In this document: positions 1 to 64,000 of the stretch, in pieces
How the letters are laid out: every line of letters starts with the position of its first letter
How positions within the stretch are numbered: the stretch's first letter is position 1
Assembly: GCA_027050775.1 (NCBI GenBank)
Contig: JALUBH010000007.1
Coordinates: 1 to 64,000, forward strand
From: Campylobacteraceae bacterium
GTDB taxonomy: Bacteria; Campylobacterota; Campylobacteria; Campylobacterales; Sulfurospirillaceae
Direction: 5' to 3'
Length of the DNA stretch: 64,000 bases
The notes under the pieces: model-generated
Seen by the model: only the letters and a program-made list of their open reading frames with translations
Database searches by the model: none
What the model was told of the DNA's origin: nothing
Translations under genes and position numbers: made by a program

Positions 1-284
1 AAACAATATTCATGCTTTTAAAGAACAAAACTAAATTTGATGAAAATTTAGCTTATGGTGTTTCTAAATGAAACTTTTAAATCTATGTTTTTTAGTTAGG
101 TTTCTTTATAGTTGACTCCTTTTTTATTTTATTGTCATCTTTTCTAGGAGCAAAGCCCCTAAAAAATTCACACGCTACTAAAGCTTCACCTGTCGGTGAG
201 AAATGCTTTTGTTGCTGAAATTTTAAAATAAAAAAGTGAAATAATTGTGAAGCTATTGAACTTCTTGTAAAAGGTATAGTTTTT
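1..284. other. Left-edge intergenic region
   Basis: No convincing gene is visible here. The stretch is AT-rich and lies downstream of the minus-strand operon that ends at 285. Its only clear structure is the two-hairpin repeat at 145-201, listed separately. The longest ATG-started frame (from position 68) codes for only about 15 residues and has no homology that I recognise. A gene ending to the left of the window could have its terminator here, but no hairpin with a T-tract stands out. Confidence 0.6.
145..201 (+). repeat. Two-hairpin intergenic repeat, copy A
   Basis: Hairpin 1 is AGGAGC-AAA-GCCCCT at 146-160 (one A.C mismatch). A linker containing ATTC follows, then ACTAAAGCTTC, then hairpin 2, TCACC-TGTC-GGTGA at 186-199, followed by GAAA. 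The same order of parts occurs at 35025-35085 (reverse strand) and 60883-60942. The stems differ in sequence between copies but still pair. This copy lies between the 3' end of the small cytochrome gene and the window edge. Confidence 0.6.
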
Positions 285-614
285 CTATTTTAGTTTTCCA
301 AAGATTTTATACTTATCCCAGTATTCGTCTATCGCCTTTTTCAAATCTTTTTCACTCAATGTGGTTCTTTTTTTTACTCCAAACCTTTTAAGAAGTGCGG
401 GGTTTAAGATAGAGTTCTTTTTTTTTGGGTTTTGCAAGTAGAGTTTCATGGCATATTTTGTCTCTATAGCACTACTATATTTTAAAAGATAGCGGTAGAA
501 AAATTTGTCTATCTTTATGGGCAGTTTACTATGGCAAGCTACGCAATTTTTTTGATATACCGAAGCATTCAAACCTAAAAATACTAAAGCCGATAATAGA
601 AAAACTCTCACCAT
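285..614 (-). CDS. Small periplasmic monoheme c-type cytochrome
   Basis: A 109-residue protein with an N-terminal signal sequence (about residues 1-17) and one heme-binding motif, CVACH, at residues 24-28. It is probably exported and carries one covalently bound heme. The rest is lysine-rich and has no second heme motif, and I do not recognise a named family. It is the last gene of a minus-strand run and overlaps the histidine kinase gene by 7 bases, so the two are probably translated together. A redox or heme-based input to the kinase is an inference from position only. It could equally be a small electron carrier of unknown partner. Confidence 0.75.
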   Translation of the reverse strand: MVRVFLLSALVFLGLNASVYQKNCVACHSKLPIKIDKFFYRYLLKYSSAIETKYAMKLYLQNPKKKNSILNPALLKRFGVKKRTTLSEKDLKKAIDEYWDKYKIFGKLK

Positions 615-1792
615 GAAACCTTTACGGAGGTAAATTCTTTAAAGATGGAGTCTATCTCTATCTTTAAACCCTCTTCTTGAGCTATTTTACTCACTATGCT
701 AAGCCCTATGCCAAAGCCACCCACACTTTTATCTGCCCTCTCATATCTTTTGAAGATTTGATTCAACTTCTCCTTTGGTATGCCTCGTCCACTATCTTTT
801 ATATAAAAATATCTCTTTTTTAAAACCACTTCTATAGTGCCTCTCATCTTATTGTACTTGATAGCATTTGAAAAAAGATTGTCTATGAGTTTTGTTAGTC
901 TATTTTTATCTGCCAAGAGAACTGCCCCATCTTTTAAATCCAACTTTAAAGTTATCTTTTTAGATTCCAAAAAGAGTGAAAAATACTCTGCTCTCTCTTG
1001 CAATAATGATTTTAAATCCAACTTTTCCTTTTTTCTCTCTACTGTATTTGAGAGCGTCAAAAATACTAAATCTTGATATAAGTTTGATATGGTTTTTGCC
1101 CCTATTTTTATCCGATTGAGTCTTTTTTGCAATCTCTCATCAACCTCTATATTTTCACTTAGTTCTATGTTTGATAGGATTGTACTCACAGGTGTATTTA
1201 GTTCATGGGTTGTGTCTTTTATAAACCTATCAAGTAAAGACAAAGCCTCTCGCATCGGCTTTAACAATAGATACAAAAGAAAGTACCCCATCAAAAGCAT
1301 GGCGAACAATACAATTCCACCATAAATCACTAGATTTTTATATGTATGTTTTTTCCAAACCCCACTATCTTTGACCTCTATAACAACATATTTTGTTCCC
1401 AAATAGTAATACTCTAACTCTTTTACATAGTATATATTTCCATTTTGCAAATAGATATCTTCATTCAAATCCACTTTGTTGCTATCTAATAATGAAAAAA
1501 TCTTAGTATAAACGCTATCGTAAATCCCTGATTTGAATCTTTTGTCTCTTGGATAGATTCTGGGAACCGTATCGAAATTTACATGTAGGTATTTTAGTTT
1601 TTTTATCTCGTCACTTGCATATTTTGAGAGTTTTAGTCTCTTATCTTTGAGCATCAAATCTTTTTGGGTATTGAAGTAAGCTATAGACATAAACGACAAA
1701 AGAAGTATTATAAAAAATGAGTATAGTATAAAAAATGAAAAAAGGGTCTTCTTTTCACTCTGTCGTAAATTTATATCCCAGCTTTTTAACAC
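608..1792 (-). CDS. Sensor histidine kinase of a two-component system
   Basis: A 394-residue inner-membrane sensor kinase. It has a transmembrane segment near residues 18-40, a periplasmic sensor loop of about 110 residues, and a second transmembrane segment near 155-178. The HisKA box TTHELNTPVS near residue 197 carries the phospho-accepting His. ATP-binding boxes follow: N (DNLFSNAIKYN), G1 (DSGRGIP) and G2 (GGFGIGLSIV). It would phosphorylate the response regulator encoded just upstream, whose gene overlaps it by 38 bases. The signal is unknown. Neighbouring Mla-type transport genes and a small cytochrome suggest envelope or redox sensing, which is inference. Confidence 0.93.
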   Translation of the reverse strand: MLKSWDINLRQSEKKTLFSFFILYSFFIILLLSFMSIAYFNTQKDLMLKDKRLKLSKYASDEIKKLKYLHVNFDTVPRIYPRDKRFKSGIYDSVYTKIFSLLDSNKVDLNEDIYLQNGNIYYVKELEYYYLGTKYVVIEVKDSGVWKKHTYKNLVIYGGIVLFAMLLMGYFLLYLLLKPMREALSLLDRFIKDTTHELNTPVSTILSNIELSENIEVDERLQKRLNRIKIGAKTISNLYQDLVFLTLSNTVERKKEKLDLKSLLQERAEYFSLFLESKKITLKLDLKDGAVLLADKNRLTKLIDNLFSNAIKYNKMRGTIEVVLKKRYFYIKDSGRGIPKEKLNQIFKRYERADKSVGGFGIGLSIVSKIAQEEGLKIEIDSIFKEFTSVKVSW

Positions 1793-2432
1793 TGATTATT
1801 CTCTCTTTTCCTAGCAATTTTCGCAGGTTTTTTATATATGTCCGAAGTGCGCTATCGCTACTAACCTCATCATAACTCCAAAGAGTATCATATATGACAT
1901 CATGAGATATTATCTCATCTTTTCTCTGCAAAAAGAGCTTTAATAGCAGAGCTTCTTTGTTTTGTATTCTGATGACTTCTCCACTAATAACTAACTCATT
2001 TGTTAGCATATTATACTCTATCTCATTAGAGATTTTTATCAACTCTTCGTTTATATGAGAAAACTCTCTTTTAAGCAGAGTTTGAACCCTAAAAAGCAAC
2101 TCTTTTAATTCAAAAGGTTTTTTTAGGTAATCATCACAACCACTCTCGTATCCAATCTCTAAATCATCTATCGAATTTAGAGATGTTACAAAGATAGCAG
2201 GCACACTATCATCATTTTTTCTAGCTCTTTCTAAAAGCTCAAAGCCGTTTGTGCCGGGAACATTTACATCTAACAAATACAGATCAAAACTCTTCTCATA
2301 CATCAATTCTTCAGCCTCATCCCCGTCAAAGGCAGACTCGACACTATACCCCTCATCCTCTAAAAATTCGGCAATGGTCTCATTTAGACTTACATCATCT
2401 TCTAAAAGAAAGATTTTTGCTTTTTTTGGCAT
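1755..2432 (-). CDS. OmpR-family response regulator
   Basis: A 225-residue two-domain regulator. The receiver domain (about 1-118) has the acidic pair at D12/D13, the phosphorylated Asp at D55, the conserved Thr at T83 and Lys near 104-105. The C-terminal half is a winged-helix DNA-binding domain of the OmpR/PhoB type, ending in YIKNLRKLLGKERIISVKKLGYKF. It overlaps the kinase gene by 38 bases, a strong sign of a cognate pair. Its start codon shares a base with the stop of the DUF1104 gene upstream. Its targets are unknown; its own operon is a likely candidate. Confidence 0.93.
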   Translation of the reverse strand: MPKKAKIFLLEDDVSLNETIAEFLEDEGYSVESAFDGDEAEELMYEKSFDLYLLDVNVPGTNGFELLERARKNDDSVPAIFVTSLNSIDDLEIGYESGCDDYLKKPFELKELLFRVQTLLKREFSHINEELIKISNEIEYNMLTNELVISGEVIRIQNKEALLLKLFLQRKDEIISHDVIYDTLWSYDEVSSDSALRTYIKNLRKLLGKERIISVKKLGYKFTTE

Positions 2433-2647
2433 TATTTTCTCTTTTTCTTTAAATTTTTTATATATAATATTCGCTGTTTTCTACTCATAGTCCCAACTCT
2501 TTTCCCAAGTTCTCTCTCAAAAGCCTTTTGATTTTTTGCAGGCACATAGCCTATCATAGCCAAAAGTTCCTCTGTACTCATAATAGAATAGTTAACTTTT
2601 GCAAACAGAGCCACTACAAATATAAAAACAAACAGTATCGCTTTCAT
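2432..2647 (-). CDS. Small exported DUF1104-like protein
   Basis: A 71-residue protein with a signal peptide (about residues 1-16, hydrophobic and ending ALFA). It is followed by a short mature part containing NYSIMSTEELLAMIGYV and a lysine/arginine-rich tail. The pattern YS-x-MSTEEL-x-x-x-x-G resembles DUF1104, a small family found in Campylobacterota periplasms, whose function is not established. It lies 8 bases after the GAF gene and touches the response regulator gene. By analogy with other small periplasmic partners of sensor kinases it could modulate the kinase, which is speculation. Confidence 0.7.
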   Translation of the reverse strand: MKAILFVFIFVVALFAKVNYSIMSTEELLAMIGYVPAKNQKAFERELGKRVGTMSRKQRILYIKNLKKKRK

Positions 2648-2655
2648 CTTCTTTC

Positions 2656-3162
2656 CTACCCCTCTTGCACCATGACTTCAAGATATGCACAAATATGACC
2701 TACAACATAGCTCAATATCTTTTCATCATCTTTACTGAAACCTGAGCTTCCATCTGTTTTATTTATGAGCTGTATAACACCTAACACATTTTCATCATAT
2801 CCTATGATTGGCATAGCAAGTACTGATTTTGTTGTATAACCACTACCCATATCGACGCTGGCGTTAAAGTTTTTATCATTTTGAATATCGTTTATTATTA
2901 TATTTTTTTTTCCCTTATACACTTCACCTGCTAAACCTCTGTCATCCGGAACCTCGATATAACTCACTCCATCTATATACACAGACCACATACTCTTAGT
3001 ATTTTTATCGTGTAAAAATAGAGTAAACCTATCGACTTTCAGTATATCTTTGATTGTATCAGATATGAGTTTGATTCTTTTTGCAAAATCATTTTCAAGT
3101 ACAATCTTTTTATTTAATTCTAATAGTCTGTTTAGTCTTCTTTCACTAATCTCTTTAGCCAT
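2656..3162 (-). CDS. GAF-domain protein
   Basis: A 168-residue soluble protein that is almost entirely one GAF domain (about residues 20-160). It shows the typical stretch IEVPDDRGLAGEVYKGKKNI and the closing strand LGVIQLINKT. GAF domains bind small ligands such as cyclic nucleotides, heme or other cofactors; the ligand cannot be read from sequence. No output domain is fused, so it would act as a free sensor or adaptor. It overlaps the lipoprotein gene upstream by 31 bases and lies within the long Mla/two-component operon. Confidence 0.85.
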   Translation of the reverse strand: MAKEISERRLNRLLELNKKIVLENDFAKRIKLISDTIKDILKVDRFTLFLHDKNTKSMWSVYIDGVSYIEVPDDRGLAGEVYKGKKNIIINDIQNDKNFNASVDMGSGYTTKSVLAMPIIGYDENVLGVIQLINKTDGSSGFSKDDEKILSYVVGHICAYLEVMVQEG

Positions 3163-3728
3163 AATACCACTTCTTTACTAAATGTTTTTATTATACTGTT
3201 ATAAGCTTTTACAGCACCAGGCGCATCTATGGTAGCGCACTTTTTTCTATATAGAAAATCTTTGGAACCTATGAGTTTTGATGTTTTAGCATCTATCAAA
3301 TATAGTCTTATTTCAAATTCAACATTTGCACTCTTTTTTTGCACATGTTGAACAGCGTTGATAATCTCGCCCTCCAAGACAAAATTTGCTCTTGCCTTTG
3401 AGTAAACACTAAATACACTCTTAAAAAGACCGCTTTTATACAATGTATCTACAATATCCCGCTCTATCATACTTGAAAAATTTTGATTCCAACTAGAGTA
3501 TAGGTATGAATTTGTTTTAAGTGACTTTCTTTGATACCATATCTTGCTACCAAGCAAAATAACAGGTGATTTAAATCTTGATACTTTCAGTATCTTGTGT
3601 GATTTTGTTTTTACAGATATCTTTGCTCCATTGTCTATATCATACTCTACAATTGGCTTTGAGATATCTTTTATGGAACATCCTGCCATAAAAAATATCA
3701 ATATCGTAGATATCAATGCTCTATTCAT
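3132..3728 (-). CDS. ABC-transport auxiliary lipoprotein of the Mla-type system
   Basis: A 198-residue lipoprotein. I chose the start at 3728 because it is preceded by GGGAGAG and opens directly into a lipoprotein signal peptide ending in MAGC, with the lipidated Cys near residue 17. Extending to 3800 would add 24 residues that duplicate mlaD coding sequence. The body resembles the ABC-transport auxiliary family (PF03886-like), which often accompanies MCE/Mla ABC transporters as an outer-membrane or periplasmic partner. It overlaps mlaD by 8 bases. In Campylobacterota this protein may replace the separate E. coli Mla components, which is inference. Confidence 0.8.
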   Translation of the reverse strand: MNRALISTILIFFMAGCSIKDISKPIVEYDIDNGAKISVKTKSHKILKVSRFKSPVILLGSKIWYQRKSLKTNSYLYSSWNQNFSSMIERDIVDTLYKSGLFKSVFSVYSKARANFVLEGEIINAVQHVQKKSANVEFEIRLYLIDAKTSKLIGSKDFLYRKKCATIDAPGAVKAYNSIIKTFSKEVVLWLKRLVKED

Positions 3729-4728
3729 TACTCTCTCCCGGTCCTGGAATTTTTGCTGTACTCTTATAGAGTAAATCACTTGGACTGTTTTTGATTTCAC
3801 TCACAGTCTCATCAAGTTTCAAAGACAGATTTCTGAGTGAGATTGCAGTTTCATTTAAAATCTGCATATTCTGCTCAACTATATCTGCAAAACTAAATTC
3901 TCCGTTTTTCAACTCTTTTTGCATATTATCAAAAAATATTTTAGTAGAATCACTTGCTGCACCGGCTTTATCACTCATCTTACCCAATTTGTTAAACGAA
4001 GGGATCAAAGTATTTTCAAAATTTTTCGTATGCTCTAAAAGTTTCTTACCGTCTTTAGAAAAGCTACCTATATTTTGTGTGATGATAGCCAAATCTTTTT
4101 CTATGTTTTTCTTTAAATCTCCTATTTGAACAAACATTTGTGTTATTTTATACTTATTGTCATCTATATACTTTGTTGTCTTAGAGAGATTTGTGATAAT
4201 ACTGTTGACATTGTTTATATTTTTATTACTTAAGATAGTATCAATTTTCTGCAATACACCATTTATTTTTGCAGTTATGGCTTCACTACTGTCAAATAAA
4301 GATGCCATAATCGATTTTTTGGATTTTATCGTCTCTATCTCACCTTTTTTGCTAACAATCAAGGGTGAGTTTTTACTTCCGCCTTGCAACTCTACATATT
4401 TTAAGCCTGTTATTCCCTGCGTATCTAGTACTGCGTAAGTATCTTTCTTGATAGGTGTTCCTTTTTTTATTTCAAGCAAAATTGCAACTTCTTCACTATT
4501 TTTTTTATTTATGGATATCTGTTTAACCTTACCAACTTCAACACCTCTATATTTCACAGGAGACTCAACACTCAATCCTGAGACTGATTCTGTAAAATAA
4601 GTGTAATAATAATCTTGCTTGTCTGCCTCATCTCCATATTTTGCCAACCAGTACAAAAATGAAAACAGTGACAAGGTCAGTATGATAACAAAGGAACCCA
4701 CCACTATATAGCTAAGTCTTTTTTCCAT
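3721..4728 (-). CDS. mlaD: MlaD/MCE-family phospholipid transport protein
   Basis: A 335-residue protein with one N-terminal transmembrane anchor (about residues 8-28) and a periplasmic MCE domain at about 38-120. The domain contains YFTESVSGLSVESPVKYRGV and ends in the GLKYVELQGG strand. MCE domains form hexameric rings that shuttle phospholipids between membranes. The long C-terminal part (about 150-310) is rich in heptad-like Asn/Lys/Leu repeats and probably forms a helical bundle or tunnel, longer than in E. coli MlaD (about 183 residues). It sits 9 bases after the ATPase gene and would dock on MlaE/MlaF. Confidence 0.9.
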   Translation of the reverse strand: MEKRLSYIVVGSFVIILTLSLFSFLYWLAKYGDEADKQDYYYTYFTESVSGLSVESPVKYRGVEVGKVKQISINKKNSEEVAILLEIKKGTPIKKDTYAVLDTQGITGLKYVELQGGSKNSPLIVSKKGEIETIKSKKSIMASLFDSSEAITAKINGVLQKIDTILSNKNINNVNSIITNLSKTTKYIDDNKYKITQMFVQIGDLKKNIEKDLAIITQNIGSFSKDGKKLLEHTKNFENTLIPSFNKLGKMSDKAGAASDSTKIFFDNMQKELKNGEFSFADIVEQNMQILNETAISLRNLSLKLDETVSEIKNSPSDLLYKSTAKIPGPGESNE

Positions 4729-4737
4729 ATAATTTCC

Positions 4738-5481
4738 TTACTCTCTATCTAGTTTTAAAAATTCTTGTATCGCATAATGCTTGAACTCTTTTGCCTCTTT
4801 GAGTGTTCCTTCAAAAAGTATCTTTTTTTCAAATATTATGCAAAATCTATCAAGCACATGCTCTATCGTATGAAGATCATGAGTTACTATTACCACAGTC
4901 AATTTTAAAAGCGTAGCTAACTCTTTTATGAGCCTGTCAAAATTTTCAGCCCCCACAGGATCTAGTCCACTAGTCGGTTCATCCAAAAAAAGTATCTTTG
5001 GATCCATAGCAAGTGCTCTAGCAAGTGCCGCTCTTTTTTTCATACCTCCGCTTAATTCACTTGGAAAAAGATATGTTGCCTCTTTTTTAAGCCCTGACAT
5101 TTTCAATTTGCTCAGGGCTATATCTTCTATTAACTCTTTAGGCAAATCTGTATATTCTATGAGCGGAATGGATACATTTTCCAAAATATTTAAAGATGAA
5201 TATAGTGCTCCAAACTGAAATAAAACAGACCAATTTTTCTTTAGCTCTACTGCTTCACTATGCGAAATCTTATCTATTTTTTTTCCAAGAATTTCTATCG
5301 AACCGGACTTGAATTTTTGTAACATTATCATTTCACGCAAAATTGTTGTTTTTCCAGAACCACTTCCCCCAAGGATACCATAAATTTCGCCCTCTTTTAC
5401 CTCCAGCGAGATTTTATCATGTACCACTTTTTTTCCAAATTGTGTTACGACATCTTTTACTTTTATTATAGTTTCACTCAA
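4738..5481 (-). CDS. mlaF: MlaF-type ABC transporter ATP-binding protein
   Basis: A 247-residue ABC ATPase with Walker A GGSGSGKTT (about residues 35-43), a Q-loop, signature ELSGGMKKR, Walker B ILFLDEPTSGLDP and the switch His in VTHDL. The GGMKKR form of the signature is typical of the Mla/Ttg2A/Mkl subfamily that works with MlaE permeases. It would drive phospholipid transport across the inner-membrane complex. The gene overlaps the permease gene by 4 bases (ATGA-type junction), so translation is probably coupled. Confidence 0.93.
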   Translation of the reverse strand: MSETIIKVKDVVTQFGKKVVHDKISLEVKEGEIYGILGGSGSGKTTILREMIMLQKFKSGSIEILGKKIDKISHSEAVELKKNWSVLFQFGALYSSLNILENVSIPLIEYTDLPKELIEDIALSKLKMSGLKKEATYLFPSELSGGMKKRAALARALAMDPKILFLDEPTSGLDPVGAENFDRLIKELATLLKLTVVIVTHDLHTIEHVLDRFCIIFEKKILFEGTLKEAKEFKHYAIQEFLKLDRE

Positions 5482-6605
5482 ATTCCTATCTCCGTCAAAA
5501 CCACTGATATCAAAGCATTACAAGCTATCACCCAAAATATCGCATTTACAACACTAATTGTTGTGTATTTACCTATACTCTCCGTACTTCCGGTAACCTG
5601 AAAACCTCTAAAACAACCGATAGTTGCTATAAGTAGACCAAAAAACGGCGCTTTAAACAAGCCTATAAGTATATGCTTGAGTGCAACCACATCTCTACCT
5701 CTTTGTATAAACTCAGAGTAAGATATGCCCAAACTTGTTTTCGAGACTATCATTCCTCCAAAAACTCCAACAATATCGGCAAAAAATACTATCAACGGCA
5801 TGGCGATAACAAGAGCAAAAATACGAGGTAAAACAAGATATACAATCGGATTAAAACCCATGGAGCGCATAGCATCAATCTCTTCTGTTATCTTCATGGT
5901 ACCTATCTCGGCAGCATAGGCAGAGGCGCTTCTTCCAGCTATAACTATAGCAGCTATCAAGGGGGCAAGTTCTCTGAACATTGAAATTGAAATCATATCG
6001 ACGATAAATATATTTGCACCAAATTTTGCTAACTGTTCAGCACTTTGATAAGCTATAACCAAACCTACCAAAAATGATGTCAAAGCAACTATGGGCAGGG
6101 CTTGGGCACCTGATCTTTCTATGTGAGCAGCTGTCGCTTTATATCTAAACTGCCAAGGATGCACTAAAACTCTAAAAAATTGTAATACAGTCTCCCCTAA
6201 AAAGGACAAAAAAAACAAAAAAGAATCAAATGAATCAACGAAATACTTCCCTGTCTTGATGATAGGTGAAACAAAAATATTCTCTTTTGGTTCTTTTATA
6301 TTTGATTTTTGCCTCAAATTTTTTCTTGCAAAAAGCATCATACTCTTGAAATCGGCACTCATACCGGTAATCACAACCGAGGCTCTATTTTCGCAAAAGG
6401 TGGCACTCAAATCAGCAAGCAAAAGAGCGCCTGCATAATCTAATGAAATCATATCAAAGCAGTCTATCTTCAAAAGCATAAACTTCTTATTTTTGATTTT
6501 TTTGATTTTAGGGTAAATCGATTTAATACTGTTTTTGTCAAGTTTATCGTAAATCTTGATACTACACTGCTTATCAGCTTCTTCTGTTATGCTAAAACTA
6601 CTCAT
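5478..6605 (-). CDS. mlaE: MlaE-type permease with an N-terminal STAS domain
   Basis: A 375-residue protein. Residues 1 to about 105 form a STAS-like cytosolic domain and residues about 125-375 a MlaE/Ttg2B permease with five or six transmembrane segments. Conserved permease stretches include GRSASAYAAEIGTMKITEEIDA and FRGFQVTGSTESIGKYTT. In E. coli the STAS protein MlaB is separate and binds the ATPase; here it is fused, as in several other bacteria. It is the first gene of the minus-strand run. The start at 6605 has no Shine-Dalgarno, but a TATAAT box ends 6 bases upstream, so the message could be leaderless. Confidence 0.9.
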   Translation of the reverse strand: MSSFSITEEADKQCSIKIYDKLDKNSIKSIYPKIKKIKNKKFMLLKIDCFDMISLDYAGALLLADLSATFCENRASVVITGMSADFKSMMLFARKNLRQKSNIKEPKENIFVSPIIKTGKYFVDSFDSFLFFLSFLGETVLQFFRVLVHPWQFRYKATAAHIERSGAQALPIVALTSFLVGLVIAYQSAEQLAKFGANIFIVDMISISMFRELAPLIAAIVIAGRSASAYAAEIGTMKITEEIDAMRSMGFNPIVYLVLPRIFALVIAMPLIVFFADIVGVFGGMIVSKTSLGISYSEFIQRGRDVVALKHILIGLFKAPFFGLLIATIGCFRGFQVTGSTESIGKYTTISVVNAIFWVIACNALISVVLTEIGI

Positions 6606-6611
6606 GGGGAT

Positions 6612-6617
6612 ATTATA
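6612..6617 (-). promoter_or_regulatory. Candidate -10 box of the mla/two-component operon
   Basis: On the minus strand TATAAT at 6617-6612 is followed by ATCCCC and then the ATG of mlaE at 6605. Transcription would begin at or next to the start codon. No ribosome-binding sequence is present, which fits a leaderless message. A single hexamer in AT-rich DNA can occur by chance. Confidence 0.45.
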
Positions 6618-6720
6618 TATGATTACTTATAATTTTGACTTAAACTAATCAAGTTGAGTATAATTATTTTTTTCTAAACTTAAGTAAATAATAAATATTT
6701 TAACTATATAAACAAATTCA

Positions 6721-6742
6721 AAAGCCCTAAAGATAGGGCTTT
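6721..6742. terminator. Orphan hairpin between divergent genes
   Basis: AAAGCCCTA-AAGA-TAGGGCTTT forms a perfect 9-bp stem with a 4-base loop. It looks like an intrinsic terminator, but both neighbouring genes point away from it. It could end a small RNA transcribed from within this gap, or be a relic. No clean T-tract follows on the plus strand (AAGACAATTTTT). Confidence 0.45.
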
Positions 6743-6890
6743 AAGACAATTTTTACCCTTTTTAGAAGTGTTTCGTTTCTACACACTATTGTATTTTATA
6801 ATTATTATTATGTATAAGATATGTACTTTACTGTACTTGTAATCTTTTTTATCTTAATATACTATAAATTATATTAGGAGGAGAAGAGAG

Positions 6891-7742
6891 GTGTCGTTTA
6901 AAATAACAAAGATGATGGACTTAGATTCCATCGATTATTTAGTTGATGTTGAAGCACCTGAAGTTGCCGAAAGATTTCATCCCGGACAATTTGTAATGCT
7001 TATGACTAAAAAAGAAGGTGAGAGAATACCAATGTCTGTCATGAAAGTAGATAACGGTAAAATCAGTATGTTTATTAGAAAACTCGGAAAAACATCAAAA
7101 GAGCTAAGAGATGGAATTACAAGCTTTGAAAATGTCATAGGTCCCCTAGGAAACGGTATAGAAGAGAAAGCATATGGAACTGTTGTGGTGGTATCGGATG
7201 CTGTTTGCGGACACGCAGAAAATTATGCTATTTGTGATGTACTAGGCAAGATTGAAGGCAACAATATCATCTCTATTCAAACATTTTCTAGCAAAAAAGA
7301 GATTTATCCCGATGAATTTCTTACGAAAAAGATAGCTGATAGACATTTTATAACCACCGAAGACGGCTCTTTTGGAGACCACGGTAGTTACATCGTCACT
7401 CTCAAACGACTTATAAACAATGGAGTAAAGATAGACTATGTATTTGGGGGAGGAAAACTTCCTACCATGAAAGCAGTATCTACTCTTTTGGCCATAAATA
7501 ATATAGACAACCTTTTTACAACAAGACAAATGATGGTTGATGGTTCCGGCATGTGCGGATCTTGTAGAGTATATATAGATGGAGAGATGAAACTCTCTTG
7601 TATAGACGGCCCCATGTTTGATAGCAGAAAAATAAACTGGACAAGAGCTATGAAGAGATATGGAATGTTTAAAAAAGAAGAAACAATAGCAAACGAATAC
7701 TACGATGCTCATAAAGGAGGATGCGGACAATGCCAAAAATAA
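6891..7742 (+). CDS. NfnA/SudB-like FAD/NAD-binding reductase subunit
   Basis: A 283-residue protein with a GTG start behind AGGAGGAG. It has a ferredoxin-reductase-like FAD domain (about 1-100), an NAD-binding domain (about 105-220), and a cysteine cluster MCGSCRVYIDGEMKLSC near residues 222-240 that would hold a [2Fe-2S] cluster. This is the layout of the small subunit of NADH-dependent ferredoxin:NADP oxidoreductase (NfnA), also called sulfide dehydrogenase subunit B. A second cysteine pair, CGQC, ends the protein. It overlaps the next gene and certainly forms a complex with it. Whether the complex bifurcates electrons here is not shown by sequence. Confidence 0.85.
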   Translation: MSFKITKMMDLDSIDYLVDVEAPEVAERFHPGQFVMLMTKKEGERIPMSVMKVDNGKISMFIRKLGKTSKELRDGITSFENVIGPLGNGIEEKAYGTVVVVSDAVCGHAENYAICDVLGKIEGNNIISIQTFSSKKEIYPDEFLTKKIADRHFITTEDGSFGDHGSYIVTLKRLINNGVKIDYVFGGGKLPTMKAVSTLLAINNIDNLFTTRQMMVDGSGMCGSCRVYIDGEMKLSCIDGPMFDSRKINWTRAMKRYGMFKKEETIANEYYDAHKGGCGQCQK

Positions 7743-9121
7743 AACCTAGAGTTCCGATGGGAGAACAGCCTCCGTTGCAACGAATAAAAAACTTTAAGTC
7801 AGTACCGTATGGCTACACAGAAGATGAGGCAGTAGAAGAGGCAGAGAGATGTATACAGTGTAAAAAACCCAAGTGTGAGCCTGCATGCCCAGTAAATATA
7901 GGCATCAAGGAGATGAATCTTTTAATAGCTCAAAGAAAATTTAAAGAGGCATATCTTTTAGTAAAAGATGACAACACTTTTCCAGCTTGCTCAGGTAGAG
8001 TTTGCCCTCAAGAAAAACAGTGTGAGGGTGATTGTATATTAAAAAAATTCGATGAACCTATTGCTATAGGAAAATTAGAGGCTTTTATAGCAGACTGGGG
8101 AACACAGCATAAAGTAGAAGTAGAAGAGATTATTGCTAACAATGAAGATAAACATGTAGCCATCGTAGGTTCCGGTCCGGCAGGATTGGCTTGTGCTGCT
8201 GAATGTAGAAAATATGGATATGCAGTAACTATATATGAGACGCTACATAAAGCAGGAGGTGTACTCCAATATGGTATCCCTGAATTTAGACTTCCTAAAG
8301 ATATAGTTGATGATGAAGTTAAAAAATTAGAAGACATGGGTGTTAAAATAAAGCTAAATCACACAGTAGGCCAAAATATATATTATTATGAATTAGTCTC
8401 TCAAAATGATGCTGTATTTTTAGCTATGGGGGCAGGTGCTCCAAAATTTATGGGTATACAAGGAGAAAATCCACTTGATGGTGTTTACTCTTCAAACGAA
8501 TTTCTAATCCGAGCAAATTTGATGAAAGCATATAAATTTCCAGAGTGGGACACTCCTATTGATGTAGGCAAAAAAGTCGCGGTACTAGGGGCCGGTAATG
8601 TTGCTATGGATGCTGCTAGAACTGCCTTGAGATTAGGAGCAGAAGAGGTGCATATCATATATCGAAGGACAAAAGAGTATGCACCGGCTCGAGAAGAGGA
8701 GCTACATCACGCACTCGAAGAGGGAATTATCTTTCATGAGTTGGTAAATCCTATTAGATTTCATGGTAATGATGATGGTTTTATAGATTATATGGAACTT
8801 GTAAAAATGGAGCTTATAGAAGACAAAAAAGGAAAATTAAATCCTACTCCTGTAGAGGGTAGTAACTTCTATATGGGAATCGATACGGTGATTGAAGCTC
8901 TAGGAACTGTACCAAATAGACTTTTCTTAGATCGCGCTCCAGAGATAAAAAAAGATAAAAGAGGCGTTATCATAGTAGACGAAAACCATATGACAAGCGT
9001 GGAAGGAACTTTTGCAGGCGGTGATGCCGCAAGTGGAGCAGCCACGGTTATAAAAGCGTTAGGTGAAGGAAAAAATGCAGCAAAATCGATACATGCATAC
9101 ATAAGCTCGCTCGACGATTAA
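7730..9121 (+). CDS. NfnB/GltD-like NADPH-dependent iron-sulfur flavoprotein
   Basis: A 463-residue protein of the glutamate-synthase small-subunit family. The N-terminal region carries cysteines for two [4Fe-4S] clusters (CIQCKKPKCEPACP and CSGRVCPQEKQCEGDC). An FAD-binding Rossmann motif GSGPAGLACAAE and an NADPH-binding motif GAGNVAMDAART follow, and the C-terminal FAD stretch GTFAGGDAASGAATV closes it. I chose the ATG at 7730, 9 bases after AAAGGAGG, over the in-frame ATG at 7721 that abuts the same ribosome-binding site. With no gltB nearby and an NfnA-like partner, NADH/ferredoxin/NADP transhydrogenation is more likely than glutamate synthesis. Confidence 0.87.
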   Translation: MPKIKPRVPMGEQPPLQRIKNFKSVPYGYTEDEAVEEAERCIQCKKPKCEPACPVNIGIKEMNLLIAQRKFKEAYLLVKDDNTFPACSGRVCPQEKQCEGDCILKKFDEPIAIGKLEAFIADWGTQHKVEVEEIIANNEDKHVAIVGSGPAGLACAAECRKYGYAVTIYETLHKAGGVLQYGIPEFRLPKDIVDDEVKKLEDMGVKIKLNHTVGQNIYYYELVSQNDAVFLAMGAGAPKFMGIQGENPLDGVYSSNEFLIRANLMKAYKFPEWDTPIDVGKKVAVLGAGNVAMDAARTALRLGAEEVHIIYRRTKEYAPAREEELHHALEEGIIFHELVNPIRFHGNDDGFIDYMELVKMELIEDKKGKLNPTPVEGSNFYMGIDTVIEALGTVPNRLFLDRAPEIKKDKRGVIIVDENHMTSVEGTFAGGDAASGAATVIKALGEGKNAAKSIHAYISSLDD

Positions 9122-9142
9122 TTAATATTACCTCCTAAATAG

Positions 9143-9182
9143 ATCGGGGGAAGTTATGTCTCAAAGCCTAGCTTCTCCCGAT
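9143..9182 (+). terminator. Terminator after the nfn-like pair
   Basis: The stem ATCGGG-GGAAG pairs with CTTC-TCCCGAT around an 18-base loop and is followed shortly by a T-rich run (ATATTTTT). It lies 22 bases after the stop of the NfnB-like gene. Confidence 0.65.
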
Positions 9183-9207
9183 AAAACCATATTTTTGCTA
9201 GTTATGC

Positions 9208-9236
9208 TATAATTTTAAGTAATTGACTTTGGTCAA
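9208..9236 (+). promoter_or_regulatory. Candidate nhaA promoter and operator-like inverted repeat
   Basis: A TATAAT box at 9208-9213 is followed after 9 bases by the inverted repeat TTGAC-TTTG-GTCAA (9223-9236). The repeat would fall at the start of the transcript, where a repressor could bind or a short 5' hairpin form. The ATG of nhaA is at 9264. Confidence 0.45.
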
Positions 9237-9263
9237 TAAAGTACCTAACTAAAAGGCGTATAT

Positions 9264-10445
9264 ATGAATATGATAGAGGGATTTATAAAAAAAGAGTCAA
9301 CTGCCGGTGTGCTGTTAATCATCGTAACCATTATCGCAATTTTACTCGAAAACAGCAGTCTGTCACCCATTTACAATAGCATTTTGCACACTCATGTTGA
9401 GATAAGATTTGGTAATTTGCAGATTGCAAAACCATTTTTACTATGGGTAAACGATGGCATGATGGCAGTATTTTTCTTTCTGATTGGACTTGAAGTCAAA
9501 AGAGAGGTTTTAGAAGGTCATCTCTCATCTTTAAAACAAGTTGCACTACCGGCTATCGCAGCATTAGGTGGCATGATGATTCCAGCTCTGATATTTGCTC
9601 TTATAAACCAAGATCACTCTTTTGCTATAAAAGGGTGGGCAATACCTACTGCGACTGACATAGCATTTGCATTAGGCATACTGTCTTTGCTAGGAAACAG
9701 AGTACCGGTATCACTAAAGCTCTTCTTGATGGCACTCGCTATCATAGATGACTTGGGTGCTATCGTTATAATCGCACTTTTTTATACAGCTGATTTATCA
9801 ACCGTGTCAATCACAATCTCCTTCATATGTTTAGTTATACTTTTTATCATGAACAAAATAGGAGTGACAAGAAAAACAGCATTTATCTTAGTTGGAACGA
9901 TACTTTGGGTGAGTGTTCTAAAATCTGGCGTACATGCTACTCTAGCCGGTGTGGCTTTAGCCTTTATGATACCTTTAAACTCAACCGATAAAGATGGAAG
10001 AAAATTCTCTATGGCCAAAGAGATGGAACATGATTTGCACTATTGGGTCGCATTTTTGATTTTGCCTCTTTTTGCATTTGTAAATGCAGGAGTTGATCTC
10101 AAAGGTATATCTCTTGATGATATGCTAGGTACCGTTCCCATGGGTATTATGCTTGGTCTTTTCATAGGTAAACAAGCGGGTGTGTTTGGCTTTAGCTGGT
10201 TGGCTATAAAATTTAAAATTGCCTCTTTGCCACAAGATAGTAGTTGGATACAGCTATATGGCGTGGCAGTTTTAACCGGTATCGGTTTTACTATGAGTCT
10301 TTTTATTGACTCTTTGGCATATGATGATACGCAAATCTACCATTATGCTGATAAATTGGCCATACTTATAGGATCATTTTTATCTGGCATAGTTGGTTAT
10401 CTAATTTTAAGATTTTCAAAAAAAAGTGTGCAAAATCAGCACTAG
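9264..10445 (+). CDS. nhaA: Na+/H+ antiporter NhaA
   Basis: A 393-residue inner-membrane antiporter of the usual NhaA length (about 390) with about twelve transmembrane segments. The ion-binding aspartates lie in ALAIIDDLGAIVIIALFY (the D163/D164 equivalents), and the family stretches IPTATDIAFALGIL and GIGFTMSLFIDSLA are intact. It expels Na+ in exchange for protons and helps salt and alkaline pH tolerance, which fits a marine or saline habitat. It is monocistronic, with its own promoter-like sequence upstream and a strong terminator just downstream. Confidence 0.96.
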   Translation: MNMIEGFIKKESTAGVLLIIVTIIAILLENSSLSPIYNSILHTHVEIRFGNLQIAKPFLLWVNDGMMAVFFFLIGLEVKREVLEGHLSSLKQVALPAIAALGGMMIPALIFALINQDHSFAIKGWAIPTATDIAFALGILSLLGNRVPVSLKLFLMALAIIDDLGAIVIIALFYTADLSTVSITISFICLVILFIMNKIGVTRKTAFILVGTILWVSVLKSGVHATLAGVALAFMIPLNSTDKDGRKFSMAKEMEHDLHYWVAFLILPLFAFVNAGVDLKGISLDDMLGTVPMGIMLGLFIGKQAGVFGFSWLAIKFKIASLPQDSSWIQLYGVAVLTGIGFTMSLFIDSLAYDDTQIYHYADKLAILIGSFLSGIVGYLILRFSKKSVQNQH

Positions 10446-10446
10446 C

Positions 10447-10478
10447 AAAAGTGGGTATAGTCTTTATACCCACTTTTT
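10447..10478 (+). terminator. nhaA terminator
   Basis: AAAAGTGGGTATA and TATACCCACTTTT form a perfect 13-bp stem around GTCTT, running into a T-tract. It starts 2 bases after the nhaA stop codon. The A-run on the other side may let it act in both directions. Confidence 0.9.
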
Positions 10479-10856
10479 AACCTTTTAATACCCTCTTTTA
10501 TCTCGTTACAAGTTGCAACTATAAATGTCGTAGTCCAATCAATCATGGAAGCAAATAGTGAAATATCAAATAATGCGCACGATATCCATCGTATTGCCGA
10601 TGTATCTGCTCATTTACAAGAGCAAACCTCAGAGATATCAAGTGTGATTCATAAAGCTATCTCAGATGCAAATCAAACGGTGAATGATTTTGCAGATACC
10701 TCAAAGAGGGTCCAAGAAATTGTTGCTAAAATTGATGAAATAAATAACATATCAAAAAACAATGTAAATAGTGTCGAAAATGTATCTCAAGCTGCCAAAC
10801 ACTTACACTCTATGACAGAAAAATTAAATAATGAGTTAGATGAATTTCAGTCATAG
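10461..10856 (+). pseudogene. Truncated methyl-accepting chemotaxis protein, C-terminal remnant
   Basis: The open frame runs from about 10461, inside the nhaA terminator, to 10856. From about 10503 it reads as the C-terminal arm of a chemoreceptor signalling coiled coil (QVATINVVVQSIMEANSEIS, later AHLQEQTSEISSV and AKHLHSMTEKLNNELDEFQS). The sensor domain, membrane segments and the hairpin tip that binds CheA/CheW are missing. An internal ATG at 10545 could give a 103-residue peptide, but no ribosome-binding site precedes it. I read this as the decayed end of a receptor lost by deletion next to nhaA. Confidence 0.75.
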
Positions 10857-10886
10857 CTTCTAGGTTTTAACACTGTCTCTAGATTT

Positions 10887-11522
10887 CTAAAGCGTTAGTT
10901 TTTTGATTGCAAATGATGCGAGAGTTAGGCCAAAACTACCTGTAACTCCCACAAAACTTCCTAACTCTTTACATTTTGGTGGTTCAGGTGAAAAAACTAC
11001 ATCAAAATCTTTTTTAAAGTGGCTTTTTTTCAGCTCATACCTGAATTTTTTTGCAAGCCCATCTCCGTGGGTTTTCCAAACTGAAGAGATTTGTAGTAAA
11101 GTGGGGTCTGTTTTTTTGGCTCCGCCCATTGAGCTTATAAGTTTGTGTGAGCATTTGTGAGCGATGGCAACTTTAGCACTCATATCGTCAATAGCATCAA
11201 TCACTAAATCAAATCCATTAAAATCAAATCCATCTACCCAATCAGGCGTAACCTCTACATGTAGAGCCTCTATCCCATCATATATCTTAGCCATCACATC
11301 GACTTTGATTCCGCCTATGTTTTCACTGCCTATTTGTCTGTTTTGATTTGTCACTTCAAAAGTATCAAAGTCTATAATAGTGATATTTTTGACTCCCGTT
11401 CGCCAAAGTGCATCCAAGCAAAATCCACCGACTCCCCCAACTCCAAGCAGTAGGATATTTGCATTTTGTATCTTGGCAAAATCATCCCCAAAAAGGAGTC
11501 TGCACCTGTCAAATCTATCCAT
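10887..11522 (-). CDS. tcdA: ThiF-family tRNA threonylcarbamoyladenosine dehydratase
   Basis: A 211-residue member of the ThiF/MoeB/E1-like adenylating family. It has the nucleotide-binding motif GVGGVGGFCLDAL (about residues 26-38), the R-x-x-x-N equivalents in TNQNRQIG, and the catalytic Asp region DAIDDMSAK. The closing GSFGLTLASFAIKKL is typical of TcdA (CsdL/YgdL), which cyclises t6A to ct6A at position 37 of ANN-decoding tRNAs. It is shorter than E. coli TcdA (268 residues), lacking the extra C-terminal part. It overlaps surE by 8 bases. Confidence 0.85.
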   Translation of the reverse strand: MDRFDRCRLLFGDDFAKIQNANILLLGVGGVGGFCLDALWRTGVKNITIIDFDTFEVTNQNRQIGSENIGGIKVDVMAKIYDGIEALHVEVTPDWVDGFDFNGFDLVIDAIDDMSAKVAIAHKCSHKLISSMGGAKKTDPTLLQISSVWKTHGDGLAKKFRYELKKSHFKKDFDVVFSPEPPKCKELGSFVGVTGSFGLTLASFAIKKLTL

Positions 11523-12294
11523 TTATCCACTCATCTAGTTTTTCTATATCTTCACGAGCAGTCATATCGAGCTTTATGGGAGTAATTGAGACAAATCCAT
11601 CTGCGATAACACTCAAATCACAATCTTTAGTGGGATTTTCTTTGTGCCTAAGTGCGTGAGTTCCAAGCCAATAATACTCTTCTCCTCTTGGATTCCTATG
11701 CAGGTGGGCATCATTGCCATATACTCTATATCCGGCTTTTGTGATTTTATAGCCCTTGAATTCTTTTGTAAAAGGGATATTTATATTTAGAAATTTTCTC
11801 TCCCCAAGCGGAAAATCGTCATCAAAAATCTTTTTGACGATATCGTATATCACTTTTTGAGCCAATTTATAGCTATCTTTTGTCAAACTGCTAGGAGATT
11901 TGTCATAAACTTGAGATATAGCGATAGCCGGAACTCCTTGCAAAACCGCCTCCATAGCAGCACTAGCCGTTCCACTGTATGTGATATCCTCGCCCATATT
12001 TGAGCCCCTGTTTATGCCGCTGACTACCAAATCAGGCTTAGAATTTTCCTCAAAAAGTGCATTCATAGAGAGATAAACACAATCACTAGGCGTTCCATCA
12101 TCTAGTTTGAAAAAATCATCCTCAATAGCGATAAATCTCAAAGGTTTAGTAAGTGTCAAAGAGTGCCCGCAAGCCGATTTCTCGGTAGTAGGAGCAACTA
12201 CCGTGATATGCCCCAAAGGCCTCAAAGCCTCAACCAAAGCCTTAAGCCCATCACTCTCAAATCCATCATCATTTGTTATAAGTATCTTTTTCAT
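11515..12294 (-). CDS. surE: 5'/3'-nucleotidase SurE
   Basis: A 259-residue metal-dependent phosphatase acting on nucleoside monophosphates. The metal-binding DD of TNDDGFESDGL is at residues 7-15, and the conserved Asn/Ser loop appears in SGINRGSNMGEDITYSGTASAAMEA. Length matches the family (about 250). It starts 62 bases from the SpoIIAA-like gene upstream and overlaps tcdA downstream, an arrangement common in Campylobacterota. Confidence 0.96.
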   Translation of the reverse strand: MKKILITNDDGFESDGLKALVEALRPLGHITVVAPTTEKSACGHSLTLTKPLRFIAIEDDFFKLDDGTPSDCVYLSMNALFEENSKPDLVVSGINRGSNMGEDITYSGTASAAMEAVLQGVPAIAISQVYDKSPSSLTKDSYKLAQKVIYDIVKKIFDDDFPLGERKFLNINIPFTKEFKGYKITKAGYRVYGNDAHLHRNPRGEEYYWLGTHALRHKENPTKDCDLSVIADGFVSITPIKLDMTAREDIEKLDEWING

Positions 12295-12356
12295 AAACTA
12301 CCCACTAAATTTTTATGGATAACTATATCAAAAAGGGACTAAATTTATGCCTAAAA

Positions 12357-13094
12357 TTATGAAAGTATCCACTCTTTTGCACTGTCAAGCTGATCGTAGT
12401 CAAACTTTTTTACTTCTGGGCTGACAAAGTGCTTTCCTATCTCTTCGCCTATATCTATGAGAGAGGAGTTTGTGACGAAAGCTAATCTTTTGATATGTTT
12501 TTGATGCTCCTCTATAAATCTCACATGTGCTAAAAATTCAGAAAAAGAGTTCCATCCCGGAAAATCTTTTGTATAGATTATGAGACCGTTTAATTTTTCA
12601 TATTTTTGCATAAATGGGTCTATAATCTCTTTGGCTTTTGCAAAGTCTTCTTTGCTCAGAGCAGAGTTCGGCTCTAAGATTGCTATCTTGGTTTTTGCAT
12701 CAACTGTTACTTTTATATTCTCTTTTTTGTCTTCTTTGATAAGCCATTTTTTAGCCTCTTGAAGTTGATTGTTGTTGAAAGTTTTTATCTTCCCTGGAAC
12801 TGTAAAAGAAAAAACCTTTACTCCGTCTATAATCCACCCGATATCACTAACAACCGCTATCTTTTCCCATTTGAGAAAAAACATAAAACCGGCTTTTGCA
12901 TCATCAAGCATAGCTGAAAAATCATAACTATCAAAATCCTGACCTACATGGTAGAGAACTTTCAATTTATCATTTTTGTGGAGTTCTGACTTTAGTGTCG
13001 GCATAAGTACTTTTTCGTAATCTTCACCACTGACTTTTCCACTTAATTCAAATCCTATGACATTTTTGCCTATGACATTTAAAACTTTTATCAT
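12357..13094 (-). CDS. Tandem SpoIIAA-like (STAS-fold) protein
   Basis: A 245-residue protein. I chose the ATG at 13094, preceded by AAGGATCCGAA; the longer frame to 13151 would run into nfeD. It appears to consist of two similar halves of about 115-120 residues, each resembling the SpoIIAA-like/DUF3478 fold. The first contains YDFSAMLDDAKAGFMFFLKW and KIAVVSD; the second contains LNGLIIYTKDFPGWNSFSEF and RLAFVTN. Such proteins have no established reaction and may bind lipids or nucleotides. The duplication is the unusual point, since most relatives have one domain. Confidence 0.75.
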   Translation of the reverse strand: MIKVLNVIGKNVIGFELSGKVSGEDYEKVLMPTLKSELHKNDKLKVLYHVGQDFDSYDFSAMLDDAKAGFMFFLKWEKIAVVSDIGWIIDGVKVFSFTVPGKIKTFNNNQLQEAKKWLIKEDKKENIKVTVDAKTKIAILEPNSALSKEDFAKAKEIIDPFMQKYEKLNGLIIYTKDFPGWNSFSEFLAHVRFIEEHQKHIKRLAFVTNSSLIDIGEEIGKHFVSPEVKKFDYDQLDSAKEWILS

Positions 13095-13116
13095 TTCGGA
13101 TCCTTTGTAAAAAAAA

Positions 13117-13530
13117 TTATTTTTCCAATACGACCATATTGTCAACCACATCCTTGATTTTTACTTTATCTCCATTTTTATATCCACTTATATCATCTAG
13201 CGTTTTCCAAAAAGTTCCATCAAATTTTACTGCCCCGTCTTCTATGATGCCGATTCCTCTTACATGTGCTCGCTCTTCTTTTTTACTGCTTGGCTTGGAT
13301 AATTTGCTCATGAGAGTCTTTCTTAGAGCAAAAGCGAGTATTAAAGCCGATACAAATGCCGCAGCGATTTGCAATATGCCATTGTCAAACATATAAAAGT
13401 AAGAGATAGCAGAGACTATCACAAATCCGATTCCTACAAAAAAAAGCACGAAAGAAAATGTCAATGCCTCAAGTCCTATAAGCAATATACCCAAAGCCAA
13501 AAGCCAAGCCGCCGTGATTGTTTCTAGCAT
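13117..13530 (-). CDS. NfeD-family membrane protein
   Basis: A 137-residue protein starting at the ATG at 13530. Its ribosome-binding sequence (GTGGAGTAATAAT) lies inside the terminal repeat of the element at 13534-13803. It has three transmembrane segments (about residues 3-70) and a C-terminal soluble OB-fold domain (about 85-137) containing GIGIIEDGAVKFDGTFWK and KIKDVVDNMVVLEK. NfeD proteins pair with stomatin/SPFH proteins, and a stomatin gene lies just upstream, so the two probably form a membrane microdomain unit. The frame extended to 13692 is non-homologous element sequence and is not used. Confidence 0.87.
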   Translation of the reverse strand: MLETITAAWLLALGILLIGLEALTFSFVLFFVGIGFVIVSAISYFYMFDNGILQIAAAFVSALILAFALRKTLMSKLSKPSSKKEERAHVRGIGIIEDGAVKFDGTFWKTLDDISGYKNGDKVKIKDVVDNMVVLEK

Positions 13531-13533
13531 ATT

Positions 13534-13803
13534 ATTACTCCACTGACTAAATACACCAATTTTTGAAAAACAGAGACCAGGTTTGATGTGAACAGAAAAA
13601 TTTGCGGGACTAGCCATAGCTAATTCAATAATTTTTCTGTTTACAGATTGCCTAGTATCTGTTTTCCCTTCGGGTGCTTTAGTTTTGCCCATATACTTCG
13701 TTAGATTTACTTGACTTAGCTTTGGCTAAGCCTTCATAAATCTGCCTTGTCTATGAACAAAACTAAAACATCAAAAGTTGATGTATTTAGTCGGTGGAGT
13801 AAT
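13534..13803. mobile_element. MITE-like element with 22-bp terminal inverted repeats
   Basis: The left end 13534-13555 (ATTACTCCACTGACTAAATA...) and the right end 13782-13803 (...TTTAGTCGGTGGAGTAAT) are inverted repeats matching at 21 of 22 positions. The 270-bp unit holds no transposase. Inside are hairpins CTTAGC-CAAA-GCTAAG and ACAGAT...ATCTGT and an open frame continuous with nfeD that resembles no protein I know. It separates stomatin from nfeD, genes that are usually adjacent. The element provides the final A of the stomatin TGA stop and the GGAG before nfeD. No clear target duplication is visible. Confidence 0.6.
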
Positions 13804-14717
13804 CAAGCCTTTTTTGAAGAAAGAAATTCTTTGAAAACCGATAGAGAGCCTATGAGTTCTGCTGTTTCATAAGGAATTACTACTTTATCTTTGGATGGAC
13901 TTTTTGCCAATTCGTTAAATGCTTTGACTCTGTCTTTTGCTAGCATAAACTCTGCTGCTTTTGCGTTGTCTTTCATAGCTGTATTTATCATAAGCATCGC
14001 ATTTTGCTGACCTTCAGCAAGTTTTTCTTGTTCGTATTTTTTCGCATCCGCCATTCTCTCTATGGCATCTGCTTGCAAAAATGCTTTCTCTTTTGCACCC
14101 TCTGCTTCTTGGATTACCGCTTCTTTATTTGCTTGCGCATTTAGTTCTATCGCTCTTTTTTCTCGCTCAGCCTTCATCTGAAGGTTCATGGCTTCTTCTA
14201 TCTCTATGGGAACAGATATGTCTCTTAGTTCAACTCTCATGGTTTTTACACCCCATTTAGAAGAGGCTTCATCTATAGCTTGAAGTATCTTTCTATTTAG
14301 TGTATCTCTTGAGGAGAGCGTCTCATCAAGGGCTAGTTGACCTATCTCGGCACGAAGCGTAGTGGTAGAAAGATTTGAAAGAGCGGATTTAAAATTAACA
14401 ATACCATAAGTTGCTTTTTTGGCATCCTCAACTTGAATAAAAACTATGCCGTCAACACTGATATTTACATTGTCTTTGGTGATAACATTTTGATGAGGAA
14501 TATCAATAATCTGCTCTTGTTTTGTGAGTTTTGAAGCGATAGAATCCAATATAGGTATGATGATATGAAATCCCCCCTCAAGCGTACGATTAAATTTCCC
14601 AAGTCTCTCTACTACATAAGCATGAGTTTGTGGTACTATAACCACACCTTTTACGATGATAATCCCGATTGCGATGATTATAGCAAAACTGACGATACTA
14701 GCTGCTTCATATTGCAT
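13803..14717 (-). CDS. Stomatin/SPFH (band 7) membrane protein
   Basis: A 304-residue protein with one N-terminal membrane segment (about 6-28), an SPFH domain (about 30-190, containing VIVPQTHAYVVERLGKFNRT and GIVNFKSALSNLSTTTLR), and a helical C-terminal region rich in Ala/Glu/Lys. The helical region includes EAVIQEAEGAKEKAFLQADA. SPFH proteins build large rings at the membrane and organise proteases and lipids; NfeD is the usual partner and is encoded next. The stop codon TGA has its last base in the inserted element, so the natural C-terminus may have been slightly altered. Confidence 0.92.
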   Translation of the reverse strand: MQYEAASIVSFAIIIAIGIIIVKGVVIVPQTHAYVVERLGKFNRTLEGGFHIIIPILDSIASKLTKQEQIIDIPHQNVITKDNVNISVDGIVFIQVEDAKKATYGIVNFKSALSNLSTTTLRAEIGQLALDETLSSRDTLNRKILQAIDEASSKWGVKTMRVELRDISVPIEIEEAMNLQMKAEREKRAIELNAQANKEAVIQEAEGAKEKAFLQADAIERMADAKKYEQEKLAEGQQNAMLMINTAMKDNAKAAEFMLAKDRVKAFNELAKSPSKDKVVIPYETAELIGSLSVFKEFLSSKKA

Positions 14718-14803
14718 ATTTTTCCCTTTATTTTGTCAAGTATGTTATATTACTCTATTTTAATTTTTTCGTCAAGAAGCGAGGCTTTTTACCTCCTTCT
14801 TTA

Positions 14804-16015
14804 TTATTTGTTTTTTGTATATTTACCATATTTTATTAAAATTAATTTTGTTAAAAATGGACCTATTAGTTCGTGAATTAGGGTAGTTGCTATGATGATG
14901 TTTAGGATTATCGGCGCAATCGTCTCGAAGTCGCTCATGTCTTGCAAAGATAGAGCCAATCCGATTGCTATGCCGGCTTGTGGAAAAAGTGCGATACCAA
15001 GATGCTTTCCGATATTGTCATCGGCATTTGATAGCTTTGAACCAATCCAAACTCCAACAATTTTACCAATTATTCTAAAGAGTACATAGACGATAATCGC
15101 CAATGGCATTTGGGTTAGAAATGAGATATTTAAATGCATCGCCGAGACGGTAAAAAAGAGTAAGAAAATGATGTCTTTAAGGTGATTGTCAAACTCTTTT
15201 TTTACAAGGAAAAAGTTTTTTGAGAGGTTAGAAGCCACAATTCCCATCACAAGTGATGCTAGCAAGGGCTCTAGGGAAAAATACTGACTAACGCTGAAGG
15301 TTATAAATATCATCCCAAGAGTAGAAGTCGTCTTGACTCCTTGGTTTTTTTTAAAAACTCTATCGATAATCTCTGAAATAAAAGCTCCTGCGATACCCAC
15401 GATTACAGAAAGTACCACATTTTTTATTATATTGAAAAATAGGTGAGTATCTATAGAACTTGAGTCTATAAAAGTTTTAGAAATTATAACAATAAAGCTA
15501 AAAAATATAAGTGCAAAAGCGTTATCCATCGCCACAATTCCGAGTAAAAATGAGTTAAATTTTCCTTTTGCTTTTATCTCGTGGCTAACTGCGAGTATCG
15601 TAGCAGGAGCAGTTGCAGTTGCAAGTCCACCAAAGAGAATAGAAGCTATTATGCGATACTCATTATTGAAACTAAAATTTAAAAAGTCAAACATTGTATA
15701 AAAAGAGATGCTGATAAACAAAAAGGTAAAGATTGCTTCAAAAAATGAGATTGCAAAGATTTGTTTTAGCATATCTTTTAAGATATCATATCTCAAGTTC
15801 GCCCCAACCAAAACAGAAATGAGCGACAAAGACAAGTCGATTATAAAACTGCTTCCTTGGATAAACTCTTTTGGCACAAGATTGAAGCCGCTTGGACCGA
15901 TGATAACGCCAAGTATCAGATATCCAACAACATTTAAAATTCCAAGATTTTGCACAAACACTTTCATAAAAGAGCCAAGTACAAATATCAAGCCGATAAT
16001 TAGTAGTATCTGCAT
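14804..16015 (-). CDS. Kef/CPA2-type cation:proton antiporter
   Basis: A 403-residue inner-membrane protein with about twelve transmembrane segments of the Na+/H+ exchanger (CPA2) fold. Conserved stretches include LGVIIGPSGFNLVPKE, the asymmetric core ATAPATILAVSHEIKAKGKF and DNAFALIFFSF with an Asp in the expected unwound helix. I chose the ATG at 16015, which follows AAAGGATAAAG; the frame to 16051 lacks a ribosome-binding site. There is no C-terminal TrkA-N regulatory domain, unlike KefB/KefC. Substrate (K+ or Na+) cannot be told from sequence. Confidence 0.88.
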   Translation of the reverse strand: MQILLIIGLIFVLGSFMKVFVQNLGILNVVGYLILGVIIGPSGFNLVPKEFIQGSSFIIDLSLSLISVLVGANLRYDILKDMLKQIFAISFFEAIFTFLFISISFYTMFDFLNFSFNNEYRIIASILFGGLATATAPATILAVSHEIKAKGKFNSFLLGIVAMDNAFALIFFSFIVIISKTFIDSSSIDTHLFFNIIKNVVLSVIVGIAGAFISEIIDRVFKKNQGVKTTSTLGMIFITFSVSQYFSLEPLLASLVMGIVASNLSKNFFLVKKEFDNHLKDIIFLLFFTVSAMHLNISFLTQMPLAIIVYVLFRIIGKIVGVWIGSKLSNADDNIGKHLGIALFPQAGIAIGLALSLQDMSDFETIAPIILNIIIATTLIHELIGPFLTKLILIKYGKYTKNK

Positions 16016-16057
16016 CTTTATCCTTTTATGCTTCTTGCATAATTTTACCATACTTCT

Positions 16058-16921
16058 TCATAATAAACTATTTTCAAATTCAATAAATAGCTTACTTTTA
16101 TATTTATTTTTATGATAAATCAAGTAGAGTTTTCGCTCAATTTTAAGATTTTTTAGATTTATTTCAAAAAGATCTTCTCTTTGCAACTCTTTTTCTACCA
16201 CAAATCTAGAGAGACATGTGATGGTTTGAGGATTGCTAAAAAGGATTGTTTTTGCCTCTTCAAATTCATTAAATTCCATGAAGACTACCAACTCTTTTGC
16301 CGTATCTCCGATGGAATCTAAAAAGATATCTCTCGTACCCGAGCCCTTCTCTCTTAAAAGCCATTTTTTTTCTAACAACTCATCGATGTAGCAAGTTTTG
16401 TTTTTTAGCTTTTTATCGCTTGTGACAATTACCAATCCATCTTTTTTTATCTCTTTTTTTATGATGTCAGGGTCATCACAAACGGACTCTATGAAACCCA
16501 TATCAATTTCATAATTTTTTACTTGGTTGATGATATTTTTGGAGTTTTGGATATCTTTTTTTATCTCTACATGTAAATGTGAATTTAAAAAGTCAAATAT
16601 GATTTGAGGCGTGATATAATCACCTATCGTTTTACTCAAGGTAATGTTTAAAATCCCCGAAATTTTGTCATTTTTAAATAAATTTTTAGCATCATTTAGA
16701 GCCATGAAGTGCGGCTCAGTCTTTTGTCTAAAAAATCTGCCTCTCTCATTTAACACCAACTTCTTGCCAAGCCTGTCAAAAAGCTGTTCGTCTACTTTTT
16801 TTTCTAGTGATTTTACGGCTAGCGATATGGCAGATTGGGTGAGGCCAAGTTTTCTAGCTAAGTTTGAGATATGAGAATCCTCACACAATTGATAGAAAAT
16901 ATTTAACTCTTTGAGTGTCAT
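16058..16921 (-). CDS. LysR-family transcriptional regulator, YeiE-like
   Basis: A 287-residue LysR protein with an N-terminal winged helix-turn-helix (about residues 1-60; SNLARKLGLTQSAISLAVKS) and a periplasmic-binding-like effector domain (about 90-285). It is transcribed divergently from the YeiH-type membrane protein gene with a 104-base spacer. This matches the yeiE-yeiH arrangement in enterobacteria, where YeiE is linked to sulfite and iron control. It most likely regulates yeiH and itself. The ligand is inferred from context only. Confidence 0.87.
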   Translation of the reverse strand: MTLKELNIFYQLCEDSHISNLARKLGLTQSAISLAVKSLEKKVDEQLFDRLGKKLVLNERGRFFRQKTEPHFMALNDAKNLFKNDKISGILNITLSKTIGDYITPQIIFDFLNSHLHVEIKKDIQNSKNIINQVKNYEIDMGFIESVCDDPDIIKKEIKKDGLVIVTSDKKLKNKTCYIDELLEKKWLLREKGSGTRDIFLDSIGDTAKELVVFMEFNEFEEAKTILFSNPQTITCLSRFVVEKELQREDLFEINLKNLKIERKLYLIYHKNKYKSKLFIEFENSLL

Positions 16922-16993
16922 TATCTATTCCTTATAAAATATATCAATCATTATATCAAAATTAATTTATTTTACTTATAGATGGATTAGTTA

Positions 16994-16999
16994 TATAAT
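16994..16999 (+). promoter_or_regulatory. Candidate yeiH -10 box
   Basis: TATAAT in GTTATATAATTCATT lies 27 bases before the yeiH ATG, with AAAAAGG as a ribosome-binding site. The 104-base divergent spacer between this gene and the LysR gene must also contain the regulator's binding site; I could not pick a single T-N11-A site with confidence. Confidence 0.5.
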
Positions 17000-17025
17000 T
17001 CATTAAAAATTAAAAAGGTTTATAT

Positions 17026-18054
17026 ATGTTCAACAAAGAAAATAGAAGCAATACACTAAGCGGGATACTTTTTGTCGCGCTTTTTGCTATGAGTGCCACT
17101 TATCTGGCTGATTTTGCTATATTTAAGCATTTGGCTATCAGTCCGCTTATCATCGGTATCGTTCTTGGAATCGTGTATGCAAATACGCTCAGAAACAGGC
17201 TTCCGCAAGAGTGGGTTCCGGGAATCATGTTTTCCACAAAAACACTCCTAAGAGTCGGAATCATCCTATATGGTTTTAGATTGACTTTTCAAAGTATAGA
17301 AGCAGTAGGAGTAGCCGGGATATTTACAAGTGTTACGGTAGTTACTTTGACATTTATCATCGGATATATTGTCGGCACAAAAATTTTAAAGATGGATAGA
17401 GATACTACTATCTTGGTAACAGCAGGAAGCTCAATATGCGGTGCGGCAGCGGTTTTGGCAACAGAGCCTGTTGTAAAAGGTGAGCCATACAAAACCGCCA
17501 TAGCAGTTTCAACTGTTATCATCTTTGGAACGACTGCTATGTTTTTATATCCATTTTTATACAGGATGGGTTACATTCCTTTAAGCCCTCAAGAGATGGG
17601 CATATACATAGGCGGAACAATCCACGAAGTAGCTCATGTTGTAGCAGCCGGCAATGCCATAGGACCTGAAACTGCCAAAACTGCCGTCATAGTCAAGATG
17701 ATAAGAGTGATGATGATAGCACCATTTTTATTGGTCTTGGGATTCTGGCTTGCAAAAACAAGTAAAGATGTAGCAAATAAACAAAAAGCTAAGATAGTTA
17801 TCCCTTGGTTTGCAGTCTTTTTTATGCTTGTTGCCGGATTTAACTCTTTTAACCTTTTACCTCTACATGTAGTGGGCGACATTAACTCTATAGACACATT
17901 TTTGCTAACAATGGCGATGAGCGCCCTTGGTATGGAGACCAGTATAGATAAGTTCAAAAAAGCAGGAATGAAGCCGATCTACCTAGCATCAATTCTTTTT
18001 ATATGGTTGATATTTGGAGGATTTTATATAGTAAAGATTGCAGTTAGTCTGTAA
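17026..18054 (+). CDS. YeiH/UPF0324-family membrane protein (putative sulfate exporter family)
   Basis: A 342-residue inner-membrane protein with about ten transmembrane segments. Signature stretches include LRVGIILYGFRLTFQSI, SSICGAAAVLATEPVVK and GGTIHEVAHVVAAGNAIG. The family is annotated as a putative sulfate exporter, on limited evidence. The divergent LysR gene is its expected regulator. The 3' end overlaps the convergent CAP-domain gene by 11 bases. A diverged second copy of its last about 23 codons sits 2.2 kb downstream (20235-20303), showing rearrangement at this locus. Confidence 0.92.
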   Translation: MFNKENRSNTLSGILFVALFAMSATYLADFAIFKHLAISPLIIGIVLGIVYANTLRNRLPQEWVPGIMFSTKTLLRVGIILYGFRLTFQSIEAVGVAGIFTSVTVVTLTFIIGYIVGTKILKMDRDTTILVTAGSSICGAAAVLATEPVVKGEPYKTAIAVSTVIIFGTTAMFLYPFLYRMGYIPLSPQEMGIYIGGTIHEVAHVVAAGNAIGPETAKTAVIVKMIRVMMIAPFLLVLGFWLAKTSKDVANKQKAKIVIPWFAVFFMLVAGFNSFNLLPLHVVGDINSIDTFLLTMAMSALGMETSIDKFKKAGMKPIYLASILFIWLIFGGFYIVKIAVSL

Positions 18055-19306
18055 CTTTTACTTTTAATATTTTTTTAGCACTTGTGATTTTAAATGAACT
18101 CTTATGGTTTGAATATAGAGTGATTTTGATTGTATTTTGATCTAAAAACTCTGCATTAACTCCACTTGGAAAATGCAGAGTTTTTAGTATGTCATGCCTG
18201 TTTTGTGGCTCAAAATAGACTATACATGTAGAGCCATTTTTGATGGTGATACTTCCTTTGTCACCTCTTATCTTAAAAAACATTTTGGGTATCTTTCTAG
18301 TGTAAAAGCTCCATATGCTCTCTCCTTTTTCCCCATCCAATTTATATCTGGCTATCACTTTATATCTTGCATTAAACGAGAGCCTTTTGAGTGGGAAAAG
18401 GGCATATTGGTTCTCTTTAAATCTAAGATTTGGATCATTTTGTTTAGTTAAAAGACGAGCTTTTAACTTTTTGTCATTTGAGTCAAAAAGCTCAAAAGAG
18501 ATGAGTTGAATCCTTTTGAAGTAGTAGTTGTTAAATTGTATGCTTACAGGAAAACCACTTACATCATAATCAGGAAGAGGGTCCGGCGTCTCCTCATAAA
18601 ATGCCGGTGGTATATCTTTTTGTCCGTCATAAGGGTAGATGACTATCTTTTTTATTTGTGATTTTTTAAATCTCAGTGCCTTAAAAAATAACTCTTTTTT
18701 TATGCGATGATTTGCATCTTTACAAACATGATAAACATACTTTGCATGACCACCATAGCTCTTTTGGGTGCAAAGATCATTCAGCTCATATATTCCCATG
18801 TCAAAAACATAGGCATTTTGATTGGTATCATTTAAATCTTGTGCAACACCTATGCCAATCTCATCAGTTTGGAAATCCAAAAAGCCAAAACGATGATATA
18901 TCGCACTAAATAGTCCATATATACTTGCTTTGTATCCAAATACATTTTTAGTAACATTTTCTCTTATCATGCCGACTTTGTAGTTTGCCTTAAATGCTCT
19001 GCTCATAGGATTCGTGCCGGTAAAATCTTTTCTACCTGGCACTTCGCTATGTCCGATTGAGTGATTAGCTACAAGATAGTTTGCATGAGATTGTGCTGCA
19101 CTTCCAAGCAATTTACTCGTAAAATAGTATGGCATACCTGCATTTTGACGAAGAGTATTTAAGTAATCAAATGCCATTTTCTTTTCATACCGTGTGTCCA
19201 TCAAGGGTACTTTTATCTGTATGACTCTATTTTTGGGTATATCCGTATGAGTCGATATTGTATATATAAAAACAACAAAAAGCAGAACTGTTAAAATGTA
19301 CTTCAT
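18044..19306 (-). CDS. CAP-domain (SCP/PR-1-like) exported protein
   Basis: A 420-residue protein with an N-terminal signal or anchor (about residues 1-18). A CAP domain follows at about 40-190, with ALA-rich helix QSHANYLVANHSIGHSEV, the loop GRKDFTGTNPMSRAF and FLDFQTDEIGIGVAQDL. The His and Glu residues of the CAP cavity appear to be present (HSIGHSE, IREN). A C-terminal beta-rich region (about 215-420) has no family that I recognise. CAP proteins act outside the cell in varied roles. The gene runs against yeiH and overlaps it by 11 bases. Confidence 0.82.
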   Translation of the reverse strand: MKYILTVLLFVVFIYTISTHTDIPKNRVIQIKVPLMDTRYEKKMAFDYLNTLRQNAGMPYYFTSKLLGSAAQSHANYLVANHSIGHSEVPGRKDFTGTNPMSRAFKANYKVGMIRENVTKNVFGYKASIYGLFSAIYHRFGFLDFQTDEIGIGVAQDLNDTNQNAYVFDMGIYELNDLCTQKSYGGHAKYVYHVCKDANHRIKKELFFKALRFKKSQIKKIVIYPYDGQKDIPPAFYEETPDPLPDYDVSGFPVSIQFNNYYFKRIQLISFELFDSNDKKLKARLLTKQNDPNLRFKENQYALFPLKRLSFNARYKVIARYKLDGEKGESIWSFYTRKIPKMFFKIRGDKGSITIKNGSTCIVYFEPQNRHDILKTLHFPSGVNAEFLDQNTIKITLYSNHKSSFKITSAKKILKVKVTD

Positions 19307-19653
19307 AATTTAAGCCTTGATAAAAAGATACTATTTTAGCATATTTAAAAACAAAGAATATATTATGCGTATCATATATGCGCTGATATGATAAAAATTA
19401 ATATCTGTTAACCACACTTAAAAGTGATATAATAATATTGTATAAATAAAAAATAAGGACATAGTCAATGAAATCAGTAAATTTACAAGAAAAATATAAT
19501 AGCTAAGATTTAGAAAATTTCTAACCACCCAAAAGATGAAATAATAAGAGCTTTAAGATTTATTGTAGATAATAATATAAAATATCTTATAAGAGGAAAA
19601 ATTGACATCTTATAGTTATTACAAAATAATTACAAAAAAAGGAGATGTCTACC
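19307..19653. other. Intergenic region before mazEF with antitoxin debris
   Basis: Apart from the broken antitoxin-like frame at 19468-19615, this stretch is AT-rich with no gene that I can support. It should hold promoters for the CAP gene (minus) and mazEF (plus). A TATAAT-like box occurs at about 19427 before the remnant. Confidence 0.5.
19468..19615 (+). pseudogene. Decayed antitoxin-like gene
   Basis: An ATG at 19468 opens a 12-codon frame (MKSVNLQEKYNS) that stops. A shift of one base then gives a readable tail with one in-frame stop: KI-stop-KISNHPKDEIIRALRF and VDNNIKYLIRGKIDIL. The tail resembles the start of the remnant at 20416 (KIEQFFNHSKDEII), so both come from one small antitoxin family. 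Stops and a frameshift mean no protein is made. The family name is uncertain. Confidence 0.55.
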
Positions 19654-19908
19654 ATGACAATGCTTACTAAAATTGGTAACTCACAAGGAATCAGGATTCC
19701 AAAACCTATCGTAAAACAAGCAAATCTGCAAAATTGTGAGATTGAATTTGAAGTTACTAAAAATGGTTTATTATTAAAACCTGTTAGAAAAGTTGTCAGA
19801 AAAAATTGGGAGAAAAATATCAAATATTTTCTTTTAAAAGAAGCAAAAGATGAAGCCATTTTAAATGCTATGCTTGATGATAGTGATTTGGAAAGCTGGG
19901 AGTGGTAG
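19654..19908 (+). CDS. mazE: MazE-type antitoxin (AbrB/SpoVT fold)
   Basis: An 84-residue protein with an N-terminal swapped-hairpin AbrB-like DNA-binding domain (LTKIGNSQGIRIPKPIVKQA) and an acidic C-terminal tail (EAILNAMLDDSDLESWEW) of the kind that wraps and blocks a MazF toxin. I chose the ATG at 19654, 9 bases after GGAG, over 19645, which lies 0 bases after it. Its stop codon is followed at once by the toxin start. It would also repress its own operon by binding upstream DNA. Confidence 0.88.
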   Translation: MTMLTKIGNSQGIRIPKPIVKQANLQNCEIEFEVTKNGLLLKPVRKVVRKNWEKNIKYFLLKEAKDEAILNAMLDDSDLESWEW

Positions 19909-20229
19909 TTGAAAATAGAAAGATTTGATGTTGTTTTAGTCAAACTAAATCCTACGGTTGGACATGAGATACAAAAAACCAGACCTTGCATAGTTGTTTC
20001 TTCAAATGAAATAAATATGTTAAAAACAGCAATAATTGCACCATTAATAAGCAAAGGATTTGATTTTGTTTTCAGACCAAATATATGCTTTCAAGAAAAA
20101 GAGGGATTAGTTTTATTAGACCAAATTAGAGCCGTAGATAAAAGTAGGATTGTTAAAAAGATAGGCAAAGTAGAAAAAGAAAAAGCTAAAGAAATTTCAG
20201 AAATTCTAGTGGAAATGTTTAGAGAATAA
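19909..20229 (+). CDS. mazF: MazF/PemK-type endoribonuclease toxin
   Basis: A 106-residue PemK/MazF toxin with a TTG start directly after the mazE stop. It has the family opening FDVVLVKLNPTVGHEIQKTRPCIVVSSNE, including the catalytic Arg region (TRPCIV), and a later LLDQIRAVDKSRI with the second catalytic zone. It cuts mRNA at short motifs when the labile antitoxin is degraded. The unit appears complete and sits in a rearranged region, consistent with a mobile addiction module. Confidence 0.9.
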   Translation: MKIERFDVVLVKLNPTVGHEIQKTRPCIVVSSNEINMLKTAIIAPLISKGFDFVFRPNICFQEKEGLVLLDQIRAVDKSRIVKKIGKVEKEKAKEISEILVEMFRE

Positions 20230-20234
20230 AACGG

Positions 20235-20303
20235 CCCATTCTATTTAATTTTATATTGCTAATTTTCGGCGGTTTTTATGTCATAAAATTTGCAGTAACA
20301 CTA
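20235..20303 (+). pseudogene. Second, diverged 3' end of a yeiH gene
   Basis: The frame from 20235 reads PILFNFILLIFGGFYVIKFAVTL in short form, close to the end of YeiH at 17986-18051 (LFIWLIFGGFYIVKIAVSL). The DNA differs at many third positions, so it is not a recent exact copy. Nothing upstream of it matches yeiH; the mazF stop lies 5 bases before. It is a stump of another yeiH homologue, or the original 3' end displaced when the CAP/mazEF segment arrived. Confidence 0.65.
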
Positions 20304-20415
20304 TTCTACCTCGGTTTTCATCTTTTTTTGTTGTTGGATAAAATAAAAATATCCAATATTTTCATATGTTCAAAAAATATGCTATTATCGTATCACTTAA
20401 ATCAAGGAGTTCATA

Positions 20416-20541
20416 ATGATACAGTTATCAATAAAAGAACTAAAGATAGAACAATTTTTTAATCATTCAAAAGATGAAATTATAAAATATTTTAAAACAT
20501 CAATCGGGATCAGAGGTTCGCTTTTTAAGAAATGCCCTTAG
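20416..20541 (+). pseudogene. Truncated antitoxin-like gene
   Basis: An ATG at 20416 is preceded by AAGGAG at good spacing and encodes 41 residues. The opening IQLSIKELKIEQFFNHSKDE resembles the decayed gene at 19468. The frame then runs into unrelated sequence (SIGIRGSLFKKCP) and stops. The start signals look functional, so a short peptide may be made, but the C-terminal half of the family is missing. A TAAT-rich promoter-like stretch lies at about 20380. Confidence 0.5.
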
Positions 20542-20957
20542 AAAAAAGTGTAACTAAAGCGCGTGGTCTGGATTTACCTAAAAATAACCAATAAAGAGTC
20601 CACAAAACAAACTCCATAAAGTAGCCACATCTCTTTTACAGACTCTACATGTAGATATTTTTTAGTTAAAGTCAAACTCTCGTATCATACACCAATAGCA
20701 ATTTAGCTATCATTTTATAAGAGTTTATTTAGTAGTGATAAATCGGTTCCAAACCCGAAGCGGTTATTTTCTTAAAGAAGATAACTAGCTTGAGGGTCAG
20801 TTAGATTATTACATTAAAAGCTTGTGTGGCAACAAGATCAGTTTTAAACTAGATCGTATTTTACGAGGCAAAGTTAAAGTGTAGTTTATTGCTATAATCA
20901 CGCAGGAGTTATCTCCTGCGCTAACAAGCTCTTAAAATTACTTTTAAGGCTTTCAAA
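20542..20957 (+). other. Non-coding upstream region of the IS110-type remnant, possible bridge RNA
   Basis: This 416-base gap has no protein gene. It contains a CTACATGTAG palindrome (20645-20654) and, nearer the recombinase start, structured sequence. That includes CTTGT-GTGGCA-ACAAG at about 20821-20836, the palindromic stretch GATC-AGTTTTAAACTA-GATC, and a perfect hairpin CGCAGGAG-TTAT-CTCCTGCG at 20901-20920. In IS110-group elements a long non-coding end encodes the bridge RNA that pairs with donor and target DNA. I infer, but cannot prove, that part of 20700-20955 is such an RNA. Confidence 0.35.
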
Positions 20958-21295
20958 ATGTATTCTATCGGATTAGATATCTCCAAGTCAAATATAGCTG
21001 TTTATATTCCAAAAGGTAAGTTGGATATTGAAATCGAAAATAGCATAAAATCATTAAAATCTCTCTATGTTAAACTTAAAGAAAATGGCAAACATACCAC
21101 AGTAGCTCAAATAGCAGTTATGGGAAAACTTGTAATTATCGCTCACTCTTTGTTTAAAAGGGGTGAATTATATGATGAAAATAGGTATTTGAGCTATTGA
21201 TTTATGAGTGTGACTTTACAGTTTTTAGCTTAATTTTTGAAAATAGTAGAATTATTTATGACTTTCCTTAGTTTTTAATAGGGGTTTAAGGTGGC
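20700..21295 (+). mobile_element. Remnant IS110-type insertion sequence (ends approximate)
   Basis: The element is recognised from its fused N- and C-terminal recombinase pieces at 20958-21200 and the structured non-coding sequence on the left. The right part (21201-21295) is AT-rich and ends near AGGGGT...ACCCCT (about 21277-21305). IS110 elements lack ordinary terminal inverted repeats, so the borders are guesses. It sits next to mazEF, antitoxin fragments and a yeiH stump, marking an insertion hot spot. Confidence 0.5.
20958..21200 (+). pseudogene. Internally deleted IS110-family recombinase
   Basis: The 80-residue frame begins like an IS110/IS1111 transposase (MYSIGLDISKSNIAVYIPKG; the DxxK start of the RuvC-like DEDD domain). 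At about residue 44 it jumps to the C-terminal end (TTVAQIAVMGKLVIIAHSLF), which belongs to the Tnp20 domain tail. About 250 residues, including most catalytic residues, are gone while the reading frame is kept. It cannot be active alone but marks an element whose two ends survive. Confidence 0.75.
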
Positions 21296-21321
21296 AACTG
21301 ACCCCTAATATTTTTGCTATT

Positions 21322-22164
21322 TTATTGTTGAATAATTGTAATCTTGGCTTTACTTTTTAATTTTTTTATAGTGTTTCTTGCCCAACTTTTAATTGTTTGT
21401 TTTTTTAAATCTTGTTTAACCTGGTCTTTAACTAAATTAAATTTACTATTAAAAACGGGAATATCATTTACTACATAGTATATCTCATATCCAAAATCTG
21501 TTTTTATTGGTTTTGTAGTAAAAGTTCCTCTTTTCATATTTTTTAGTATAGGTTTTAATTGAGGATTCAAATCCATTGTAGCTATTTTGCCAAAGTATCC
21601 ATTGTTTTTTGCAGATGGTGCTAAAGAATATTTTTTAGCCATATGCATAAAATCTTCTTCAATATTTTTTGATTTTTGAAGCTTAGATATAATTTTATTA
21701 GCTTCTTTTTTTGTATTAACTACAATTATAGCTAAATCTTTATAAGCAATAGTGTCATATTTATATTTATGAATTTTATAATATTTTTTCAATTCTTTAT
21801 CGGTAAATTTTAACTTTGCAAATTTTTCCTTGATCAAATAACCAAAAGCCAATAAGCCTTTTTTGTTATAAAGCTGTTCCTTTGTCCATTTTCCTCTTGG
21901 TATTGCTTTAATATGTTTTAATATTTTCAAAAATTTCTTTGATTTTACTATATTGCTAGAAAGAGCATAATCACAAGCCAATCGTTCTTCAACAAGCCTG
22001 TTGATAATCTTTTTCTGTATTTTTTTGTTTAATTTTGCAAAATTTCTTGGTGCAACTTCAGTTGTTACTTTATGGCCATTGACTATAGCCAAAGTCTCAG
22101 AAGCAGATGCTATACCAATCATTAAAGAAAGTGCTACACCAATTTTTAATAAACTTTTTATCAT
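21322..22164 (-). CDS. Periplasmic parvulin-type peptidyl-prolyl isomerase / chaperone
   Basis: A 280-residue protein. I chose the ATG at 22164, preceded by AAAAGGA, because it opens directly into a signal peptide (about 1-22, ending in ASA). An N-terminal helical chaperone region (about 30-120) precedes a PpiC/rotamase domain (about 125-235) with the landmarks LAPSAKNNGYFGKIATMDLNP and KTDFGYEIYYV. It resembles SurA/PpiD-like and Campylobacter PEB4-type proteins that help outer-membrane proteins fold. It follows the hao pair but a terminator separates them, so it is probably transcribed on its own. Confidence 0.86.
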   Translation of the reverse strand: MIKSLLKIGVALSLMIGIASASETLAIVNGHKVTTEVAPRNFAKLNKKIQKKIINRLVEERLACDYALSSNIVKSKKFLKILKHIKAIPRGKWTKEQLYNKKGLLAFGYLIKEKFAKLKFTDKELKKYYKIHKYKYDTIAYKDLAIIVVNTKKEANKIISKLQKSKNIEEDFMHMAKKYSLAPSAKNNGYFGKIATMDLNPQLKPILKNMKRGTFTTKPIKTDFGYEIYYVVNDIPVFNSKFNLVKDQVKQDLKKQTIKSWARNTIKKLKSKAKITIIQQ

Positions 22165-22198
22165 TTTTTTCCTTTTAATTATCATTTAAAATATAAAA

Positions 22199-22231
22199 AA
22201 TGACAAAGAGAAAAAATATCTCTTTGTCATT
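22199..22231 (-). terminator. Terminator after the hao-like pair
   Basis: AATGACAAAGAG and CTCTTTGTCATT form a perfect 12-bp stem with a 9-base loop. On the minus strand it is followed by a T-rich run, 17 bases past the haoA stop. This separates the hao pair from the downstream isomerase gene. Confidence 0.85.
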
Positions 22232-22247
22232 TCGTTAAGAAGAATAA

Positions 22248-23600
22248 TTAATATCCTATTTTGCCTGTTTTCATTCTTCTGTCATAAATTGATTTCAATT
22301 TTCTAATATCCTGCTGAACTACAAATACGCCATGCCAATGTGAATAATCAGCACCACCCATTTCAGCACCTTGTCTCATCCTTCTACCTTCATGATGCCA
22401 CAAGTGAAAATAAATTCTAAAAGCTGCATCAGCCCATACATCTTTTTTCATCAAACCTTTTTTCTTCAATGTTGTTATCATAGCTTTAGCATCTTTTCCA
22501 TAAACATTGTATAACTCAACTTGTTTATCAGCCATTATAAAAAAATTATTGGTAAAAGTTGTTGAATGGCAAGAACTACACACCTGTTTCATTTGTGAAC
22601 GAGCATAAGTGCTACCTTTAGGATTTCCCGCCAATGGATTTCCTTTTGTAACTTTACCTGTTTTCATATAAGTAGATGCAGCAGTTTCATAACCACCATT
22701 TCTAAGTTTTGAAATTGGAGCCCAAAGATTCCATTTAAGTCTTAAATCTACATTATGTGTTGATTTAAGATTACCTATGCCACTCATATGACAAGTTGCA
22801 CATGTAGGAGCTCTATAATCGCCTGGTTCCCATGCATCAGGAGCGGAACTGTAATTCCATTTGCTGCCTTCGCTATTAAATATATGTCCATGCATAGAAT
22901 TGTTATAAATTTCAATATCCGGATGATCAGGTCCTAAGTGACATGATGCACAAGCAGCCGGTTTTCTAGCTTCTTCAATTGAAAATTTATGGGCAGAGTG
23001 ACAAGAAGTACAATTTCCTACACTACCATCAGGATATACATCACCTATGCCGTTATTAGGCCAAGTTTGAGGAGTTGGTTCTCCGCCTTTATTGACTTTA
23101 ATTATATCACCATGACATTGAGCACATCCTGTGGATTGCGGAGCCTCACTAAGTCCGGGACAATCTCTTCCCTCATAATGATGAATAAGGCTTTGCATAG
23201 ATTTCTTAGATTTAATTTGTAGAGCAGCTCTTGCGTGTCCACTGTGTTCAAACTCTGTAACCTCTTGCGGATGACATCTTTCACAAGTTTTAGGGCTAAC
23301 TAAAATTGAAATATATACATTTGTTCCTTTTACGCCGGGACAATTTTGACCCGCCATTGGATTATCTTTTTGAACGCCATGACAATCTAAACAACTAACA
23401 CCGGCATGTCCGTGTCGGCTTTCTCTCCAGTCATTAACGATACCAGGCGTCTTTTTGGCATGACATTCAACACAACTTGCAGCAAGTTTCGTTAAACCTC
23501 TATTGACTTTTAGTGTTTTCACACTACTTAAACCACCAACATTAGCAGCAAGCAATAAACTTGACGCTGTTAATGTCGACAACATTATCTTCTTTAACAT
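22248..23600 (-). CDS. haoA: Octaheme cytochrome c of the hydroxylamine-oxidoreductase family
   Basis: A 450-residue exported protein (signal about 1-19) with eight CxxCH heme motifs: CVECH, CLDCH, CERCH, CAQCH, CTSCH, CASCH, CATCH and CSSCH. The spacing and the C-terminal block YFHLWHHEGRRMRQGAEMGG and SHWHGVFVVQQDI match the epsilonproteobacterial HAO group. In this group the enzyme is thought to work in the reducing direction, on nitrite or hydroxylamine. The NapC/NrfH-type gene just upstream would feed it quinol electrons. In Nautilia a similar pair is proposed for reverse-HURM nitrate assimilation; the same use here is inference. Confidence 0.9.
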   Translation of the reverse strand: MLKKIMLSTLTASSLLLAANVGGLSSVKTLKVNRGLTKLAASCVECHAKKTPGIVNDWRESRHGHAGVSCLDCHGVQKDNPMAGQNCPGVKGTNVYISILVSPKTCERCHPQEVTEFEHSGHARAALQIKSKKSMQSLIHHYEGRDCPGLSEAPQSTGCAQCHGDIIKVNKGGEPTPQTWPNNGIGDVYPDGSVGNCTSCHSAHKFSIEEARKPAACASCHLGPDHPDIEIYNNSMHGHIFNSEGSKWNYSSAPDAWEPGDYRAPTCATCHMSGIGNLKSTHNVDLRLKWNLWAPISKLRNGGYETAASTYMKTGKVTKGNPLAGNPKGSTYARSQMKQVCSSCHSTTFTNNFFIMADKQVELYNVYGKDAKAMITTLKKKGLMKKDVWADAAFRIYFHLWHHEGRRMRQGAEMGGADYSHWHGVFVVQQDIRKLKSIYDRRMKTGKIGY

Positions 23601-23619
23601 TTACTCTCCTTTATAAAGT

Positions 23620-24165
23620 TTATTTATTATTTTTTAAATAATCACCCAAATCTTTGTGTCCAACATGAGGATGACAACTTACGCAAGTTTTATTTGTTTT
23701 GCCTGAAAAATATGCTTTATGACCAAGAAATGCTTTCATATTTGACACAGTTGCATTTTTTAAATCTGAATGACATTCAAGACAAGCACTATCATATACA
23801 AAATGTTCTCTCTCTTTTCTTTTACCCTCCCAATCCTCTTTTTTTAAGTTATAAAAAGTTTCTGCATAAACATCATGGGAGCCTGTTTTTGCTTTAGTAA
23901 TCAAATAATCCATTGTTGAGTCATGTGGCAAATGACATTCAACGCATTTTACTACTACTCCTTTGCTATTTGCTCCACCGTGAACACTATGATTATATGC
24001 TTCAGCCATCGGTTTCATAGTATGACATTTTGTACAAAACTTTTCGCCACTTGTTTTGCGAATCATAACTGCACTGGCAAAAGCAATCAAAAGCCCTATC
24101 ACTATACCTATAATTATCAATATAATTATAATAGCAAACTTAGAACCCGTTTTTTTTTCTTTCAC
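23620..24165 (-). CDS. NapC/NrfH-family tetraheme quinol dehydrogenase
   Basis: A 181-residue membrane-anchored cytochrome with one N-terminal transmembrane helix (about 10-33) and four heme motifs (CTKCH, CVECH, CLECH, CVSCH). The distal ends HSVHGG and HPHVGHKDLG supply likely axial histidines. NapC/NrfH proteins take electrons from menaquinol and pass them to periplasmic multiheme partners. The gene lies 19 bases before haoA in the same direction, so its partner is the octaheme protein. This is the CycX/CycB role described for epsilonproteobacterial hao loci. Confidence 0.92.
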   Translation of the reverse strand: MKEKKTGSKFAIIIILIIIGIVIGLLIAFASAVMIRKTSGEKFCTKCHTMKPMAEAYNHSVHGGANSKGVVVKCVECHLPHDSTMDYLITKAKTGSHDVYAETFYNLKKEDWEGKRKEREHFVYDSACLECHSDLKNATVSNMKAFLGHKAYFSGKTNKTCVSCHPHVGHKDLGDYLKNNK

Positions 24166-24337
24166 ATACGCTCCTTTTATATTTATATCTAATTTTAAAA
24201 TTTAAATTACATAATAATATAATTTGAATAGATTAACCTTGATATAAGTCAATAATGTCTCAAAAAAATAATCAATTTCAAAAATATCTATATTCCTAAA
24301 TGGTAAAATCATATAAGATTAATTGGGGGGTATTATA

Positions 24338-24499
24338 ATGAACAAAAAAAGAACGACATCTAGTACAGAATCTAAGAAAAAAAGGGGAGGGGAATTGCCA
24401 CCTTTTCTTTCCACCCAAACTAAACAGAAGCTACACGCAAGCTATGATATAATAAAAAAAACAAAGGATATGTTATGTGTATTATGCATGCTCCGATAA
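24338..24499 (+). CDS. Possible small lysine-rich protein
   Basis: A 53-codon frame with ATG at 24338 behind GGGGGGTATTATA. It encodes a basic N-terminal stretch (MNKKRTTSSTESKKKRGGEL) and ends in MLCVLCMLR. It overlaps the start of the next small gene by 25 bases in another frame. I recognise no family. The ribosome-binding sequence is strong for such a short frame, but the composition is low-complexity and it may not be translated. The rest of 24166-24337 is AT-rich and must hold the promoter of the minus-strand hao pair. Confidence 0.3.
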   Translation: MNKKRTTSSTESKKKRGGELPPFLSTQTKQKLHASYDIIKKTKDMLCVLCMLR

Positions 24500-24666
24500 A
24501 TCGAAAAACCATCAATGTATCAAATAGAAATCGAAATCGAACTAAAAAAACTTCAACCCCTTTTAATGAGGAGCTTCTAAAACCTAATCCGGATTTTGTA
24601 GATGAGAGAAAAAAGGTTGAAGCACCGCCGCAAAAGAGAGGTTTTTTTGCTAAAATTCTACAATAG
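24475..24666 (+). CDS. Small hypothetical protein
   Basis: A 63-residue hydrophilic protein rich in Asn, Arg and Lys, containing MCIMHAPINRKTINVSNRNR and ending in KVEAPPQKRGFFAKILQ. The C-terminal amphipathic FFAKILQ could touch a membrane. The start at 24475 is preceded by AAAGGATATGTT, an acceptable ribosome-binding site. It lies 33 bases before the acyl-CoA ligase gene. I know no family for it. Confidence 0.5.
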   Translation: MCIMHAPINRKTINVSNRNRNRTKKTSTPFNEELLKPNPDFVDERKKVEAPPQKRGFFAKILQ

Positions 24667-24699
24667 AGGTATAATTCTCTAAAAAATTAGGGTTTTTAC

Positions 24700-26592
24700 T
24701 TGAGAAGAGAGAACAATACACTTTTTCACATGTTTGTAAATTCGTGCGAAAGATATAAAAATAAAACGGCCTTTATCTACAAAGTAAACGAGCAAGAGTT
24801 CGAAGTATCATACCAAAAGTTTTTCGATGATGTACTTCTGCTCAGCCATGAATTAAAATTCAAAAAAATTCAAAAAAATTCAAAAGTGATGTTTGTTTGT
24901 GATAACAGATACGAATGGATAGTCACGGACCTTGCTATAATTTCTCTAGGCGCAATCAGCATCCCACGCGGTAGCGATACACCTACTGTAGAGTTAGAAT
25001 ACATCATGCGTCATTCAAAATGTGAATTTTTAATCATAGAAAACGAACCTATATACAAGTTGCATGAAGAGATGACAAAAAAGCTTGATCTAAAATCCGT
25101 CTTTATCTTAGAAGCAGAAAATATACATACATTTTTTGGCAATATCTACTCTTATAATGATCTCTTAAAAGACAAGAAGATATATACAAACGACATAAAA
25201 GAGTTCAAGGATTTAAGAAATAATCTGGATGAAAACGATACATTTACACTCATCTATACTTCCGGCACAACCGGTATACCAAAAGGCGTCATTTTAACCC
25301 ATAAAAATATCATGTACAATGTCAGAGAATTGCCTGAAGCCATAGCTTTAAATGTTGATGATATTTGGGTTTCCATCTTGCCATCTTGGCATATATTTGA
25401 AAGAGCGGTAGAGTATCTATCTATATCGCAGGGTTGTCGCACCGTCTACTCAAGCATCAAAACTTTTGCAAATGACTTAGAACAATACAAACCGACTCTC
25501 GTAGCAACAGTCCCTAGACTTTGGGAATCCATGTATATAAAGATCAACTCTAAGCTCAAAAAAGAGAATCCAAAAAAAGCAAAAATATTTAGTAAACTTA
25601 TAGATATATCAGCAGCTTACAATCACAACCTTAGAGTAATCAAAGATGAGTTGCCCGTATTTAACAAAGTGAGCTTCTTTTCTAGATGTATAGCCAAATC
25701 TTTAGCTTATATAAAGCTTTTTTTTCTTTATCTTCCAAATCTTTTTGCAAAGAAAAAACTTCGAGTGATAAAGGAAAAATTTGGGGGAAGACTTAAGCTT
25801 GCCATCAGTGGCGGCGGCTCCCTTCCTGATTTTATAGACAGTTGGATTGATGCTGTCGGTATAAGAATCGTAAATGCCTATGGCATGACTGAATGTGCTC
25901 CTGCCATCGCTGGACGGGGACTAAATTGCAATACATTTTCTACTCTAGGACTTCCTATAAAACACACTGATTTGAAAATCATAGATAAAGAAGGCAATGA
26001 GCTTAAAAATGGAAAAGTGGGAGAAATCATCATTAAAGGAGAGCAGGTAACTCCAGGTTATTATAATAATGATGAAGAAAACGAAAAATCTTTCACGGAT
26101 GAAGGTTACTTTAAAACGGGAGATTTAGGTAAACTAACGCTAAGAGGTGAGCTTATCATCACGGGCAGAACAAAAGAGATAATTGTACTTGCAAATGGTG
26201 AAAATATCGATCCTAGCCGGATAGAATCAGCCATATCAAAACTTCCTTTCATCACAGATGCTATACTTGTAGGACAGGATAAAAAAGGTTTGGGTATGCT
26301 TGTTGTACCAAATATCGAGGAGCTAGGCGAATATGTCTCTAAAAAATTTAATAAAGTCATAAATGATGTTCAAAGCCTCCTCGAGGATAAAAAAATCTCA
26401 AATGAGATAAAAATTGACATGAATAAACTGCTAAACAGCAAAAACGGCTTTAAACCGTTTGAAAAATTACAAAATATACATTTATTAAATGAGGAATTCA
26501 AAGTGGGAGATGAGTTAACAAATACTATGAAAAAAAAGAGGCATATTATCGAAAACAAATATAAAGAGATTATAGATAGATTTTTGAAATGA
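24700..26592 (+). CDS. Long-chain acyl-CoA synthetase (AMP-binding family)
   Basis: A 630-residue adenylate-forming enzyme that activates fatty acids with ATP and coenzyme A. Motifs: P-loop-like TLIYTSGTTGIPKGVILTH (about residues 185-203), YGMTECAPA (about 398-406) and the C-terminal GYFKTGDLG and GRTKEIIVLANGENIDP. The start is a TTG with AGGG about 9 bases upstream; the ATG at 24730 is a weaker alternative. It belongs to the FadD15-like group with an insertion around 280-350. It overlaps the ABC-F gene by 4 bases. The role, fatty-acid recycling or phospholipid precursor supply, is inferred. Confidence 0.9.
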   Translation: MRRENNTLFHMFVNSCERYKNKTAFIYKVNEQEFEVSYQKFFDDVLLLSHELKFKKIQKNSKVMFVCDNRYEWIVTDLAIISLGAISIPRGSDTPTVELEYIMRHSKCEFLIIENEPIYKLHEEMTKKLDLKSVFILEAENIHTFFGNIYSYNDLLKDKKIYTNDIKEFKDLRNNLDENDTFTLIYTSGTTGIPKGVILTHKNIMYNVRELPEAIALNVDDIWVSILPSWHIFERAVEYLSISQGCRTVYSSIKTFANDLEQYKPTLVATVPRLWESMYIKINSKLKKENPKKAKIFSKLIDISAAYNHNLRVIKDELPVFNKVSFFSRCIAKSLAYIKLFFLYLPNLFAKKKLRVIKEKFGGRLKLAISGGGSLPDFIDSWIDAVGIRIVNAYGMTECAPAIAGRGLNCNTFSTLGLPIKHTDLKIIDKEGNELKNGKVGEIIIKGEQVTPGYYNNDEENEKSFTDEGYFKTGDLGKLTLRGELIITGRTKEIIVLANGENIDPSRIESAISKLPFITDAILVGQDKKGLGMLVVPNIEELGEYVSKKFNKVINDVQSLLEDKKISNEIKIDMNKLLNSKNGFKPFEKLQNIHLLNEEFKVGDELTNTMKKKRHIIENKYKEIIDRFLK

Positions 26593-28424
26593 TTCAATTT
26601 GTCAATATCTCAAAGAGTTTTGCCGCAAAAGAGCTTTTTGCAAACATAAAATTTAGAGTAAATTCAAAAAATCGAGTCGGACTGGTCGGCAAAAATGGTA
26701 GTGGAAAATCGACTCTTTTTAAGCTGATACTAGGAGAGAGTGAACCAACAAGCGGAAAAATCCTGATACCTAAAAACTACAAGATAGGTGCATTAAATCA
26801 ACATCTCACATTTAGTAAAAAAACGATAAGAGAAGAGGTTTCACTTGCACTCGATGAAGAGTCAAAATACGAAACATTCAGAGTAGAAAAGATACTCTTT
26901 GGTCTTGGTTTTACACAAAATGACTTAGATAGTGAGCCACGCTCCTTTTCGGGTGGCTTTCAAATACGCATAAACTTAGCCAAACTGTTGGTAGCTGAAC
27001 CAAATATGCTTCTGTTGGATGAGCCTACAAACTATCTAGATATAGTCTCTCTTCGCTGGCTAGAATCATTTTTAAAAACTTTTGACGGTGAGGTTATGCT
27101 TATCACACATAATCGTAATTTTATGGACAAAATCACAACTCACACTATGGGAATAGTAAGGAAAAGAGTCAGCATGGTAGCAGGAGATACCCATAAATTT
27201 TATGAACAACTAAAACTAAATGACGAGCTATATATAAAAGAGAAATTTTCACAAGAAAAAAAGATAAAAGAGCTAGAGGAGTTTATAGCCAAAAACAGAG
27301 TCAGAGCTTCCACGGCCGCCCTAGCCCAATCAAAGATAAAACAGCTTGAGAAGATAAAGAGACTGGATGAGTTTAATGCGGATACAAGCTTTGATTTTGA
27401 TTTTAACTATAAAGATACGCCCGCAAAGATTTTGATGGAAGTTAAAAATTTGGGCTTTGGTTTTTCTCCTGATAAAAAACTTTTTGATGATATATCTTTT
27501 GTTTTAAAAAAGGGTGAATGCCTAGGAATTATAGGAAAAAATGGTAAAGGAAAGTCAACTTTTTTAAATGTATTAGCGGGGCAATTAAAACCAAACTGCA
27601 ACGAAATCACAATGCACCCATCTACATCTTTTGCACACTTTGGACAAACAAATATAAATCATCTAAATTTAAGCAACACTGTTTTTGAGGAGATATACAG
27701 CTCAAATACAAAACTCTCAACATCTATAGCCAAAAGTATTTGTGGTGCTATAATGTTTGGTGGTGAAAACAGTGAAAAGAAGATAAAACTTCTTTCCGGC
27801 GGAGAGAAAAGTCGTGTAATGCTAGGCAAGATACTAGCGAGTGAAGTAAATCTGCTATTTTTAGATGAACCGACAAATCATCTTGATATGGAATCTATAG
27901 ATTCTTTAACAACGGCTATTAAGAGTTTTAAAGGCTCTGTTATTATAGTCACCCACTCTGAAGAGCTACTAAGAAGCGTAGCTGAGAGACTTATCGTTTT
28001 TACCAAAGATGGGGCAGAAGTTTTTGATGGTGGATATGATCTATTTTTAGAAAAGATGGGATGGGAAGAAGAAGAGATTGTGCAAAAGGTAAAAAAAGAG
28101 CCAAAATCAAATCAGTACGAAATCAAAAAAAGAAGAGCTGCTTTGATACATGAGAGAAACTTCAAAACAAAAGAGCTTAAAAAAGAGATAGAAAAACTAG
28201 AAAAACTTATCATAGAAACAGAAAAATCTCTTGAAATTGATCAAGAAGAGCTTATAAAACTCTCCAACAAAAAAGAAAGTTCAAAAATCATAGAACTCTA
28301 TAAAGTAATCTCAAAACAAGAAGATGAGATAGAAAAAAACTTTGAAAAATTAGAAAGTGTACAGGGTAAATTTGATGAGATTATAAACGAGTACGATAAA
28401 GAACTTTCCGCTTTAGAGATGTAA
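26589..28424 (+). CDS. ABC-F ATPase (Uup/YdiF-like)
   Basis: A 611-residue soluble protein with two ABC domains. Domain 1 has Walker A GKNGSGKST and signature SFSGGFQIRINLAK; domain 2 has Walker A GKNGKGKST and signature LSGGEKSRVML. A linker of about 80 residues (about 205-285) joins them. A C-terminal coiled coil (about 515-611, rich in Lys/Glu) matches the Uup/YdiF type, which acts on ribosomes or branched DNA. No membrane segments occur, so it is not a transporter. A hairpin after the stop codon ends the transcript. Confidence 0.92.
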   Translation: MIQFVNISKSFAAKELFANIKFRVNSKNRVGLVGKNGSGKSTLFKLILGESEPTSGKILIPKNYKIGALNQHLTFSKKTIREEVSLALDEESKYETFRVEKILFGLGFTQNDLDSEPRSFSGGFQIRINLAKLLVAEPNMLLLDEPTNYLDIVSLRWLESFLKTFDGEVMLITHNRNFMDKITTHTMGIVRKRVSMVAGDTHKFYEQLKLNDELYIKEKFSQEKKIKELEEFIAKNRVRASTAALAQSKIKQLEKIKRLDEFNADTSFDFDFNYKDTPAKILMEVKNLGFGFSPDKKLFDDISFVLKKGECLGIIGKNGKGKSTFLNVLAGQLKPNCNEITMHPSTSFAHFGQTNINHLNLSNTVFEEIYSSNTKLSTSIAKSICGAIMFGGENSEKKIKLLSGGEKSRVMLGKILASEVNLLFLDEPTNHLDMESIDSLTTAIKSFKGSVIIVTHSEELLRSVAERLIVFTKDGAEVFDGGYDLFLEKMGWEEEEIVQKVKKEPKSNQYEIKKRRAALIHERNFKTKELKKEIEKLEKLIIETEKSLEIDQEELIKLSNKKESSKIIELYKVISKQEDEIEKNFEKLESVQGKFDEIINEYDKELSALEM

Positions 28425-28437
28425 CAACAATAAAATC

Positions 28438-28468
28438 CAAAGAGTTGAGCTATATGCCCAACTCTTTG
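28438..28468. terminator. Convergent terminator between ABC-F and glutaredoxin genes
   Basis: CAAAGAGTTG and CAACTCTTTG form a 10-bp stem around an 11-base loop. It overlaps the last codons of the minus-strand glutaredoxin gene and lies 14 bases after the ABC-F stop codon, so it probably stops transcription from the left. Confidence 0.65.
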
Positions 28469-28698
28469 TTGATTTTCACTTTATCGAAACCACATATCCA
28501 TCTACTTCCTATCAAAAGAGCGGGTACTCCTCTGCAACCATGCTTTTGGCAGTCTTTTGCAGCACTTTCATCTTTACTGATATCTATAACTTTGAACTTT
28601 ATCCCGTTACTTTTAAGATAGGTTTTAGCAGTTGTACACCAGTGACATCCCGGAGATGTAAACAGAACTACTCTTTTTTGTTTTTTAATTTCACTCAT
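28450..28698 (-). CDS. Glutaredoxin-family protein
   Basis: An 82-residue thioredoxin-fold protein with the redox motif CHWC at residues 15-18 and the conserved cis-Pro loop GVPALLIG. The C-terminal helix is short. CHWC differs from the classical CPYC, and an extra CGF follows at ICGFDK. It is more like NrdH/YruB-type small redoxins in Campylobacterota than classical Grx. It would reduce disulfides in the cytoplasm; its partner is unknown. Confidence 0.85.
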   Translation of the reverse strand: MSEIKKQKRVVLFTSPGCHWCTTAKTYLKSNGIKFKVIDISKDESAAKDCQKHGCRGVPALLIGSRWICGFDKVKINKELGI

Positions 28699-28724
28699 AT
28701 ATTACCTCCAAATTATTAGACTTC

Positions 28725-29624
28725 TTATTTTTTTACAGATACCATTTTAACATAAAATGCAAGAGAAATTAAGAGTATTGAGACTCCTCCTATGAGATAA
28801 ATAGCAGAAATAATATTTTTAGGGTCTGTTATGGCAAACTTAAAGACCAACATCAACGCTTCTATTGCCAAAGCTATCACGATTGAGCCTAAAAATCTAA
28901 CCATGGTTTTATGTATATCATGAGCTTCGTTGGTTTCGTTTCTACCTAGCACCTCCTCTTCAAATATCGTCTTGACAAGATCAAATATAGCCAGGGAGAG
29001 AGTTAGAAGGATGGTTGATTTAAACATCATGTCTATATTTTGCAAAGCTTGCAGTATCCCATTTTTTAAAAGATTTTCTACACTGTTGTAAAAAAGTAAA
29101 AATGCTATAGACAAAAGTGCAACAGAAAACATAGTATATGCAACCTTTGTAAAACTTCCAAAAGTTGACTGCATACTTGTGGGTTTGGTGATTTTTAACA
29201 AATCCCCAAGGTAAATATCTAAACAAACTACGAATCTCAAATCATCATTTTCATCATAAACAGGATATGCTGCCGTAACAGTCAGCTTATTTGTCAATGA
29301 AGATGGGTAAGGGTCTGTAAGAACGCATCTTTTCTCCTGAACTGCTCTGTAAAAGTATGCTCGAGCACTTCTATTTTTACCCTTACATCCCTTTAACTCA
29401 TCTTTATTTGTGATATTTTCAGATGCCTGTACTCCATTTTGATCAAGTATATAAAGTGCTTCAAAATCATCTATCTCATTTATAATTTTGCTTAGTGCCT
29501 TCTCTATCTGCTCTATGTCAGGATTTGGTAATTTTTCAGGAATATTTCTATTGAAAAGATAACAAAAATACGCTCTTGCCCGTGCTCTAGATTCTTCAAA
29601 TTCTTGAAACTCTTTTATGATCAT
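28725..29624 (-). CDS. PDC-sensor-like protein with C-terminal membrane domain
   Basis: A 299-residue protein. The first about 150 residues resemble a PDC/Cache sensor (EALYILDQNGVQASENIT, then RAYFYRAVQEKRCVLTDPYPS and the strand LTVTAAYPVYDE). Four predicted membrane segments follow (about 165-190, 200-222, 243-265 and 270-295). Cache domains normally follow a leading membrane helix and sit outside the cell; here no helix or signal precedes it. It therefore may sense a cytoplasmic ligand, or topology is unusual. No output domain is fused. Confidence 0.78.
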   Translation of the reverse strand: MIIKEFQEFEESRARARAYFCYLFNRNIPEKLPNPDIEQIEKALSKIINEIDDFEALYILDQNGVQASENITNKDELKGCKGKNRSARAYFYRAVQEKRCVLTDPYPSSLTNKLTVTAAYPVYDENDDLRFVVCLDIYLGDLLKITKPTSMQSTFGSFTKVAYTMFSVALLSIAFLLFYNSVENLLKNGILQALQNIDMMFKSTILLTLSLAIFDLVKTIFEEEVLGRNETNEAHDIHKTMVRFLGSIVIALAIEALMLVFKFAITDPKNIISAIYLIGGVSILLISLAFYVKMVSVKK

Positions 29625-29637
29625 CTGCTTTCCACCT

Positions 29638-30426
29638 CTATAAATCTCTTAGTTTTAAACTTAGCAATCCGGCATATTCATGTAGTGCCTCATAACTATG
29701 ATAAAATGCATCCATTTGCGGGAAATAGTCCCAGAAAATAGTCTCTTTTTTGCTTATTTTAAAATCAGTAGCACTTGGTATGACCTTAAAACCAAAATGT
29801 CTGTATAACTCTACTGCCCGCCTCATATGATAGGCGGAAGTGACCAAATATACAATAGGTTTTTTTATACCCATTTTGCTAAATTTTGCTTTTGTAAATT
29901 TAGCATTTTGAAACGAATCTATACTCTTATCCTCAGTAAGAATGCTAAATTTCCTTTTTTCTATCTTTTTGGAAAATGTAAAATCAAATGCAAGATTTTT
30001 CTTCATCTCTCTTAAACACCGCAAAAATGAGGCGGACTCACTCTCTTGATTTCCCAAACCACCTCCGCTAAATACAAGCGGTAAATTTTGTGATTTAGCT
30101 ATCATAAGACCATACATCACTCTTTTGTAAGTATCACTTGTTAAAGAAAGATTTTTACTGCCTATGATATTTCCTCCACCCAAAACCACAACAGCATTCG
30201 CTTGCAAATTTCTTGAAAAATCTTTTTCATATGGCTTTTCCAACGGCCGGAGCAAAAAATTTGCAACAATAGTATTGCTCAAAAGGTAAAAACAAAAAGC
30301 ACAAAAAAGAAAAAACTCTTTGAACTTTTTTGCATGAAATGCTGCTAAGAAAAATAGCAATACAAATACACCCGGTGGCAAAATGAGATAGGTAAACAGC
30401 TTGGATACTATATAGACTATACTCAT
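29638..30426 (-). CDS. YdcF/ElyC-family (DUF218) membrane protein
   Basis: A 262-residue protein with two or three N-terminal membrane segments (about 5-55) and a periplasmic or cytoplasmic DUF218 domain (about 75-250). Domain marks are ANAVVVLGGGNIIGSKNLSL, LPLVFSGGGLGNQESE, VTSAYHMRRAVELYRHFGF and DYFPQMDAFYHSYEALHEY. Relatives such as ElyC and SanA affect envelope and peptidoglycan precursor use; the reaction is unknown. It is placed 1 base after purM and 13 bases before the PDC protein gene. Confidence 0.87.
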   Translation of the reverse strand: MSIVYIVSKLFTYLILPPGVFVLLFFLAAFHAKKFKEFFLFCAFCFYLLSNTIVANFLLRPLEKPYEKDFSRNLQANAVVVLGGGNIIGSKNLSLTSDTYKRVMYGLMIAKSQNLPLVFSGGGLGNQESESASFLRCLREMKKNLAFDFTFSKKIEKRKFSILTEDKSIDSFQNAKFTKAKFSKMGIKKPIVYLVTSAYHMRRAVELYRHFGFKVIPSATDFKISKKETIFWDYFPQMDAFYHSYEALHEYAGLLSLKLRDL

Positions 30427-30427
30427 T

Positions 30428-31423
30428 TTATACCATTATCGCCTTTTTTTCGCCTTTTTTTAGTTCACCTATCACATAAGCATCACTATTTTGAAGTACA
30501 AAATCAAGATTTTGGGGGCTCACTACCAAAACCATACCAACACCCATATTGAAAGTTCTGTACATCTCCATCTCTTCTATATGAGATTTCATAAGCTCAT
30601 ATATGGGAAGTGTTTTAATACTCTCTTTTTTTACAATCGCCTGAAGATTTTCCGGTAAAACACGAGGAAGGTTTTCTATGATGCCTCCTCCTGTTATGTG
30701 AGCAAGTGCATTTATCTTCTCTTTTAGTTTTTTAAATGTTTTTACATATATCTTTGTAGGCTCTAGGAGTATATCTATGAGCGGTTTTCCATCAACTAAA
30801 GTATCAAATTTATAGTCTAACTTTTCAAAAAATAGTTTTCTAACAAGTGAGTAACCGTTTGAGTGTATGCCGGAACTTGGAAGTGCCAAAAGTATATCCC
30901 CTGCCTTTACATGTAGCAGTCTGTTCATTTCATCTTTTTCAGCAATTCCGACTGCAAATCCTGCTAAATCGAAATCTTTCGGTGCATACATACCTGGCAT
31001 TTCGGCAGTCTCACCACCTATCAAAGAGCATTCCGACTCTCGACAACCCTCTGCGATTCCGCTAACAACAGCGGTTGACTCACTTATCTCTAGTTTGCTT
31101 GTTGCATAATAATCCAAAAAAAACAGAGGAACCCCGAAGTTACATATCAAATCATTTACACACATAGCGACCAAATCTATCCCAACAGTATCAAATCTTC
31201 CACTGTCTATGGCGAGTTTTAATTTTGTACCTACTCCATCAGTTGCACCAAGCATTACAGGTTTTTTATAGCCCGATGGCAATTCGTATGCACCTGCAAA
31301 TGAGCCTATTCCTCCTAGAACATTTGAATCAAATGTTGATTTAACCATAGGCTTTATATTTTCAACAAATTGTGCACCGGCATCTATATCAACTCCTGCA
31401 TCTTTGTAGCTTACACTTGGCAT
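30428..31423 (-). CDS. purM: Phosphoribosylformylglycinamidine cyclo-ligase
   Basis: A 331-residue AIR synthetase that closes the imidazole ring in step five of purine synthesis. Visible family stretches are MPSVSYKDAGVDIDAGAQFV, LGATDGVGTKLKLA, GVPLFFLDYYATSKLE, GGETAEMPGMYAP and the ALAHITGGGIIENLPRVLP block. Length fits PurM (about 340). It lies 71 bases from the divergent coaE gene, so the gap holds both promoters. A CTACATGTA-type palindrome occurs inside it near 30908. Confidence 0.96.
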   Translation of the reverse strand: MPSVSYKDAGVDIDAGAQFVENIKPMVKSTFDSNVLGGIGSFAGAYELPSGYKKPVMLGATDGVGTKLKLAIDSGRFDTVGIDLVAMCVNDLICNFGVPLFFLDYYATSKLEISESTAVVSGIAEGCRESECSLIGGETAEMPGMYAPKDFDLAGFAVGIAEKDEMNRLLHVKAGDILLALPSSGIHSNGYSLVRKLFFEKLDYKFDTLVDGKPLIDILLEPTKIYVKTFKKLKEKINALAHITGGGIIENLPRVLPENLQAIVKKESIKTLPIYELMKSHIEEMEMYRTFNMGVGMVLVVSPQNLDFVLQNSDAYVIGELKKGEKKAIMV

Positions 31424-31494
31424 TTCTTTCCTTTTGAGTGATTTTTATGGGATTTTAGCAAAATATATGTTAAAATTGATATAAAGGCGAAAAA

Positions 31495-32070
31495 ATGATA
31501 GTATTAACAGGCTCGATTGCAACAGGAAAGAGTACCGTAAGCAGACTTCTTTCTGATAGCGGTTATGAAATAGTTGATGCTGACATGCTTGCAAAAGAGT
31601 TGATAGACGCCAAAATGGTAGAGAAACTTTTTGGAAATGACTTCGTAAAAGATGGCGATATAAACAGAATAGCCCTTGGTGATTTGATTTTCAACAATGC
31701 CTTAGAGAGGAAAAAATTAAATGAGTATATCCATCCGCTAATCAGAAAAGAGATATATACTAGAGTTAAAGCTCTAAAGAAGAAAAATTCAAGGTATATA
31801 GTCGATATTCCACTCTATTTTGAGAGTGAACACTACGATTCTTGTCTGGTTTGTGTTGTGTATTGTCCAAAAGATAAACAGATACAAAGATTAATGTTAA
31901 GAGAGAATCTAGGCAAAGAAGATGCACTAAAACGGATAGAGTCTCAGATGGATATAGAAGAAAAAAGAAAAAAAGCCGATTATGTGATAGATAACTCAAA
32001 AAACGAAGAGTATCTTTTAGGACAAACCAAAAAATTAATAAGGTATTTGGATGCAAATTTCAAAATATAA
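31495..32070 (+). CDS. coaE: Dephospho-CoA kinase
   Basis: A 191-residue kinase performing the last step of coenzyme A synthesis. The P-loop GSIATGKSTVSRLL is at residues 6-19; the CoA-binding D-A-D motif (IVDADMLAKEL) and the lid region RLMLRENL follow. The last 20 bases overlap the dapF start, so the two genes are translationally linked. Spacing and order coaE-dapF are usual in Campylobacterota. Confidence 0.95.
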   Translation: MIVLTGSIATGKSTVSRLLSDSGYEIVDADMLAKELIDAKMVEKLFGNDFVKDGDINRIALGDLIFNNALERKKLNEYIHPLIRKEIYTRVKALKKKNSRYIVDIPLYFESEHYDSCLVCVVYCPKDKQIQRLMLRENLGKEDALKRIESQMDIEEKRKKADYVIDNSKNEEYLLGQTKKLIRYLDANFKI

Positions 32071-32797
32071 CGCAAGCGGGAATGATTTTGTGATATTTCA
32101 CACTTTTAAAAAAATTGACAGAAGCAAGCTTGCCATAAAACTATGTGATAGACAAGAGGGGATAGGAGCAGACGGATTAATCGTACTTCTCCCAAATAAC
32201 AAATTCGACTTTGAGTGGCAATTTTACAACAATGACGGAAGCGAGGCTGCTATGTGCGGAAATGGCACAAGAGCTTGCGCACACTATGCTTTTAAAAATG
32301 CTTTAGCACAAGATAGTATGGTATTTCTAACAGGTGCTGGGGCTTTAAGTTCATCCGTAGAGGGCGATATAGTGGAGACTATGCTAACCGATCCTATAAA
32401 ATTGGGTGAGCCTTTTGAAGAAAATGGCATGCTTTGGTATTTTTATGATACAGGAGTTCCACATTTGGTCACTTTTGTGGATAATATGAAGAGTTTTGAT
32501 TTAGAGTTGGCGGCCAAGTTGAGATACGCACATAACGCCAATGTAAATTTTTGTTCTATAAAAGATGGAGCTATGTTTGTGAGAACTTACGAAAGAGGTG
32601 TTGAAGCTGAAACTCTAGCTTGCGGAACAGGTATGGCAGCCTGTTTTTATAGTGCAAATAAATGTAACAAAATAGGAAATTTTTCAAAAGTATATCCTGC
32701 TAGTAACGAAGAGTTAGAGTTGTGTTTAAAAGAGGAGAAGCTCTATTTTAAAGGAAGAGTGTCGAAAGTTTTCGATACTAATATTGAGTTTGTTTAA
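32051..32797 (+). CDS. dapF: Diaminopimelate epimerase
   Basis: A 248-residue cofactor-independent epimerase that converts LL- to meso-diaminopimelate for lysine and peptidoglycan. Both catalytic cysteines are seen: C69 in AAMCGNGTRACAH and the second near residue 190 in ETLACGTGMAAC. The N-terminal YNASGNDFV is typical. It overlaps coaE by 20 bases and the next gene by 14 bases. Confidence 0.95.
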   Translation: MQISKYNASGNDFVIFHTFKKIDRSKLAIKLCDRQEGIGADGLIVLLPNNKFDFEWQFYNNDGSEAAMCGNGTRACAHYAFKNALAQDSMVFLTGAGALSSSVEGDIVETMLTDPIKLGEPFEENGMLWYFYDTGVPHLVTFVDNMKSFDLELAAKLRYAHNANVNFCSIKDGAMFVRTYERGVEAETLACGTGMAACFYSANKCNKIGNFSKVYPASNEELELCLKEEKLYFKGRVSKVFDTNIEFV

Positions 32798-33530
32798 ATT
32801 TTTTGTTATTTTAATTTTTGCCATCAACTCTTTTGGAGACGGTTTTCCATATTATTACTACAATATCAAAAACACACATAGGCAAAAAAAAGAGTTTATT
32901 AAAATTTTGTTGCCCTTGGTAAAAAAAGCCAATAAAAATGTCAAAAAAGAGAGGGATTTTATCAAGTATTTTTTTGAAAATGCTGGCAAAAACAGCTTTA
33001 GAGAACTCGATGAAATATCTCTTGCCAAACTAATCCATCTCTTTAAAAAATATAAAATCAAGAATCTATTTGATGAAGATGCATATCTAAGAAAGATAGA
33101 TATTGTTCCTGCGTCTTTGGCTATAGCACAAGCCGCAGCTGAGAGCGCGTGGGGAAAGAGTAGGTTTATAATCGAAGCCAATAATATCTTTGGTCAATGG
33201 ACATATTCAGGCAAAGGACTTGTTCCTATCAACAGAGACGAGGGGAAAACACATACATTGAAGATTTTTAGCACTCTTCAAAGCTCTGTAAATGCTTATG
33301 TGCTAAATTTGAATAGAAATCCAGCTTATAAAATGTTCAGAAAACTTAGAGAAAATGCACATAAAAACAAGATGATTTTTAATGGTCTCATGGCATCAAA
33401 AGCGATGATAAACTACTCTCAAAGAAGAGGAAAATATATAAAACTTTTAGATACCATAATTACTAGCAATAACCTACTCTACTATGATTACGCCTATAGT
33501 CCGGCATCTTTTATGGCTTCTGCTTGGTAG
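32784..33530 (+). CDS. Exported glucosaminidase-domain (Bax-like) protein
   Basis: A 248-residue protein with TTG start overlapping the end of dapF. A signal peptide (about 1-18) is followed by a helical region and a glucosaminidase domain. The catalytic Glu is in [13 protein letters not shown], and [14 protein letters not shown] follows. Proteins of this Bax/FlgJ-like family cleave peptidoglycan glycan strands. Its 3' end overlaps the convergent prfA gene by 37 bases, an unusually long antisense coding overlap. Confidence 0.85.
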
Positions 33531-34561
33531 TGTGCTATCAGCTGATCTATAATCTCATCATACAAGCCACCCTCCATGATAGCATCCAATCTATAGAGAG
33601 TTAATCCGATTCTATGGTCTGTTATACGATTTTGTGGATAGTTGTAGGTTCGTATCCTCGCACTTCTGTCACCTGAGCCAACTTGTAATTTTCTTTTTTC
33701 ACTCTCTGCGCTGTTTTGCTCCTGCATTTGCAAATCGTAGAGTCTTGCCTTTAGGATTTTCATAGCACTTGCTTTGTTTTTATGCTGAGATTTTCCGTCT
33801 TGATTTGTCACAACTAAACCACTTGGCAAGTGGGTGATTCGCACGGCACTATCAGTTGTGTTAACCGACTGTCCGCCATTTCCGCTTGAGCGCATAACAT
33901 CTATCTTTAAGTCATTTGGATTTATATCTATCTCCACATCATCAACCTCTGGCATAACCGCCACTGTAACTGCCGATGTATGAACTCTTCCTTGTGATTC
34001 AGTTTTTGGTACTCGCTGAACTCTGTGTACTCCACCCTCAAACTTCAACTTAGAGTATACACTCTCGCCTTTAACAAGAGCTACAACTTCTTTATATCCA
34101 TCAAGCACACCTTCACTAAGGCTGACAACTTCTACTTTCCAGCCTTTATTTTCTGCATATCTTAGGTAAGACTTAAAAAGATCAGACACAAAGAGAGCTG
34201 CTTCATCACCACCCGTTCCTGCCCGAATCTCTAAAAATATATTTTTATCATCATTTGGATCAGTTGGAAGAAGTATAACTTTTATATCCTCTTCGAGCTT
34301 CTCTTTTAGTGGCTCTAGCTCTTTTAACTCTTCTTTTGCCAATTCACCCAATTCACTGTCTTCAAGTAGAGTTTTATTCTCTTCTATGGATTCTAAAGTT
34401 TGGATATACTCATCTGCTTTATCTTTTATATCTTGCAAGCGCGACTGCTCTTTTGAGAGTTCTGTCATCTTTTTTATATCACTTGAGACATCAGGCTTAC
34501 TTAAAAGCCTGCTTATCTCATCGTATCTGTCTAGAAATGGCTGGAGTTTGTTTTTGAGCAA
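33494..34561 (-). CDS. prfA: Peptide chain release factor 1
   Basis: A 355-residue class I release factor reading UAA and UAG. The GGQ peptide-release loop is in [19 protein letters not shown]. The recognition loop region [20 protein letters not shown] contains the RF1-type sequence before GGQ, and the tail AEAIKDAGL is typical. It shares a short minus-strand unit with rpsT, 29 bases upstream, a common pairing in Campylobacterota. Confidence 0.96.
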
Positions 34562-34590
34562 AATTTTATACTTATTTGTAGTTTTATTGC

Positions 34591-34863
34591 TTAAGCATCA
34601 CTGTTTAATTTGTTTACAAGTTGAGCTAGCCTACTTACTCTTCTTGCTGCTGTATTTGACTTTAAAATACCTTTTGAAACATAAGAGTGAAAGTTCTTAT
34701 TTACATCTTTGAGAGCTTTAAGGGCTGCCTCTTTATCGCCTGCATCGACTGATTCTCTTAGAGCTCTTGTAAGATTTTTAATTCTAGTTTTATAAAATCT
34801 ATTTCTCTCAGTTCTCTTTTTTGTCTGTCTGATTCTCTTCTCTGCTGATTTATGATCTGCCAT
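34591..34863 (-). CDS. rpsT: Small ribosomal subunit protein bS20
   Basis: A 90-residue basic helical protein. I chose ATG 34863 ([20 protein letters not shown]), which matches the family start; the frame to 34908 only adds upstream sequence. The three-helix bundle with many Arg/Lys binds 16S rRNA near its 5' end. A TATAAT box on the minus strand at 34903-34898 lies 35 bases upstream. Confidence 0.96.
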
Positions 34864-34897
34864 TTTGTAGCCTTTTATTTTAAATTTATAGGAACGG

Positions 34898-34903
34898 ATT
34901 ATA
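34898..34903 (-). promoter_or_regulatory. Candidate rpsT -10 box
   Basis: On the minus strand the sequence TGTGTATAATCCG contains TATAAT at 34903-34898. The transcript would start about 28 bases before the rpsT ATG and probably continue into prfA. Confidence 0.55.
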
Positions 34904-34993
34904 CACAAAGAAAGATTAAACTAAACTTATTTTAAGATTTTTTTTAGAAATAGTTTTTGCATTACAAAAATAAGATTATAACATAAAATAAGG

Positions 34994-34999
34994 TATAAT
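34994..34999 (+). promoter_or_regulatory. Candidate glmM -10 box
   Basis: AGGTATAATC has TATAAT at 34994-34999. A transcript from about 35006 would carry an approximately 94-base leader that contains both hairpins of repeat copy B before the glmM AAAGGAG site. Confidence 0.55.
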
Positions 35000-35024
35000 C
35001 TTAGCTTGATAAATAAAAATATAA

Positions 35025-35085
35025 CACTTCTCGCCAAAGGCGAAGCTTTAGTGAGAGGAATCTTTCAGGGGTTTTACCCCTAAAA
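35025..35085 (-). repeat. Two-hairpin intergenic repeat, copy B, in the glmM leader
   Basis: Read on the minus strand it gives hairpin 1 AGGGGT-AAA-ACCCCT (35081-35067, perfect), a GATTCCTCTC linker, ACTAAAGCTTC, then hairpin 2 TCGCC-TTT-GGCGA (35043-35031). The order, the loop AAA and the 11-base core match copies A and C, while stem sequences differ with pairing kept. Here the unit lies in the 5' leader of glmM in reverse orientation, immediately before AAAAAAGGAG. Confidence 0.65.
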
Positions 35086-35099
35086 AAGGAGAAATAAAA

Positions 35100-36443
35100 A
35101 TGCAAAAACTCTTTGGAACAGATGGCGTCAGAGGAAGAGCCGGCAAAAAATTAAATGCCGTAACAGCTATGCGTCTAGCGATGGCGGCTGGTATATACTT
35201 TAGAAAAAATTCTATTACAAATAAATTTCTCATAGGAAAAGATACAAGAAGAAGTGGCTACATGATAGAAAATGCCATAGTTTCAGGATTAACTGCTGTT
35301 GGATATGATGTCAGACAAATCGGTCCTATGCCGACTCCTGCCATCTCATTTTTGACTGAAGACATGAGGTGTGATGCCGGCATAATGATAAGTGCTTCAC
35401 ACAACCCGTATTTTGACAATGGTATTAAATTTTTTGACTCATTTGGAAATAAGCTAGATGAAAGTGCTGAAGCCAAAATTGAAGAGATATACCATAATGA
35501 AGAGCTGATAGAAGAAAATCAAAAGATAGAATTCAGCATAGGCAGATCAAAAAGAGTAGATGATGTCATAGGAAGATACATAGTGCACATCAAGAATTCG
35601 TTTCCAAAAAATCTCACTCTAAAAGGCAAAAGAGTTGTGCTAGATACTGCAAATGGCGCTGCATATAAAGTCGCTCCTACGATTTTTACCGAATTGGGAG
35701 CTGATGTAGTTGTTATAAATGACAAACCAAATGGAAGCAATATAAACCTAAACTGTGGAGCCATGCACCCCGAGATTTTAGGTGAAGAGGTTAGAAAACT
35801 AAGAGCCGATGTTGGATTTGCATTTGATGGTGATGCAGACAGGTTGGTTGTAGTAGATGAGCACGGAAATGTCATAGATGGAGATAAGCTTCTAGGCAAA
35901 CTAGCCACTTACCTCAACACACAAAATCGCCTAAAAGGTTGTGCGATGTGTGCTACTGTGATGAGCAACAAAGCACTTGAGGACTATCTTGGTGAAAACG
36001 AAGTTTCCTTGCTCAGATCAAATGTAGGAGACAAATATGTGCTTGAAATTCTCTCTAAAAAAGGCTTAAACTTTGGCGGAGAACAGAGTGGTCACATCAT
36101 ACTTTCAGATTATGTAAAAACAGGTGATGCACTCATATCTTCACTCGCCGTTATGGCATGTTTTTTAAGAAGCAATGAACCCATAAGTAAACTTTTTAAT
36201 CCATTTGAACTATATCCTCAACTTCAAAAAAATCTTTCAGTCATAAACAAGATTCCACTAAATAACATAAGCGGCTATGAAGAGTTTGTGAAAAAGATAG
36301 AAAAAGATGGCATAAGGGTACTCATCAGGTACTCAGGTACAGAAAATTTACTAAGAATTTTACTTGAGGGGAAAGATGAAAAAATATTAGAAAAACATAT
36401 GAGTGAAATTTACAGTTTCTTAAAGAAAACTCTAAATGACTAA
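35100..36443 (+). CDS. glmM: Phosphoglucosamine mutase
   Basis: A 447-residue enzyme that interconverts glucosamine-6-phosphate and glucosamine-1-phosphate for UDP-GlcNAc synthesis. The phosphoserine loop is [12 protein letters not shown] (about residues 98-109), the metal-binding loop FDGDADRLV is near 240, the sugar-binding loop GGEQSGHII near 325, and [12 protein letters not shown] binds phosphate near the end. It starts behind AAAGGAG and overlaps lspA by 8 bases. Its leader carries the two-hairpin repeat. Confidence 0.97.
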
Positions 36444-36882
36444 AAACTTTTCAGTTTTTTTACTAATCGCTATCGGCATATTTCTTATAGACCAAAATCT
36501 AAAATCTCTCTTTTTAAATGGTCTGAGATGGAATGGAGAGTTTATATCTTTGGTATTAGTCTTAAACAAAGGTGTGGCATTTTCAATGTTTGCATTTTTG
36601 CAAGAGTACCTAAAATATATACAGATTGCCATATTTGTAGCTATTAGCATCTATCTTATATATGAAAAAACTTTTTTTATGAGATACCCTCTTCCGCTTG
36701 GCATACTCTATGGAGCCGGCATAGGAAACATTCATGATAGATTTGCTTATGGTGGCGTGGTGGATTACATATATTGGCATAAGTGGTTTGATTTTGCTGT
36801 ATTTAATTTTGCCGATGTGATGATTGACTTGGGAGTTGCGTGGATTATAATTGCTTCTTACATAAGGAAAAAAGATGTTTAA
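36436..36882 (+). CDS. lspA: Lipoprotein signal peptidase
   Basis: A 148-residue inner-membrane aspartyl protease that cleaves prolipoproteins after lipid attachment. Four transmembrane segments are visible. The conserved motifs are [31 protein letters not shown] (first catalytic Asp) and [12 protein letters not shown] (second Asp). The usual N in GNxxDR is H-preceded here (GNIHDR), a small variation. It overlaps glmM and the ketopantoate reductase-like gene by 8 bases each. Confidence 0.95.
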
Positions 36883-37795
36883 AATAGGAATAATAGGGCT
36901 TGGAGGAGTTGGTGGATATATAGGTGCAAAGCTGATTCAAAAAAATCTTTGCGAAACAACACTTTTTGCAAGAGGCAAACACTTCAAGGCCATAAAGACA
37001 AACGGACTAAAGATAAAAGATGTAAAAGATACATTTACCATAAAAAGCCCAGACTTAATAGACAGCCAAAATGACAATAGCCATAAAATTTTTGATATAA
37101 TTTTCATAGCCGTAAAAAGCTATAGTTTTAAAGATATAACAGAAATCCTAAACAGACACTGCGACAAAGACACCCTTATAATTCCTCTCTCAAATGGTGT
37201 AAATCACAAGATTGAGATAAACTCGTATCTCCAAAAGGGCATCGTCCTTGATGGCTGTGTATATGTACTCTCAAATATAAAAGCACCCGGGCTTATAGAG
37301 AAAAAAGCCTTGACTTTTTATCTTATATTTGGAGATGCGCAAAATAGATTTCAAGGAAAACTTCAACTTTTGTCAGAACTACTAAACGAAAGTGACTTAA
37401 AAACAAAATTAAGTCAAAATATAGAGTTTGATTGCTGGAACAAGTATCTTTTAATCTCTTCTTTTGCTACCCTAACAAGCTATTTTGATAAGCCTATGGG
37501 TTACATAATTGAAAAAAAGATGCCCCTGCTTAAAGAGATACTACAGGAGATAAAGTCTGTTGCAAATGCTCTACATGTAGAGCTCAGTGAAAAAGAGATA
37601 CAAAAGACCATAAAACAGGTACAAAATATCCCTTATGACTCAAAAACCTCTATGCAGATCGATTTTGAAAACTCTAGGCAAACTGAACTAGAATCTTTGA
37701 GTGGATATATCGTAAAAGAGGGTGAAAGATTGGGATTAGATGTCAAAAACATGAAAATTGCCTACGAAGAGCTATCTAGGAGAACTGTTTACTGA
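36875..37795 (+). CDS. panE: 2-dehydropantoate 2-reductase (ketopantoate reductase)
   Basis: A 306-residue NADPH-dependent reductase of the ApbA/PanE family for pantothenate synthesis. The N-terminal Rossmann motif GLGGVGGYIGAKLIQ is at residues 7-21. The catalytic Lys region is in CWNKYLLISSFATLT (about 188-202), and the C-terminal helical domain ends with LESLSGYIVKEGERLGL. It overlaps lspA by 8 bases. The palindrome CTACATGTAG occurs inside, coding LHVE. A paralogue acting on another 2-oxo acid is possible. Confidence 0.88.
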   Translation: MFKIGIIGLGGVGGYIGAKLIQKNLCETTLFARGKHFKAIKTNGLKIKDVKDTFTIKSPDLIDSQNDNSHKIFDIIFIAVKSYSFKDITEILNRHCDKDTLIIPLSNGVNHKIEINSYLQKGIVLDGCVYVLSNIKAPGLIEKKALTFYLIFGDAQNRFQGKLQLLSELLNESDLKTKLSQNIEFDCWNKYLLISSFATLTSYFDKPMGYIIEKKMPLLKEILQEIKSVANALHVELSEKEIQKTIKQVQNIPYDSKTSMQIDFENSRQTELESLSGYIVKEGERLGLDVKNMKIAYEELSRRTVY

Positions 37796-37851
37796 TTCTT
37801 AAGCGTTTTTTATGCCATTTTTAAGTATCATCTTGTTTCAAATATCATCGT

Positions 37852-37927
37852 GGTCGCGTAGCTCAGTTGGTAGAGCACTACCTTGACATGGTAGTGGTCG
37901 TTGGTTCAAGTCCAATCGTGGCCACCA
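37852..37927 (+). tRNA. tRNA-Val (GAC)
   Basis: A 76-base cloverleaf. The acceptor GGTCGCG pairs with CGTGGCC (with G.T pairs), the anticodon stem CTACC/GGTAG holds the loop TTGACAT with anticodon GAC, and the T arm is GTTGG-TTCAAGT-CCAAT. CCA is encoded at the 3' end. It stands alone between panE and thrS. Confidence 0.95.
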
Positions 37928-37969
37928 TATTACTGTTCTCTCGGAGTTTGAGAGTTCAAAAGGATTAAA

Positions 37970-39787
37970 ATGCAAAATGAAGTTATAGCCTATAGAGATG
38001 GCGAAACACTTCTTGACACACAAACTGCTGCTTCACAAGATTCAACTAATTTCAAAAAAGTTTTATTTAACAATTCAGACGATGCGCTAGAGGTCATAAG
38101 GCACTCAACTGCTCATATGATGGCTCAAGCTATAAAAGAGTTGTATCCTGATGCCAAGTTTTTTGTGGGACCTGTCATAGAAGATGGTTTTTACTACGAT
38201 TTTCGCGTAAGTGAGAAGATTAGCGATAGTGATTTAAAAGCGATAGAAAAAAAGATGCAAGAGATTGCAAAGAGAAAACTACCTATAGAAAAAAGTAGTG
38301 GCACGAGACAAGAGGCTGTAGAACACTTTAGCGATGATGACCTAAAGCAAGAGGTACTATTGCGTATCCCCGAGGGTGAAGTATCTACATATAAACAGGG
38401 AGATTTTGAAGATCTTTGTCGTGGTCCTCATGTGCCAAACACAAGATATCTAAGATTTTTTAAACTCACAAGAGTGGCCGGCGCATATCTGGGTGGCGAT
38501 GAAAAACGAGAGATGCTTACTCGTATCTACGGCACAGCTTTTGCAGACAAGCAGAGCCTAAGAGATTATGTCACTATGATAGAAGAGGCAAAAAAGAGAG
38601 ACCATAGAAAATTAGGAACTGAACTAAAACTATTTACTTTTGACGAAGAGGTAGGAGCAGGTCTTCCTATCTGGCTTCCAAATGGTGCAAGAATGAGAAG
38701 CAGACTTGAACATTTGCTTTTTAGAGCACACCGCCTAAGAGGATATCAGCCCGTTCGTGGTCCCGAGATACTCAAAAGCGATGCATGGAGAGTAAGCGGG
38801 CACTACGATAACTATGGTGAAAACATGTACTTTACAACCATAGACGATACAGAGTATGGTATAAAGCCCATGAACTGCCTAGGACATATCAAAGTTTTTC
38901 AAAATGAAGTCAGAAGTTACAGAGACCTTCCTTTGAAATTTTTTGAGTATGGAGTTGTACATAGACACGAAATGAGTGGAGTACTTCACGGGCTTTTTAG
39001 GGTTCGCGAATTTACTCAAGATGATGCACATATATTTTGTACGCCTGATCAGATAAAAGAGAATGTTTTAGAGATTTTAGATTTTGTCGATACTCTTATG
39101 AAAGCTTTTGATTTTAATTATGAGATGGAAATATCCACAAAACCGCAAAAAGCCATAGGCGAAGATGCCTACTGGGAAGCTGCCACAAAAGGCTTGATGG
39201 ATGCACTCGATGGAAATGGCATAAAGTACGGTATAGACGAGGGTGGCGGAGCATTTTACGGTCCAAAAATTGATATAAAGATAACAGATGCGTTAAAGCG
39301 AAAATGGCAATGTGGTACCATACAGGTCGATTTTAATCTACCTGAAAGATTTGACTTGGCCTATGTAGATGCTAACAATGAACACACTAGACCAGTCATG
39401 CTTCATCGTGCGATTTTGGGTTCTTTTGAGAGATTTATAGGCATACTTATAGAGCATACTGCTGGAGAGTTACCATTTTTTATAGCTCCTACACAAGCTA
39501 TAATCGTACCTATATCTGAAGCTCATCACGCATATGCCCAAACACTATTTAAAAGACTTTTAGATGAAGGTATAGACGCGGAGATTTCCGCTAAAAATGA
39601 GAGTTTAAATAAACGAATTAGAAATGCTGAAAAAATGAGAGTTCCGATGATTTTAGTAGTTGGTGATGAAGAAGTTCAAAACCAAAGTGTTGCTTTAAGA
39701 GATAGAAGAGAAAGAAAACAGTATAATCTAAGCGTAGAGGAATTAATAACAAAAATGAAGGAGAAACTTAGTGAGGTACACTTTTGA
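37970..39787 (+). CDS. thrS: Threonine--tRNA ligase
   Basis: A 605-residue class II synthetase. Zinc and active-site marks are [17 protein letters not shown], the motif 2 region [20 protein letters not shown], and motif 3 [17 protein letters not shown]. The editing domain [14 protein letters not shown] is near residues 45-60. It is about 37 residues shorter than E. coli ThrRS because the N-terminal TGS domain is missing or vestigial, as is common in Campylobacterota. The gene ends in a four-base overlap with infC. Confidence 0.96.
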
Positions 39788-40299
39788 GTAAAAGCAAAGA
39801 AGTACTGCTCAATGACGACATTAGAGCAAGTGAGGTTAGGTGTTTAGGTGACGATGGTACGCAATATGGCGTGATTTCCAGAAACAAAGCCCTATCTATC
39901 GCTGAAGGCTTGGGGTTGGATTTAGTTCTTATAGCCCCTGATGCAAAACCACCGGTTTGTAAGATTATGGACTATGGAAAGTTTAAGTATCAACAAGTCA
40001 AAAAGCAAAAAGAGGCAAAGAAAAAGCAAAAGACTATAGAGGTAAAAGAGATAAAACTCTCAGTAAAAATCGCTCAAAACGACATAAACTACAAGATAAA
40101 ACATGCAAGGCAATTCCTAGAAGAGGGAAAACATGTAAAATTTAGAGTATTTCTAAGAGGTAGAGAGATGTCAAATCCAGATGCTGGAAAAGCGGTACTT
40201 GAGAGAGTATGGCCTATGGTTGAAGATTTAGCCGATAGAGATAAACCACCTATGCTTGAGGGTCGTTATGTAAATATGCTCGCTGTTCCAAAAAAATAG
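39784..40299 (+). CDS. infC: Translation initiation factor IF-3
   Basis: A 171-residue factor with N-terminal domain (about 1-75, containing [20 protein letters not shown] and [15 protein letters not shown]) and C-terminal domain (about 85-171, with [20 protein letters not shown]-like sequence). The start codon is TTG, overlapping the thrS stop. IF-3 genes often use rare starts that let IF-3 control its own synthesis; TTG here may serve that role. Order thrS-infC-rpmI-rplT is the classic IF3 operon. Confidence 0.96.
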
Positions 40300-40368
40300 C
40301 AAAAAATTATATTATTTTAAGTGATATTAAGCTAAAATTATCAGCTTATAAAATTATGAGGAGAATGC

Positions 40369-40563
40369 ATGCCGAAAATGAAAACGGTACGCGGTGCAGC
40401 TAAGAGATTTAAAGCTAGTAAAAATAGGATCAAAAGAGGCTCAGCCTACAGAAGTCATATTCTTACTAAAAAGCCTACAAAGAGAATGCGTGGACTTAAA
40501 GAATCACATAGCGTTGATAGCCGTGATGTAGCATCTGTAAAATTGATGCTAGGCAAGAAGTAG
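40369..40563 (+). CDS. rpmI: Large ribosomal subunit protein bL35
   Basis: A 64-residue very basic protein starting [20 protein letters not shown], the usual bL35 opening, and ending SVKLMLGKK. It starts behind GAGGAGAATGC. It lies 69 bases after infC and 124 bases before rplT, and the second gap folds into hairpins. Confidence 0.96.
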
Positions 40564-40604
40564 AGAGTTTTAACAAAAGTTAATAAAAAATCATTGCGAT
40601 TTTC

Positions 40605-40661
40605 CCCTCGAGAAGTTTATGATGAAACTTCGTATTAGAGGGCAAGTTCCCTAAACAGGGA
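40605..40661 (+). promoter_or_regulatory. Structured leader between rpmI and rplT
   Basis: Hairpin 1 has an outer stem CCCTC (40605-40609) with GAGGG (40638-40642) and an inner stem GAAGTTT/AAACTTC. Hairpin 2 is TCCCT-AAAC-AGGGA (40648-40661). The strand GAGGG can pair alternatively with TCCCT, so the two folds exclude each other. In other bacteria L20 represses its own operon by binding a leader that mimics 23S rRNA; this could be a local analogue. Confidence 0.45.
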
Positions 40662-40687
40662 CACCAATTAAGGTCAAGGAGACATAA

Positions 40688-41041
40688 ATGGCAAGAGTAA
40701 AAACTGGTGTTGTCAGAAGAAGAAGACACAAGAAAGTACTTAAGTTAGCAAAAGGTTTCTACAGCGGTAGAAGAAAACATTTTAGAAAAGCGAAAGAGCA
40801 GTTAGAAAGAAGTCTAGTCTATGCTTATAGAGACAGAAGAACTAAAAAAAGAGATTTTAGAAGACTTTGGATTGTAAGAATCAACGCTGCTTGTAGATTG
40901 AACGATATAAGCTATTCTCGCTTTATAAACGCTTTAAATAAAGCAAATATACAATTGGACAGAAAAATTCTAGCTGATATGGCTATGAATGACCCTGAAG
41001 CCTTTGCAGCCGTAGTAAAACAAGCAAAAGCCGCACTTTAA
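40688..41041 (+). CDS. rplT: Large ribosomal subunit protein bL20
   Basis: A 117-residue basic protein starting [20 protein letters not shown] with the conserved [20 protein letters not shown] and the C-terminal globular part ending [11 protein letters not shown]. It binds 23S rRNA early in assembly and often represses its operon. It starts behind AAGGAGAC and is the last gene of the IF3 operon, closed by the hairpin at 41047-41070. Confidence 0.97.
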
Positions 41042-41046
41042 ATTAT

Positions 41047-41070
41047 AAAGAGGTGTAAAAACACCTCTTT
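41047..41070 (+). terminator. Terminator after rplT
   Basis: AAAGAGGTGT-AAAA-ACACCTCTTT forms a perfect 10-bp stem followed by ATTCTC. It begins 6 bases after the rplT stop codon. Confidence 0.85.
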
Positions 41071-41134
41071 ATTCTCAGAAAAATCCCCCTTAAATATACA
41101 ACAAATTTTCCACACTTACTACATATTGCTCTGA

Positions 41135-41140
41135 TATAAT
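41135..41140 (+). promoter_or_regulatory. Candidate -10 box of the cytochrome c gene
   Basis: CTGATATAATCTAG contains TATAAT 26 bases before the ATG at 41167; AGTAGGAGTATAT supplies the ribosome-binding site. Confidence 0.5.
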
Positions 41141-41166
41141 CTAGAAATTTATTAGTAGGAGTATAT

Positions 41167-41592
41167 ATGAAAAAACTAATCTTAGTTTCGGTTTTGGTGT
41201 TAGTTGCGTTAGCATACTATTTTACTAGTGCACAAGATAATAAAAATGGCAGATGGTACACACAGGCACAAGTCGTCAAAGGCAAAAAACTTTTTGCTGC
41301 AAATTGTGCAAGTTGTCATGGCTTAAACGCTGAGAAAACAGTAAATTGGAGAAAAAAACTTCCTGATGGCTCATATCCGCCCCCTGCACTCAATGGCACA
41401 GCCCATGCTTGGCACCATACTCTTGCGCAATTAATGACACGAATAAATGATGGGGGAGAAAAATATGGTGGGAAAATGCCTGCTTTTAGGGGCACTCTAA
41501 ATGATGAGGAGAAAAAGGATGTTATTAGTTATTTTCAATCTTTTTGGAATGACCAAATATATAATTCATGGAAAGAAAGAAATAAAATGTAG
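41167..41592 (+). CDS. Class I monoheme cytochrome c
   Basis: A 141-residue periplasmic cytochrome. A signal or anchor (about 1-22) precedes the heme motif CASCHG near residues 51-55, and the axial Met is likely in GGKMPAFRGTLND. The helix GKKLFAANCASCHGLNAEK and the C-terminal DVISYFQSFW are typical of the cytochrome c class I fold. It probably shuttles electrons to a terminal oxidase or reductase. It is monocistronic with its own promoter-like box and a terminator hairpin at 41600. Confidence 0.92.
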   Translation: MKKLILVSVLVLVALAYYFTSAQDNKNGRWYTQAQVVKGKKLFAANCASCHGLNAEKTVNWRKKLPDGSYPPPALNGTAHAWHHTLAQLMTRINDGGEKYGGKMPAFRGTLNDEEKKDVISYFQSFWNDQIYNSWKERNKM

Positions 41593-41599
41593 AGACCAT

Positions 41600-41623
41600 G
41601 GCTATACCAGATTTGGTATAGCC
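41600..41623. terminator. Bidirectional terminator between convergent genes
   Basis: GGCTATACC-AGATTT-GGTATAGCC forms a perfect 9-bp stem midway between the cytochrome c gene and the minus-strand DsbC-like gene, both of which end here. Confidence 0.75.
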
Positions 41624-41630
41624 GACTAAC

Positions 41631-42446
41631 TTATCTTGTTGGATTTCCACTTGCATCAAACATGGTGGGTGTGCCTTTTATCAGACCCGTTGCGAGTATC
41701 CCTTTCATCCTTGCTATGGCTTTTTTTGCAAATTTACTGTCAACTTCCTTATAGGTGTCATCTTTTTCATTAGATGCTTTATGCATCAATGATAGCATAT
41801 TCGGATTTTTATCATTTTTTGCTCTCTCTAAAAGCCAACTTGATCTCATAGGTGAGGTCTCGTGTCCCGGTATATTGAGAAACAAAGGTATCACTCTTAC
41901 CTCTTTTAAATTTTTTATCGCTTTTGGTAACTCATTTTCTTCATACTGTTTGCAATATGGACAATTTGGATCTGTTATTAAATAGATGATCTTGCCATTT
42001 GGATTGCCACCTCTTATCCTAAACATAGAGTCTTTGTACTTGCCATTAAAAAGTGAGATCAATTTTTTATTATTTTTAATCTCTTTACCTGTCTCTTTTT
42101 TCTGGATTTTTGAAAGTGCTTTTTGGATCTTGTCTTTATTTTTATTTATAAAATCTATAAAAATACTTTTACCATTTTTTCTATTTTTGATGCTTCCTAC
42201 TATCATTGTGTCTTTATTATATAGCAGCAAAAATGGTTTTGGATTTCCTTTTATGGTACCTATTAGAACATGTAAATTCTTCAGATCCTTTGCTGAACCC
42301 TGTGCTATAATGCTAATGGAGCTCTTTTTGAGTTTTCCATTTGTAAATATCTTACTAATATCTTGCTTCAACTCATCCTTTGTGCCCGCAAACATTGATA
42401 AAGCAATGATGGAAGCAGACAATATACCTATGCCTATTTTTTTCAT
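41631..42446 (-). CDS. DsbC/DsbG-like periplasmic thiol-disulfide protein
   Basis: A 271-residue exported protein (signal about 1-20). An N-terminal region (about 25-135) resembles a DsbC dimerisation part, and a thioredoxin-fold domain follows with the redox motif CPYC in LITDPNCPYCKQYE (near residue 165). The cis-Pro loop is in GLIKGTPTMFDASG near the end. It would shuffle or oxidise disulfides in periplasmic proteins, perhaps cytochromes c. The C-terminus ends at NPTR, a little short of the last helix of the fold. Confidence 0.83.
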   Translation of the reverse strand: MKKIGIGILSASIIALSMFAGTKDELKQDISKIFTNGKLKKSSISIIAQGSAKDLKNLHVLIGTIKGNPKPFLLLYNKDTMIVGSIKNRKNGKSIFIDFINKNKDKIQKALSKIQKKETGKEIKNNKKLISLFNGKYKDSMFRIRGGNPNGKIIYLITDPNCPYCKQYEENELPKAIKNLKEVRVIPLFLNIPGHETSPMRSSWLLERAKNDKNPNMLSLMHKASNEKDDTYKEVDSKFAKKAIARMKGILATGLIKGTPTMFDASGNPTR

Positions 42447-42542
42447 TTAAAATCCTTTCAGGATAATTGTATATAAGATTTTTAAATATAAAATAAATAT
42501 ATCATCTAATCACAAAATAACTTTATAGTATAATAGTACCCT

Positions 42543-42552
42543 CTACATGTAG
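42543..42552. repeat. CTACATGTAG palindrome (intergenic copy)
   Basis: A 14-base perfect palindrome CTCTACATGTAGAG surrounds this site, upstream of the DsbC-like gene. It is one of nine exact CTACATGTAG copies in the window, the others at 11255, 17863, 20645, 37571, 46657, 53559, 57225 and 62656. Confidence 0.85.
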
Positions 42553-42610
42553 AGCTTATAGTGCTTGATTTATGAATGGGAATTAGTCAAAGATTTTCTA
42601 TAGCCAAACT

Positions 42611-42658
42611 TACAGCGACACTTTACACAAGGAGAGATTTGTGCAGAGTGTCGCTATA
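42611..42658 (-). terminator. Long imperfect hairpin downstream of ccoG
   Basis: About 19 bases on each side (TACAGCGACACTTTACACAA against TTGTGCAGAGTGTCGCTATA) pair with three mismatches around GGAGAGAT. It lies 23 bases past the ccoG stop codon on the minus strand and may be its terminator, but no T-run follows, so a small RNA or processing site is also possible. Confidence 0.5.
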
Positions 42659-42680
42659 AAATCAAAATTATCCAAGTAGA

Positions 42681-44060
42681 CTATTTTCTGTACTTCTTTA
42701 GAACCATTTCACTTGGATAGAAAAACACAGTGTGCCTAAACACAACAATCTTCTTACTTGCATCTGTTGCATAGGCTTTTATAGTGATTGGTACCGGCGT
42801 ATCTTTTTTGTCAGTATCCACGAGAGTTTTTGTTGTTTTCAATATCACAACTTTTTTCTCTTTTTTCCTAGCTCTTAATTCAAATGGCTTTTTAGGTCTA
42901 ACGATAGTTATATCTTTATTGTTAACTTCAAAATAGTATCTATGATTTTTCGTGTCCGTATTATGAAACAAGAAAGTATATACATTTAAAACTGTTTTAC
43001 CATTGTCTTTAATCTTATATAGTTCGCTTGTTCTGTTTATGTTTAACAACATATGCTCTTTTGTGCTCCCCATGTACATAAGCCCGATAAAGGCAAGAGT
43101 AAGCGCAACGCCGTAAGCTACCGTTCTAAATCTTACATACTGTGTTTTTGTATCATTTTCTTCTGCATTTTCACTTGACCACTGAATGAGTGACTCTTTG
43201 CCAAATTTTGCCATAACAGGAACGCAAGCATCAGCACATTCAAGACAGTTGATACACTCTAACTGCATCCCTTTTCTTATATCTATATGAGTTGGACAAA
43301 CCCTTACACAAGCTTCACATCCCGTACAGTCATCATCTTCTCCGGGAGGTTTGCTCCATAGTTTTTTACCATGCTCATCATATATCTTACCACCCTTTTT
43401 TTCACTATATATTGGCATAATAGTATTTTCATCGAACATAACCGATTGAACTCTCGCATATGGGCAGATATAGACACAAAAATTCTCTTTTAGCATAATT
43501 ACATCATATATCAAAAACAGAGTAATGCCGAGTAGAAAGCCGAGAAACACCGTATGGTTTGCAGGATCTTGTAGAAACTTAATGTATGTCTCTGGTGGAA
43601 CAAAATACCAAATAAAATCAGATGCTGCTATAAATGCTAAAATAGCCCACAAAAGAATTGCGATGGTTTTTTGTAGGTACATGCCTTTTTTTGTGCCGTT
43701 TTGTTTATTTTTTGTACTTTTTCTAAGACTCAAAAGTTTAGTCTGTAACAAATCTCTATAAATAACTCTAAATATAGTCTGAGGACATGCCCATCCACAC
43801 CAAACTCTACCGCCTAGTGTAGTCATAAAAAACACACCTAAGAACAATAAGATAAGTATAAAAGGCATCAAATACAACTCTTGCATATCAAACGATGTGA
43901 AGAGTAGGTTTAATTGTTTTTGACCAAAGTTAAATAGAAAAAAGTGGTTACCATTTACTCTAATAAAAGGCAATACCAAAGCGATTACGGTAATAATACC
44001 AAAGGTAATATACCTTTTCTTTATATGTTTTTTTGAATCAATATCTATGTTGCACGCCAT
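42681..44060 (-). CDS. ccoG: Cytochrome cbb3 oxidase accessory protein CcoG
   Basis: A 459-residue membrane protein with about five transmembrane segments and two [4Fe-4S] ferredoxin motifs (CTGCEACVRVCP and CINCLECADACVP, about residues 250-290). A C-terminal Ig-like periplasmic domain (about 360-455) follows. CcoG (RdxA/FixG) reduces Cu(II) for assembly of cbb3 oxidase. The block CGWACPQTIFRVIYRDLLQT is typical. I prefer the ATG at 44060; the in-frame ATG at 44072 directly abuts AAAAAGG and is a less likely start. It overlaps the recombinase-like gene by 23 bases. Confidence 0.93.
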   Translation of the reverse strand: MACNIDIDSKKHIKKRYITFGIITVIALVLPFIRVNGNHFFLFNFGQKQLNLLFTSFDMQELYLMPFILILLFLGVFFMTTLGGRVWCGWACPQTIFRVIYRDLLQTKLLSLRKSTKNKQNGTKKGMYLQKTIAILLWAILAFIAASDFIWYFVPPETYIKFLQDPANHTVFLGFLLGITLFLIYDVIMLKENFCVYICPYARVQSVMFDENTIMPIYSEKKGGKIYDEHGKKLWSKPPGEDDDCTGCEACVRVCPTHIDIRKGMQLECINCLECADACVPVMAKFGKESLIQWSSENAEENDTKTQYVRFRTVAYGVALTLAFIGLMYMGSTKEHMLLNINRTSELYKIKDNGKTVLNVYTFLFHNTDTKNHRYYFEVNNKDITIVRPKKPFELRARKKEKKVVILKTTKTLVDTDKKDTPVPITIKAYATDASKKIVVFRHTVFFYPSEMVLKKYRK

Positions 44061-44724
44061 GTTTGTTTCCATCCTTTTTTGTTATATTACACTGTGTGAC
44101 AGCACTATTTGCTTCGCCTTTGAAATCTTTTTTTTGCAAAAGTTTTTTTCTAGTTTCAACCAAATCTTTTAAACCTCTAGAGTTTATATAGTCTTTCAAA
44201 GAGCTTCTACTCACATTGAGTATTCTTGATATTTCAAGAACTGAATATTTCTTTTCAAGATAACCTATGATTTCAAGTCTATATACATCAAATTTTGATT
44301 TAGACATTCTACCCTTTGGTCTTCCTTGAATAGTTGTTTTTTTGACATCAAAGAGATTATCATTCTCTTTTAAAAATATAGAAAATATCTCGAAAGCTCT
44401 AATATCTTTGGTAACTTTCAAATTTATATTTGTTATATAAACCGATATGGATCTTTCAAACAGGCAGTTAAATATCTTCATCTGCTCATCAAGACTGTTT
44501 GAAAATGTCGATAGGCTATATATCAAAACCGTGTCATTATAGTCTAAAGACCTTAAGAAGCCTTTTAATTCATTCCTAGACTCCAGTCTCTCATTTTCGG
44601 CAGAATTATCAATCTCCGTAGAATCTATATCTATAGAGTTTTGATTTGCATACCTAAATATATGCTTTTGCTGTCCAATCACATTTGTCTTTGAATCTTT
44701 TGCTTTCAATAAAATTATATTCAC
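44038..44724 (-). CDS. Serine-recombinase-fold protein with C-terminal helix-turn-helix, probably inactive
   Basis: A 228-residue protein. Residues 1 to about 120 align with a resolvase N-terminal domain, and residues about 150-195 hold a helix-turn-helix (EKKYSVLEISRILNVSRSSL). In active enzymes the catalytic Ser sits in YxRVS and arginines in the LDRLSRS motif. Here the stretch is LLKAKDSKTN and LIYSLSTFSNS, so the arginine motif is missing and the first motif is altered. The gene overlaps ccoG and may be its regulator rather than a recombinase. The DNA sites are unknown. Confidence 0.75.
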   Translation of the reverse strand: MNIILLKAKDSKTNVIGQQKHIFRYANQNSIDIDSTEIDNSAENERLESRNELKGFLRSLDYNDTVLIYSLSTFSNSLDEQMKIFNCLFERSISVYITNINLKVTKDIRAFEIFSIFLKENDNLFDVKKTTIQGRPKGRMSKSKFDVYRLEIIGYLEKKYSVLEISRILNVSRSSLKDYINSRGLKDLVETRKKLLQKKDFKGEANSAVTQCNITKKDGNKHGVQHRY

Positions 44725-44836
44725 AATGTCACCTTTTTGTTACTCGAAAGTATATAACTATTGGCGAAAAAAGTCAATAGTATTCTCTATTTATCGTCAC
44801 AAATTATGGATATTATGACTTATGATTATATTATGG

Positions 44837-44842
44837 TATAAT
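44837..44842 (+). promoter_or_regulatory. Candidate rpsU -10 box
   Basis: ATGGTATAATTCC has TATAAT with TT-rich phased upstream DNA, a style common in Campylobacterota promoters. The transcript would start about 30 bases before the rpsU ATG; AGAAAGGTGGTGAT is the ribosome-binding region. Confidence 0.6.
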
Positions 44843-44878
44843 TCCCCCTAAAATTTTTCAGAAAGGTGGTGATAGAGT

Positions 44879-45091
44879 ATGCCAGGGATTAAAGTACACC
44901 CTAATGATTCTTTTGAAGAAGCCTATAGAAAGTTTAAAAAGCAGATTGACCGTAACCTAATAGTTACAGAAGCGAGAGCTAGAAGATTTTTTGAAACTGC
45001 AACCGAAAAGCGTAAAAAACAAAAAATTAGTGCTCGCAAAAAGATGCTTAAGAGACTATATATGCTTCGTAGATACGAATCAAGACTCTAA
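44879..45091 (+). CDS. rpsU: Small ribosomal subunit protein bS21
   Basis: A 70-residue basic protein starting [20 protein letters not shown] and ending [13 protein letters not shown], a clear bS21. It binds the 30S subunit near the anti-Shine-Dalgarno region. It is monocistronic with a promoter box 37 bases upstream and a terminator just downstream. Confidence 0.96.
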
Positions 45092-45099
45092 AACACATA

Positions 45100-45127
45100 A
45101 AGGTCAGACCATGTTTGGCCTTTTTTA
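45100..45127 (+). terminator. rpsU terminator
   Basis: AAGGTCA pairs with TGGCCTT (GT wobble included) around GACCATGTT, followed by TTTT. It lies 9 bases after the rpsU stop codon. Confidence 0.75.
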
Positions 45128-45189
45128 CCACATTCACAACAATATCTTAACTTTTTCTTTAACTTTAACTAACATTTAGCAAAACTTCG

Positions 45190-45195
45190 TATAAT
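45190..45195 (+). promoter_or_regulatory. Candidate -10 box of the HTH-protein gene
   Basis: CTTCGTATAATACAC contains TATAAT 27 bases before the ATG at 45223; TAGGAGTTGCT provides the ribosome-binding site. Confidence 0.55.
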
Positions 45196-45222
45196 ACACT
45201 ATCATGTATTTTAGGAGTTGCT

Positions 45223-45849
45223 ATGGAAAAAAAACTAACTGTTATAGAAACAGCTGAACTACTCGGTGTTAGTAAAGAAGCCATTTATAACCGTATAAGA
45301 CGAGGATCTTTGCAGACTGTTATTGAAAATGGTATAAAATATGTTGTACTAACAGATGAGGTCAAAAAAAGCTCACGAGTAAAAAAACTTCAATCCGTAG
45401 CAAATGATGCATATATTCAACTCTTAAGAGATGAGATGAGGGATCTCAAAGAGAGAAACAAGACTCTTGAAGCAGATAAAGATAGACTCGTAAAAGAAAA
45501 AGAGAAACTTTTGATTGAATCCAAAGAAAAAATAGAACAAATATATAAACAAAAGGATGAGCAACTAAAGGCAATTTTATCTCTTGCAACAAAAAATATA
45601 CTTGAAAATAAAACAGCACAAGACAGTGACATCATCATAGATGAATATAACAAAAAGAATGATGCAATAGATGCAGATATAGATGTCAATGAGAGTGCCG
45701 TGTCTACAAAAGAGCCTCTAGAATCATATAGTGATTGGAAAGATTTAAGAGATTACCTCAAACAAAAAGGCTACTCTAAAAAACAGAAAAAAATAATTAA
45801 ACAAAAATTTAAGAAGGGTGAAATAGATGACACCCTAATGGAGATATAG
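45223..45849 (+). CDS. Helix-turn-helix protein with long coiled coil
   Basis: A 208-residue protein. The N-terminal about 50 residues form an excisionase/MerR-like winged helix (ETAELLGVSKEAIYNRIRRG). Residues about 65-125 form a strongly charged coiled coil (LRDEMRDLKERNKTLEADKD), and the C-terminal about 35 residues (DLRDYLKQKGYSKKQKKIIK) may bind DNA or a partner. Its architecture suggests a dimeric DNA-binding organiser or local regulator. It touches the hydroxyacid dehydrogenase gene with no gap, so co-expression is likely. I know no named function. Confidence 0.78.
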   Translation: MEKKLTVIETAELLGVSKEAIYNRIRRGSLQTVIENGIKYVVLTDEVKKSSRVKKLQSVANDAYIQLLRDEMRDLKERNKTLEADKDRLVKEKEKLLIESKEKIEQIYKQKDEQLKAILSLATKNILENKTAQDSDIIIDEYNKKNDAIDADIDVNESAVSTKEPLESYSDWKDLRDYLKQKGYSKKQKKIIKQKFKKGEIDDTLMEI

Positions 45850-46788
45850 ATGAAGATAGTCCTACTTGATAAAGAGACGCTCGGAAGTGTTGATCTTAGT
45901 GTGATTGAAATATATGGAGAGTTTATTTATTACGATAAAACTGAAAAACATGATACCCTAAAAAGGGTTAAAGATGCAAATATCATCATCACAAACAAAG
46001 TTGTCATAGATAAAGATATTATGATGAAATGCAAAAATCTAGAGTTGATTTGCATAGCAGCAACAGGCATGAATAATGTAGATTTGGATTTTGCAAAACA
46101 ACAAAATATAGAGGTGAAAAATGTTGCCGGTTACTCAACTTTTTCTGTAGTACAAAGCACTTTTGCGCTCCTTTTCAATCTAATAAGTAACAGTTGCTAC
46201 TATGACAAATATGTAAAATCGGGGTTATGGTCAAAAAGTCCGATTTTTACAAATCTTGATCGTGAATTTTTTGAAATAAAAGATAAGACCTGGGGTATCA
46301 TCGGATTAGGCAACATAGGAAAAGCGGTTGCAACCATCGCATCGGCTTTTGGCGCGAATGTTGTTTACTATTCTACTTCAGGAGTAAATAGAGACAATAA
46401 CTTTCAGAGAAATAGCTTACAAGACCTTCTTAAAAATTCAGATATTATCACCATCCACGCATCTTTAAATGAAAAAACAGATAATCTTATAAAAAAAGAT
46501 GAGCTTTCGCAGATGAAAAAAGGCGCCCTCATCCTAAATATGGGAAGAGGCGGCATCATAAATGAAGAAGACCTAGCTTATGCGGTGGACCATTTTGGGA
46601 TAAAAGCCGGCTTAGATGTATCTAAATATGAGCCGATCAGGATTGATAATCCGCTTCTACATGTAGAGACCAGAGACAATATTATGTTTTCACCTCATAC
46701 CGCTTGGGCGAGCAAGGAAGCAAGAAAAACTCTAGTAGGACAGATAGCAAAAAACATAGAAAATTTTATACAAAATAAGGAGAAATGA
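45850..46788 (+). CDS. D-2-hydroxyacid dehydrogenase (hydroxypyruvate reductase-like)
   Basis: A 312-residue NAD-dependent dehydrogenase. The nucleotide-binding GLGNIGKAVATIASAF is near residues 150-165. The catalytic Arg/Glu/His triad is expected in NMGRGGIINEEDL, KYEPIRIDNPL and SPHTAWASKEAR. It resembles HprA/GhrB-type enzymes acting on glycerate/hydroxypyruvate; the true substrate is uncertain. A CTACATGTAG palindrome codes LHVE near its end. It ends in a TGA whose ATGATG overlaps the YajQ start. Confidence 0.85.
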   Translation: MKIVLLDKETLGSVDLSVIEIYGEFIYYDKTEKHDTLKRVKDANIIITNKVVIDKDIMMKCKNLELICIAATGMNNVDLDFAKQQNIEVKNVAGYSTFSVVQSTFALLFNLISNSCYYDKYVKSGLWSKSPIFTNLDREFFEIKDKTWGIIGLGNIGKAVATIASAFGANVVYYSTSGVNRDNNFQRNSLQDLLKNSDIITIHASLNEKTDNLIKKDELSQMKKGALILNMGRGGIINEEDLAYAVDHFGIKAGLDVSKYEPIRIDNPLLHVETRDNIMFSPHTAWASKEARKTLVGQIAKNIENFIQNKEK

Positions 46789-47285
46789 TGGCTAAAGAGC
46801 ATAGTTTCGACATAACCGCCGAAATAGATAAGCAAGAGTTGAAAAATGCGATTGAGCAAGCAAGAAAAGAGATAACAAATAGATATGACTTTCGAGGTTT
46901 GAAAGCCGATGTCAATTATAATGAAAATGCAAAAATTATACTCTTAGTGACAACTAGCGACAATAAAGCAGATGCGATGTTTGACATACTAATTTCAAAA
47001 GCTATAAAAAGGGGCATATCTTCAAAGGCATTAAAAGAGGCAAAAAGAGAGAGTGTCGGAGGTGGAAATACAAAATTAACTGTTAGTATTAACGACACCA
47101 TCTCAAAAGACGATGCTAGAAAGATTGTTAAAGAAATCAAGGATTTAAAACTAAAGGTTCAAGCAAGCATAAGAGGAGATGAAGTCAGGGTGGTCGGAAA
47201 ATCCATAGATGACCTGCAAACTGCCATAACTGCCATAAAAAAAAGAGATATGGATATACCGCTTAATTTTGCAAATATGAAGTAG
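46788..47285 (+). CDS. YajQ-family (UPF0234) nucleotide-binding protein
   Basis: A 165-residue protein of the UPF0234/YajQ family with two ferredoxin-like domains. Family marks are EHSFDITAEIDKQELKNAIEQ, RYDFRGLKADV and QASIRGDEVRVVGKSIDDLQ. Relatives bind cyclic di-GMP or other nucleotides in some bacteria. I prefer the second ATG (46788), 5 bases after AAGGAG, over 46785. Confidence 0.92.
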   Translation: MAKEHSFDITAEIDKQELKNAIEQARKEITNRYDFRGLKADVNYNENAKIILLVTTSDNKADAMFDILISKAIKRGISSKALKEAKRESVGGGNTKLTVSINDTISKDDARKIVKEIKDLKLKVQASIRGDEVRVVGKSIDDLQTAITAIKKRDMDIPLNFANMK

Positions 47286-47288
47286 ATT

Positions 47289-47588
47289 GTGGAAGAAATT
47301 GTACCGGAATTTATAGAGTTAGCCCCTATAATCAAAGGCAAAAAATGCAAATTTTTGCTATTTTGTTTATATTTTTTTATAACATATACTCCTTTGATTT
47401 TAGCTCTGTTTATTTGGTACTATTACACTTTTTTAATCGGTTTTGCTTTTTTTCTTTTTTTTACATTGGGTATGGGTATAATAATCTCAAAACTAAGACT
47501 CTCGTCCATACCCTCCGCACAAAGGGAGATGTCATATAATAATATGGGTGTAGCTAGATGGTTTATAGGTAAAAATATCTGTTTGTAG
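47289..47588 (+). CDS. Small two-helix membrane protein
   Basis: A 99-residue protein with GTG start 3 bases after the YajQ stop. Two hydrophobic helices (about 22-45 and 47-68) are flanked by an acidic N-terminus and a polar tail (SSIPSAQREMSYNNMGVARW). The tail pattern appears in hypothetical Campylobacterota proteins, but no function is known. Close spacing suggests co-transcription with yajQ. Confidence 0.6.
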   Translation: MEEIVPEFIELAPIIKGKKCKFLLFCLYFFITYTPLILALFIWYYYTFLIGFAFFLFFTLGMGIIISKLRLSSIPSAQREMSYNNMGVARWFIGKNICL

Positions 47589-47641
47589 GCATTAAGACTG
47601 TATCAGAAATTTATTTTATTTGACATAGTGCTTAAAAATAT

Positions 47642-47692
47642 GATGAGGGCGGAGCAAAAAGTGCAAAGCACAATCCTTGTTTCCACCCTGAT
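47642..47692. other. Hairpin-forming intergenic stretch
   Basis: ATGAGGGCGGA and TCCACCCTGAT (two mismatches) enclose a second hairpin GTGC-AAA-GCAC. It lies between the convergent small membrane-protein and ferritin-like genes, so it may be a terminator, though no T-tract follows. The inner AAA loop recalls the first hairpin of the repeat family but the flanking core is absent. Confidence 0.4.
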
Positions 47693-47703
47693 ATTTGTGT
47701 ATC

Positions 47704-48174
47704 TTAAAATTCTGCGCTTTCAAGCCAGTTTTTAGGGCTTTCTACGAAATCTACCAAGTTTTCCAAAAGTTCAAGATGCTTTTTTTCTTCAGCTGCAATC
47801 TTTAAAAATATCTCTTTGTGTTCAGGATTAGTGACTTCGTTTGCCTTGTCAATGTATAGATTGTATGCTTTATCTTCAGACTCTAAAGCCTTTTTGTATA
47901 GCGCTATCTGATCTTCACCAAAATCTATCTCTCGTCCTGATGATTTCATCTCGGCAAATATTTCTTTTGCATCTTGCATGACATCCATTTTCGGAATCTC
48001 AACATGATCTTCTGATTCAGCTATGTTTTTAAATAATTCATAGTGCTTTACTTCTTCATTTGCCAAATTTAGAAATATATTTTTTATTCCTTCATCAGTT
48101 GATTTGTCAGCTAATTCTCTATAAAACTTCTCTCCCTCTTCTTCCATCTGCATCGCGTATTCATATGCATTCAT
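47704..48174 (-). CDS. Ferritin-like (rubrerythrin-type) di-iron protein
   Basis: A 156-residue four-helix protein. Two Glu...ExxH units (EEEGEKFYRELADKS with ANEEVKHYELF, and ALESEDKAYNLYIDKA with AAEEKKHLELL) form a typical di-iron site. There is no rubredoxin domain, so it is an erythrin-like or ferritin-family protein, probably a peroxide-scavenging or iron-handling enzyme. It starts 52 bases before the DUF423 gene end. Confidence 0.88.
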   Translation of the reverse strand: MNAYEYAMQMEEEGEKFYRELADKSTDEGIKNIFLNLANEEVKHYELFKNIAESEDHVEIPKMDVMQDAKEIFAEMKSSGREIDFGEDQIALYKKALESEDKAYNLYIDKANEVTNPEHKEIFLKIAAEEKKHLELLENLVDFVESPKNWLESAEF

Positions 48175-48226
48175 ATCTGCTCCCTTTTAAAATAATTTTA
48201 AATACCGATAATCCGAATCGTATTTT

Positions 48227-48619
48227 TCAAGTAAGAGATTTTTCTCTTACTGCTAAGGCCAAAAGAATCCAGGCAACTATAAAACAACTTCCTCCTATAG
48301 GAGTTATAACTCCTATCCATGTTATTTTTGTTATGCTAAGTATATATAAACTATATGAAAATAGTATGATACCTGACATCATAAAATAACCTGCCAATTT
48401 CACTTTTTTGCTTTCATTGAAATTTGCAACAAATGCTACGGCAAAAAGGCCCAAAGCGTGATAAAAATTATACTCGACACCGGTATGATATACAGCCAGC
48501 ATCTCTTTTGAAAGTACATGTTTTAGGCCATGTGCGCCAAATGCACCGAAAGCGACGGCACTTGTCATGAAAATTGCACCTAAAAATACAAATTTCCTAG
48601 ATAATTTGTTCATAATCAT
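48227..48619 (-). CDS. DUF423 small membrane protein
   Basis: A 130-residue protein with four transmembrane segments and the DUF423 marks FGAFGAHGLKH (near residues 25-35), YHALGLFAVAF and GVITPIGGSCFIVAWILLAL. Function is unknown. The start is at 48619 or the ATG at 48613, preceded by a GGGGAGAATG stretch. It is encoded alone. Confidence 0.88.
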   Translation of the reverse strand: MIMNKLSRKFVFLGAIFMTSAVAFGAFGAHGLKHVLSKEMLAVYHTGVEYNFYHALGLFAVAFVANFNESKKVKLAGYFMMSGIILFSYSLYILSITKITWIGVITPIGGSCFIVAWILLALAVREKSLT

Positions 48620-48720
48620 TCTCCCCTGTGATACCCTAAGACAGATTTTACAATATTATACATAGTTTACCTCAATATTTAATCTGTTTTGATAAAATTA
48701 TTAAAATAGAGGTGAAACAT

Positions 48721-48870
48721 ATGCGTAAAATGTGGAATGAGAAACTTAGCAAAGATGGTTTTCTTTATGGGACTGAAGCGAATAATTTCATTAAAGAAAA
48801 TTATAAGTTTATTAAAAATGGCTCAAAAGTTCTCTGTCTAGGTGTAGGTGAGGGACGCAAGCGTTATTAG
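48721..48870 (+). pseudogene. Truncated class I SAM-dependent methyltransferase
   Basis: The 49-residue frame starts MRKMWNEKLSKDGFLYGTEA and reaches the SAM-binding motif I (KVLCLGVGEGRKRY) where it stops. This is the usual start of a TehB-like methyltransferase of about 190 residues. The remaining about 140 codons are gone, and the following AT-rich bases hold no match. AGAGGTGAAACAT gives a ribosome-binding site, so a short peptide may still be made, but no enzyme. Confidence 0.75.
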
Positions 48871-48985
48871 AATAATTATAGAAAATAATTAGTTTTTTCT
48901 GCCATATTATTAAATTAATATATTTGTTGAACTTTTTGATTTTAGGGATATAAGACGATTTAGAAAATCGCCTTATAATTCATTT
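48871..48985. other. AT-rich spacer with terminator-like hairpin
   Basis: This gap between the methyltransferase stub and nifU has no gene that I can support. A hairpin ATAAGACGATTT-AGA-AAATCGCCTTAT at 48950-48976, with one mismatch, sits 10 bases past the nifU stop on the minus strand and probably ends the nif transcript. Confidence 0.6.
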
Positions 48986-49975
48986 TTAGATAGGCAAAAC
49001 TCTTATTTTATCGCTTAAATGCTCTTTTAGAACTGCTTCTATGGCATAGAGCGTTCCTGAGCTACTACTTGCACATCCGCTGCAAGCTCCTAGATATCTG
49101 ATATATATGTCTGTAAAGCCGTCATCCGTATCTCTTATATCCACAATTTCAAGGTTTCCGCCATCCATCATGAGCATCTCTCGGATATTGTCGTCTATAA
49201 CTTTTTCTACTTTCTTAAGTTTTTGCACCATTGTCATATCTTCAAAAGCAAACTCACCATTTTCACTGGTCTTGGCGTCTGCAAGCTCACCCATTTTTTT
49301 CTTTTCCATCTCTTCTCTCGTATCTTTTAGAATATCAACAAGATAATACTCTCTCTCTTCGTGTCCGCCCGGTTTTATACAAGACTTACAAAATGCTCCG
49401 GCTTTTGTGTAGTCTGTGATTTGCTCTACAGTTTTCAAATCATTTAAGATTATGACCTCTTTTATAGTGCCGAGGCTTACTCTTGCACACTCACACACTA
49501 TGATCTGATCTTCAAAACTTGCAGCGTCAACTCCTTTATATGAGGCGGCCGCTTCTTTTATGACATCATACGCCATAACAGAACAGTGCATCTTTTGTGG
49601 AGGAACTGCAGGAGTATCAGTAGTATCGCGCATAGCTTTTTCTACATCTATATTTGTAATCTTTATAGCTTCGTCTACTGTTTTGCCTTTGCATAACTCC
49701 GCCATCGTATCACTACTTGCGATTGCTGTTCCACAGCCAAAACTCTTAAATTTTGCATCTAAAATCGTATCTGTTTTTTCATCTACCGCCCAGTACAATC
49801 TCACCGCATCGCCACAGCTTTCAGCACCAAAGTCAGCAACTATCAGTTTTGCTCCCATCTCCTTGGCCTGCTCTTCTGTTATCTCTCCCATATTCTTTGG
49901 GTTATTCATCAAATCTTGTACTTTTTGGCTATATTCTTCCCAAATTGATCCGCCTATTAAGCTATTTTTTCCCAT
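48986..49975 (-). CDS. nifU: Iron-sulfur cluster scaffold NifU (three-domain form)
   Basis: A 329-residue scaffold that builds [Fe-S] clusters with sulfur from NifS. The IscU-like domain (about 1-130) has the Cys in ADFGAESCGDAVR, FGCGTAIASSD and KMHCSVMAYD. A central [2Fe-2S] domain (about 150-215) has CECARV and CKSCIKPGG, and the C-terminal Nfu domain (about 250-329) has CSGCASSS. Campylobacterota use NifU/NifS for general Fe-S assembly instead of Isc, so no nitrogen fixation is implied. It sits 22 bases after nifS. Confidence 0.95.
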   Translation of the reverse strand: MGKNSLIGGSIWEEYSQKVQDLMNNPKNMGEITEEQAKEMGAKLIVADFGAESCGDAVRLYWAVDEKTDTILDAKFKSFGCGTAIASSDTMAELCKGKTVDEAIKITNIDVEKAMRDTTDTPAVPPQKMHCSVMAYDVIKEAAASYKGVDAASFEDQIIVCECARVSLGTIKEVIILNDLKTVEQITDYTKAGAFCKSCIKPGGHEEREYYLVDILKDTREEMEKKKMGELADAKTSENGEFAFEDMTMVQKLKKVEKVIDDNIREMLMMDGGNLEIVDIRDTDDGFTDIYIRYLGACSGCASSSSGTLYAIEAVLKEHLSDKIRVLPI

Positions 49976-49997
49976 AATTTATCCTTTATAAGTTCAG

Positions 49998-51254
<1,257 letters not shown>

Positions 51255-51396
51255 TTAAACATTAAAATTTGATTAAATAATTGACCTTATACACTTTTTT
51301 CTAAAAGTCCTATTTTTATCTCTTCAGAGAATCGTAGCAATTTTACCCCACCATCCTTACATATCTTTACTTATTATAGTGTGTAAAGTTAATCTC

Positions 51397-52701
51397 TCAA
51401 GAAAGCACTTTTCTCAATCTCTCTTTGGTGTCATCTAGACCAATTATTTCGTCAGGACTCTGCTGTAAAAATTCATTCATCATATCTTTTTTAGATATAG
51501 CTAAGTCCAACTCTTTGTCATTTCCTTTTTCATAAGCTCCAATTCTTATCAATATTTCATTCTCTTTCAAAAGAGAATTTAATCTTTTAAATTTTATAGC
51601 CAGTTTCTTATGTTCATCATCAATCACATCACCCATCACTCTTGAAGCACTATTTTGTATGCTTATAGGCGGGTACACACCAAAATCGGTCAATTCTCTA
51701 CTTAAAACAATATGTCCGTCCAATATGCTCCTAGACTGATCGGCAATAGGATCGCTTAAATCATCCCCCTCAACAAGCACAGTAAAGAATGCTGTGATAG
51801 AGCCCTTGCCCTCTTCTTTTCCTGCTCTCTCCATCAGTTGCGGTAAAAGAGTAAGAACAGAAGGTGGATACCCCTTAGATGTAGGTGGCTCTCCCAAAGC
51901 TAAACCTATCTCTCTTTGAGCCATCGCAAATCTTGTTATAGAATCCATGATAAAAAGCACATCATTGCCCCTGCTTTTAAAGTATTCGGCCACACTCATG
52001 GCGCAAAATGCACCATATTTTCTCATAAGCGGAGAGTCATCACTTGTAGCGACGATAATTACAGTGTTGCTCAAATCACCGCCCAAGTTTTTTTGTATAA
52101 ATTCAGGAACTTCTCTTCCTCTTTCACCTATGAGTGCTACTACTTTTATCCTTGCTGACGAACCTTTTACAATCATACCCATCAAGGTCGATTTACCGAC
52201 GCCACTTCCTGCAAATATACCCAGTTTTTGACCTTTTCCACAAGTCAGAAGAGCATCTATGGTCTTGACCCCCACCGAAAAAGGCTCGTCTATGAGACCT
52301 CTTTTCATGGCATCAAGCGGGGGCTTCATGATAGGAGTACAAACATCAGCTATTATCTCATCCTTTCCATCTTTTGGCCTCATAAAAGGATCTACAACTC
52401 TTCCAAGCAGACTGTCTCCAACAGGGATCATCATCCCCTGGTCATTGATAAAAACCCTGTCTCCTATTTTGAAACCCTCAACAAAACCAAACGGGGAGAT
52501 AAAAAAGGAGTATTGATCTATCTCTGTGACCATTCCAAGCTCACTTTTATCGTCACCATTAGAGACCATCTTAACTATATCCCCAATACTCGGATTTAAT
52601 CCTATCGCTTCAATTTTTGTAGCACTAATCTTCTTGATAGTTCCAAAAAGAGGAGACAACTTCTCTTTAGCGAGTTTAGCCCGAAGTCTATTTATAGGCA
52701 T
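51397..52701 (-). CDS. fliI: Flagellum-specific ATPase FliI
   Basis: A 434-residue ATPase of the flagellar export apparatus, related to F1-ATPase beta. The P-loop is GIFAGSGVGKSTLMGMIVKG (near 160-178), Walker B is DVLFIMDSITRFAM, and the export-specific VEGDDLSDPIADQSRSILDG follows. It powers secretion of flagellar subunits, so the cell is likely motile. It shares a base with the folE stop in the common Campylobacterota folE-fliI order. Confidence 0.95.
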   Translation of the reverse strand: MPINRLRAKLAKEKLSPLFGTIKKISATKIEAIGLNPSIGDIVKMVSNGDDKSELGMVTEIDQYSFFISPFGFVEGFKIGDRVFINDQGMMIPVGDSLLGRVVDPFMRPKDGKDEIIADVCTPIMKPPLDAMKRGLIDEPFSVGVKTIDALLTCGKGQKLGIFAGSGVGKSTLMGMIVKGSSARIKVVALIGERGREVPEFIQKNLGGDLSNTVIIVATSDDSPLMRKYGAFCAMSVAEYFKSRGNDVLFIMDSITRFAMAQREIGLALGEPPTSKGYPPSVLTLLPQLMERAGKEEGKGSITAFFTVLVEGDDLSDPIADQSRSILDGHIVLSRELTDFGVYPPISIQNSASRVMGDVIDDEHKKLAIKFKRLNSLLKENEILIRIGAYEKGNDKELDLAISKKDMMNEFLQQSPDEIIGLDDTKERLRKVLS

Positions 52702-53276
52702 TAAAATCTAGCAGTTTGCGGAGCATTTATGATATCGAAAAACTCTTTCCTTGTATCTGATTTCAAAAAGAGTCCTCTGAGTGATGATGTTGTGGTATTT
52801 GAATGTGTTTTTTCAACACCTCTCATCTCCATACACATGTGCCTTGCTTGAACAACTACACCAACGCCTTTAGGGGCTATAACTTCATCGATTGCATGTG
52901 CTATCTGTTCGGTGAGTTGTTCTTGTATTTGCAGTCTTCTTGCGAACATATCTACCATTCTTGGTATTTTTGAGAGCCCTACAACTTTACCATCAGGTAT
53001 ATATGCCACATGTGCCCTGCCGATAATCGGAAGTAGATGATGCTCACACATAGAGTAAAATTCTATGTCTTTTATGAGTACCATTTGACTGTTATCACTA
53101 CTAAAAAGAGCTTCGTTCAATACTTTTTTTGGATCTTGGTGATACCCTTGTGTCATAAATTCAAAAGATTTAAAAACTCGTTTTGGTGTTTTTAAAAGCC
53201 CTTCTCTGTTTGGATTTTCCCCTAGAATTTCCAGCATTCTTTTCACTAAATTTTCAAATTCTTCCTCTTTTTGCAT
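52701..53276 (-). CDS. folE: GTP cyclohydrolase I
   Basis: A 191-residue enzyme that makes dihydroneopterin triphosphate from GTP for folate and related pterins. Zinc ligands are in [19 protein letters not shown] and in [15 protein letters not shown]. Length is at the short end of the family (about 220 in E. coli) with a short N-terminus. It reads away from tig, with the promoters of both in the 132-base gap. Confidence 0.96.
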
Positions 53277-53408
53277 AAAAAATCCTCATATAAATTAGAC
53301 TTATTATACATCTTTTTTGCTTTTTGATAGTTAAAAGCGTGTGGATTAAATGGACTATAAAGCAAAAATTCGATATATTAAGAAAATTTTTATTTGAAAA
53401 GGGAATAT

Positions 53409-54746
53409 ATGCAGATTAATGCTAAAAAAGTTGATGATGCAAATGCAGTTGTAGAAGCGCAAATATCTACAGCATTGCTAAACAAAAAAGAGGATAAAAT
53501 CGCAGCCGCTGCTGCTAAGAATATGCAAGTAGATGGCTTTAGAAAAGGTAAAGTACCACTACATGTAGTAAAAGCAAGACACGGTGAGAAGATAAAACAA
53601 GATGCGGAACAAGAGGCACTAAAAGAGCTTTTTGATGCTTCTTTGTTGGAATTGGATGTTAAAGCGGATATGATGGTTGGAGAACCGGCTATAACCAAGT
53701 TTGATAAAAACGATAATGGTATAGAAGTCGAGATAAAAGTCTCTTTTAAACCGACTGTAAACATAGATGGCTACAAAGATTTGATTCCTGAGTATAAAAC
53801 ACCAAGAGTTATGAAAAAAGATGTAGAAGCAAGAGTTTCCGAAATGCTAAAAGCAGTAGCTCCAATGAAAAAAGTAGAAGAGGACAGAGGATTACAAAAT
53901 GGTGATTTTGCTCAAATCGACTTTGAAGGTTTTGTAGACGGAACTGCTTTTGAGGGCGGTAAAGCCAAAAAGTATCAACTTGAAATAGGAAGCGGATCAT
54001 TTATACCGGGTTTTGAAGCAGGCTTAATAGGACTAAAATCTGACGAAAGTAGGGATGTAACCGTTACATTTCCAAAAGAGTATAATAGCAAAGAACTAGC
54101 GGGCAAAGAGGCGCTTTTCAAGGTAAAGCTACTTGAAATACAAGCCAAAGATATAGATGCCAAACCAGATGAAGAGGCACTCAAAAAACTACTTCCGGGA
54201 GTTGAGAATCCAACTGTCGAAAAACTCGAGGAACAAGTCAAAGAACAGTTAAAAAATGAAAAGCTAGCAAAACTTTTTAATGATGAAGTAAAACCAAAAT
54301 TTGTAGATTTGATACTAGAAAAGATAGAGTTTGCTCTACCGGAAAACATCATAGAGCAAGAGATTGATTTGCAAGTAAGAAATATATTTGCAAAATTGAG
54401 CGAAGATGAGATCAAAGAGTATTCCGAGCATCCTGAAAAAGTTGAAGAAGAGAGAGCAAAATTTGCAGATGAGGCTAGAAATAGCGTAAAACTCACCTTT
54501 TTAGTAGATGAGTTGGCAAAAGTCGAGGATATCAAGGTAGATGACCAAGAAGTTATGCAAATGATATATTTTGAAGCGATGCAACAAGGTCAAGATCCAA
54601 AACAGTATTTTGAATATTATGAAAAGCAAGGATTGCTTCCTGCTATCAAAATGTCTATCGTTGAAGACAGACTCTTTACAAAACTCTTTACAAAAAAAGA
54701 GGTAAAAGAAAAAGAGGTAAAAGAAAAAGAGGTAAAAGAAAAATAA
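53409..54746 (+). CDS. tig: Trigger factor (ribosome-associated chaperone)
   Basis: A 445-residue chaperone and peptidyl-prolyl isomerase. I chose the ATG at 53409, after AAAAGGGAATAT. The N-terminal ribosome-binding domain (about 1-110) contains [17 protein letters not shown], the PPIase domain (about 145-240) contains [14 protein letters not shown], and the helical C-terminal chaperone domain extends to the end. The last residues are a repeat of KEKEV (three units) from a 15-base DNA repeat, not part of the family core. It overlaps clpP by 1 base. Confidence 0.95.
54697..54743 (+). repeat. 15-base tandem repeat at the tig 3' end
   Basis: GAGGTAAAAGAAAAA is repeated three times without change just before the tig stop codon, adding Glu-Val-Lys-Glu-Lys units. 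Being a multiple of three, gain or loss of units keeps the frame. It could vary between strains. Confidence 0.85.
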
Positions 54747-55333
54747 TGAGCTATGTTCCTATAGTAGTTGAAAAAACAGGAAGAGGCGAGAGAAGTTACG
54801 ATATATACTCAAGACTGCTAAAAGATAGAATTATAATGTTAAGCGGAGAGATAAATGATGCAGTTGCATCTTCTATCGTCGCTCAACTTCTATTTTTAGA
54901 GGCAGAAGACCCGGAAAAAGACATATATTTGTATTTAAACTCTCCGGGTGGTGTAATTACAAGTGGTTTTAGTATTTATGACACAATGAACTACATAAGA
55001 CCGGATATTTGCACTATATGTATAGGACAAGCCGCATCAATGGGAGCATTTCTGCTAAGCTGTGGTACAAAAGGCAAAAGATATGCTCTGCCAAACTCTA
55101 GAATCATGATACACCAACCACTAGGTGGAGCTCAAGGACAAGCGACAGATATAGAGATACAAGCTCGTGAAATTTTACGACTAAAAGAGGTCTTAAACAG
55201 TATATTAGCAAAAAATTGTAATCAAAAAATGCAAAAAATTGTAGAAGATACGGAGAGAGACTTTTTTATGAGCGCAAAAGAGTCTGTCGAATATGGTTTG
55301 ATAGACAAAGTTTTAGAAAAGAGTTTCAAATAA
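54746..55333 (+). CDS. clpP: ATP-dependent Clp protease proteolytic subunit
   Basis: A 195-residue serine protease that forms two stacked heptamer rings and works with ClpX or ClpA. The catalytic Ser is in [16 protein letters not shown] (near residue 97), His in [14 protein letters not shown] (near 122) and Asp in the later C-terminal part ([12 protein letters not shown] region). It follows tig with a TAATG overlap, as is standard in Campylobacterota. Confidence 0.97.
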
Positions 55334-55351
55334 AATATAGGGGGAACTTGG

Positions 55352-56401
55352 ATGGTTCGTTTAGATAAAGATAAACTACAAGGGGATTTTATACCTCCTG
55401 TAAAAAAAGCACACAATATCGAAACAGCAAGTGTTCAAAATGCAAATAGCGAATTGGAAAAATTCTCTCTCTTTGTATTAAGATCTATTATCGATGATAA
55501 TGTTCCCCCAACTCCTGGTAATTTTCAGATATATTTTGAAAAACTACTAGAAAACAAACCGATGGCATTCAAAAAAAGAATGAAAGAGTACCAAGACAAT
55601 GACGATATAGATGCAGATGAATACAGAGCAAAAATGGAGAGAGAGATAAAAGAAGGTTTTACGCAAATCAAAGGCATAGTAAAGGTTGTATCTACCATCT
55701 ATAAAAACCTAAATATTATGAGACAGATTGTCAAAAAAAGGCTAGATGAGATAAAAATCAATGCTAGTCAGCTCTCTATAGACAGCACTCTTTCAAAACT
55801 TAATGATGATATAGAAAAACTAACGGCCTTAACAACAAAACAGATGGAAACATTAAAAGAGCACTATGTCAAAACAATCGAAATTCTCAAAGATGTTGAA
55901 AATAAAGCGATATTTGATTCAAAATATGGAGTTTATAACAAAAAACACCTTCTCGTCTCACTTCAAAAAGAGTTAGACACAATCAGGCAGTACAACCATA
56001 AAAGTTCAATCGTCATGATAAAAATAAAGCATGAAGTACTAGATAAAATAGTCACAGCCAAAGAGAGAGAGATACTGACAAGAAACATCGCCAAACTCTT
56101 GATGAAAACCTCAAGAAGAAGTGATGTGGTTGCTCACTATGGAGGAGGAATCTTTGCAATCTTAATGAAACATACTGATATAAACAGTGCGGAAAAAGCT
56201 TGTGAAAGAATTGGTGAACTTATATATGGCACTAGCTTTTTTATCGATGAGACAGAGATAGAGATAGATATAGAACTAGGAATTATGCCTATAGACCCCC
56301 ATTATGATATAGAAGAGTCAATCATAGCTGCTCTAGATGTACTCCCGCAAACAGGGAAAAATACGCAGATGTATCTTGTTGGACAATTTAACGGAAAATA
56401 G
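55352..56401 (+). CDS. GGDEF-domain protein with a degenerate active site
   Basis: A 349-residue protein. An N-terminal helical region (about 1-190) is followed by a GGDEF-like domain (about 195-345). The signature loop that should read GGDEF is GGGIF in RRSDVVAHYGGGIFAILMKH, so the two acidic residues that bind metal and catalyse are lost. It probably cannot make cyclic di-GMP. It may bind GTP or c-di-GMP as a sensor, or have a structural role. It sits between clpP and def, in a conserved Campylobacterota order. Confidence 0.83.
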   Translation: MVRLDKDKLQGDFIPPVKKAHNIETASVQNANSELEKFSLFVLRSIIDDNVPPTPGNFQIYFEKLLENKPMAFKKRMKEYQDNDDIDADEYRAKMEREIKEGFTQIKGIVKVVSTIYKNLNIMRQIVKKRLDEIKINASQLSIDSTLSKLNDDIEKLTALTTKQMETLKEHYVKTIEILKDVENKAIFDSKYGVYNKKHLLVSLQKELDTIRQYNHKSSIVMIKIKHEVLDKIVTAKEREILTRNIAKLLMKTSRRSDVVAHYGGGIFAILMKHTDINSAEKACERIGELIYGTSFFIDETEIEIDIELGIMPIDPHYDIEESIIAALDVLPQTGKNTQMYLVGQFNGK

Positions 56402-56411
56402 GAAAGTAACC

Positions 56412-56927
56412 ATGATAAGAGATATAGTCATATACCCGGACAAGAGGCTCAGAAAAGTCTCTAAAGATATAACCGAATTTGATGAAAAGCTACACACACT
56501 TTTAAATGATATGTATGAAACCATGATAGCAAAAGAGGGAATTGGACTTGCGGCCATACAAATTGGGATTGAAAAAAATATTCTTCTCATAAATCTTGCA
56601 GACGAAGATGGCAAACAAGAAAAAGAAGATCTTCTTGAAGCCATAAATCCAAAAATTACACATCTTGAGGGAAACGAAACATACCAAGAAGGCTGTCTTA
56701 GTGTACCTGGATACTACGAAGATGTGCAAAGAGCCCAAAATATAACAGTTGAGTATTTTGATAGATACGGTACTAAAATAGTGAGAAATTTAGAAGGCTT
56801 ACTTGCAATAGCCATGCAACATGAGATAGACCATTTAAAAGGCCATCTTTTTATCGAGAAACTCTCCTATCTTAAACGCAAAAAATTTGAAAAAGAGTGG
56901 AAAAAGAGACTCAAAGCAGGCAAATAG
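56412..56927 (+). CDS. def: Peptide deformylase
   Basis: A 171-residue metalloenzyme that removes the formyl group from new proteins. I chose ATG 56412, after GGAAAGTAACC. Family motifs are EGIGLAAIQIG (motif 1), EGCLSVPGYY with the Cys metal ligand (motif 2) and MQHEIDHLKG with both His ligands (motif 3). It precedes the ComM-like gene by 2 bases. Confidence 0.97.
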   Translation: MIRDIVIYPDKRLRKVSKDITEFDEKLHTLLNDMYETMIAKEGIGLAAIQIGIEKNILLINLADEDGKQEKEDLLEAINPKITHLEGNETYQEGCLSVPGYYEDVQRAQNITVEYFDRYGTKIVRNLEGLLAIAMQHEIDHLKGHLFIEKLSYLKRKKFEKEWKKRLKAGK

Positions 56928-56929
56928 TA

Positions 56930-58456
56930 GTGCCTGAAAGTAAAGTCAAAAAAGCATTTTGTGCCACACTTGATTTTAATATTGCTAAAAAAATCTTCGT
57001 AGAATCAACTTTTATAAGGGCTCTGCCAGGGTTCTCGATAGTAGGAATGGCAAATCAAAGCATACAAGAATCAAGAGATCGGATAAAATCAGCTCTTTTA
57101 GGCATAGGTTTTAAATTTCCCTCACAAAAGATCACTATAAATCTATCACCAAGTGATATAAAAAAAGAGGGCGGTCACTTTGACCTTGTCATTGCCCTTT
57201 TGATTGCATTTCAAAAAACAAGCTCTACATGTAGAGATTTCTATATTTTTGGTGAACTAGGGCTTGACGGCAAAGTCAAAAGCACATCAGCTATATTTCC
57301 TATACTTCTCTCTTTGGCTAGAAAGTATAAAAACATAAGTGTTTTATTACCAAATGATATGTTAGAAAAAGCTTCTCAAATAAAAGGTATTAAAATTTAT
57401 GGTGTTGCAACACTCTTTGAAGCCATGGAGTTTTTCCAAGAAAAAAGATATGAGTTACCATATAAACAGATAGAGACAAAAGAGTTTTTTGATAAAAAAA
57501 TTGAAATAAACAAAAAAGAGTATTTTTATGATGTGGATTTTTCACTCGATTTTAAAGATGTCAAAGGTCATAAGTTTTTAAAAAGAGCCCTATGTATAAG
57601 TGCGGCCGGCATGCACAATCTCCTGCTTGAGGGGAGTCCCGGATGTGGCAAGAGTATGAGTATCAAAAGACTAAGATACATACTCCCTCCCGTAAGCATA
57701 GAGGAAGTTCTAGAGTCTCAAGCATACAAATCTATCAACCAAGAAGATGAAAACCTGAGCGCTAAAAGAGCTTTTCGCGCACCACATCACAGCTCAAGCA
57801 GACCTAGTATCTTTGGCGGTGGGAGCTCAAGAGCGATGGCAGGAGAAGCAGCCTTGGCGCACAATGGCATACTTTTTTTTGATGAACTTCCTCATTTCTC
57901 AAAGCAGATTTTAGAGAGCTTAAGAGAGCCTTTGGAAAATCACAAGGTATTGATTTCAAGAGTAAACACTAAGATAGAATATGACACAAAATTTCTATTT
58001 GCTGCGGCACAAAACCCTTGCCCTTGTGGAAATCTATTTAGCAAAGTAAGAGAATGCAGATGTTCTGATTTGGAGATAGCTAGATATAAATCGAGGATTT
58101 CTGACCCTATATTGGATAGAATAGATTTATATATTTTAGTTGATGAAGACTTTTCCAAAGAAAACACAGCAAGCTCTAAAGAGATGTTTGAGGATATCCT
58201 AAAAGCTTTTATTTTTCAAAAAAGTAGAGGGCAAGATGAGCTAAATGCAAATTTAAGTGAAAAAGATATAAATAAGTTTTGCATACTCCAAGAAGATGCA
58301 AAATATATGCTCGATAAGGCTATAAGTAGATATGGATTAAACCAAAGAAGCGTAAGCAAGATACTCAAAATTTCAAGAACGATAGCAGATATAGACCAAA
58401 GTGAAACTATACAAAAAGAGCATCTGCTAGAAGCTTTAAACTATAGGAAGAGATGA
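56930..58456 (+). CDS. ComM/YifB-family Mg-chelatase-like AAA+ ATPase
   Basis: A 508-residue ATPase. I chose the GTG at 56930, 2 bases after the def stop; the frame from 56897 lies inside def. An N-terminal Lon-like domain (about 1-170, with RALPGFSIVGMANQSIQESRD and IKKEGGHFDLVIALLI) precedes an AAA+ domain with Walker A EGSPGCGKSMSIKRL, Walker B GILFFDELPHFS and the sensor block AAAQNPCPCGN. The C-terminal part is a Mg-chelatase-type helical domain. ComM is a branch-migration helicase in natural transformation, so DNA uptake is plausible. Confidence 0.92.
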   Translation: MPESKVKKAFCATLDFNIAKKIFVESTFIRALPGFSIVGMANQSIQESRDRIKSALLGIGFKFPSQKITINLSPSDIKKEGGHFDLVIALLIAFQKTSSTCRDFYIFGELGLDGKVKSTSAIFPILLSLARKYKNISVLLPNDMLEKASQIKGIKIYGVATLFEAMEFFQEKRYELPYKQIETKEFFDKKIEINKKEYFYDVDFSLDFKDVKGHKFLKRALCISAAGMHNLLLEGSPGCGKSMSIKRLRYILPPVSIEEVLESQAYKSINQEDENLSAKRAFRAPHHSSSRPSIFGGGSSRAMAGEAALAHNGILFFDELPHFSKQILESLREPLENHKVLISRVNTKIEYDTKFLFAAAQNPCPCGNLFSKVRECRCSDLEIARYKSRISDPILDRIDLYILVDEDFSKENTASSKEMFEDILKAFIFQKSRGQDELNANLSEKDINKFCILQEDAKYMLDKAISRYGLNQRSVSKILKISRTIADIDQSETIQKEHLLEALNYRKR

Positions 58457-59844
58457 TGCAAAAGATATTTGATGAAGTTTTAACATTGGATAAGAGGTGC
58501 TATGAAGAGTTTGCATTAAGTGAAGATATACTCATGGAACATGCTTCCATGAAAATTTGCGAGGCTATAAGAGAAAAAGTTGAGCCAAAAAATAAAATCT
58601 TCTTTTTGTGCGGTCCGGGAAATAATGGCGGAGATGGCATAGCAAGTGCAAGAATCTTACACGATGAATATGATGTTTGTATCTATTTACCTTATGGTGC
58701 TAAATCTAAAATGGCAAGACTGCAGTTAAAAAGATATGAGCTACTAGGTGGAAGAGTTGTCGATGGCACACAAGAGGCAAGCGCCTATATAGATGCCCTA
58801 TTTGGCTCAGGTCTCAGAAAAAAACTAGATAAAAAATCTTGTGAAATTATAAATTGGATAAATAGCAAAAAAGCACATAAAATCTCTTGCGACATACCTA
58901 GCGGAATAGGAGTCGGTTTTATATCAGATGAAGTATTTATTGCTGATATTAGCATAAGTATGGGTGCTTTAAAGCTTCCTTTATTTGAGGATTTTGCAAA
59001 AAATTATGTAGGTGATATCAAAGTAGCGGATTTAGGAGTGGCTAGGGAAGTTTATGAAAATGATAGTGATGTTTTCTTGTTGGAAACACAAGATATGAAA
59101 CTCCCTCTTAGAGAAAATAAAAATAGCAACAAAGGCTCTTTTGGACACACCTGTCTAGTTCAAGGTGAAAGAAAAGGTGCAGCTATACTAGCGGCAACCG
59201 CTGCACTAAACTTCGGTTCTGGTTTGATAACAGTTATGACTAACGGCACTAACGATACAATACCTCCTTATCTTATGAGTTCAAGCAATATTCCAGAAAA
59301 TACCACTTCGCTTGTAATTGGAATGGGACTTGGAAACAGGGAATTTGAATTAGATATTCTGCTTAAAAGTGATTTTCCAATCGTCATAGATGCAGATATG
59401 TTTTACAAAAGAAGCATAACTCAACTATTAGAAATTAAAAAAAACATAATACTAACACCACATCCAAAAGAGTTTGCCTCACTACTTGAAATTTGTGACA
59501 TAGCAAAAACCGATGCCAAAGAGATTCAAAAAGATAGATTTAATTATGTCAAAAAATTTGCACACAGATTTCCAAATGTAACGCTCATACTAAAAGGCGC
59601 AAATACTATAATCACAACAAATAAGCAAATCTACATAAACACTCTTGGAACAAATACCCTCTCAAAAGGAGGAAGTGGTGATGTACTTAGTGGATTGCTT
59701 GGTTCTCTTTTAGCGCAAGGGTATAGCGTAAAAGATGCAGCTATCACAGCTGTTTTAGCCCACTCGATTGCTACAAAAAAACTTAAAATAAATAACTATG
59801 CACTAAATCCTCTAGATATCTGTAAGGAGATAAAATGTCTGTAA
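58453..59844 (+). CDS. nnr: Bifunctional NAD(P)H-hydrate epimerase/dehydratase
   Basis: A 463-residue repair enzyme joining a YjeF_N epimerase domain (about 1-200, with CGPGNNGGDGIASARIL) to a YjeF_C/CARKD ADP-dependent dehydratase (about 215-460, with GSFGHTCLVQGERKG, LTPHPKEFASLL and LSKGGSGDVLSGLLGSLL). It restores NADH and NADPH damaged by hydration. The gene overlaps ComM by 4 bases and purN by 10 bases. Confidence 0.94.
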   Translation: MMQKIFDEVLTLDKRCYEEFALSEDILMEHASMKICEAIREKVEPKNKIFFLCGPGNNGGDGIASARILHDEYDVCIYLPYGAKSKMARLQLKRYELLGGRVVDGTQEASAYIDALFGSGLRKKLDKKSCEIINWINSKKAHKISCDIPSGIGVGFISDEVFIADISISMGALKLPLFEDFAKNYVGDIKVADLGVAREVYENDSDVFLLETQDMKLPLRENKNSNKGSFGHTCLVQGERKGAAILAATAALNFGSGLITVMTNGTNDTIPPYLMSSSNIPENTTSLVIGMGLGNREFELDILLKSDFPIVIDADMFYKRSITQLLEIKKNIILTPHPKEFASLLEICDIAKTDAKEIQKDRFNYVKKFAHRFPNVTLILKGANTIITTNKQIYINTLGTNTLSKGGSGDVLSGLLGSLLAQGYSVKDAAITAVLAHSIATKKLKINNYALNPLDICKEIKCL

Positions 59845-60410
59845 AAAAAATAGCTATACTCTTCAGCGGTAGTGGAACAAATTTGGAAAATTTACTCGAA
59901 AAACTACATCTAAAAGAGTTTGGCAAAATAAAGATAGAAGTAAGCGCCACTATATGCAACAACCCAAATGCAAAAGGCATACAAAGATCACAAAAATACG
60001 GCATAGAGCCCACCATAATCGATCATAAAGAGTACAAAACAAGAGAAGAATTTGATGCAAAACTGCTCGATGAAATTAGAAAAAGTGGAGCCGAACTGAC
60101 AGTTTTGGCAGGTTTTATGAGGTTTCTTACGCCTGTTTTTACAAAAAATATTAAAGCTATCAACCTTCACCCATCACTTTTACCACTTTTTAAAGGTGGA
60201 CATGCGATAGAGGATAGCTTTAAATCAAATATGAAAGTAGGCGGTATAACAGTTCACTATGTCAATGAAGAGCTTGATGGAGGCACAATAATCGCTCAAA
60301 AATGTTTTGAAAAAACAGATAATATGAGCATGAAAAAATATGAAAAAAATATACATAAACTAGAGTATGAGCTACTCCCCGAAGTAGTTATCAGTCTATT
60401 GACCAAATAA
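59835..60410 (+). CDS. purN: Phosphoribosylglycinamide formyltransferase
   Basis: A 191-residue enzyme that transfers a formyl group from 10-formyl-THF to GAR in purine synthesis. Motifs are AILFSGSGTNLENLLEKL (phosphate-binding, near 7-24), the catalytic Asn/His pair in INLHPSLLPLFKGGHA and the Asp in EELDGGTIIAQK. It closes the tig-clpP-GGDEF-def-ComM-nnr run. The other purine gene in this window, purM, is 28 kb away. Confidence 0.96.
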   Translation: MSVKKIAILFSGSGTNLENLLEKLHLKEFGKIKIEVSATICNNPNAKGIQRSQKYGIEPTIIDHKEYKTREEFDAKLLDEIRKSGAELTVLAGFMRFLTPVFTKNIKAINLHPSLLPLFKGGHAIEDSFKSNMKVGGITVHYVNEELDGGTIIAQKCFEKTDNMSMKKYEKNIHKLEYELLPEVVISLLTK

Positions 60411-60506
60411 ATAATCCTAAAAGCCAACATTTCCTTGACAAATAAGCAAAATTTGTGTAGAATTTCACCCTTAAAATACCAGTTTAGTTATGATATTTTA
60501 TTGTGT

Positions 60507-60584
60507 CGGGGCGTAGCGCAGTCTGGTTAGCGCATCTGGTTTGGGACCAGAGGGCCGAAGGTTCGAATCCTTTCGCCCCGACCA
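60507..60584 (+). tRNA. tRNA-Pro (TGG)
   Basis: A 78-base cloverleaf. The acceptor CGGGGCG/CGCCCCG, the anticodon stem TCTGG/CCAGA with loop TTTGGGA (anticodon TGG), T arm GAAGG-TTCGAAT-CCTTT and encoded CCA are all present. It is the first of five tRNAs in this cluster. Confidence 0.95.
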
Positions 60585-60602
60585 TTTATATTTTGAAATC
60601 TG

Positions 60603-60679
60603 GTGAGTGTAGCTCAGTTGGTTAGAGCATCGGGTTGTGGTTCCGAGGGTCGTGGGTTCGATTCCCATCATTCACCCCA
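60603..60679 (+). tRNA. tRNA-His (GTG)
   Basis: A 77-base cloverleaf with acceptor GTGAGTG/CATTCAC and anticodon loop TTGTGGT (GTG). The base just before it (60602) is G and can pair with the discriminator C, giving the extra G-1 that histidyl-tRNA synthetase needs. CCA is encoded. Confidence 0.95.
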
Positions 60680-60696
60680 TTGTTTAACCGAGTTTT

Positions 60697-60773
60697 GCGC
60701 TCGTAGCTCAATTGGATAGAGCAACGGACTTCGGATCCGTAGGTTGTAGGTTCGACTCCTGTCGGGCGCACCA
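60697..60773 (+). tRNA. tRNA-Arg (TCG)
   Basis: A 77-base cloverleaf with acceptor GCGCTCG/CGGGCGC, anticodon stem ACGGA/TCCGT and loop CTTCGGA (anticodon TCG). The T arm is GTAGG-TTCGACT-CCTGT, with encoded CCA. The T-stem contains two wobble pairs and an A.T pair. Confidence 0.93.
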
Positions 60774-60792
60774 CCTAAAACCGAAACTAGAT

Positions 60793-60869
<77 letters not shown>

Positions 60870-60882
60870 CTTAACTGTCTCA

Positions 60883-60942
60883 AATCTAATGAACAAAGTT
60901 CATCAGATTTTCAGTCACTAAAGCTTCGACTTAAAGTCGAGA
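60883..60942 (+). repeat. Two-hairpin intergenic repeat, copy C, between tRNA genes
   Basis: Hairpin 1 AATCTAATGAAC-AAA-GTTCATCAGATT (60883-60909; one A.C mismatch) is followed by a TTTTCAGTC linker, ACTAAAGCTTC and hairpin 2 TCGAC-TTAAA-GTCGA (60926-60940) then GAT. The layout and the 11-base core match copies A and B. The unit lies between tRNA-Arg and tRNA-Leu, so it would be part of the tRNA precursor if co-transcribed. Confidence 0.65.
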
Positions 60943-60962
60943 TTTTATCTTATTATTGTTGT

Positions 60963-61047
60963 GCGGATGTGGTGAAATTGGTAGACACGCCAGACTTAGG
61001 ATCTGGTGCTTCACGGCGTGGAAGTTCGAGTCTTCTCATCCGCACCA
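60963..61047 (+). tRNA. tRNA-Leu (TAG)
   Basis: An 85-base class II cloverleaf with acceptor GCGGATG/CATCCGC, anticodon stem CCAGA/TCTGG with loop CTTAGGA (anticodon TAG), a variable arm TGCTTCACGGCGT and encoded CCA. Confidence 0.95.
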
Positions 61048-61097
61048 CTCTTTCTTAAGTCAAAAAACAAATTATTATCTATAAAAAGAGGATTATT

Positions 61098-61796
61098 ATG
61101 AAAATTATTTTGGGAATTCTTGTGTTAATGAGTGTAAATATTTATGCAAATATAAATACTACAAAAAAAGCTATGGCCGAGTATCAAAGGGGCAATATAA
61201 ATAAAGCAATTAAGCTACTATCTAAATCTTGTGATGGTGGCGAATTGAATGCCTGTGTAAATTTAGGTTATATATATGTATTCAGCCTATCTGTAAAACA
61301 AAATTTTGTCAAGGGCTACTCCTTGCTTAAAAAGGCTTGTGATGCCAACAACAGCAAGGGTTGCATACTTCTAGGAAATTCAATCATACAAGAAGAGAGC
61401 AATCTCTGGTATAACTTTCAAAAAAATAAAACTCCCACACCAAAAGATATAAAAGAGCACAGAAAGAGGCGTGATGTGGGTGTGAACTATTTCAAAAAGG
61501 CTTGTAAAATCGGCTCGTCTGCCGGATGTGATAATTTAGGTGAAGCTTATTGGAATTATGTTCAAAAAAATGGCGGAATTAAGAAATTTCCAAAATTAGC
61601 TAATAAAGCTTTTGATGCACTCGGGAAAGCATGCGAAATGAAAAACTTAAGAAGCTGTATGCAACTTGGATACATATATGAAAATATGGACAAAAAGCAC
61701 ATCTCTTTAGCTAATAAACTTTACAAAAAAGCTTGTAATATAGGTTATGCTCCAGCGTGCAAGAAGTATGATAAACTACATGAATTGGGATATTAG
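61098..61796 (+). CDS. Exported Sel1-repeat (Hcp-like) protein
   Basis: A 232-residue secreted protein (signal about 1-17). At least four Sel1/TPR-like repeats have paired cysteines about eight residues apart (SCDGGELNACVNLGYIYV, ACDANNSKGCILLGNSI, ACKIGSSAGCDNLGEAY, ACEMKNLRSCMQLGYIYE). This cysteine pattern matches the Helicobacter cysteine-rich protein (Hcp) family, whose disulfide-bridged repeats form a curved solenoid. The role in other species is protein binding; some Hcp members weakly bind penicillin. It overlaps the convergent FAD oxidoreductase gene by 4 bases. Confidence 0.86.
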   Translation: MKIILGILVLMSVNIYANINTTKKAMAEYQRGNINKAIKLLSKSCDGGELNACVNLGYIYVFSLSVKQNFVKGYSLLKKACDANNSKGCILLGNSIIQEESNLWYNFQKNKTPTPKDIKEHRKRRDVGVNYFKKACKIGSSAGCDNLGEAYWNYVQKNGGIKKFPKLANKAFDALGKACEMKNLRSCMQLGYIYENMDKKHISLANKLYKKACNIGYAPACKKYDKLHELGY

Positions 61797-63067
61797 AGTA
61801 TCCCTTTAGCCGCTCTTATACCTGAAGCCCAGGCAGCAGTTATGCCTCTGCTTGTTCCTGCAGCATCGCCTATGATATAATAACCTTTCTTTACTGCAAA
61901 ATGATTATCTAAAAACTTTGGTTTGTTTGAGTATGTTTTGATTTCAGGGTAGTACAGTATGGTTGATGGATGCAAAACCCCCGGAATGATAGTATCTAGC
62001 ATTTTTAGCGATTTCCATATATCTCTTAGTATTTTCGATGGCATACTTAGAGACAAATCAGCCGCTACGGCACTTTTAAGAGTGGGCTTAAAATCATATA
62101 AATCACTATTAAATGTCTCTTCTTTACTTCTTGAACCAAGTCTAAAGTCACCAACTCTTTGCATTATCACCGAACCTCCGCTTAGTTGCATAACCATCTG
62201 ACCTAAAATTTTTCCAAACTGTTGACCACTCACAACAGGCTCTGTCAGCCGTATAGTTTTCAAGAGTGCAAAGTTTACCAAACCGTTTGGCTCATTTTCC
62301 TTTGAAAGGGAGTGTCCGTTTACGGAGTAATACCCCTTATATTTCTCCCTTACGACATGTGCACATCCGGAATTTGTGCAAAAAGTTCTAACCTTATTTG
62401 GAAAGAGGATTTTTGGATCATAATAGTCTTTCACTATCGGATAGTGTTCCTCTTTAGTCTCCACTCTGATACCAATGTCGACTATATTGTCATTATACGC
62501 AACGCCCAATATATCCATCTGTTTTTGAAGCCAGTCATAATCGGCTCTGCCCACGGCTAAAATCAAATTCTTAAATGATACGGTAGATCCATCAGACAAG
62601 ATTATCTCTTTTTTCTCCTTTTGGATACTTTTTACTTCTGTTTGCAAAGCGATCTCTACATGTAGAGCTACCAATTTTTGGATTAGTGAAGATATGAGTT
62701 GTGAAGATTTATCTGTACCGACATGTGCTTGATCTATAGAGAGAATCTCTACACCAATCTTACTGGCTCTTTTTGTATATTTTTCTATATTAAATCTCTT
62801 TTGTATCTTCGGGTTTAGGTGCATTCCCACCTCTTTAAGCAACTTTTGGGCTTCTTCTTTATTCCAATGCTCAAGAGGAAAACCAACAGGAAAAGTATAG
62901 TTTTGCTTGCAGTCATTGCGAAGTCCTCCTGAACTGATCTTTTTCTTTTCAAGCAATAAAATTGAACTCTTAGAATTTTGAGCTATCTTAAAAGCAGCTC
63001 CAAGCCCGGCAGGACCGGATCCAACAATAATAACATCATAATACGGTTTTATAGTTTTATTTTTCAT
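61793..63067 (-). CDS. FAD-dependent oxidoreductase (COG2509-like)
   Basis: A 424-residue flavoprotein. The N-terminal Rossmann motif VGSGPAGLGAAFK is near residues 15-27, and the C-terminal FAD/NAD closing block IGDAAGTSRGITAAWASG is at the end. It resembles the uncharacterised dehydrogenases of the COG2509 group; the substrate is unknown. I chose the ATG at 63067 over the longer GTG start at 63136, which would overlap the repressor gene. No Shine-Dalgarno is seen, but TATACT lies 7 bases upstream, so it may be translated from a leaderless message. Confidence 0.84.
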   Translation of the reverse strand: MKNKTIKPYYDVIIVGSGPAGLGAAFKIAQNSKSSILLLEKKKISSGGLRNDCKQNYTFPVGFPLEHWNKEEAQKLLKEVGMHLNPKIQKRFNIEKYTKRASKIGVEILSIDQAHVGTDKSSQLISSLIQKLVALHVEIALQTEVKSIQKEKKEIILSDGSTVSFKNLILAVGRADYDWLQKQMDILGVAYNDNIVDIGIRVETKEEHYPIVKDYYDPKILFPNKVRTFCTNSGCAHVVREKYKGYYSVNGHSLSKENEPNGLVNFALLKTIRLTEPVVSGQQFGKILGQMVMQLSGGSVIMQRVGDFRLGSRSKEETFNSDLYDFKPTLKSAVAADLSLSMPSKILRDIWKSLKMLDTIIPGVLHPSTILYYPEIKTYSNKPKFLDNHFAVKKGYYIIGDAAGTSRGITAAWASGIRAAKGIL

Positions 63068-63101
63068 AAGGTAGAGTATAACACAAAATATATTAGACTT
63101 A

Positions 63102-63773
63102 TCACATAATACCTCTAGTGAGTCTCTGAATAACACCCAAAACTTTTCCTGTTATCAAGACATCCTCGAAAGCTATAGTTTCTATATCATACTCAGGATT
63201 TTGAGATATAAGCTTTAACTTGCCATCAGCAGTTATATCTAACCTTTTTACGAGTGTTCCACCTGGAGTCTGCAAAACATATATCTCTTTTTTATCTTTA
63301 AGAGGCACTATTTGACTTCTATCTACAAAAATAACAGAACCGTCTTTTATAACGGGCTCCATAGAATCTCCCGTAACATTTATAGCTTCTATGTTTTTAA
63401 GCTTATACCTCCCGCCAAGCACCATAGCCAACTCTTCATCAACTCTTATACTCTCATAATCTTCATTATCGTTTATAGCTCCTCCACCGGCTGAAGTGTT
63501 TATCTGTTTGAAATATTTTAGAGTTATAAGCTTGTCGGTTGGTTGCATTAAAGATTCGGGAGATTGATCAAATAATATATAATTTATGACTATATTTTCT
63601 TTAGCACAAAACTCTACAATTGGTCTTAATGGAGGATTTCCACTCTTTTTCGACCTTGAAAAATGCTCCTTTGTGATACCTAACTCTCTTGCTATATCGC
63701 TATCAAAAATTTTCTTCTTTTTAGATTGTTGCATATATACTCTTATCTTTTCTATAACACTATTAAAATCCAA
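63102..63773 (-). CDS. LexA/CI-like S24 self-cleaving repressor
   Basis: A 223-residue regulator with an N-terminal helix-turn-helix (about 10-60, containing [20 protein letters not shown]) and a C-terminal S24 protease domain. The domain has the active Ser in [14 protein letters not shown], the Lys in GTLVKRLDI and a possible Ala-Gly cleavage site in [12 protein letters not shown] chose the TTG at 63773, 5 bases after GGAGG, because the TTG at 63785 lies inside it. Self-cleavage on DNA damage would release its targets. It is divergent from a Y-family polymerase gene, a likely target. Confidence 0.85.
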
Positions 63774-63788
63774 AATATCCTCCAAAAG

Positions 63789-63804
63789 TTGATAAATACA
63801 TCAA
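63789..63804. promoter_or_regulatory. Candidate operator of the LexA-like repressor
   Basis: TTGAT-AAATAC-ATCAA is a perfect 5-bp inverted repeat, 16 bases upstream of the repressor start. On the minus strand a TATAAT box (63821-63816) ends 12 bases before it, so binding here would block the repressor's own transcript. On the plus strand it sits before the polymerase gene start region, fitting shared control. Confidence 0.6.
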
Positions 63805-63872
63805 TTTATATGACTATTATATCAAAAATATTAGATAATTACTACTCTAAAAAGACGGGTAAAGGAGGGTAT

Positions 63873-64000
63873 GTGAAAATTCACTTAGATATGGATTGTT
63901 TTTTTGCAAGTTGCGAAAGAGCAATAAACCCAAGACTACGCAACAAACCTATAGCAGTAGGCGGACGAAGTGATACAAAGATATTTGAGAAAAACTTCAC
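63873..64000 (+). CDS. Y-family DNA polymerase (DinB/UmuC-like), N-terminal part
   Basis: The gene runs off the window end after 42 codons. GTG at 63873 follows AAAGGAGGGTAT. The start [20 protein letters not shown] is the classic Y-family active-site beginning, with the metal-binding DMD and the nucleotide-binding [10 protein letters not shown] follows. These polymerases copy damaged DNA. It is divergently transcribed from the LexA-like repressor, as in damage-inducible systems. Whether it is DinB or an UmuC/ImuB type needs the missing C-terminal part. Confidence 0.85.

Follow-up and report, generated by a model that had tools for sequence, protein, structure and literature searches.

A probably mobile repeat of about 75 bp in Campylobacterota that brings a ribosome-binding site to start codons

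Descriptions of short mobile repeats usually place them between genes or near gene 3' ends; the family reported here sits on start codons. In its working, the closest described system is BOX of Streptococcus pneumoniae, which, in the part of its description drawn on here, is short and modular, folds as RNA, can repeat its internal modules and exceeds 100 copies per genome. It also resembles our element in that insertions are polymorphic, genes transcribed together with a copy are probably affected, and some copies contain a reading frame (PMC3049150). The Rickettsia palindromic elements are likewise palindromic and enter genes, including those for RNase P RNA and tmRNA (PMC2229807). The GTAG and CGTC REPs, reported also in Sulfurovum sp. 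NBC37-1, consist of short hairpins that show paired changes, are plausibly transcribed and have a patchy distribution over genomes, as does the family here (PMC3733652).

Each of these systems differs from the element in ways that bear on its biology. BOX has terminal inverted repeats and target duplications, whereas our element has neither at the one locus, hemB/argF, described below; conversely, our element has its Shine-Dalgarno sequence at a constant position and adjoins RTG, an anchoring to start codons that does not appear in that same part of the BOX description (PMC3049150). BOX belongs to Streptococcus and the element to Campylobacterota, and the two are set apart by description, not by sequence. 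Rickettsia palindromic elements measure 105-146 bp and are fused in frame inside proteins (PMC2229807), whereas the element is about 75 bp long and lies upstream of start codons; the CGTC/RPE terminal tag occurs in only 3 of 148 element copies. REPs are single hairpins of 20-40 bp tagged GTAG or CGTC (PMC3733652), whereas the element lies at gene 5' ends and has, in addition to its two hairpins, an invariant core and a Shine-Dalgarno sequence.

The window analysed is a stretch of 64,000 nucleotides from a Campylobacteraceae genome, in which an earlier note had described three copies of a two-hairpin repeat. All three are there, with the positions, layout and stem sequences it gave, and R2, a covariance model whose 54 diverse source copies come from many genomes and include window copy 2, scores copies 2, 1 and 3 at 84.1, 51.9 and 48.9 bits, with 11.9 bits for the next-best place in the 64 kb. 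The limits originally drawn were too narrow, each copy spanning about 75 nt, and the strand was backwards: the element runs in the direction of the downstream gene, on the opposite strand. Read in gene sense, a unit consists of TTC, hairpin H2 (five variable pairs closed by an AAA or GNNA loop), the core AGCTTTAGTGAGAGGAA, hairpin H1' (12 + 3 + 12 nt), GGAGA, a spacer of 6-10 nt and, usually, a start codon. Of 148 strict copies, 115 have exactly 27 nt between the core and GGAG. The whole genome contains an exact 11-mer of the core 10 times and its reversed control once; for the 8-mer centre, CTAAAGCT, the figures are 179 and 28, so the pattern is not a product of chance.

Copy 2 is a complete type A copy that occupies the glmM leader up to the start codon (35027..35099, + strand; R2 84.1 bits at 35027-35092, R1 94.7 bits). 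Its H2 hairpin, TCGCC / AAA / GGCGA (35031..35043, +), has a stem that is hypervariable across the family. The conserved core AGCTTTAGTGAGAGGAA (35044..35060, +) is the reverse complement of the core previously read as ACTAAAGCTTC, together with the linker. H1' (35061..35087, +), identified by its spacing and pairs, runs at its 3' foot straight into the Shine-Dalgarno GGAG, and the element-borne GGAGA (35088..35092, +) is followed by glmM itself (35100..36443, +), whose start codon adjoins the copy. Upstream lies a -10-like box, TATAAT (34994..34999, +), which a comparison of the leaders in G000, G002, G005, G006, G007 and G008 finds both with and without the element; because this box is conserved regardless of the element, the element probably lies within the transcribed glmM leader. 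Copy 1 (127..203, - strand) is of type B: GGAATT is replaced by GTGAATT and the Shine-Dalgarno sequence by GATGACA, and no start codon adjoins it. Copy 3 (60870..60944, -) is diverged, and its 3' end meets the 3' end of tRNA-Arg(tct) in antisense, with the junction AAGTGG. The placement of copies in the glmM leader and between tRNA genes had been described correctly.

The idea that selection acts on the paired structure, also raised in that note, is strongly supported by the double-sided changes and by the pairing relative to slid registers. The share of paired cells over 54 diverse sequences is 94.8%, whereas slid registers reach 46-60%; 13 of 17 pairs have changed on both sides. Doubly changed cells number 223 versus 59.4 +/- 6.7 in shuffles, which puts the stems far above shuffled sequence, with the caveat that the copies share ancestry and covariation probabilities are therefore not fully independent. 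In hairpin 1, the supposed A.C mismatches are G.U wobbles in the correct strand. Template-switch correction can match both arms of a palindrome without selection, and pairing of stem changes in this way, in imperfect palindromes during replication, would fit perfect hypervariable stems. Such a process predicts Watson-Crick pairs without strand preference, however, whereas the non-Watson-Crick pairs of H1' in the gene-sense strand are G.U in 84 cases and A.C in 14; the 12-3-12 length and the core are constant as well, and we regard this origin of the paired changes as very improbable.

The same asymmetry decides between forms of the structure. In a wider, redundant set of copies the H1' counts are 124 G.U and 27 A.C. 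A cruciform, offered earlier as an alternative to RNA, is not supported, since G.U exceeds A.C by 84 to 14 in one strand only, and the selected form is therefore single-stranded rather than mainly a duplex cruciform. The working form is a single-stranded nucleic acid of the gene-sense strand, most likely RNA; the G.U excess also fits single-stranded DNA of that strand. Leaders bearing the element are predicted to fold at -24.1 kcal/mol, versus -16.8 for shuffled leaders, and despite this stronger folding the predicted probability that GGAG is unpaired is 0.69, versus 0.44. An alternative fold, the minimum-energy fold of the glmM copy, pairs UCUC with GAGA and AAAG with CUUU; it was rejected by eye, as copies with GNNA tetraloops do not keep this pairing. 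Two GGA motifs around the hairpin brought CsrA into consideration as a candidate binding protein.

How widespread is the family? The earlier note had looked to further copies in the genome and its relatives, and there are many more. In the source genome R1 gives 84 matches at E <= 1 and 56 at E <= 0.01; it matches all 10 genomes of the genus, with 16-81 matches in each of nine relatives, 0-53 per genome in the family's other genera and patchy occurrence outside it. R2 matches 43 of 298 genomes sampled across Campylobacterota, in 15 of 58 genera. When GTDB was scanned with an exact 20-mer, the matches listed were all Campylobacterota by title, including Sulfurimonas, Sulfurovum, Sulfurospirillum and Nitratifractor, except for one entry titled only 'bacterium'. 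Among the collections searched, the family is thus found only in Campylobacterota, the GTDB part of this statement referring to the matches listed with that one exception. Several subfamilies can be told apart: type A has AAAGGAGA or AAAAGGGGAC, another form has a GAGC/GCTC hairpin, and type B has the two replacements seen in copy 1 and mostly lacks an adjoining start codon. An 18-mer search of IMG/VR gave four matches of at most 22.7 bits in which the element layout is absent, and the plasmid and phage collections searched gave zero. Viral spread was rejected, no viral, phage or plasmid copy having been found in these collections.

The statement that no named family shares the core holds as well: Rfam 15 yields no match above gathering threshold, and a search of the open-access literature found no description of the family, which we provisionally take to be new to the literature. 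The candidate freshwater-2 RNA (RF02980) was rejected, with one copy at 21.8 bits against a threshold of 49.9 bits and no match at 17 other loci scanned; the weak match covers H2, the ribosome-binding site and the ATG. A SECIS_3 match below threshold was also seen (32.3 bits, E 0.0023, L116 3960-4018, - strand). The models R1 and R2 describe an RNA family that might be taken into curation.

Close relatives differ in whether a site is filled. In the glmM leader of the window's genus, four genomes are filled and at least four empty. At the hemB/argF locus in genus g3, which is Sulfurospirillum-like by its genes, eight genomes are filled and others empty; in an empty relative the flanks are 92-94% identical to those of a filled genome and 76 bp are cleanly absent. 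Comparison of filled and empty alleles at hemB/argF showed no target-site duplication and no terminal inverted repeats, two loci in all having been compared cleanly. In the same genus the element lies in a variable hairpin of the RNase P RNA gene (RF00010, 258 bits; for example genome G024, L339 664-1069), with eight genomes filled and at least six empty. The hairpin of G034 and G022 holds a shorter, different insert, perhaps a remnant. The element is thus insertion-polymorphic, short, non-autonomous and multicopy, as MITEs are, but at hemB/argF it lacks the terminal inverted repeats and target duplication of a MITE. Part of the argF and rnpB patterns could reflect old insertions that were later lost or that recombined with empty alleles.

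Two of the four filled glmM leaders contain two or more tandem front units. In G007 (L229), several front halves, each H2 plus core, stand in tandem before a single H1' and Shine-Dalgarno sequence, which indicates an element that is modular and internally expanding. In G008 (L219), a much longer hairpin ending TGCCCATAAA / TTTATGGGCA takes the place of H1'.

Taken together, we consider it likely that the family is a non-autonomous mobile repeat of about 75 bp that brings its own ribosome-binding site to start codons in Campylobacterota and is sometimes retained as a functional leader. Why start codons? Among source-genome copies, 39 of 79 end within about 1 base of the start codon of an open frame in sense orientation, and none do so in antisense. 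ATG is followed by A at 32 of 34 gene starts of this kind. Other start codons in the window, a small background sample chosen mechanically, show it in 14 of 30 cases. Junctions with RNA genes (16S, rnpB and antisense tRNA ends) also adjoin RTG, reading ATGG or GTGG: in Sulfurospirillum arcachonense one copy lies immediately 5' of 16S rRNA, and window copy 3 and a neighbouring copy adjoin tRNA 3' ends in antisense. Copies share one orientation, and an RTG(A/G), in most cases a start codon, almost always follows directly. Both this orientation and this position would be explained by a fixed RTG(A/G) target. Most type B copies lack an adjacent start codon, which shows that the RTG rule is not universal.

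On landing at a start codon, the mobile repeat would become the 5' leader of the gene, and its Shine-Dalgarno sequence would replace the displaced ribosome-binding site, so that the insertion is tolerated. Insertions within genes would be purged by selection, leaving those at start codons, with RNA genes that offer a tolerant helix as the exception. Selection may then retain some copies, the one at argF among them, as structured leaders that keep the ribosome-binding site accessible. The result is a natural system in which one portable leader and ribosome-binding site are common to tens of unrelated genes. With filled and empty alleles in close relatives, the effect of the element on expression can be tested directly.

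The argF leader provides the clearest case of retention. In g3 this copy diverges by 1-14% between genomes. Divergence at the fourfold sites of argF is about 50-70% in most of the same pairs; two close-relative pairs differ less, and G034 was left out of this count for a frame difference. We infer that the copy is under purifying selection; paralogue copying is unlikely to account for its conservation because g3 genomes hold one or two copies of the element. In the window's genome argF also bears the element, as a tandem array (C20:245703-245943), so the same gene carries it in two genera. Could the family then be a vertically inherited cis-regulatory RNA, such as a riboswitch or a protein-binding or temperature-sensing leader, that controls downstream translation? 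The strong conservation at argF speaks for this, as do the gene-sense orientation, the fixed Shine-Dalgarno spacing and the covariation of stems around an invariant core. However, the 34 downstream genes of the source genome are diverse housekeeping genes without a common pathway (among them, named from translations, glmM, gcvH, nadC, aroC, guaA, leuA, argF, clpB and response regulators), a diversity that argues against a single-ligand switch. Sites are cleanly empty in close relatives, copies lie in rnpB, next to 16S and tRNA genes and in tandem arrays, and Rfam holds no match; a purely vertical regulatory RNA therefore appears unlikely.

Some copies can also be read as protein. Under this alternative the element is an upstream frame of 27-28 codons that is translated into a leader peptide and coupled to the gene where the two overlap in ATGA: 36 frames cross the core and stop at such an overlap (for example MKLYRASARALVARNFCGIHFRKKGTIK), and upstream ATGs favour two open frames, with 77 and 56 against 37. 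Yet most of 199 copies have no such frame, the subfamilies use two different frames, the core is conserved at every codon position, and the overlap is a consequence of ATGA adjoining the element. We give the leader peptide little credence.

Mobility raises the question of the enzyme, which is presumably provided in trans and would be a start-codon-adjacent inserter. A structure confined to one strand, a fixed flanking motif and the lack of target duplication resemble IS200/IS605-type insertion, and single-stranded DNA would favour the G.T wobble too. These features are compatible with a REP-type palindrome moved as single-stranded DNA by a RAYT (TnpA-REP) transposase, and Y1 transposases, many of them RAYT-like in length, occur in 28 of 41 relatives. 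Against this, no element flanks the Y1 loci examined, a subset from several genomes in which the sole strong element match (L305) lies upstream of a different gene about 800 bp away; in several element-rich genomes, such as G021 with its 49 copies, no Y1 gene was found. Of 148 copies, only 31 have GTAG at the foot of the hairpin and 3 have CGTC, and REPs lie mostly near gene 3' ends (PMC3733652), whereas the elements lie at 5' starts. On balance, movement by RAYT seems quite unlikely. Returning to the mobile repeat served in trans, we propose only tentatively that its insertion machinery recognises RTG(A/G) and that what it carries is an entire translation-initiation leader, made up of a structured RNA and a Shine-Dalgarno sequence, such that each jump would rewire the translation of a gene without breaking it. 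Movement might perhaps proceed via an RNA intermediate, because the conserved feature is the single-strand structure of the transcribed strand.

Two further observations were made along the way. At G000:C20:172300-175500 (L317), three identical units of a 300-nt direct repeat with AGTACCTGACCCC-like motifs lie next to a gene for a Y1 transposase; this repeat is perhaps the true REP of that enzyme. Within the window, Rfam places an HPnc0260 antisense RNA (64 bits, over threshold) at 37889-38069 on the - strand, overlapping tRNA-Val on the opposite strand.

What the first reader, a model, noticed from the sequence alone, without database searches (positions are those of the whole stretch)
20700..21295. 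IS110-type element with deleted recombinase but preserved non-coding end
The frame at 20958-21200 joins the N-terminal start (MYSIGLDISKS) and C-terminal tail of an IS110-family recombinase in phase, with about 250 residues missing. The upstream region has stable hairpins, including CGCAGGAG-TTAT-CTCCTGCG. IS110 elements use a bridge RNA from such an end to choose donor and target. A short derivative that keeps its ends and RNA could be moved in trans by a full-length copy, a non-autonomous bridge-RNA element.
Basis: partly seen in the sequence, partly recalled or inferred. Interest (0 to 1): 0.6.

Follow-up and report, generated by a model that had tools for sequence, protein, structure and literature searches.

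The report
Recombinase-less IS110 element keeping bridge RNA
A small piece of mobile DNA in a bacterium has lost the enzyme that moves it but still carries the RNA that says where to land, and a second, partly eroded copy elsewhere in the genome suggests it once moved with a borrowed enzyme.

Summary
Window 20679-21297 (619 bp, CT core at both junctions) is an internally deleted IS110-group insertion sequence. Relatives in other Campylobacterales genomes are full length (about 1.36 kb; closest 88%/85% DNA identity). The deletion (738-741 bp, in frame, at a short direct repeat) removed three of the four DEDD residues and the Tnp-domain serine, so the 80-aa remnant cannot be a recombinase. All cis parts survive: left end, right end and a bridge RNA whose donor-loop helices keep 22 of 22 pairs and covary across relatives. 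All four guides match: two match the element's own ends, two match the flanking target (AAAGTCAAACT-CT-GACCCC, a REP-like repeat present about ten times in this genome); each guide covaries with its partner among relatives. The genome holds a second copy with the identical deletion at another site, ending at the same half-target but truncated on the left, plus a left-end fragment. No helper recombinase was found. Best reading: a natural non-autonomous bridge-RNA element that moved at least once after the deletion using a recombinase in trans, and is now stranded. Anatomy is shown; post-deletion movement is inferred from two copies.

The parts
20669..20678 (+). left half of the target (AAGTCAAACT), REP-like
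   Evidence: same motif left of the element in relatives; ten places with at most one mismatch in own genome
20679..20680 (+). core dinucleotide CT, left junction
   Evidence: register from relatives and target motif
20679..20957 (+). left end (LE) with bridge RNA; TATCAT (-10-like) at 20683-20688
20717..20940 (+). predicted bridge RNA body (closing stem about 20718-20726 with 20927-20935)
   Evidence: minimum free energy fold of 20690-20940, z -5.7
20749..20756 (+). left target guide (CCAAACCC; CAAAC matches the left flank)
20792..20800 (+). right target guide GAGGGTCAG, complementary to CTGACCC of the right flank
20782..20895 (+). right target guide plus donor-binding loop, match to covariance model R1, 116.6 bits
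20826..20833 (+). left donor guide GTGGCAAC, identical to the right end
20862..20867 (+). right donor guide TACGAG, complementary to left end CTCGTA
20958..21200 (+). 80-codon remnant: recombinase N-terminus fused to C-terminus
   Evidence: no Pfam hit
21074..21080 (+). deletion junction, ACTTAAA (near-repeat at both edges in a relative)
21201..21297 (+). right end (RE), ending TTTAAGGTGGCAA
21298..21299 (+). core dinucleotide CT, right junction
21300..21305 (+). right half of the target GACCCC

Best explanation
It is an internally deleted, non-autonomous IS110-group element. Shown: both ends, the CT core and all four bridge-RNA guides are intact, and it sits in a REP-like repeat that its own target guides match. 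Shown: it encodes no working recombinase and none was found in the genome. Inferred: the bridge RNA is transcribed from the -10-like box at the left end; the recombinase of a full-length relative bound it and moved the short element as donor at least once after the deletion, giving the second copy; the helper was later lost, so the element is now immobile until one arrives.
For: Full-length relatives with matching ends: G257:C49, 88.4% over 404 bp and 84.8% over 231 bp, with a 327-aa open frame between. Donor-loop helices: 15 of 22 pairs with compensatory changes, 97.6% of cells paired, 0 of 500 shuffles reach it; the window row keeps 22 of 22. Right target: 26 of 31 elements have at least 4 of 5 Watson-Crick pairs next to the core; 9 guide classes, 0 of 20000 permutations. 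Left donor guide identical to the right end in 29 of 31, over 5 sequence variants. Left target: 0 of 20000 permutations, 34 elements, 13 classes. Right donor guide to left end: 79 of 20000 permutations. Second copy with the same deletion: 395 bp, 99.7% identical, ending at GACCCC, flanks unrelated. In print, recombinase and RNA supplied in trans move an IS1111/IS110-family donor whose centre was replaced (ISEc11, PMC11187229, passages seen), and bridge RNA in trans works for IS621 (PMC11208160, passages).
Against: No helper in the genome: 0 hits to PF01548 and PF02371, and only the two remnants match a full-length protein. The second copy lacks 232 bp of left end, so its left junction cannot be checked. 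No empty site was found in the 9 other genomes of the genus searched. The junction was seen in no other contig of two collections. Relatives' genomes hold decayed remnants without signs of spread.
Confidence: 0.68

Rival explanations
1. Plain relic: a full-length element inserted, lost its middle in place, and the second copy came by homologous recombination or duplication rather than by bridge-RNA transposition.
For: Two other internally deleted copies with both ends (G041:C87, G145:C173) show no second copy; solo right ends and fragments occur in relatives; the second copy is itself truncated.
Against: Searching the second locus with its flanks against the own genome, only 20911-21305 of the window matches: nothing is shared beyond the half-target GACCCC, which is where a guided insertion, not a duplication, should end.
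Confidence: 0.24
2. The same deletion happened twice, independently, at the short direct repeat in two full-length copies.
For: A 7-base near-repeat (ACTYAAA) lies at both deletion edges in a relative.
Against: The copies differ at about 1 base in 395; no full-length copy remains; the other internal deletions use other end points.
Confidence: 0.05
3. The 80-aa fusion protein is what is kept, for example as an inhibitor of a full-length recombinase.
For: The frame stayed open across the junction.
Against: One deletion in three stays in frame by chance; no Pfam match; the copies are too alike to test selection.
Confidence: 0.03

Closest known systems
IS621 (IS110 group, E. coli) and its bridge RNA
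   Same: The 5' guide of each loop reads like the top strand and the 3' guide is complementary to it; short core; REP-type target; the relatives' recombinase matches IS621 by sequence (E 6.9e-26)
   Different: The window copy has no recombinase; other RNA sequence, guides and host
ISEc11/ISEc21 seekRNA elements (IS1111/IS110), laboratory assays in trans
   Same: An element with its centre replaced moves when transposase and RNA are supplied in trans (PMC11187229, passages)
   Different: Engineered there; here a natural deletion that keeps its own RNA
Bacterial MITEs (non-autonomous IS derivatives)
   Same: Ends kept, transposase lost, a second copy present
   Different: No terminal inverted repeats; carries a guide RNA; only two copies

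Membership tests
IS110 group element (IS621-like) | DEDD plus Transposase_20 recombinase | tested here: not met
   window remnant: 0 Pfam families; met by full-length relative L005. So the window copy is a derivative, not an autonomous member
IS110 group element (IS621-like) | structured RNA in the left end with a target and a donor loop | tested here: met
IS110 group element (IS621-like) | guides matching donor ends and target flanks | tested here: met
IS110 group element (IS621-like) | long left end, short right end, core dinucleotide at both junctions | tested here: met
   279 bp LE, 97 bp RE, CT core
IS110 group element (IS621-like) | circular intermediate and RE-LE promoter | not testable with these tools
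   needs PCR or reads
Non-autonomous (MITE-like) derivative | ends shared with an autonomous relative | tested here: met
Non-autonomous (MITE-like) derivative | several copies sharing the deletion at unrelated sites | tested here: inconclusive
   two copies, one left-truncated
Non-autonomous (MITE-like) derivative | helper in the same genome | tested here: not met
   an unassembled short contig could hide one

The most novel reading that the evidence does not exclude
A naturally mobile 'guide-carrying MITE': a DNA element that keeps its own targeting RNA but borrows the recombinase, so its target choice can evolve apart from the helper. In its boldest form the second copy, whose left flank TCAAGCC-AT stands in the register of the target (as AAGCC-AT does in G224:C67), is itself an insertion through a cryptic left end inside the RNA gene, moved with both RNA and enzyme in trans.
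Probability: 0.45. Interest if true: 0.6.

Novelty: new variant of a known kind. Interest (0 to 1): 0.5.

Why it matters
It would be a natural case of what laboratories have engineered: a bridge-RNA element split into a guide-bearing donor and a recombinase acting in trans. It makes testable whether IS110 recombinases act in trans in nature, and it brings a Campylobacterales bridge-RNA family with about a dozen different natural target guides whose rules can be read from the flanks. My searches listed no paper that I recognised as describing a natural recombinase-less IS110 element with bridge RNA; one search was swamped by papers on mites, and only open-licence PMC papers are held.

Tried and rejected
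PreQ1 riboswitch: one sub-threshold Rfam match (24.1 bits against 39) on the minus strand across the right end; the same bases are the conserved right end and target half, so rejected. Pfam on the remnant: nothing. Empty-site search for both loci in the genus: nothing in the 9 other genomes. Search for the deletion junction elsewhere: 0 in genome contigs, 0 in viral contigs (the window's own genome may be left out there). Attempt to read the gene cut by the second copy's left junction: no relatives among fetched loci. A first, wider alignment of left ends (A1) was too uneven to fold and was replaced by A2, for which 3 of 22 candidate cores were dropped (two chance motif hits and the C3 fragment). 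For the left-target and right-donor tests I left out by hand elements whose left end was not trusted (5 named, 6); 34 distinct rows and 38 elements of 47 entered. In one search two of 13 classes (GAGGGAC, GTAAACA) did not beat mismatched pairs; for GAGGGAC the slice ended before the guide. In one search, G003 is a chance right-end hit kept in the 31; G174 and G068 have flanks that do not fit their guides. In one search, three of 26 pairs (G273, G250, G054) and G163 fit poorly. Left ends were found with a motif search, so the apparent TATAAT conservation there is partly circular.

Full report
Observation. The frame at 20958-21200 (80 codons) matches residues 1-41 and 279-324 of a full-length IS110 recombinase from a relative. 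In relative L005 the positions either side of the junction lie 738 bp apart; in L109 (G257) about 741 bp, both multiples of three. A near-repeat ACTYAAA stands at both edges in L109. The lost part holds E56, D98, D101 and the serine of ISKAG (254), counted on L005; that these are the catalytic residues follows from the alignment with IS621 and the described layout of DEDD plus conserved serine (PMC11208160, passages). The remnant cannot be a recombinase.

Ends. Right ends in relatives read TTTAAGGTGGNNACT and then diverge except for a short target half; left ends begin with a two-base core followed by CGTATNAT, after a left flank of the type AAAGTNAARC. This puts the element at 20679-21297 with CT at each junction, 619 bp, against about 1.36 kb in intact relatives (for example 103+115+1145 in G011). 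The flanks read together as AAAGTCAAACT-CT-GACCCC. The same motif stands in this genome at ten places with at most one mismatch (with up to three mismatches 19 places against 14 for the reversed pattern). Two of these flank a Y1_Tnp (RAYT-type) gene on contig C3, so it looks like a REP family; REP targeting by IS110 elements is known (PMC1525189 and PMC11208160, passages).

RNA. Nineteen left-end cores were aligned. The donor-loop structure has 22 pairs; 15 show changes on both sides, 97.6% of cells pair, sliding the partner by 1-3 columns gives 26-37%, and 0 of 500 shuffles reach the value. The window row keeps 22 of 22. A wider alignment of 21 left ends gives 34 pairs, 23 with compensatory changes, including a target loop that holds the left and right target guides on its two sides. 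A model from the 19 cores found 47 matches in 32 of 398 genomes of the order; most of its own rows are among them.

Guides. For 31 of the 47 a right end was found within reach (one, G003, is a chance hit). The left donor guide equals the right end in 29 of 31, across GTGGTAAC, GTGGCAAC, GTGGCGAC, GTAGCGAC and GTGGAAAC. The right target guide pairs at 4 or 5 of the first five bases with the right flank in 26 of 31; with nine guide classes, no permutation of 20000 did as well. Examples: GTGACAC with GTGTCA, GATACAC with GTGTA, GGCAAAC with GTTTG, GAGGGAC with GTCCC. The left target guide scores 6.3 against 4.6 for mismatched pairs, 0 of 20000. The right donor guide follows the left end (TACGAG, TATGAG, TATAAG, TAAGAG), 79 of 20000. 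In the window: LTG CCAAACCC against TCAAACTC, RTG GAGGGTCAG against CTGACCC, LDG GTGGCAAC against GTGGCAAC, RDG TACGAG against CTCGTA. This is the arrangement described for IS621 (PMC11208160, passages).

Copies in the genome. Contig C45:5504-5898 carries the same derivative from window 20911 to 21305 at 99.7% identity with the same junction. It ends with GACCCC and then differs; a search with 1100 bases around it found only that stretch of the window. Its left 232 bp are gone; the break lies inside the hairpin. Contig C3 carries a left-end fragment, 98% over 195 bp. No recombinase domain and no further match to a full-length protein was found in 48 contigs (2.19 Mb, completeness 100). A helper hidden in an unassembled contig is possible, but both short copies lie inside long contigs, which argues against a helper with identical ends (inference).

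Comparison. Of the 47 loci, three keep both ends with a large internal deletion: the window, G041:C87 and G145:C173; most others hold a full-length recombinase or are cut by contig ends, and some are left-end fragments. Only the window's deletion was seen with a second copy in its genome. The closest named full-length relatives are Campylobacterales MAGs (JALVVN010000017, JADGDK010000144).

Mechanism. The element is a complete donor with its own guide RNA and lacks only the enzyme. Experiments in print show that enzyme and RNA act in trans on such donors (passages). Hence the short element should be mobile whenever a matching recombinase is present, and two copies sharing one deletion at unrelated sites, each bounded on the right by the guided half-target, are what one such event would leave. 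That step is inferred. The truncated second copy, the absence of a helper and of an empty site keep confidence moderate.

Noticed in passing
window 19645-20229: MazE/MazF-like (PemK) toxin-antitoxin pair just left of the element (Pfam).
   Followed up: no
window 20507-20524 (minus): A degraded inverted copy of the target motif (3 mismatches) lies about 150 bp left of the element, as in a paired REP structure.
   Followed up: no
L003 1656-2456 (minus), G000:C3: Y1_Tnp (RAYT-type) gene beside copies of the REP-like motif and the left-end fragment.
   Followed up: partly
L109 3060-3126 (G257:C49): The right end is present twice in tandem, about 39 bp apart, at a full-length relative.
   Followed up: no
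L025, L029, L033, L044, L045: Solo right ends of about 30-70 bp without recombinase, next to GACC/GACT-type flanks, in relatives.
   Followed up: partly
L053 (G041:C87), L073 (G145:C173): Two independent internally deleted relatives that keep both ends and the RNA.
   Followed up: partly
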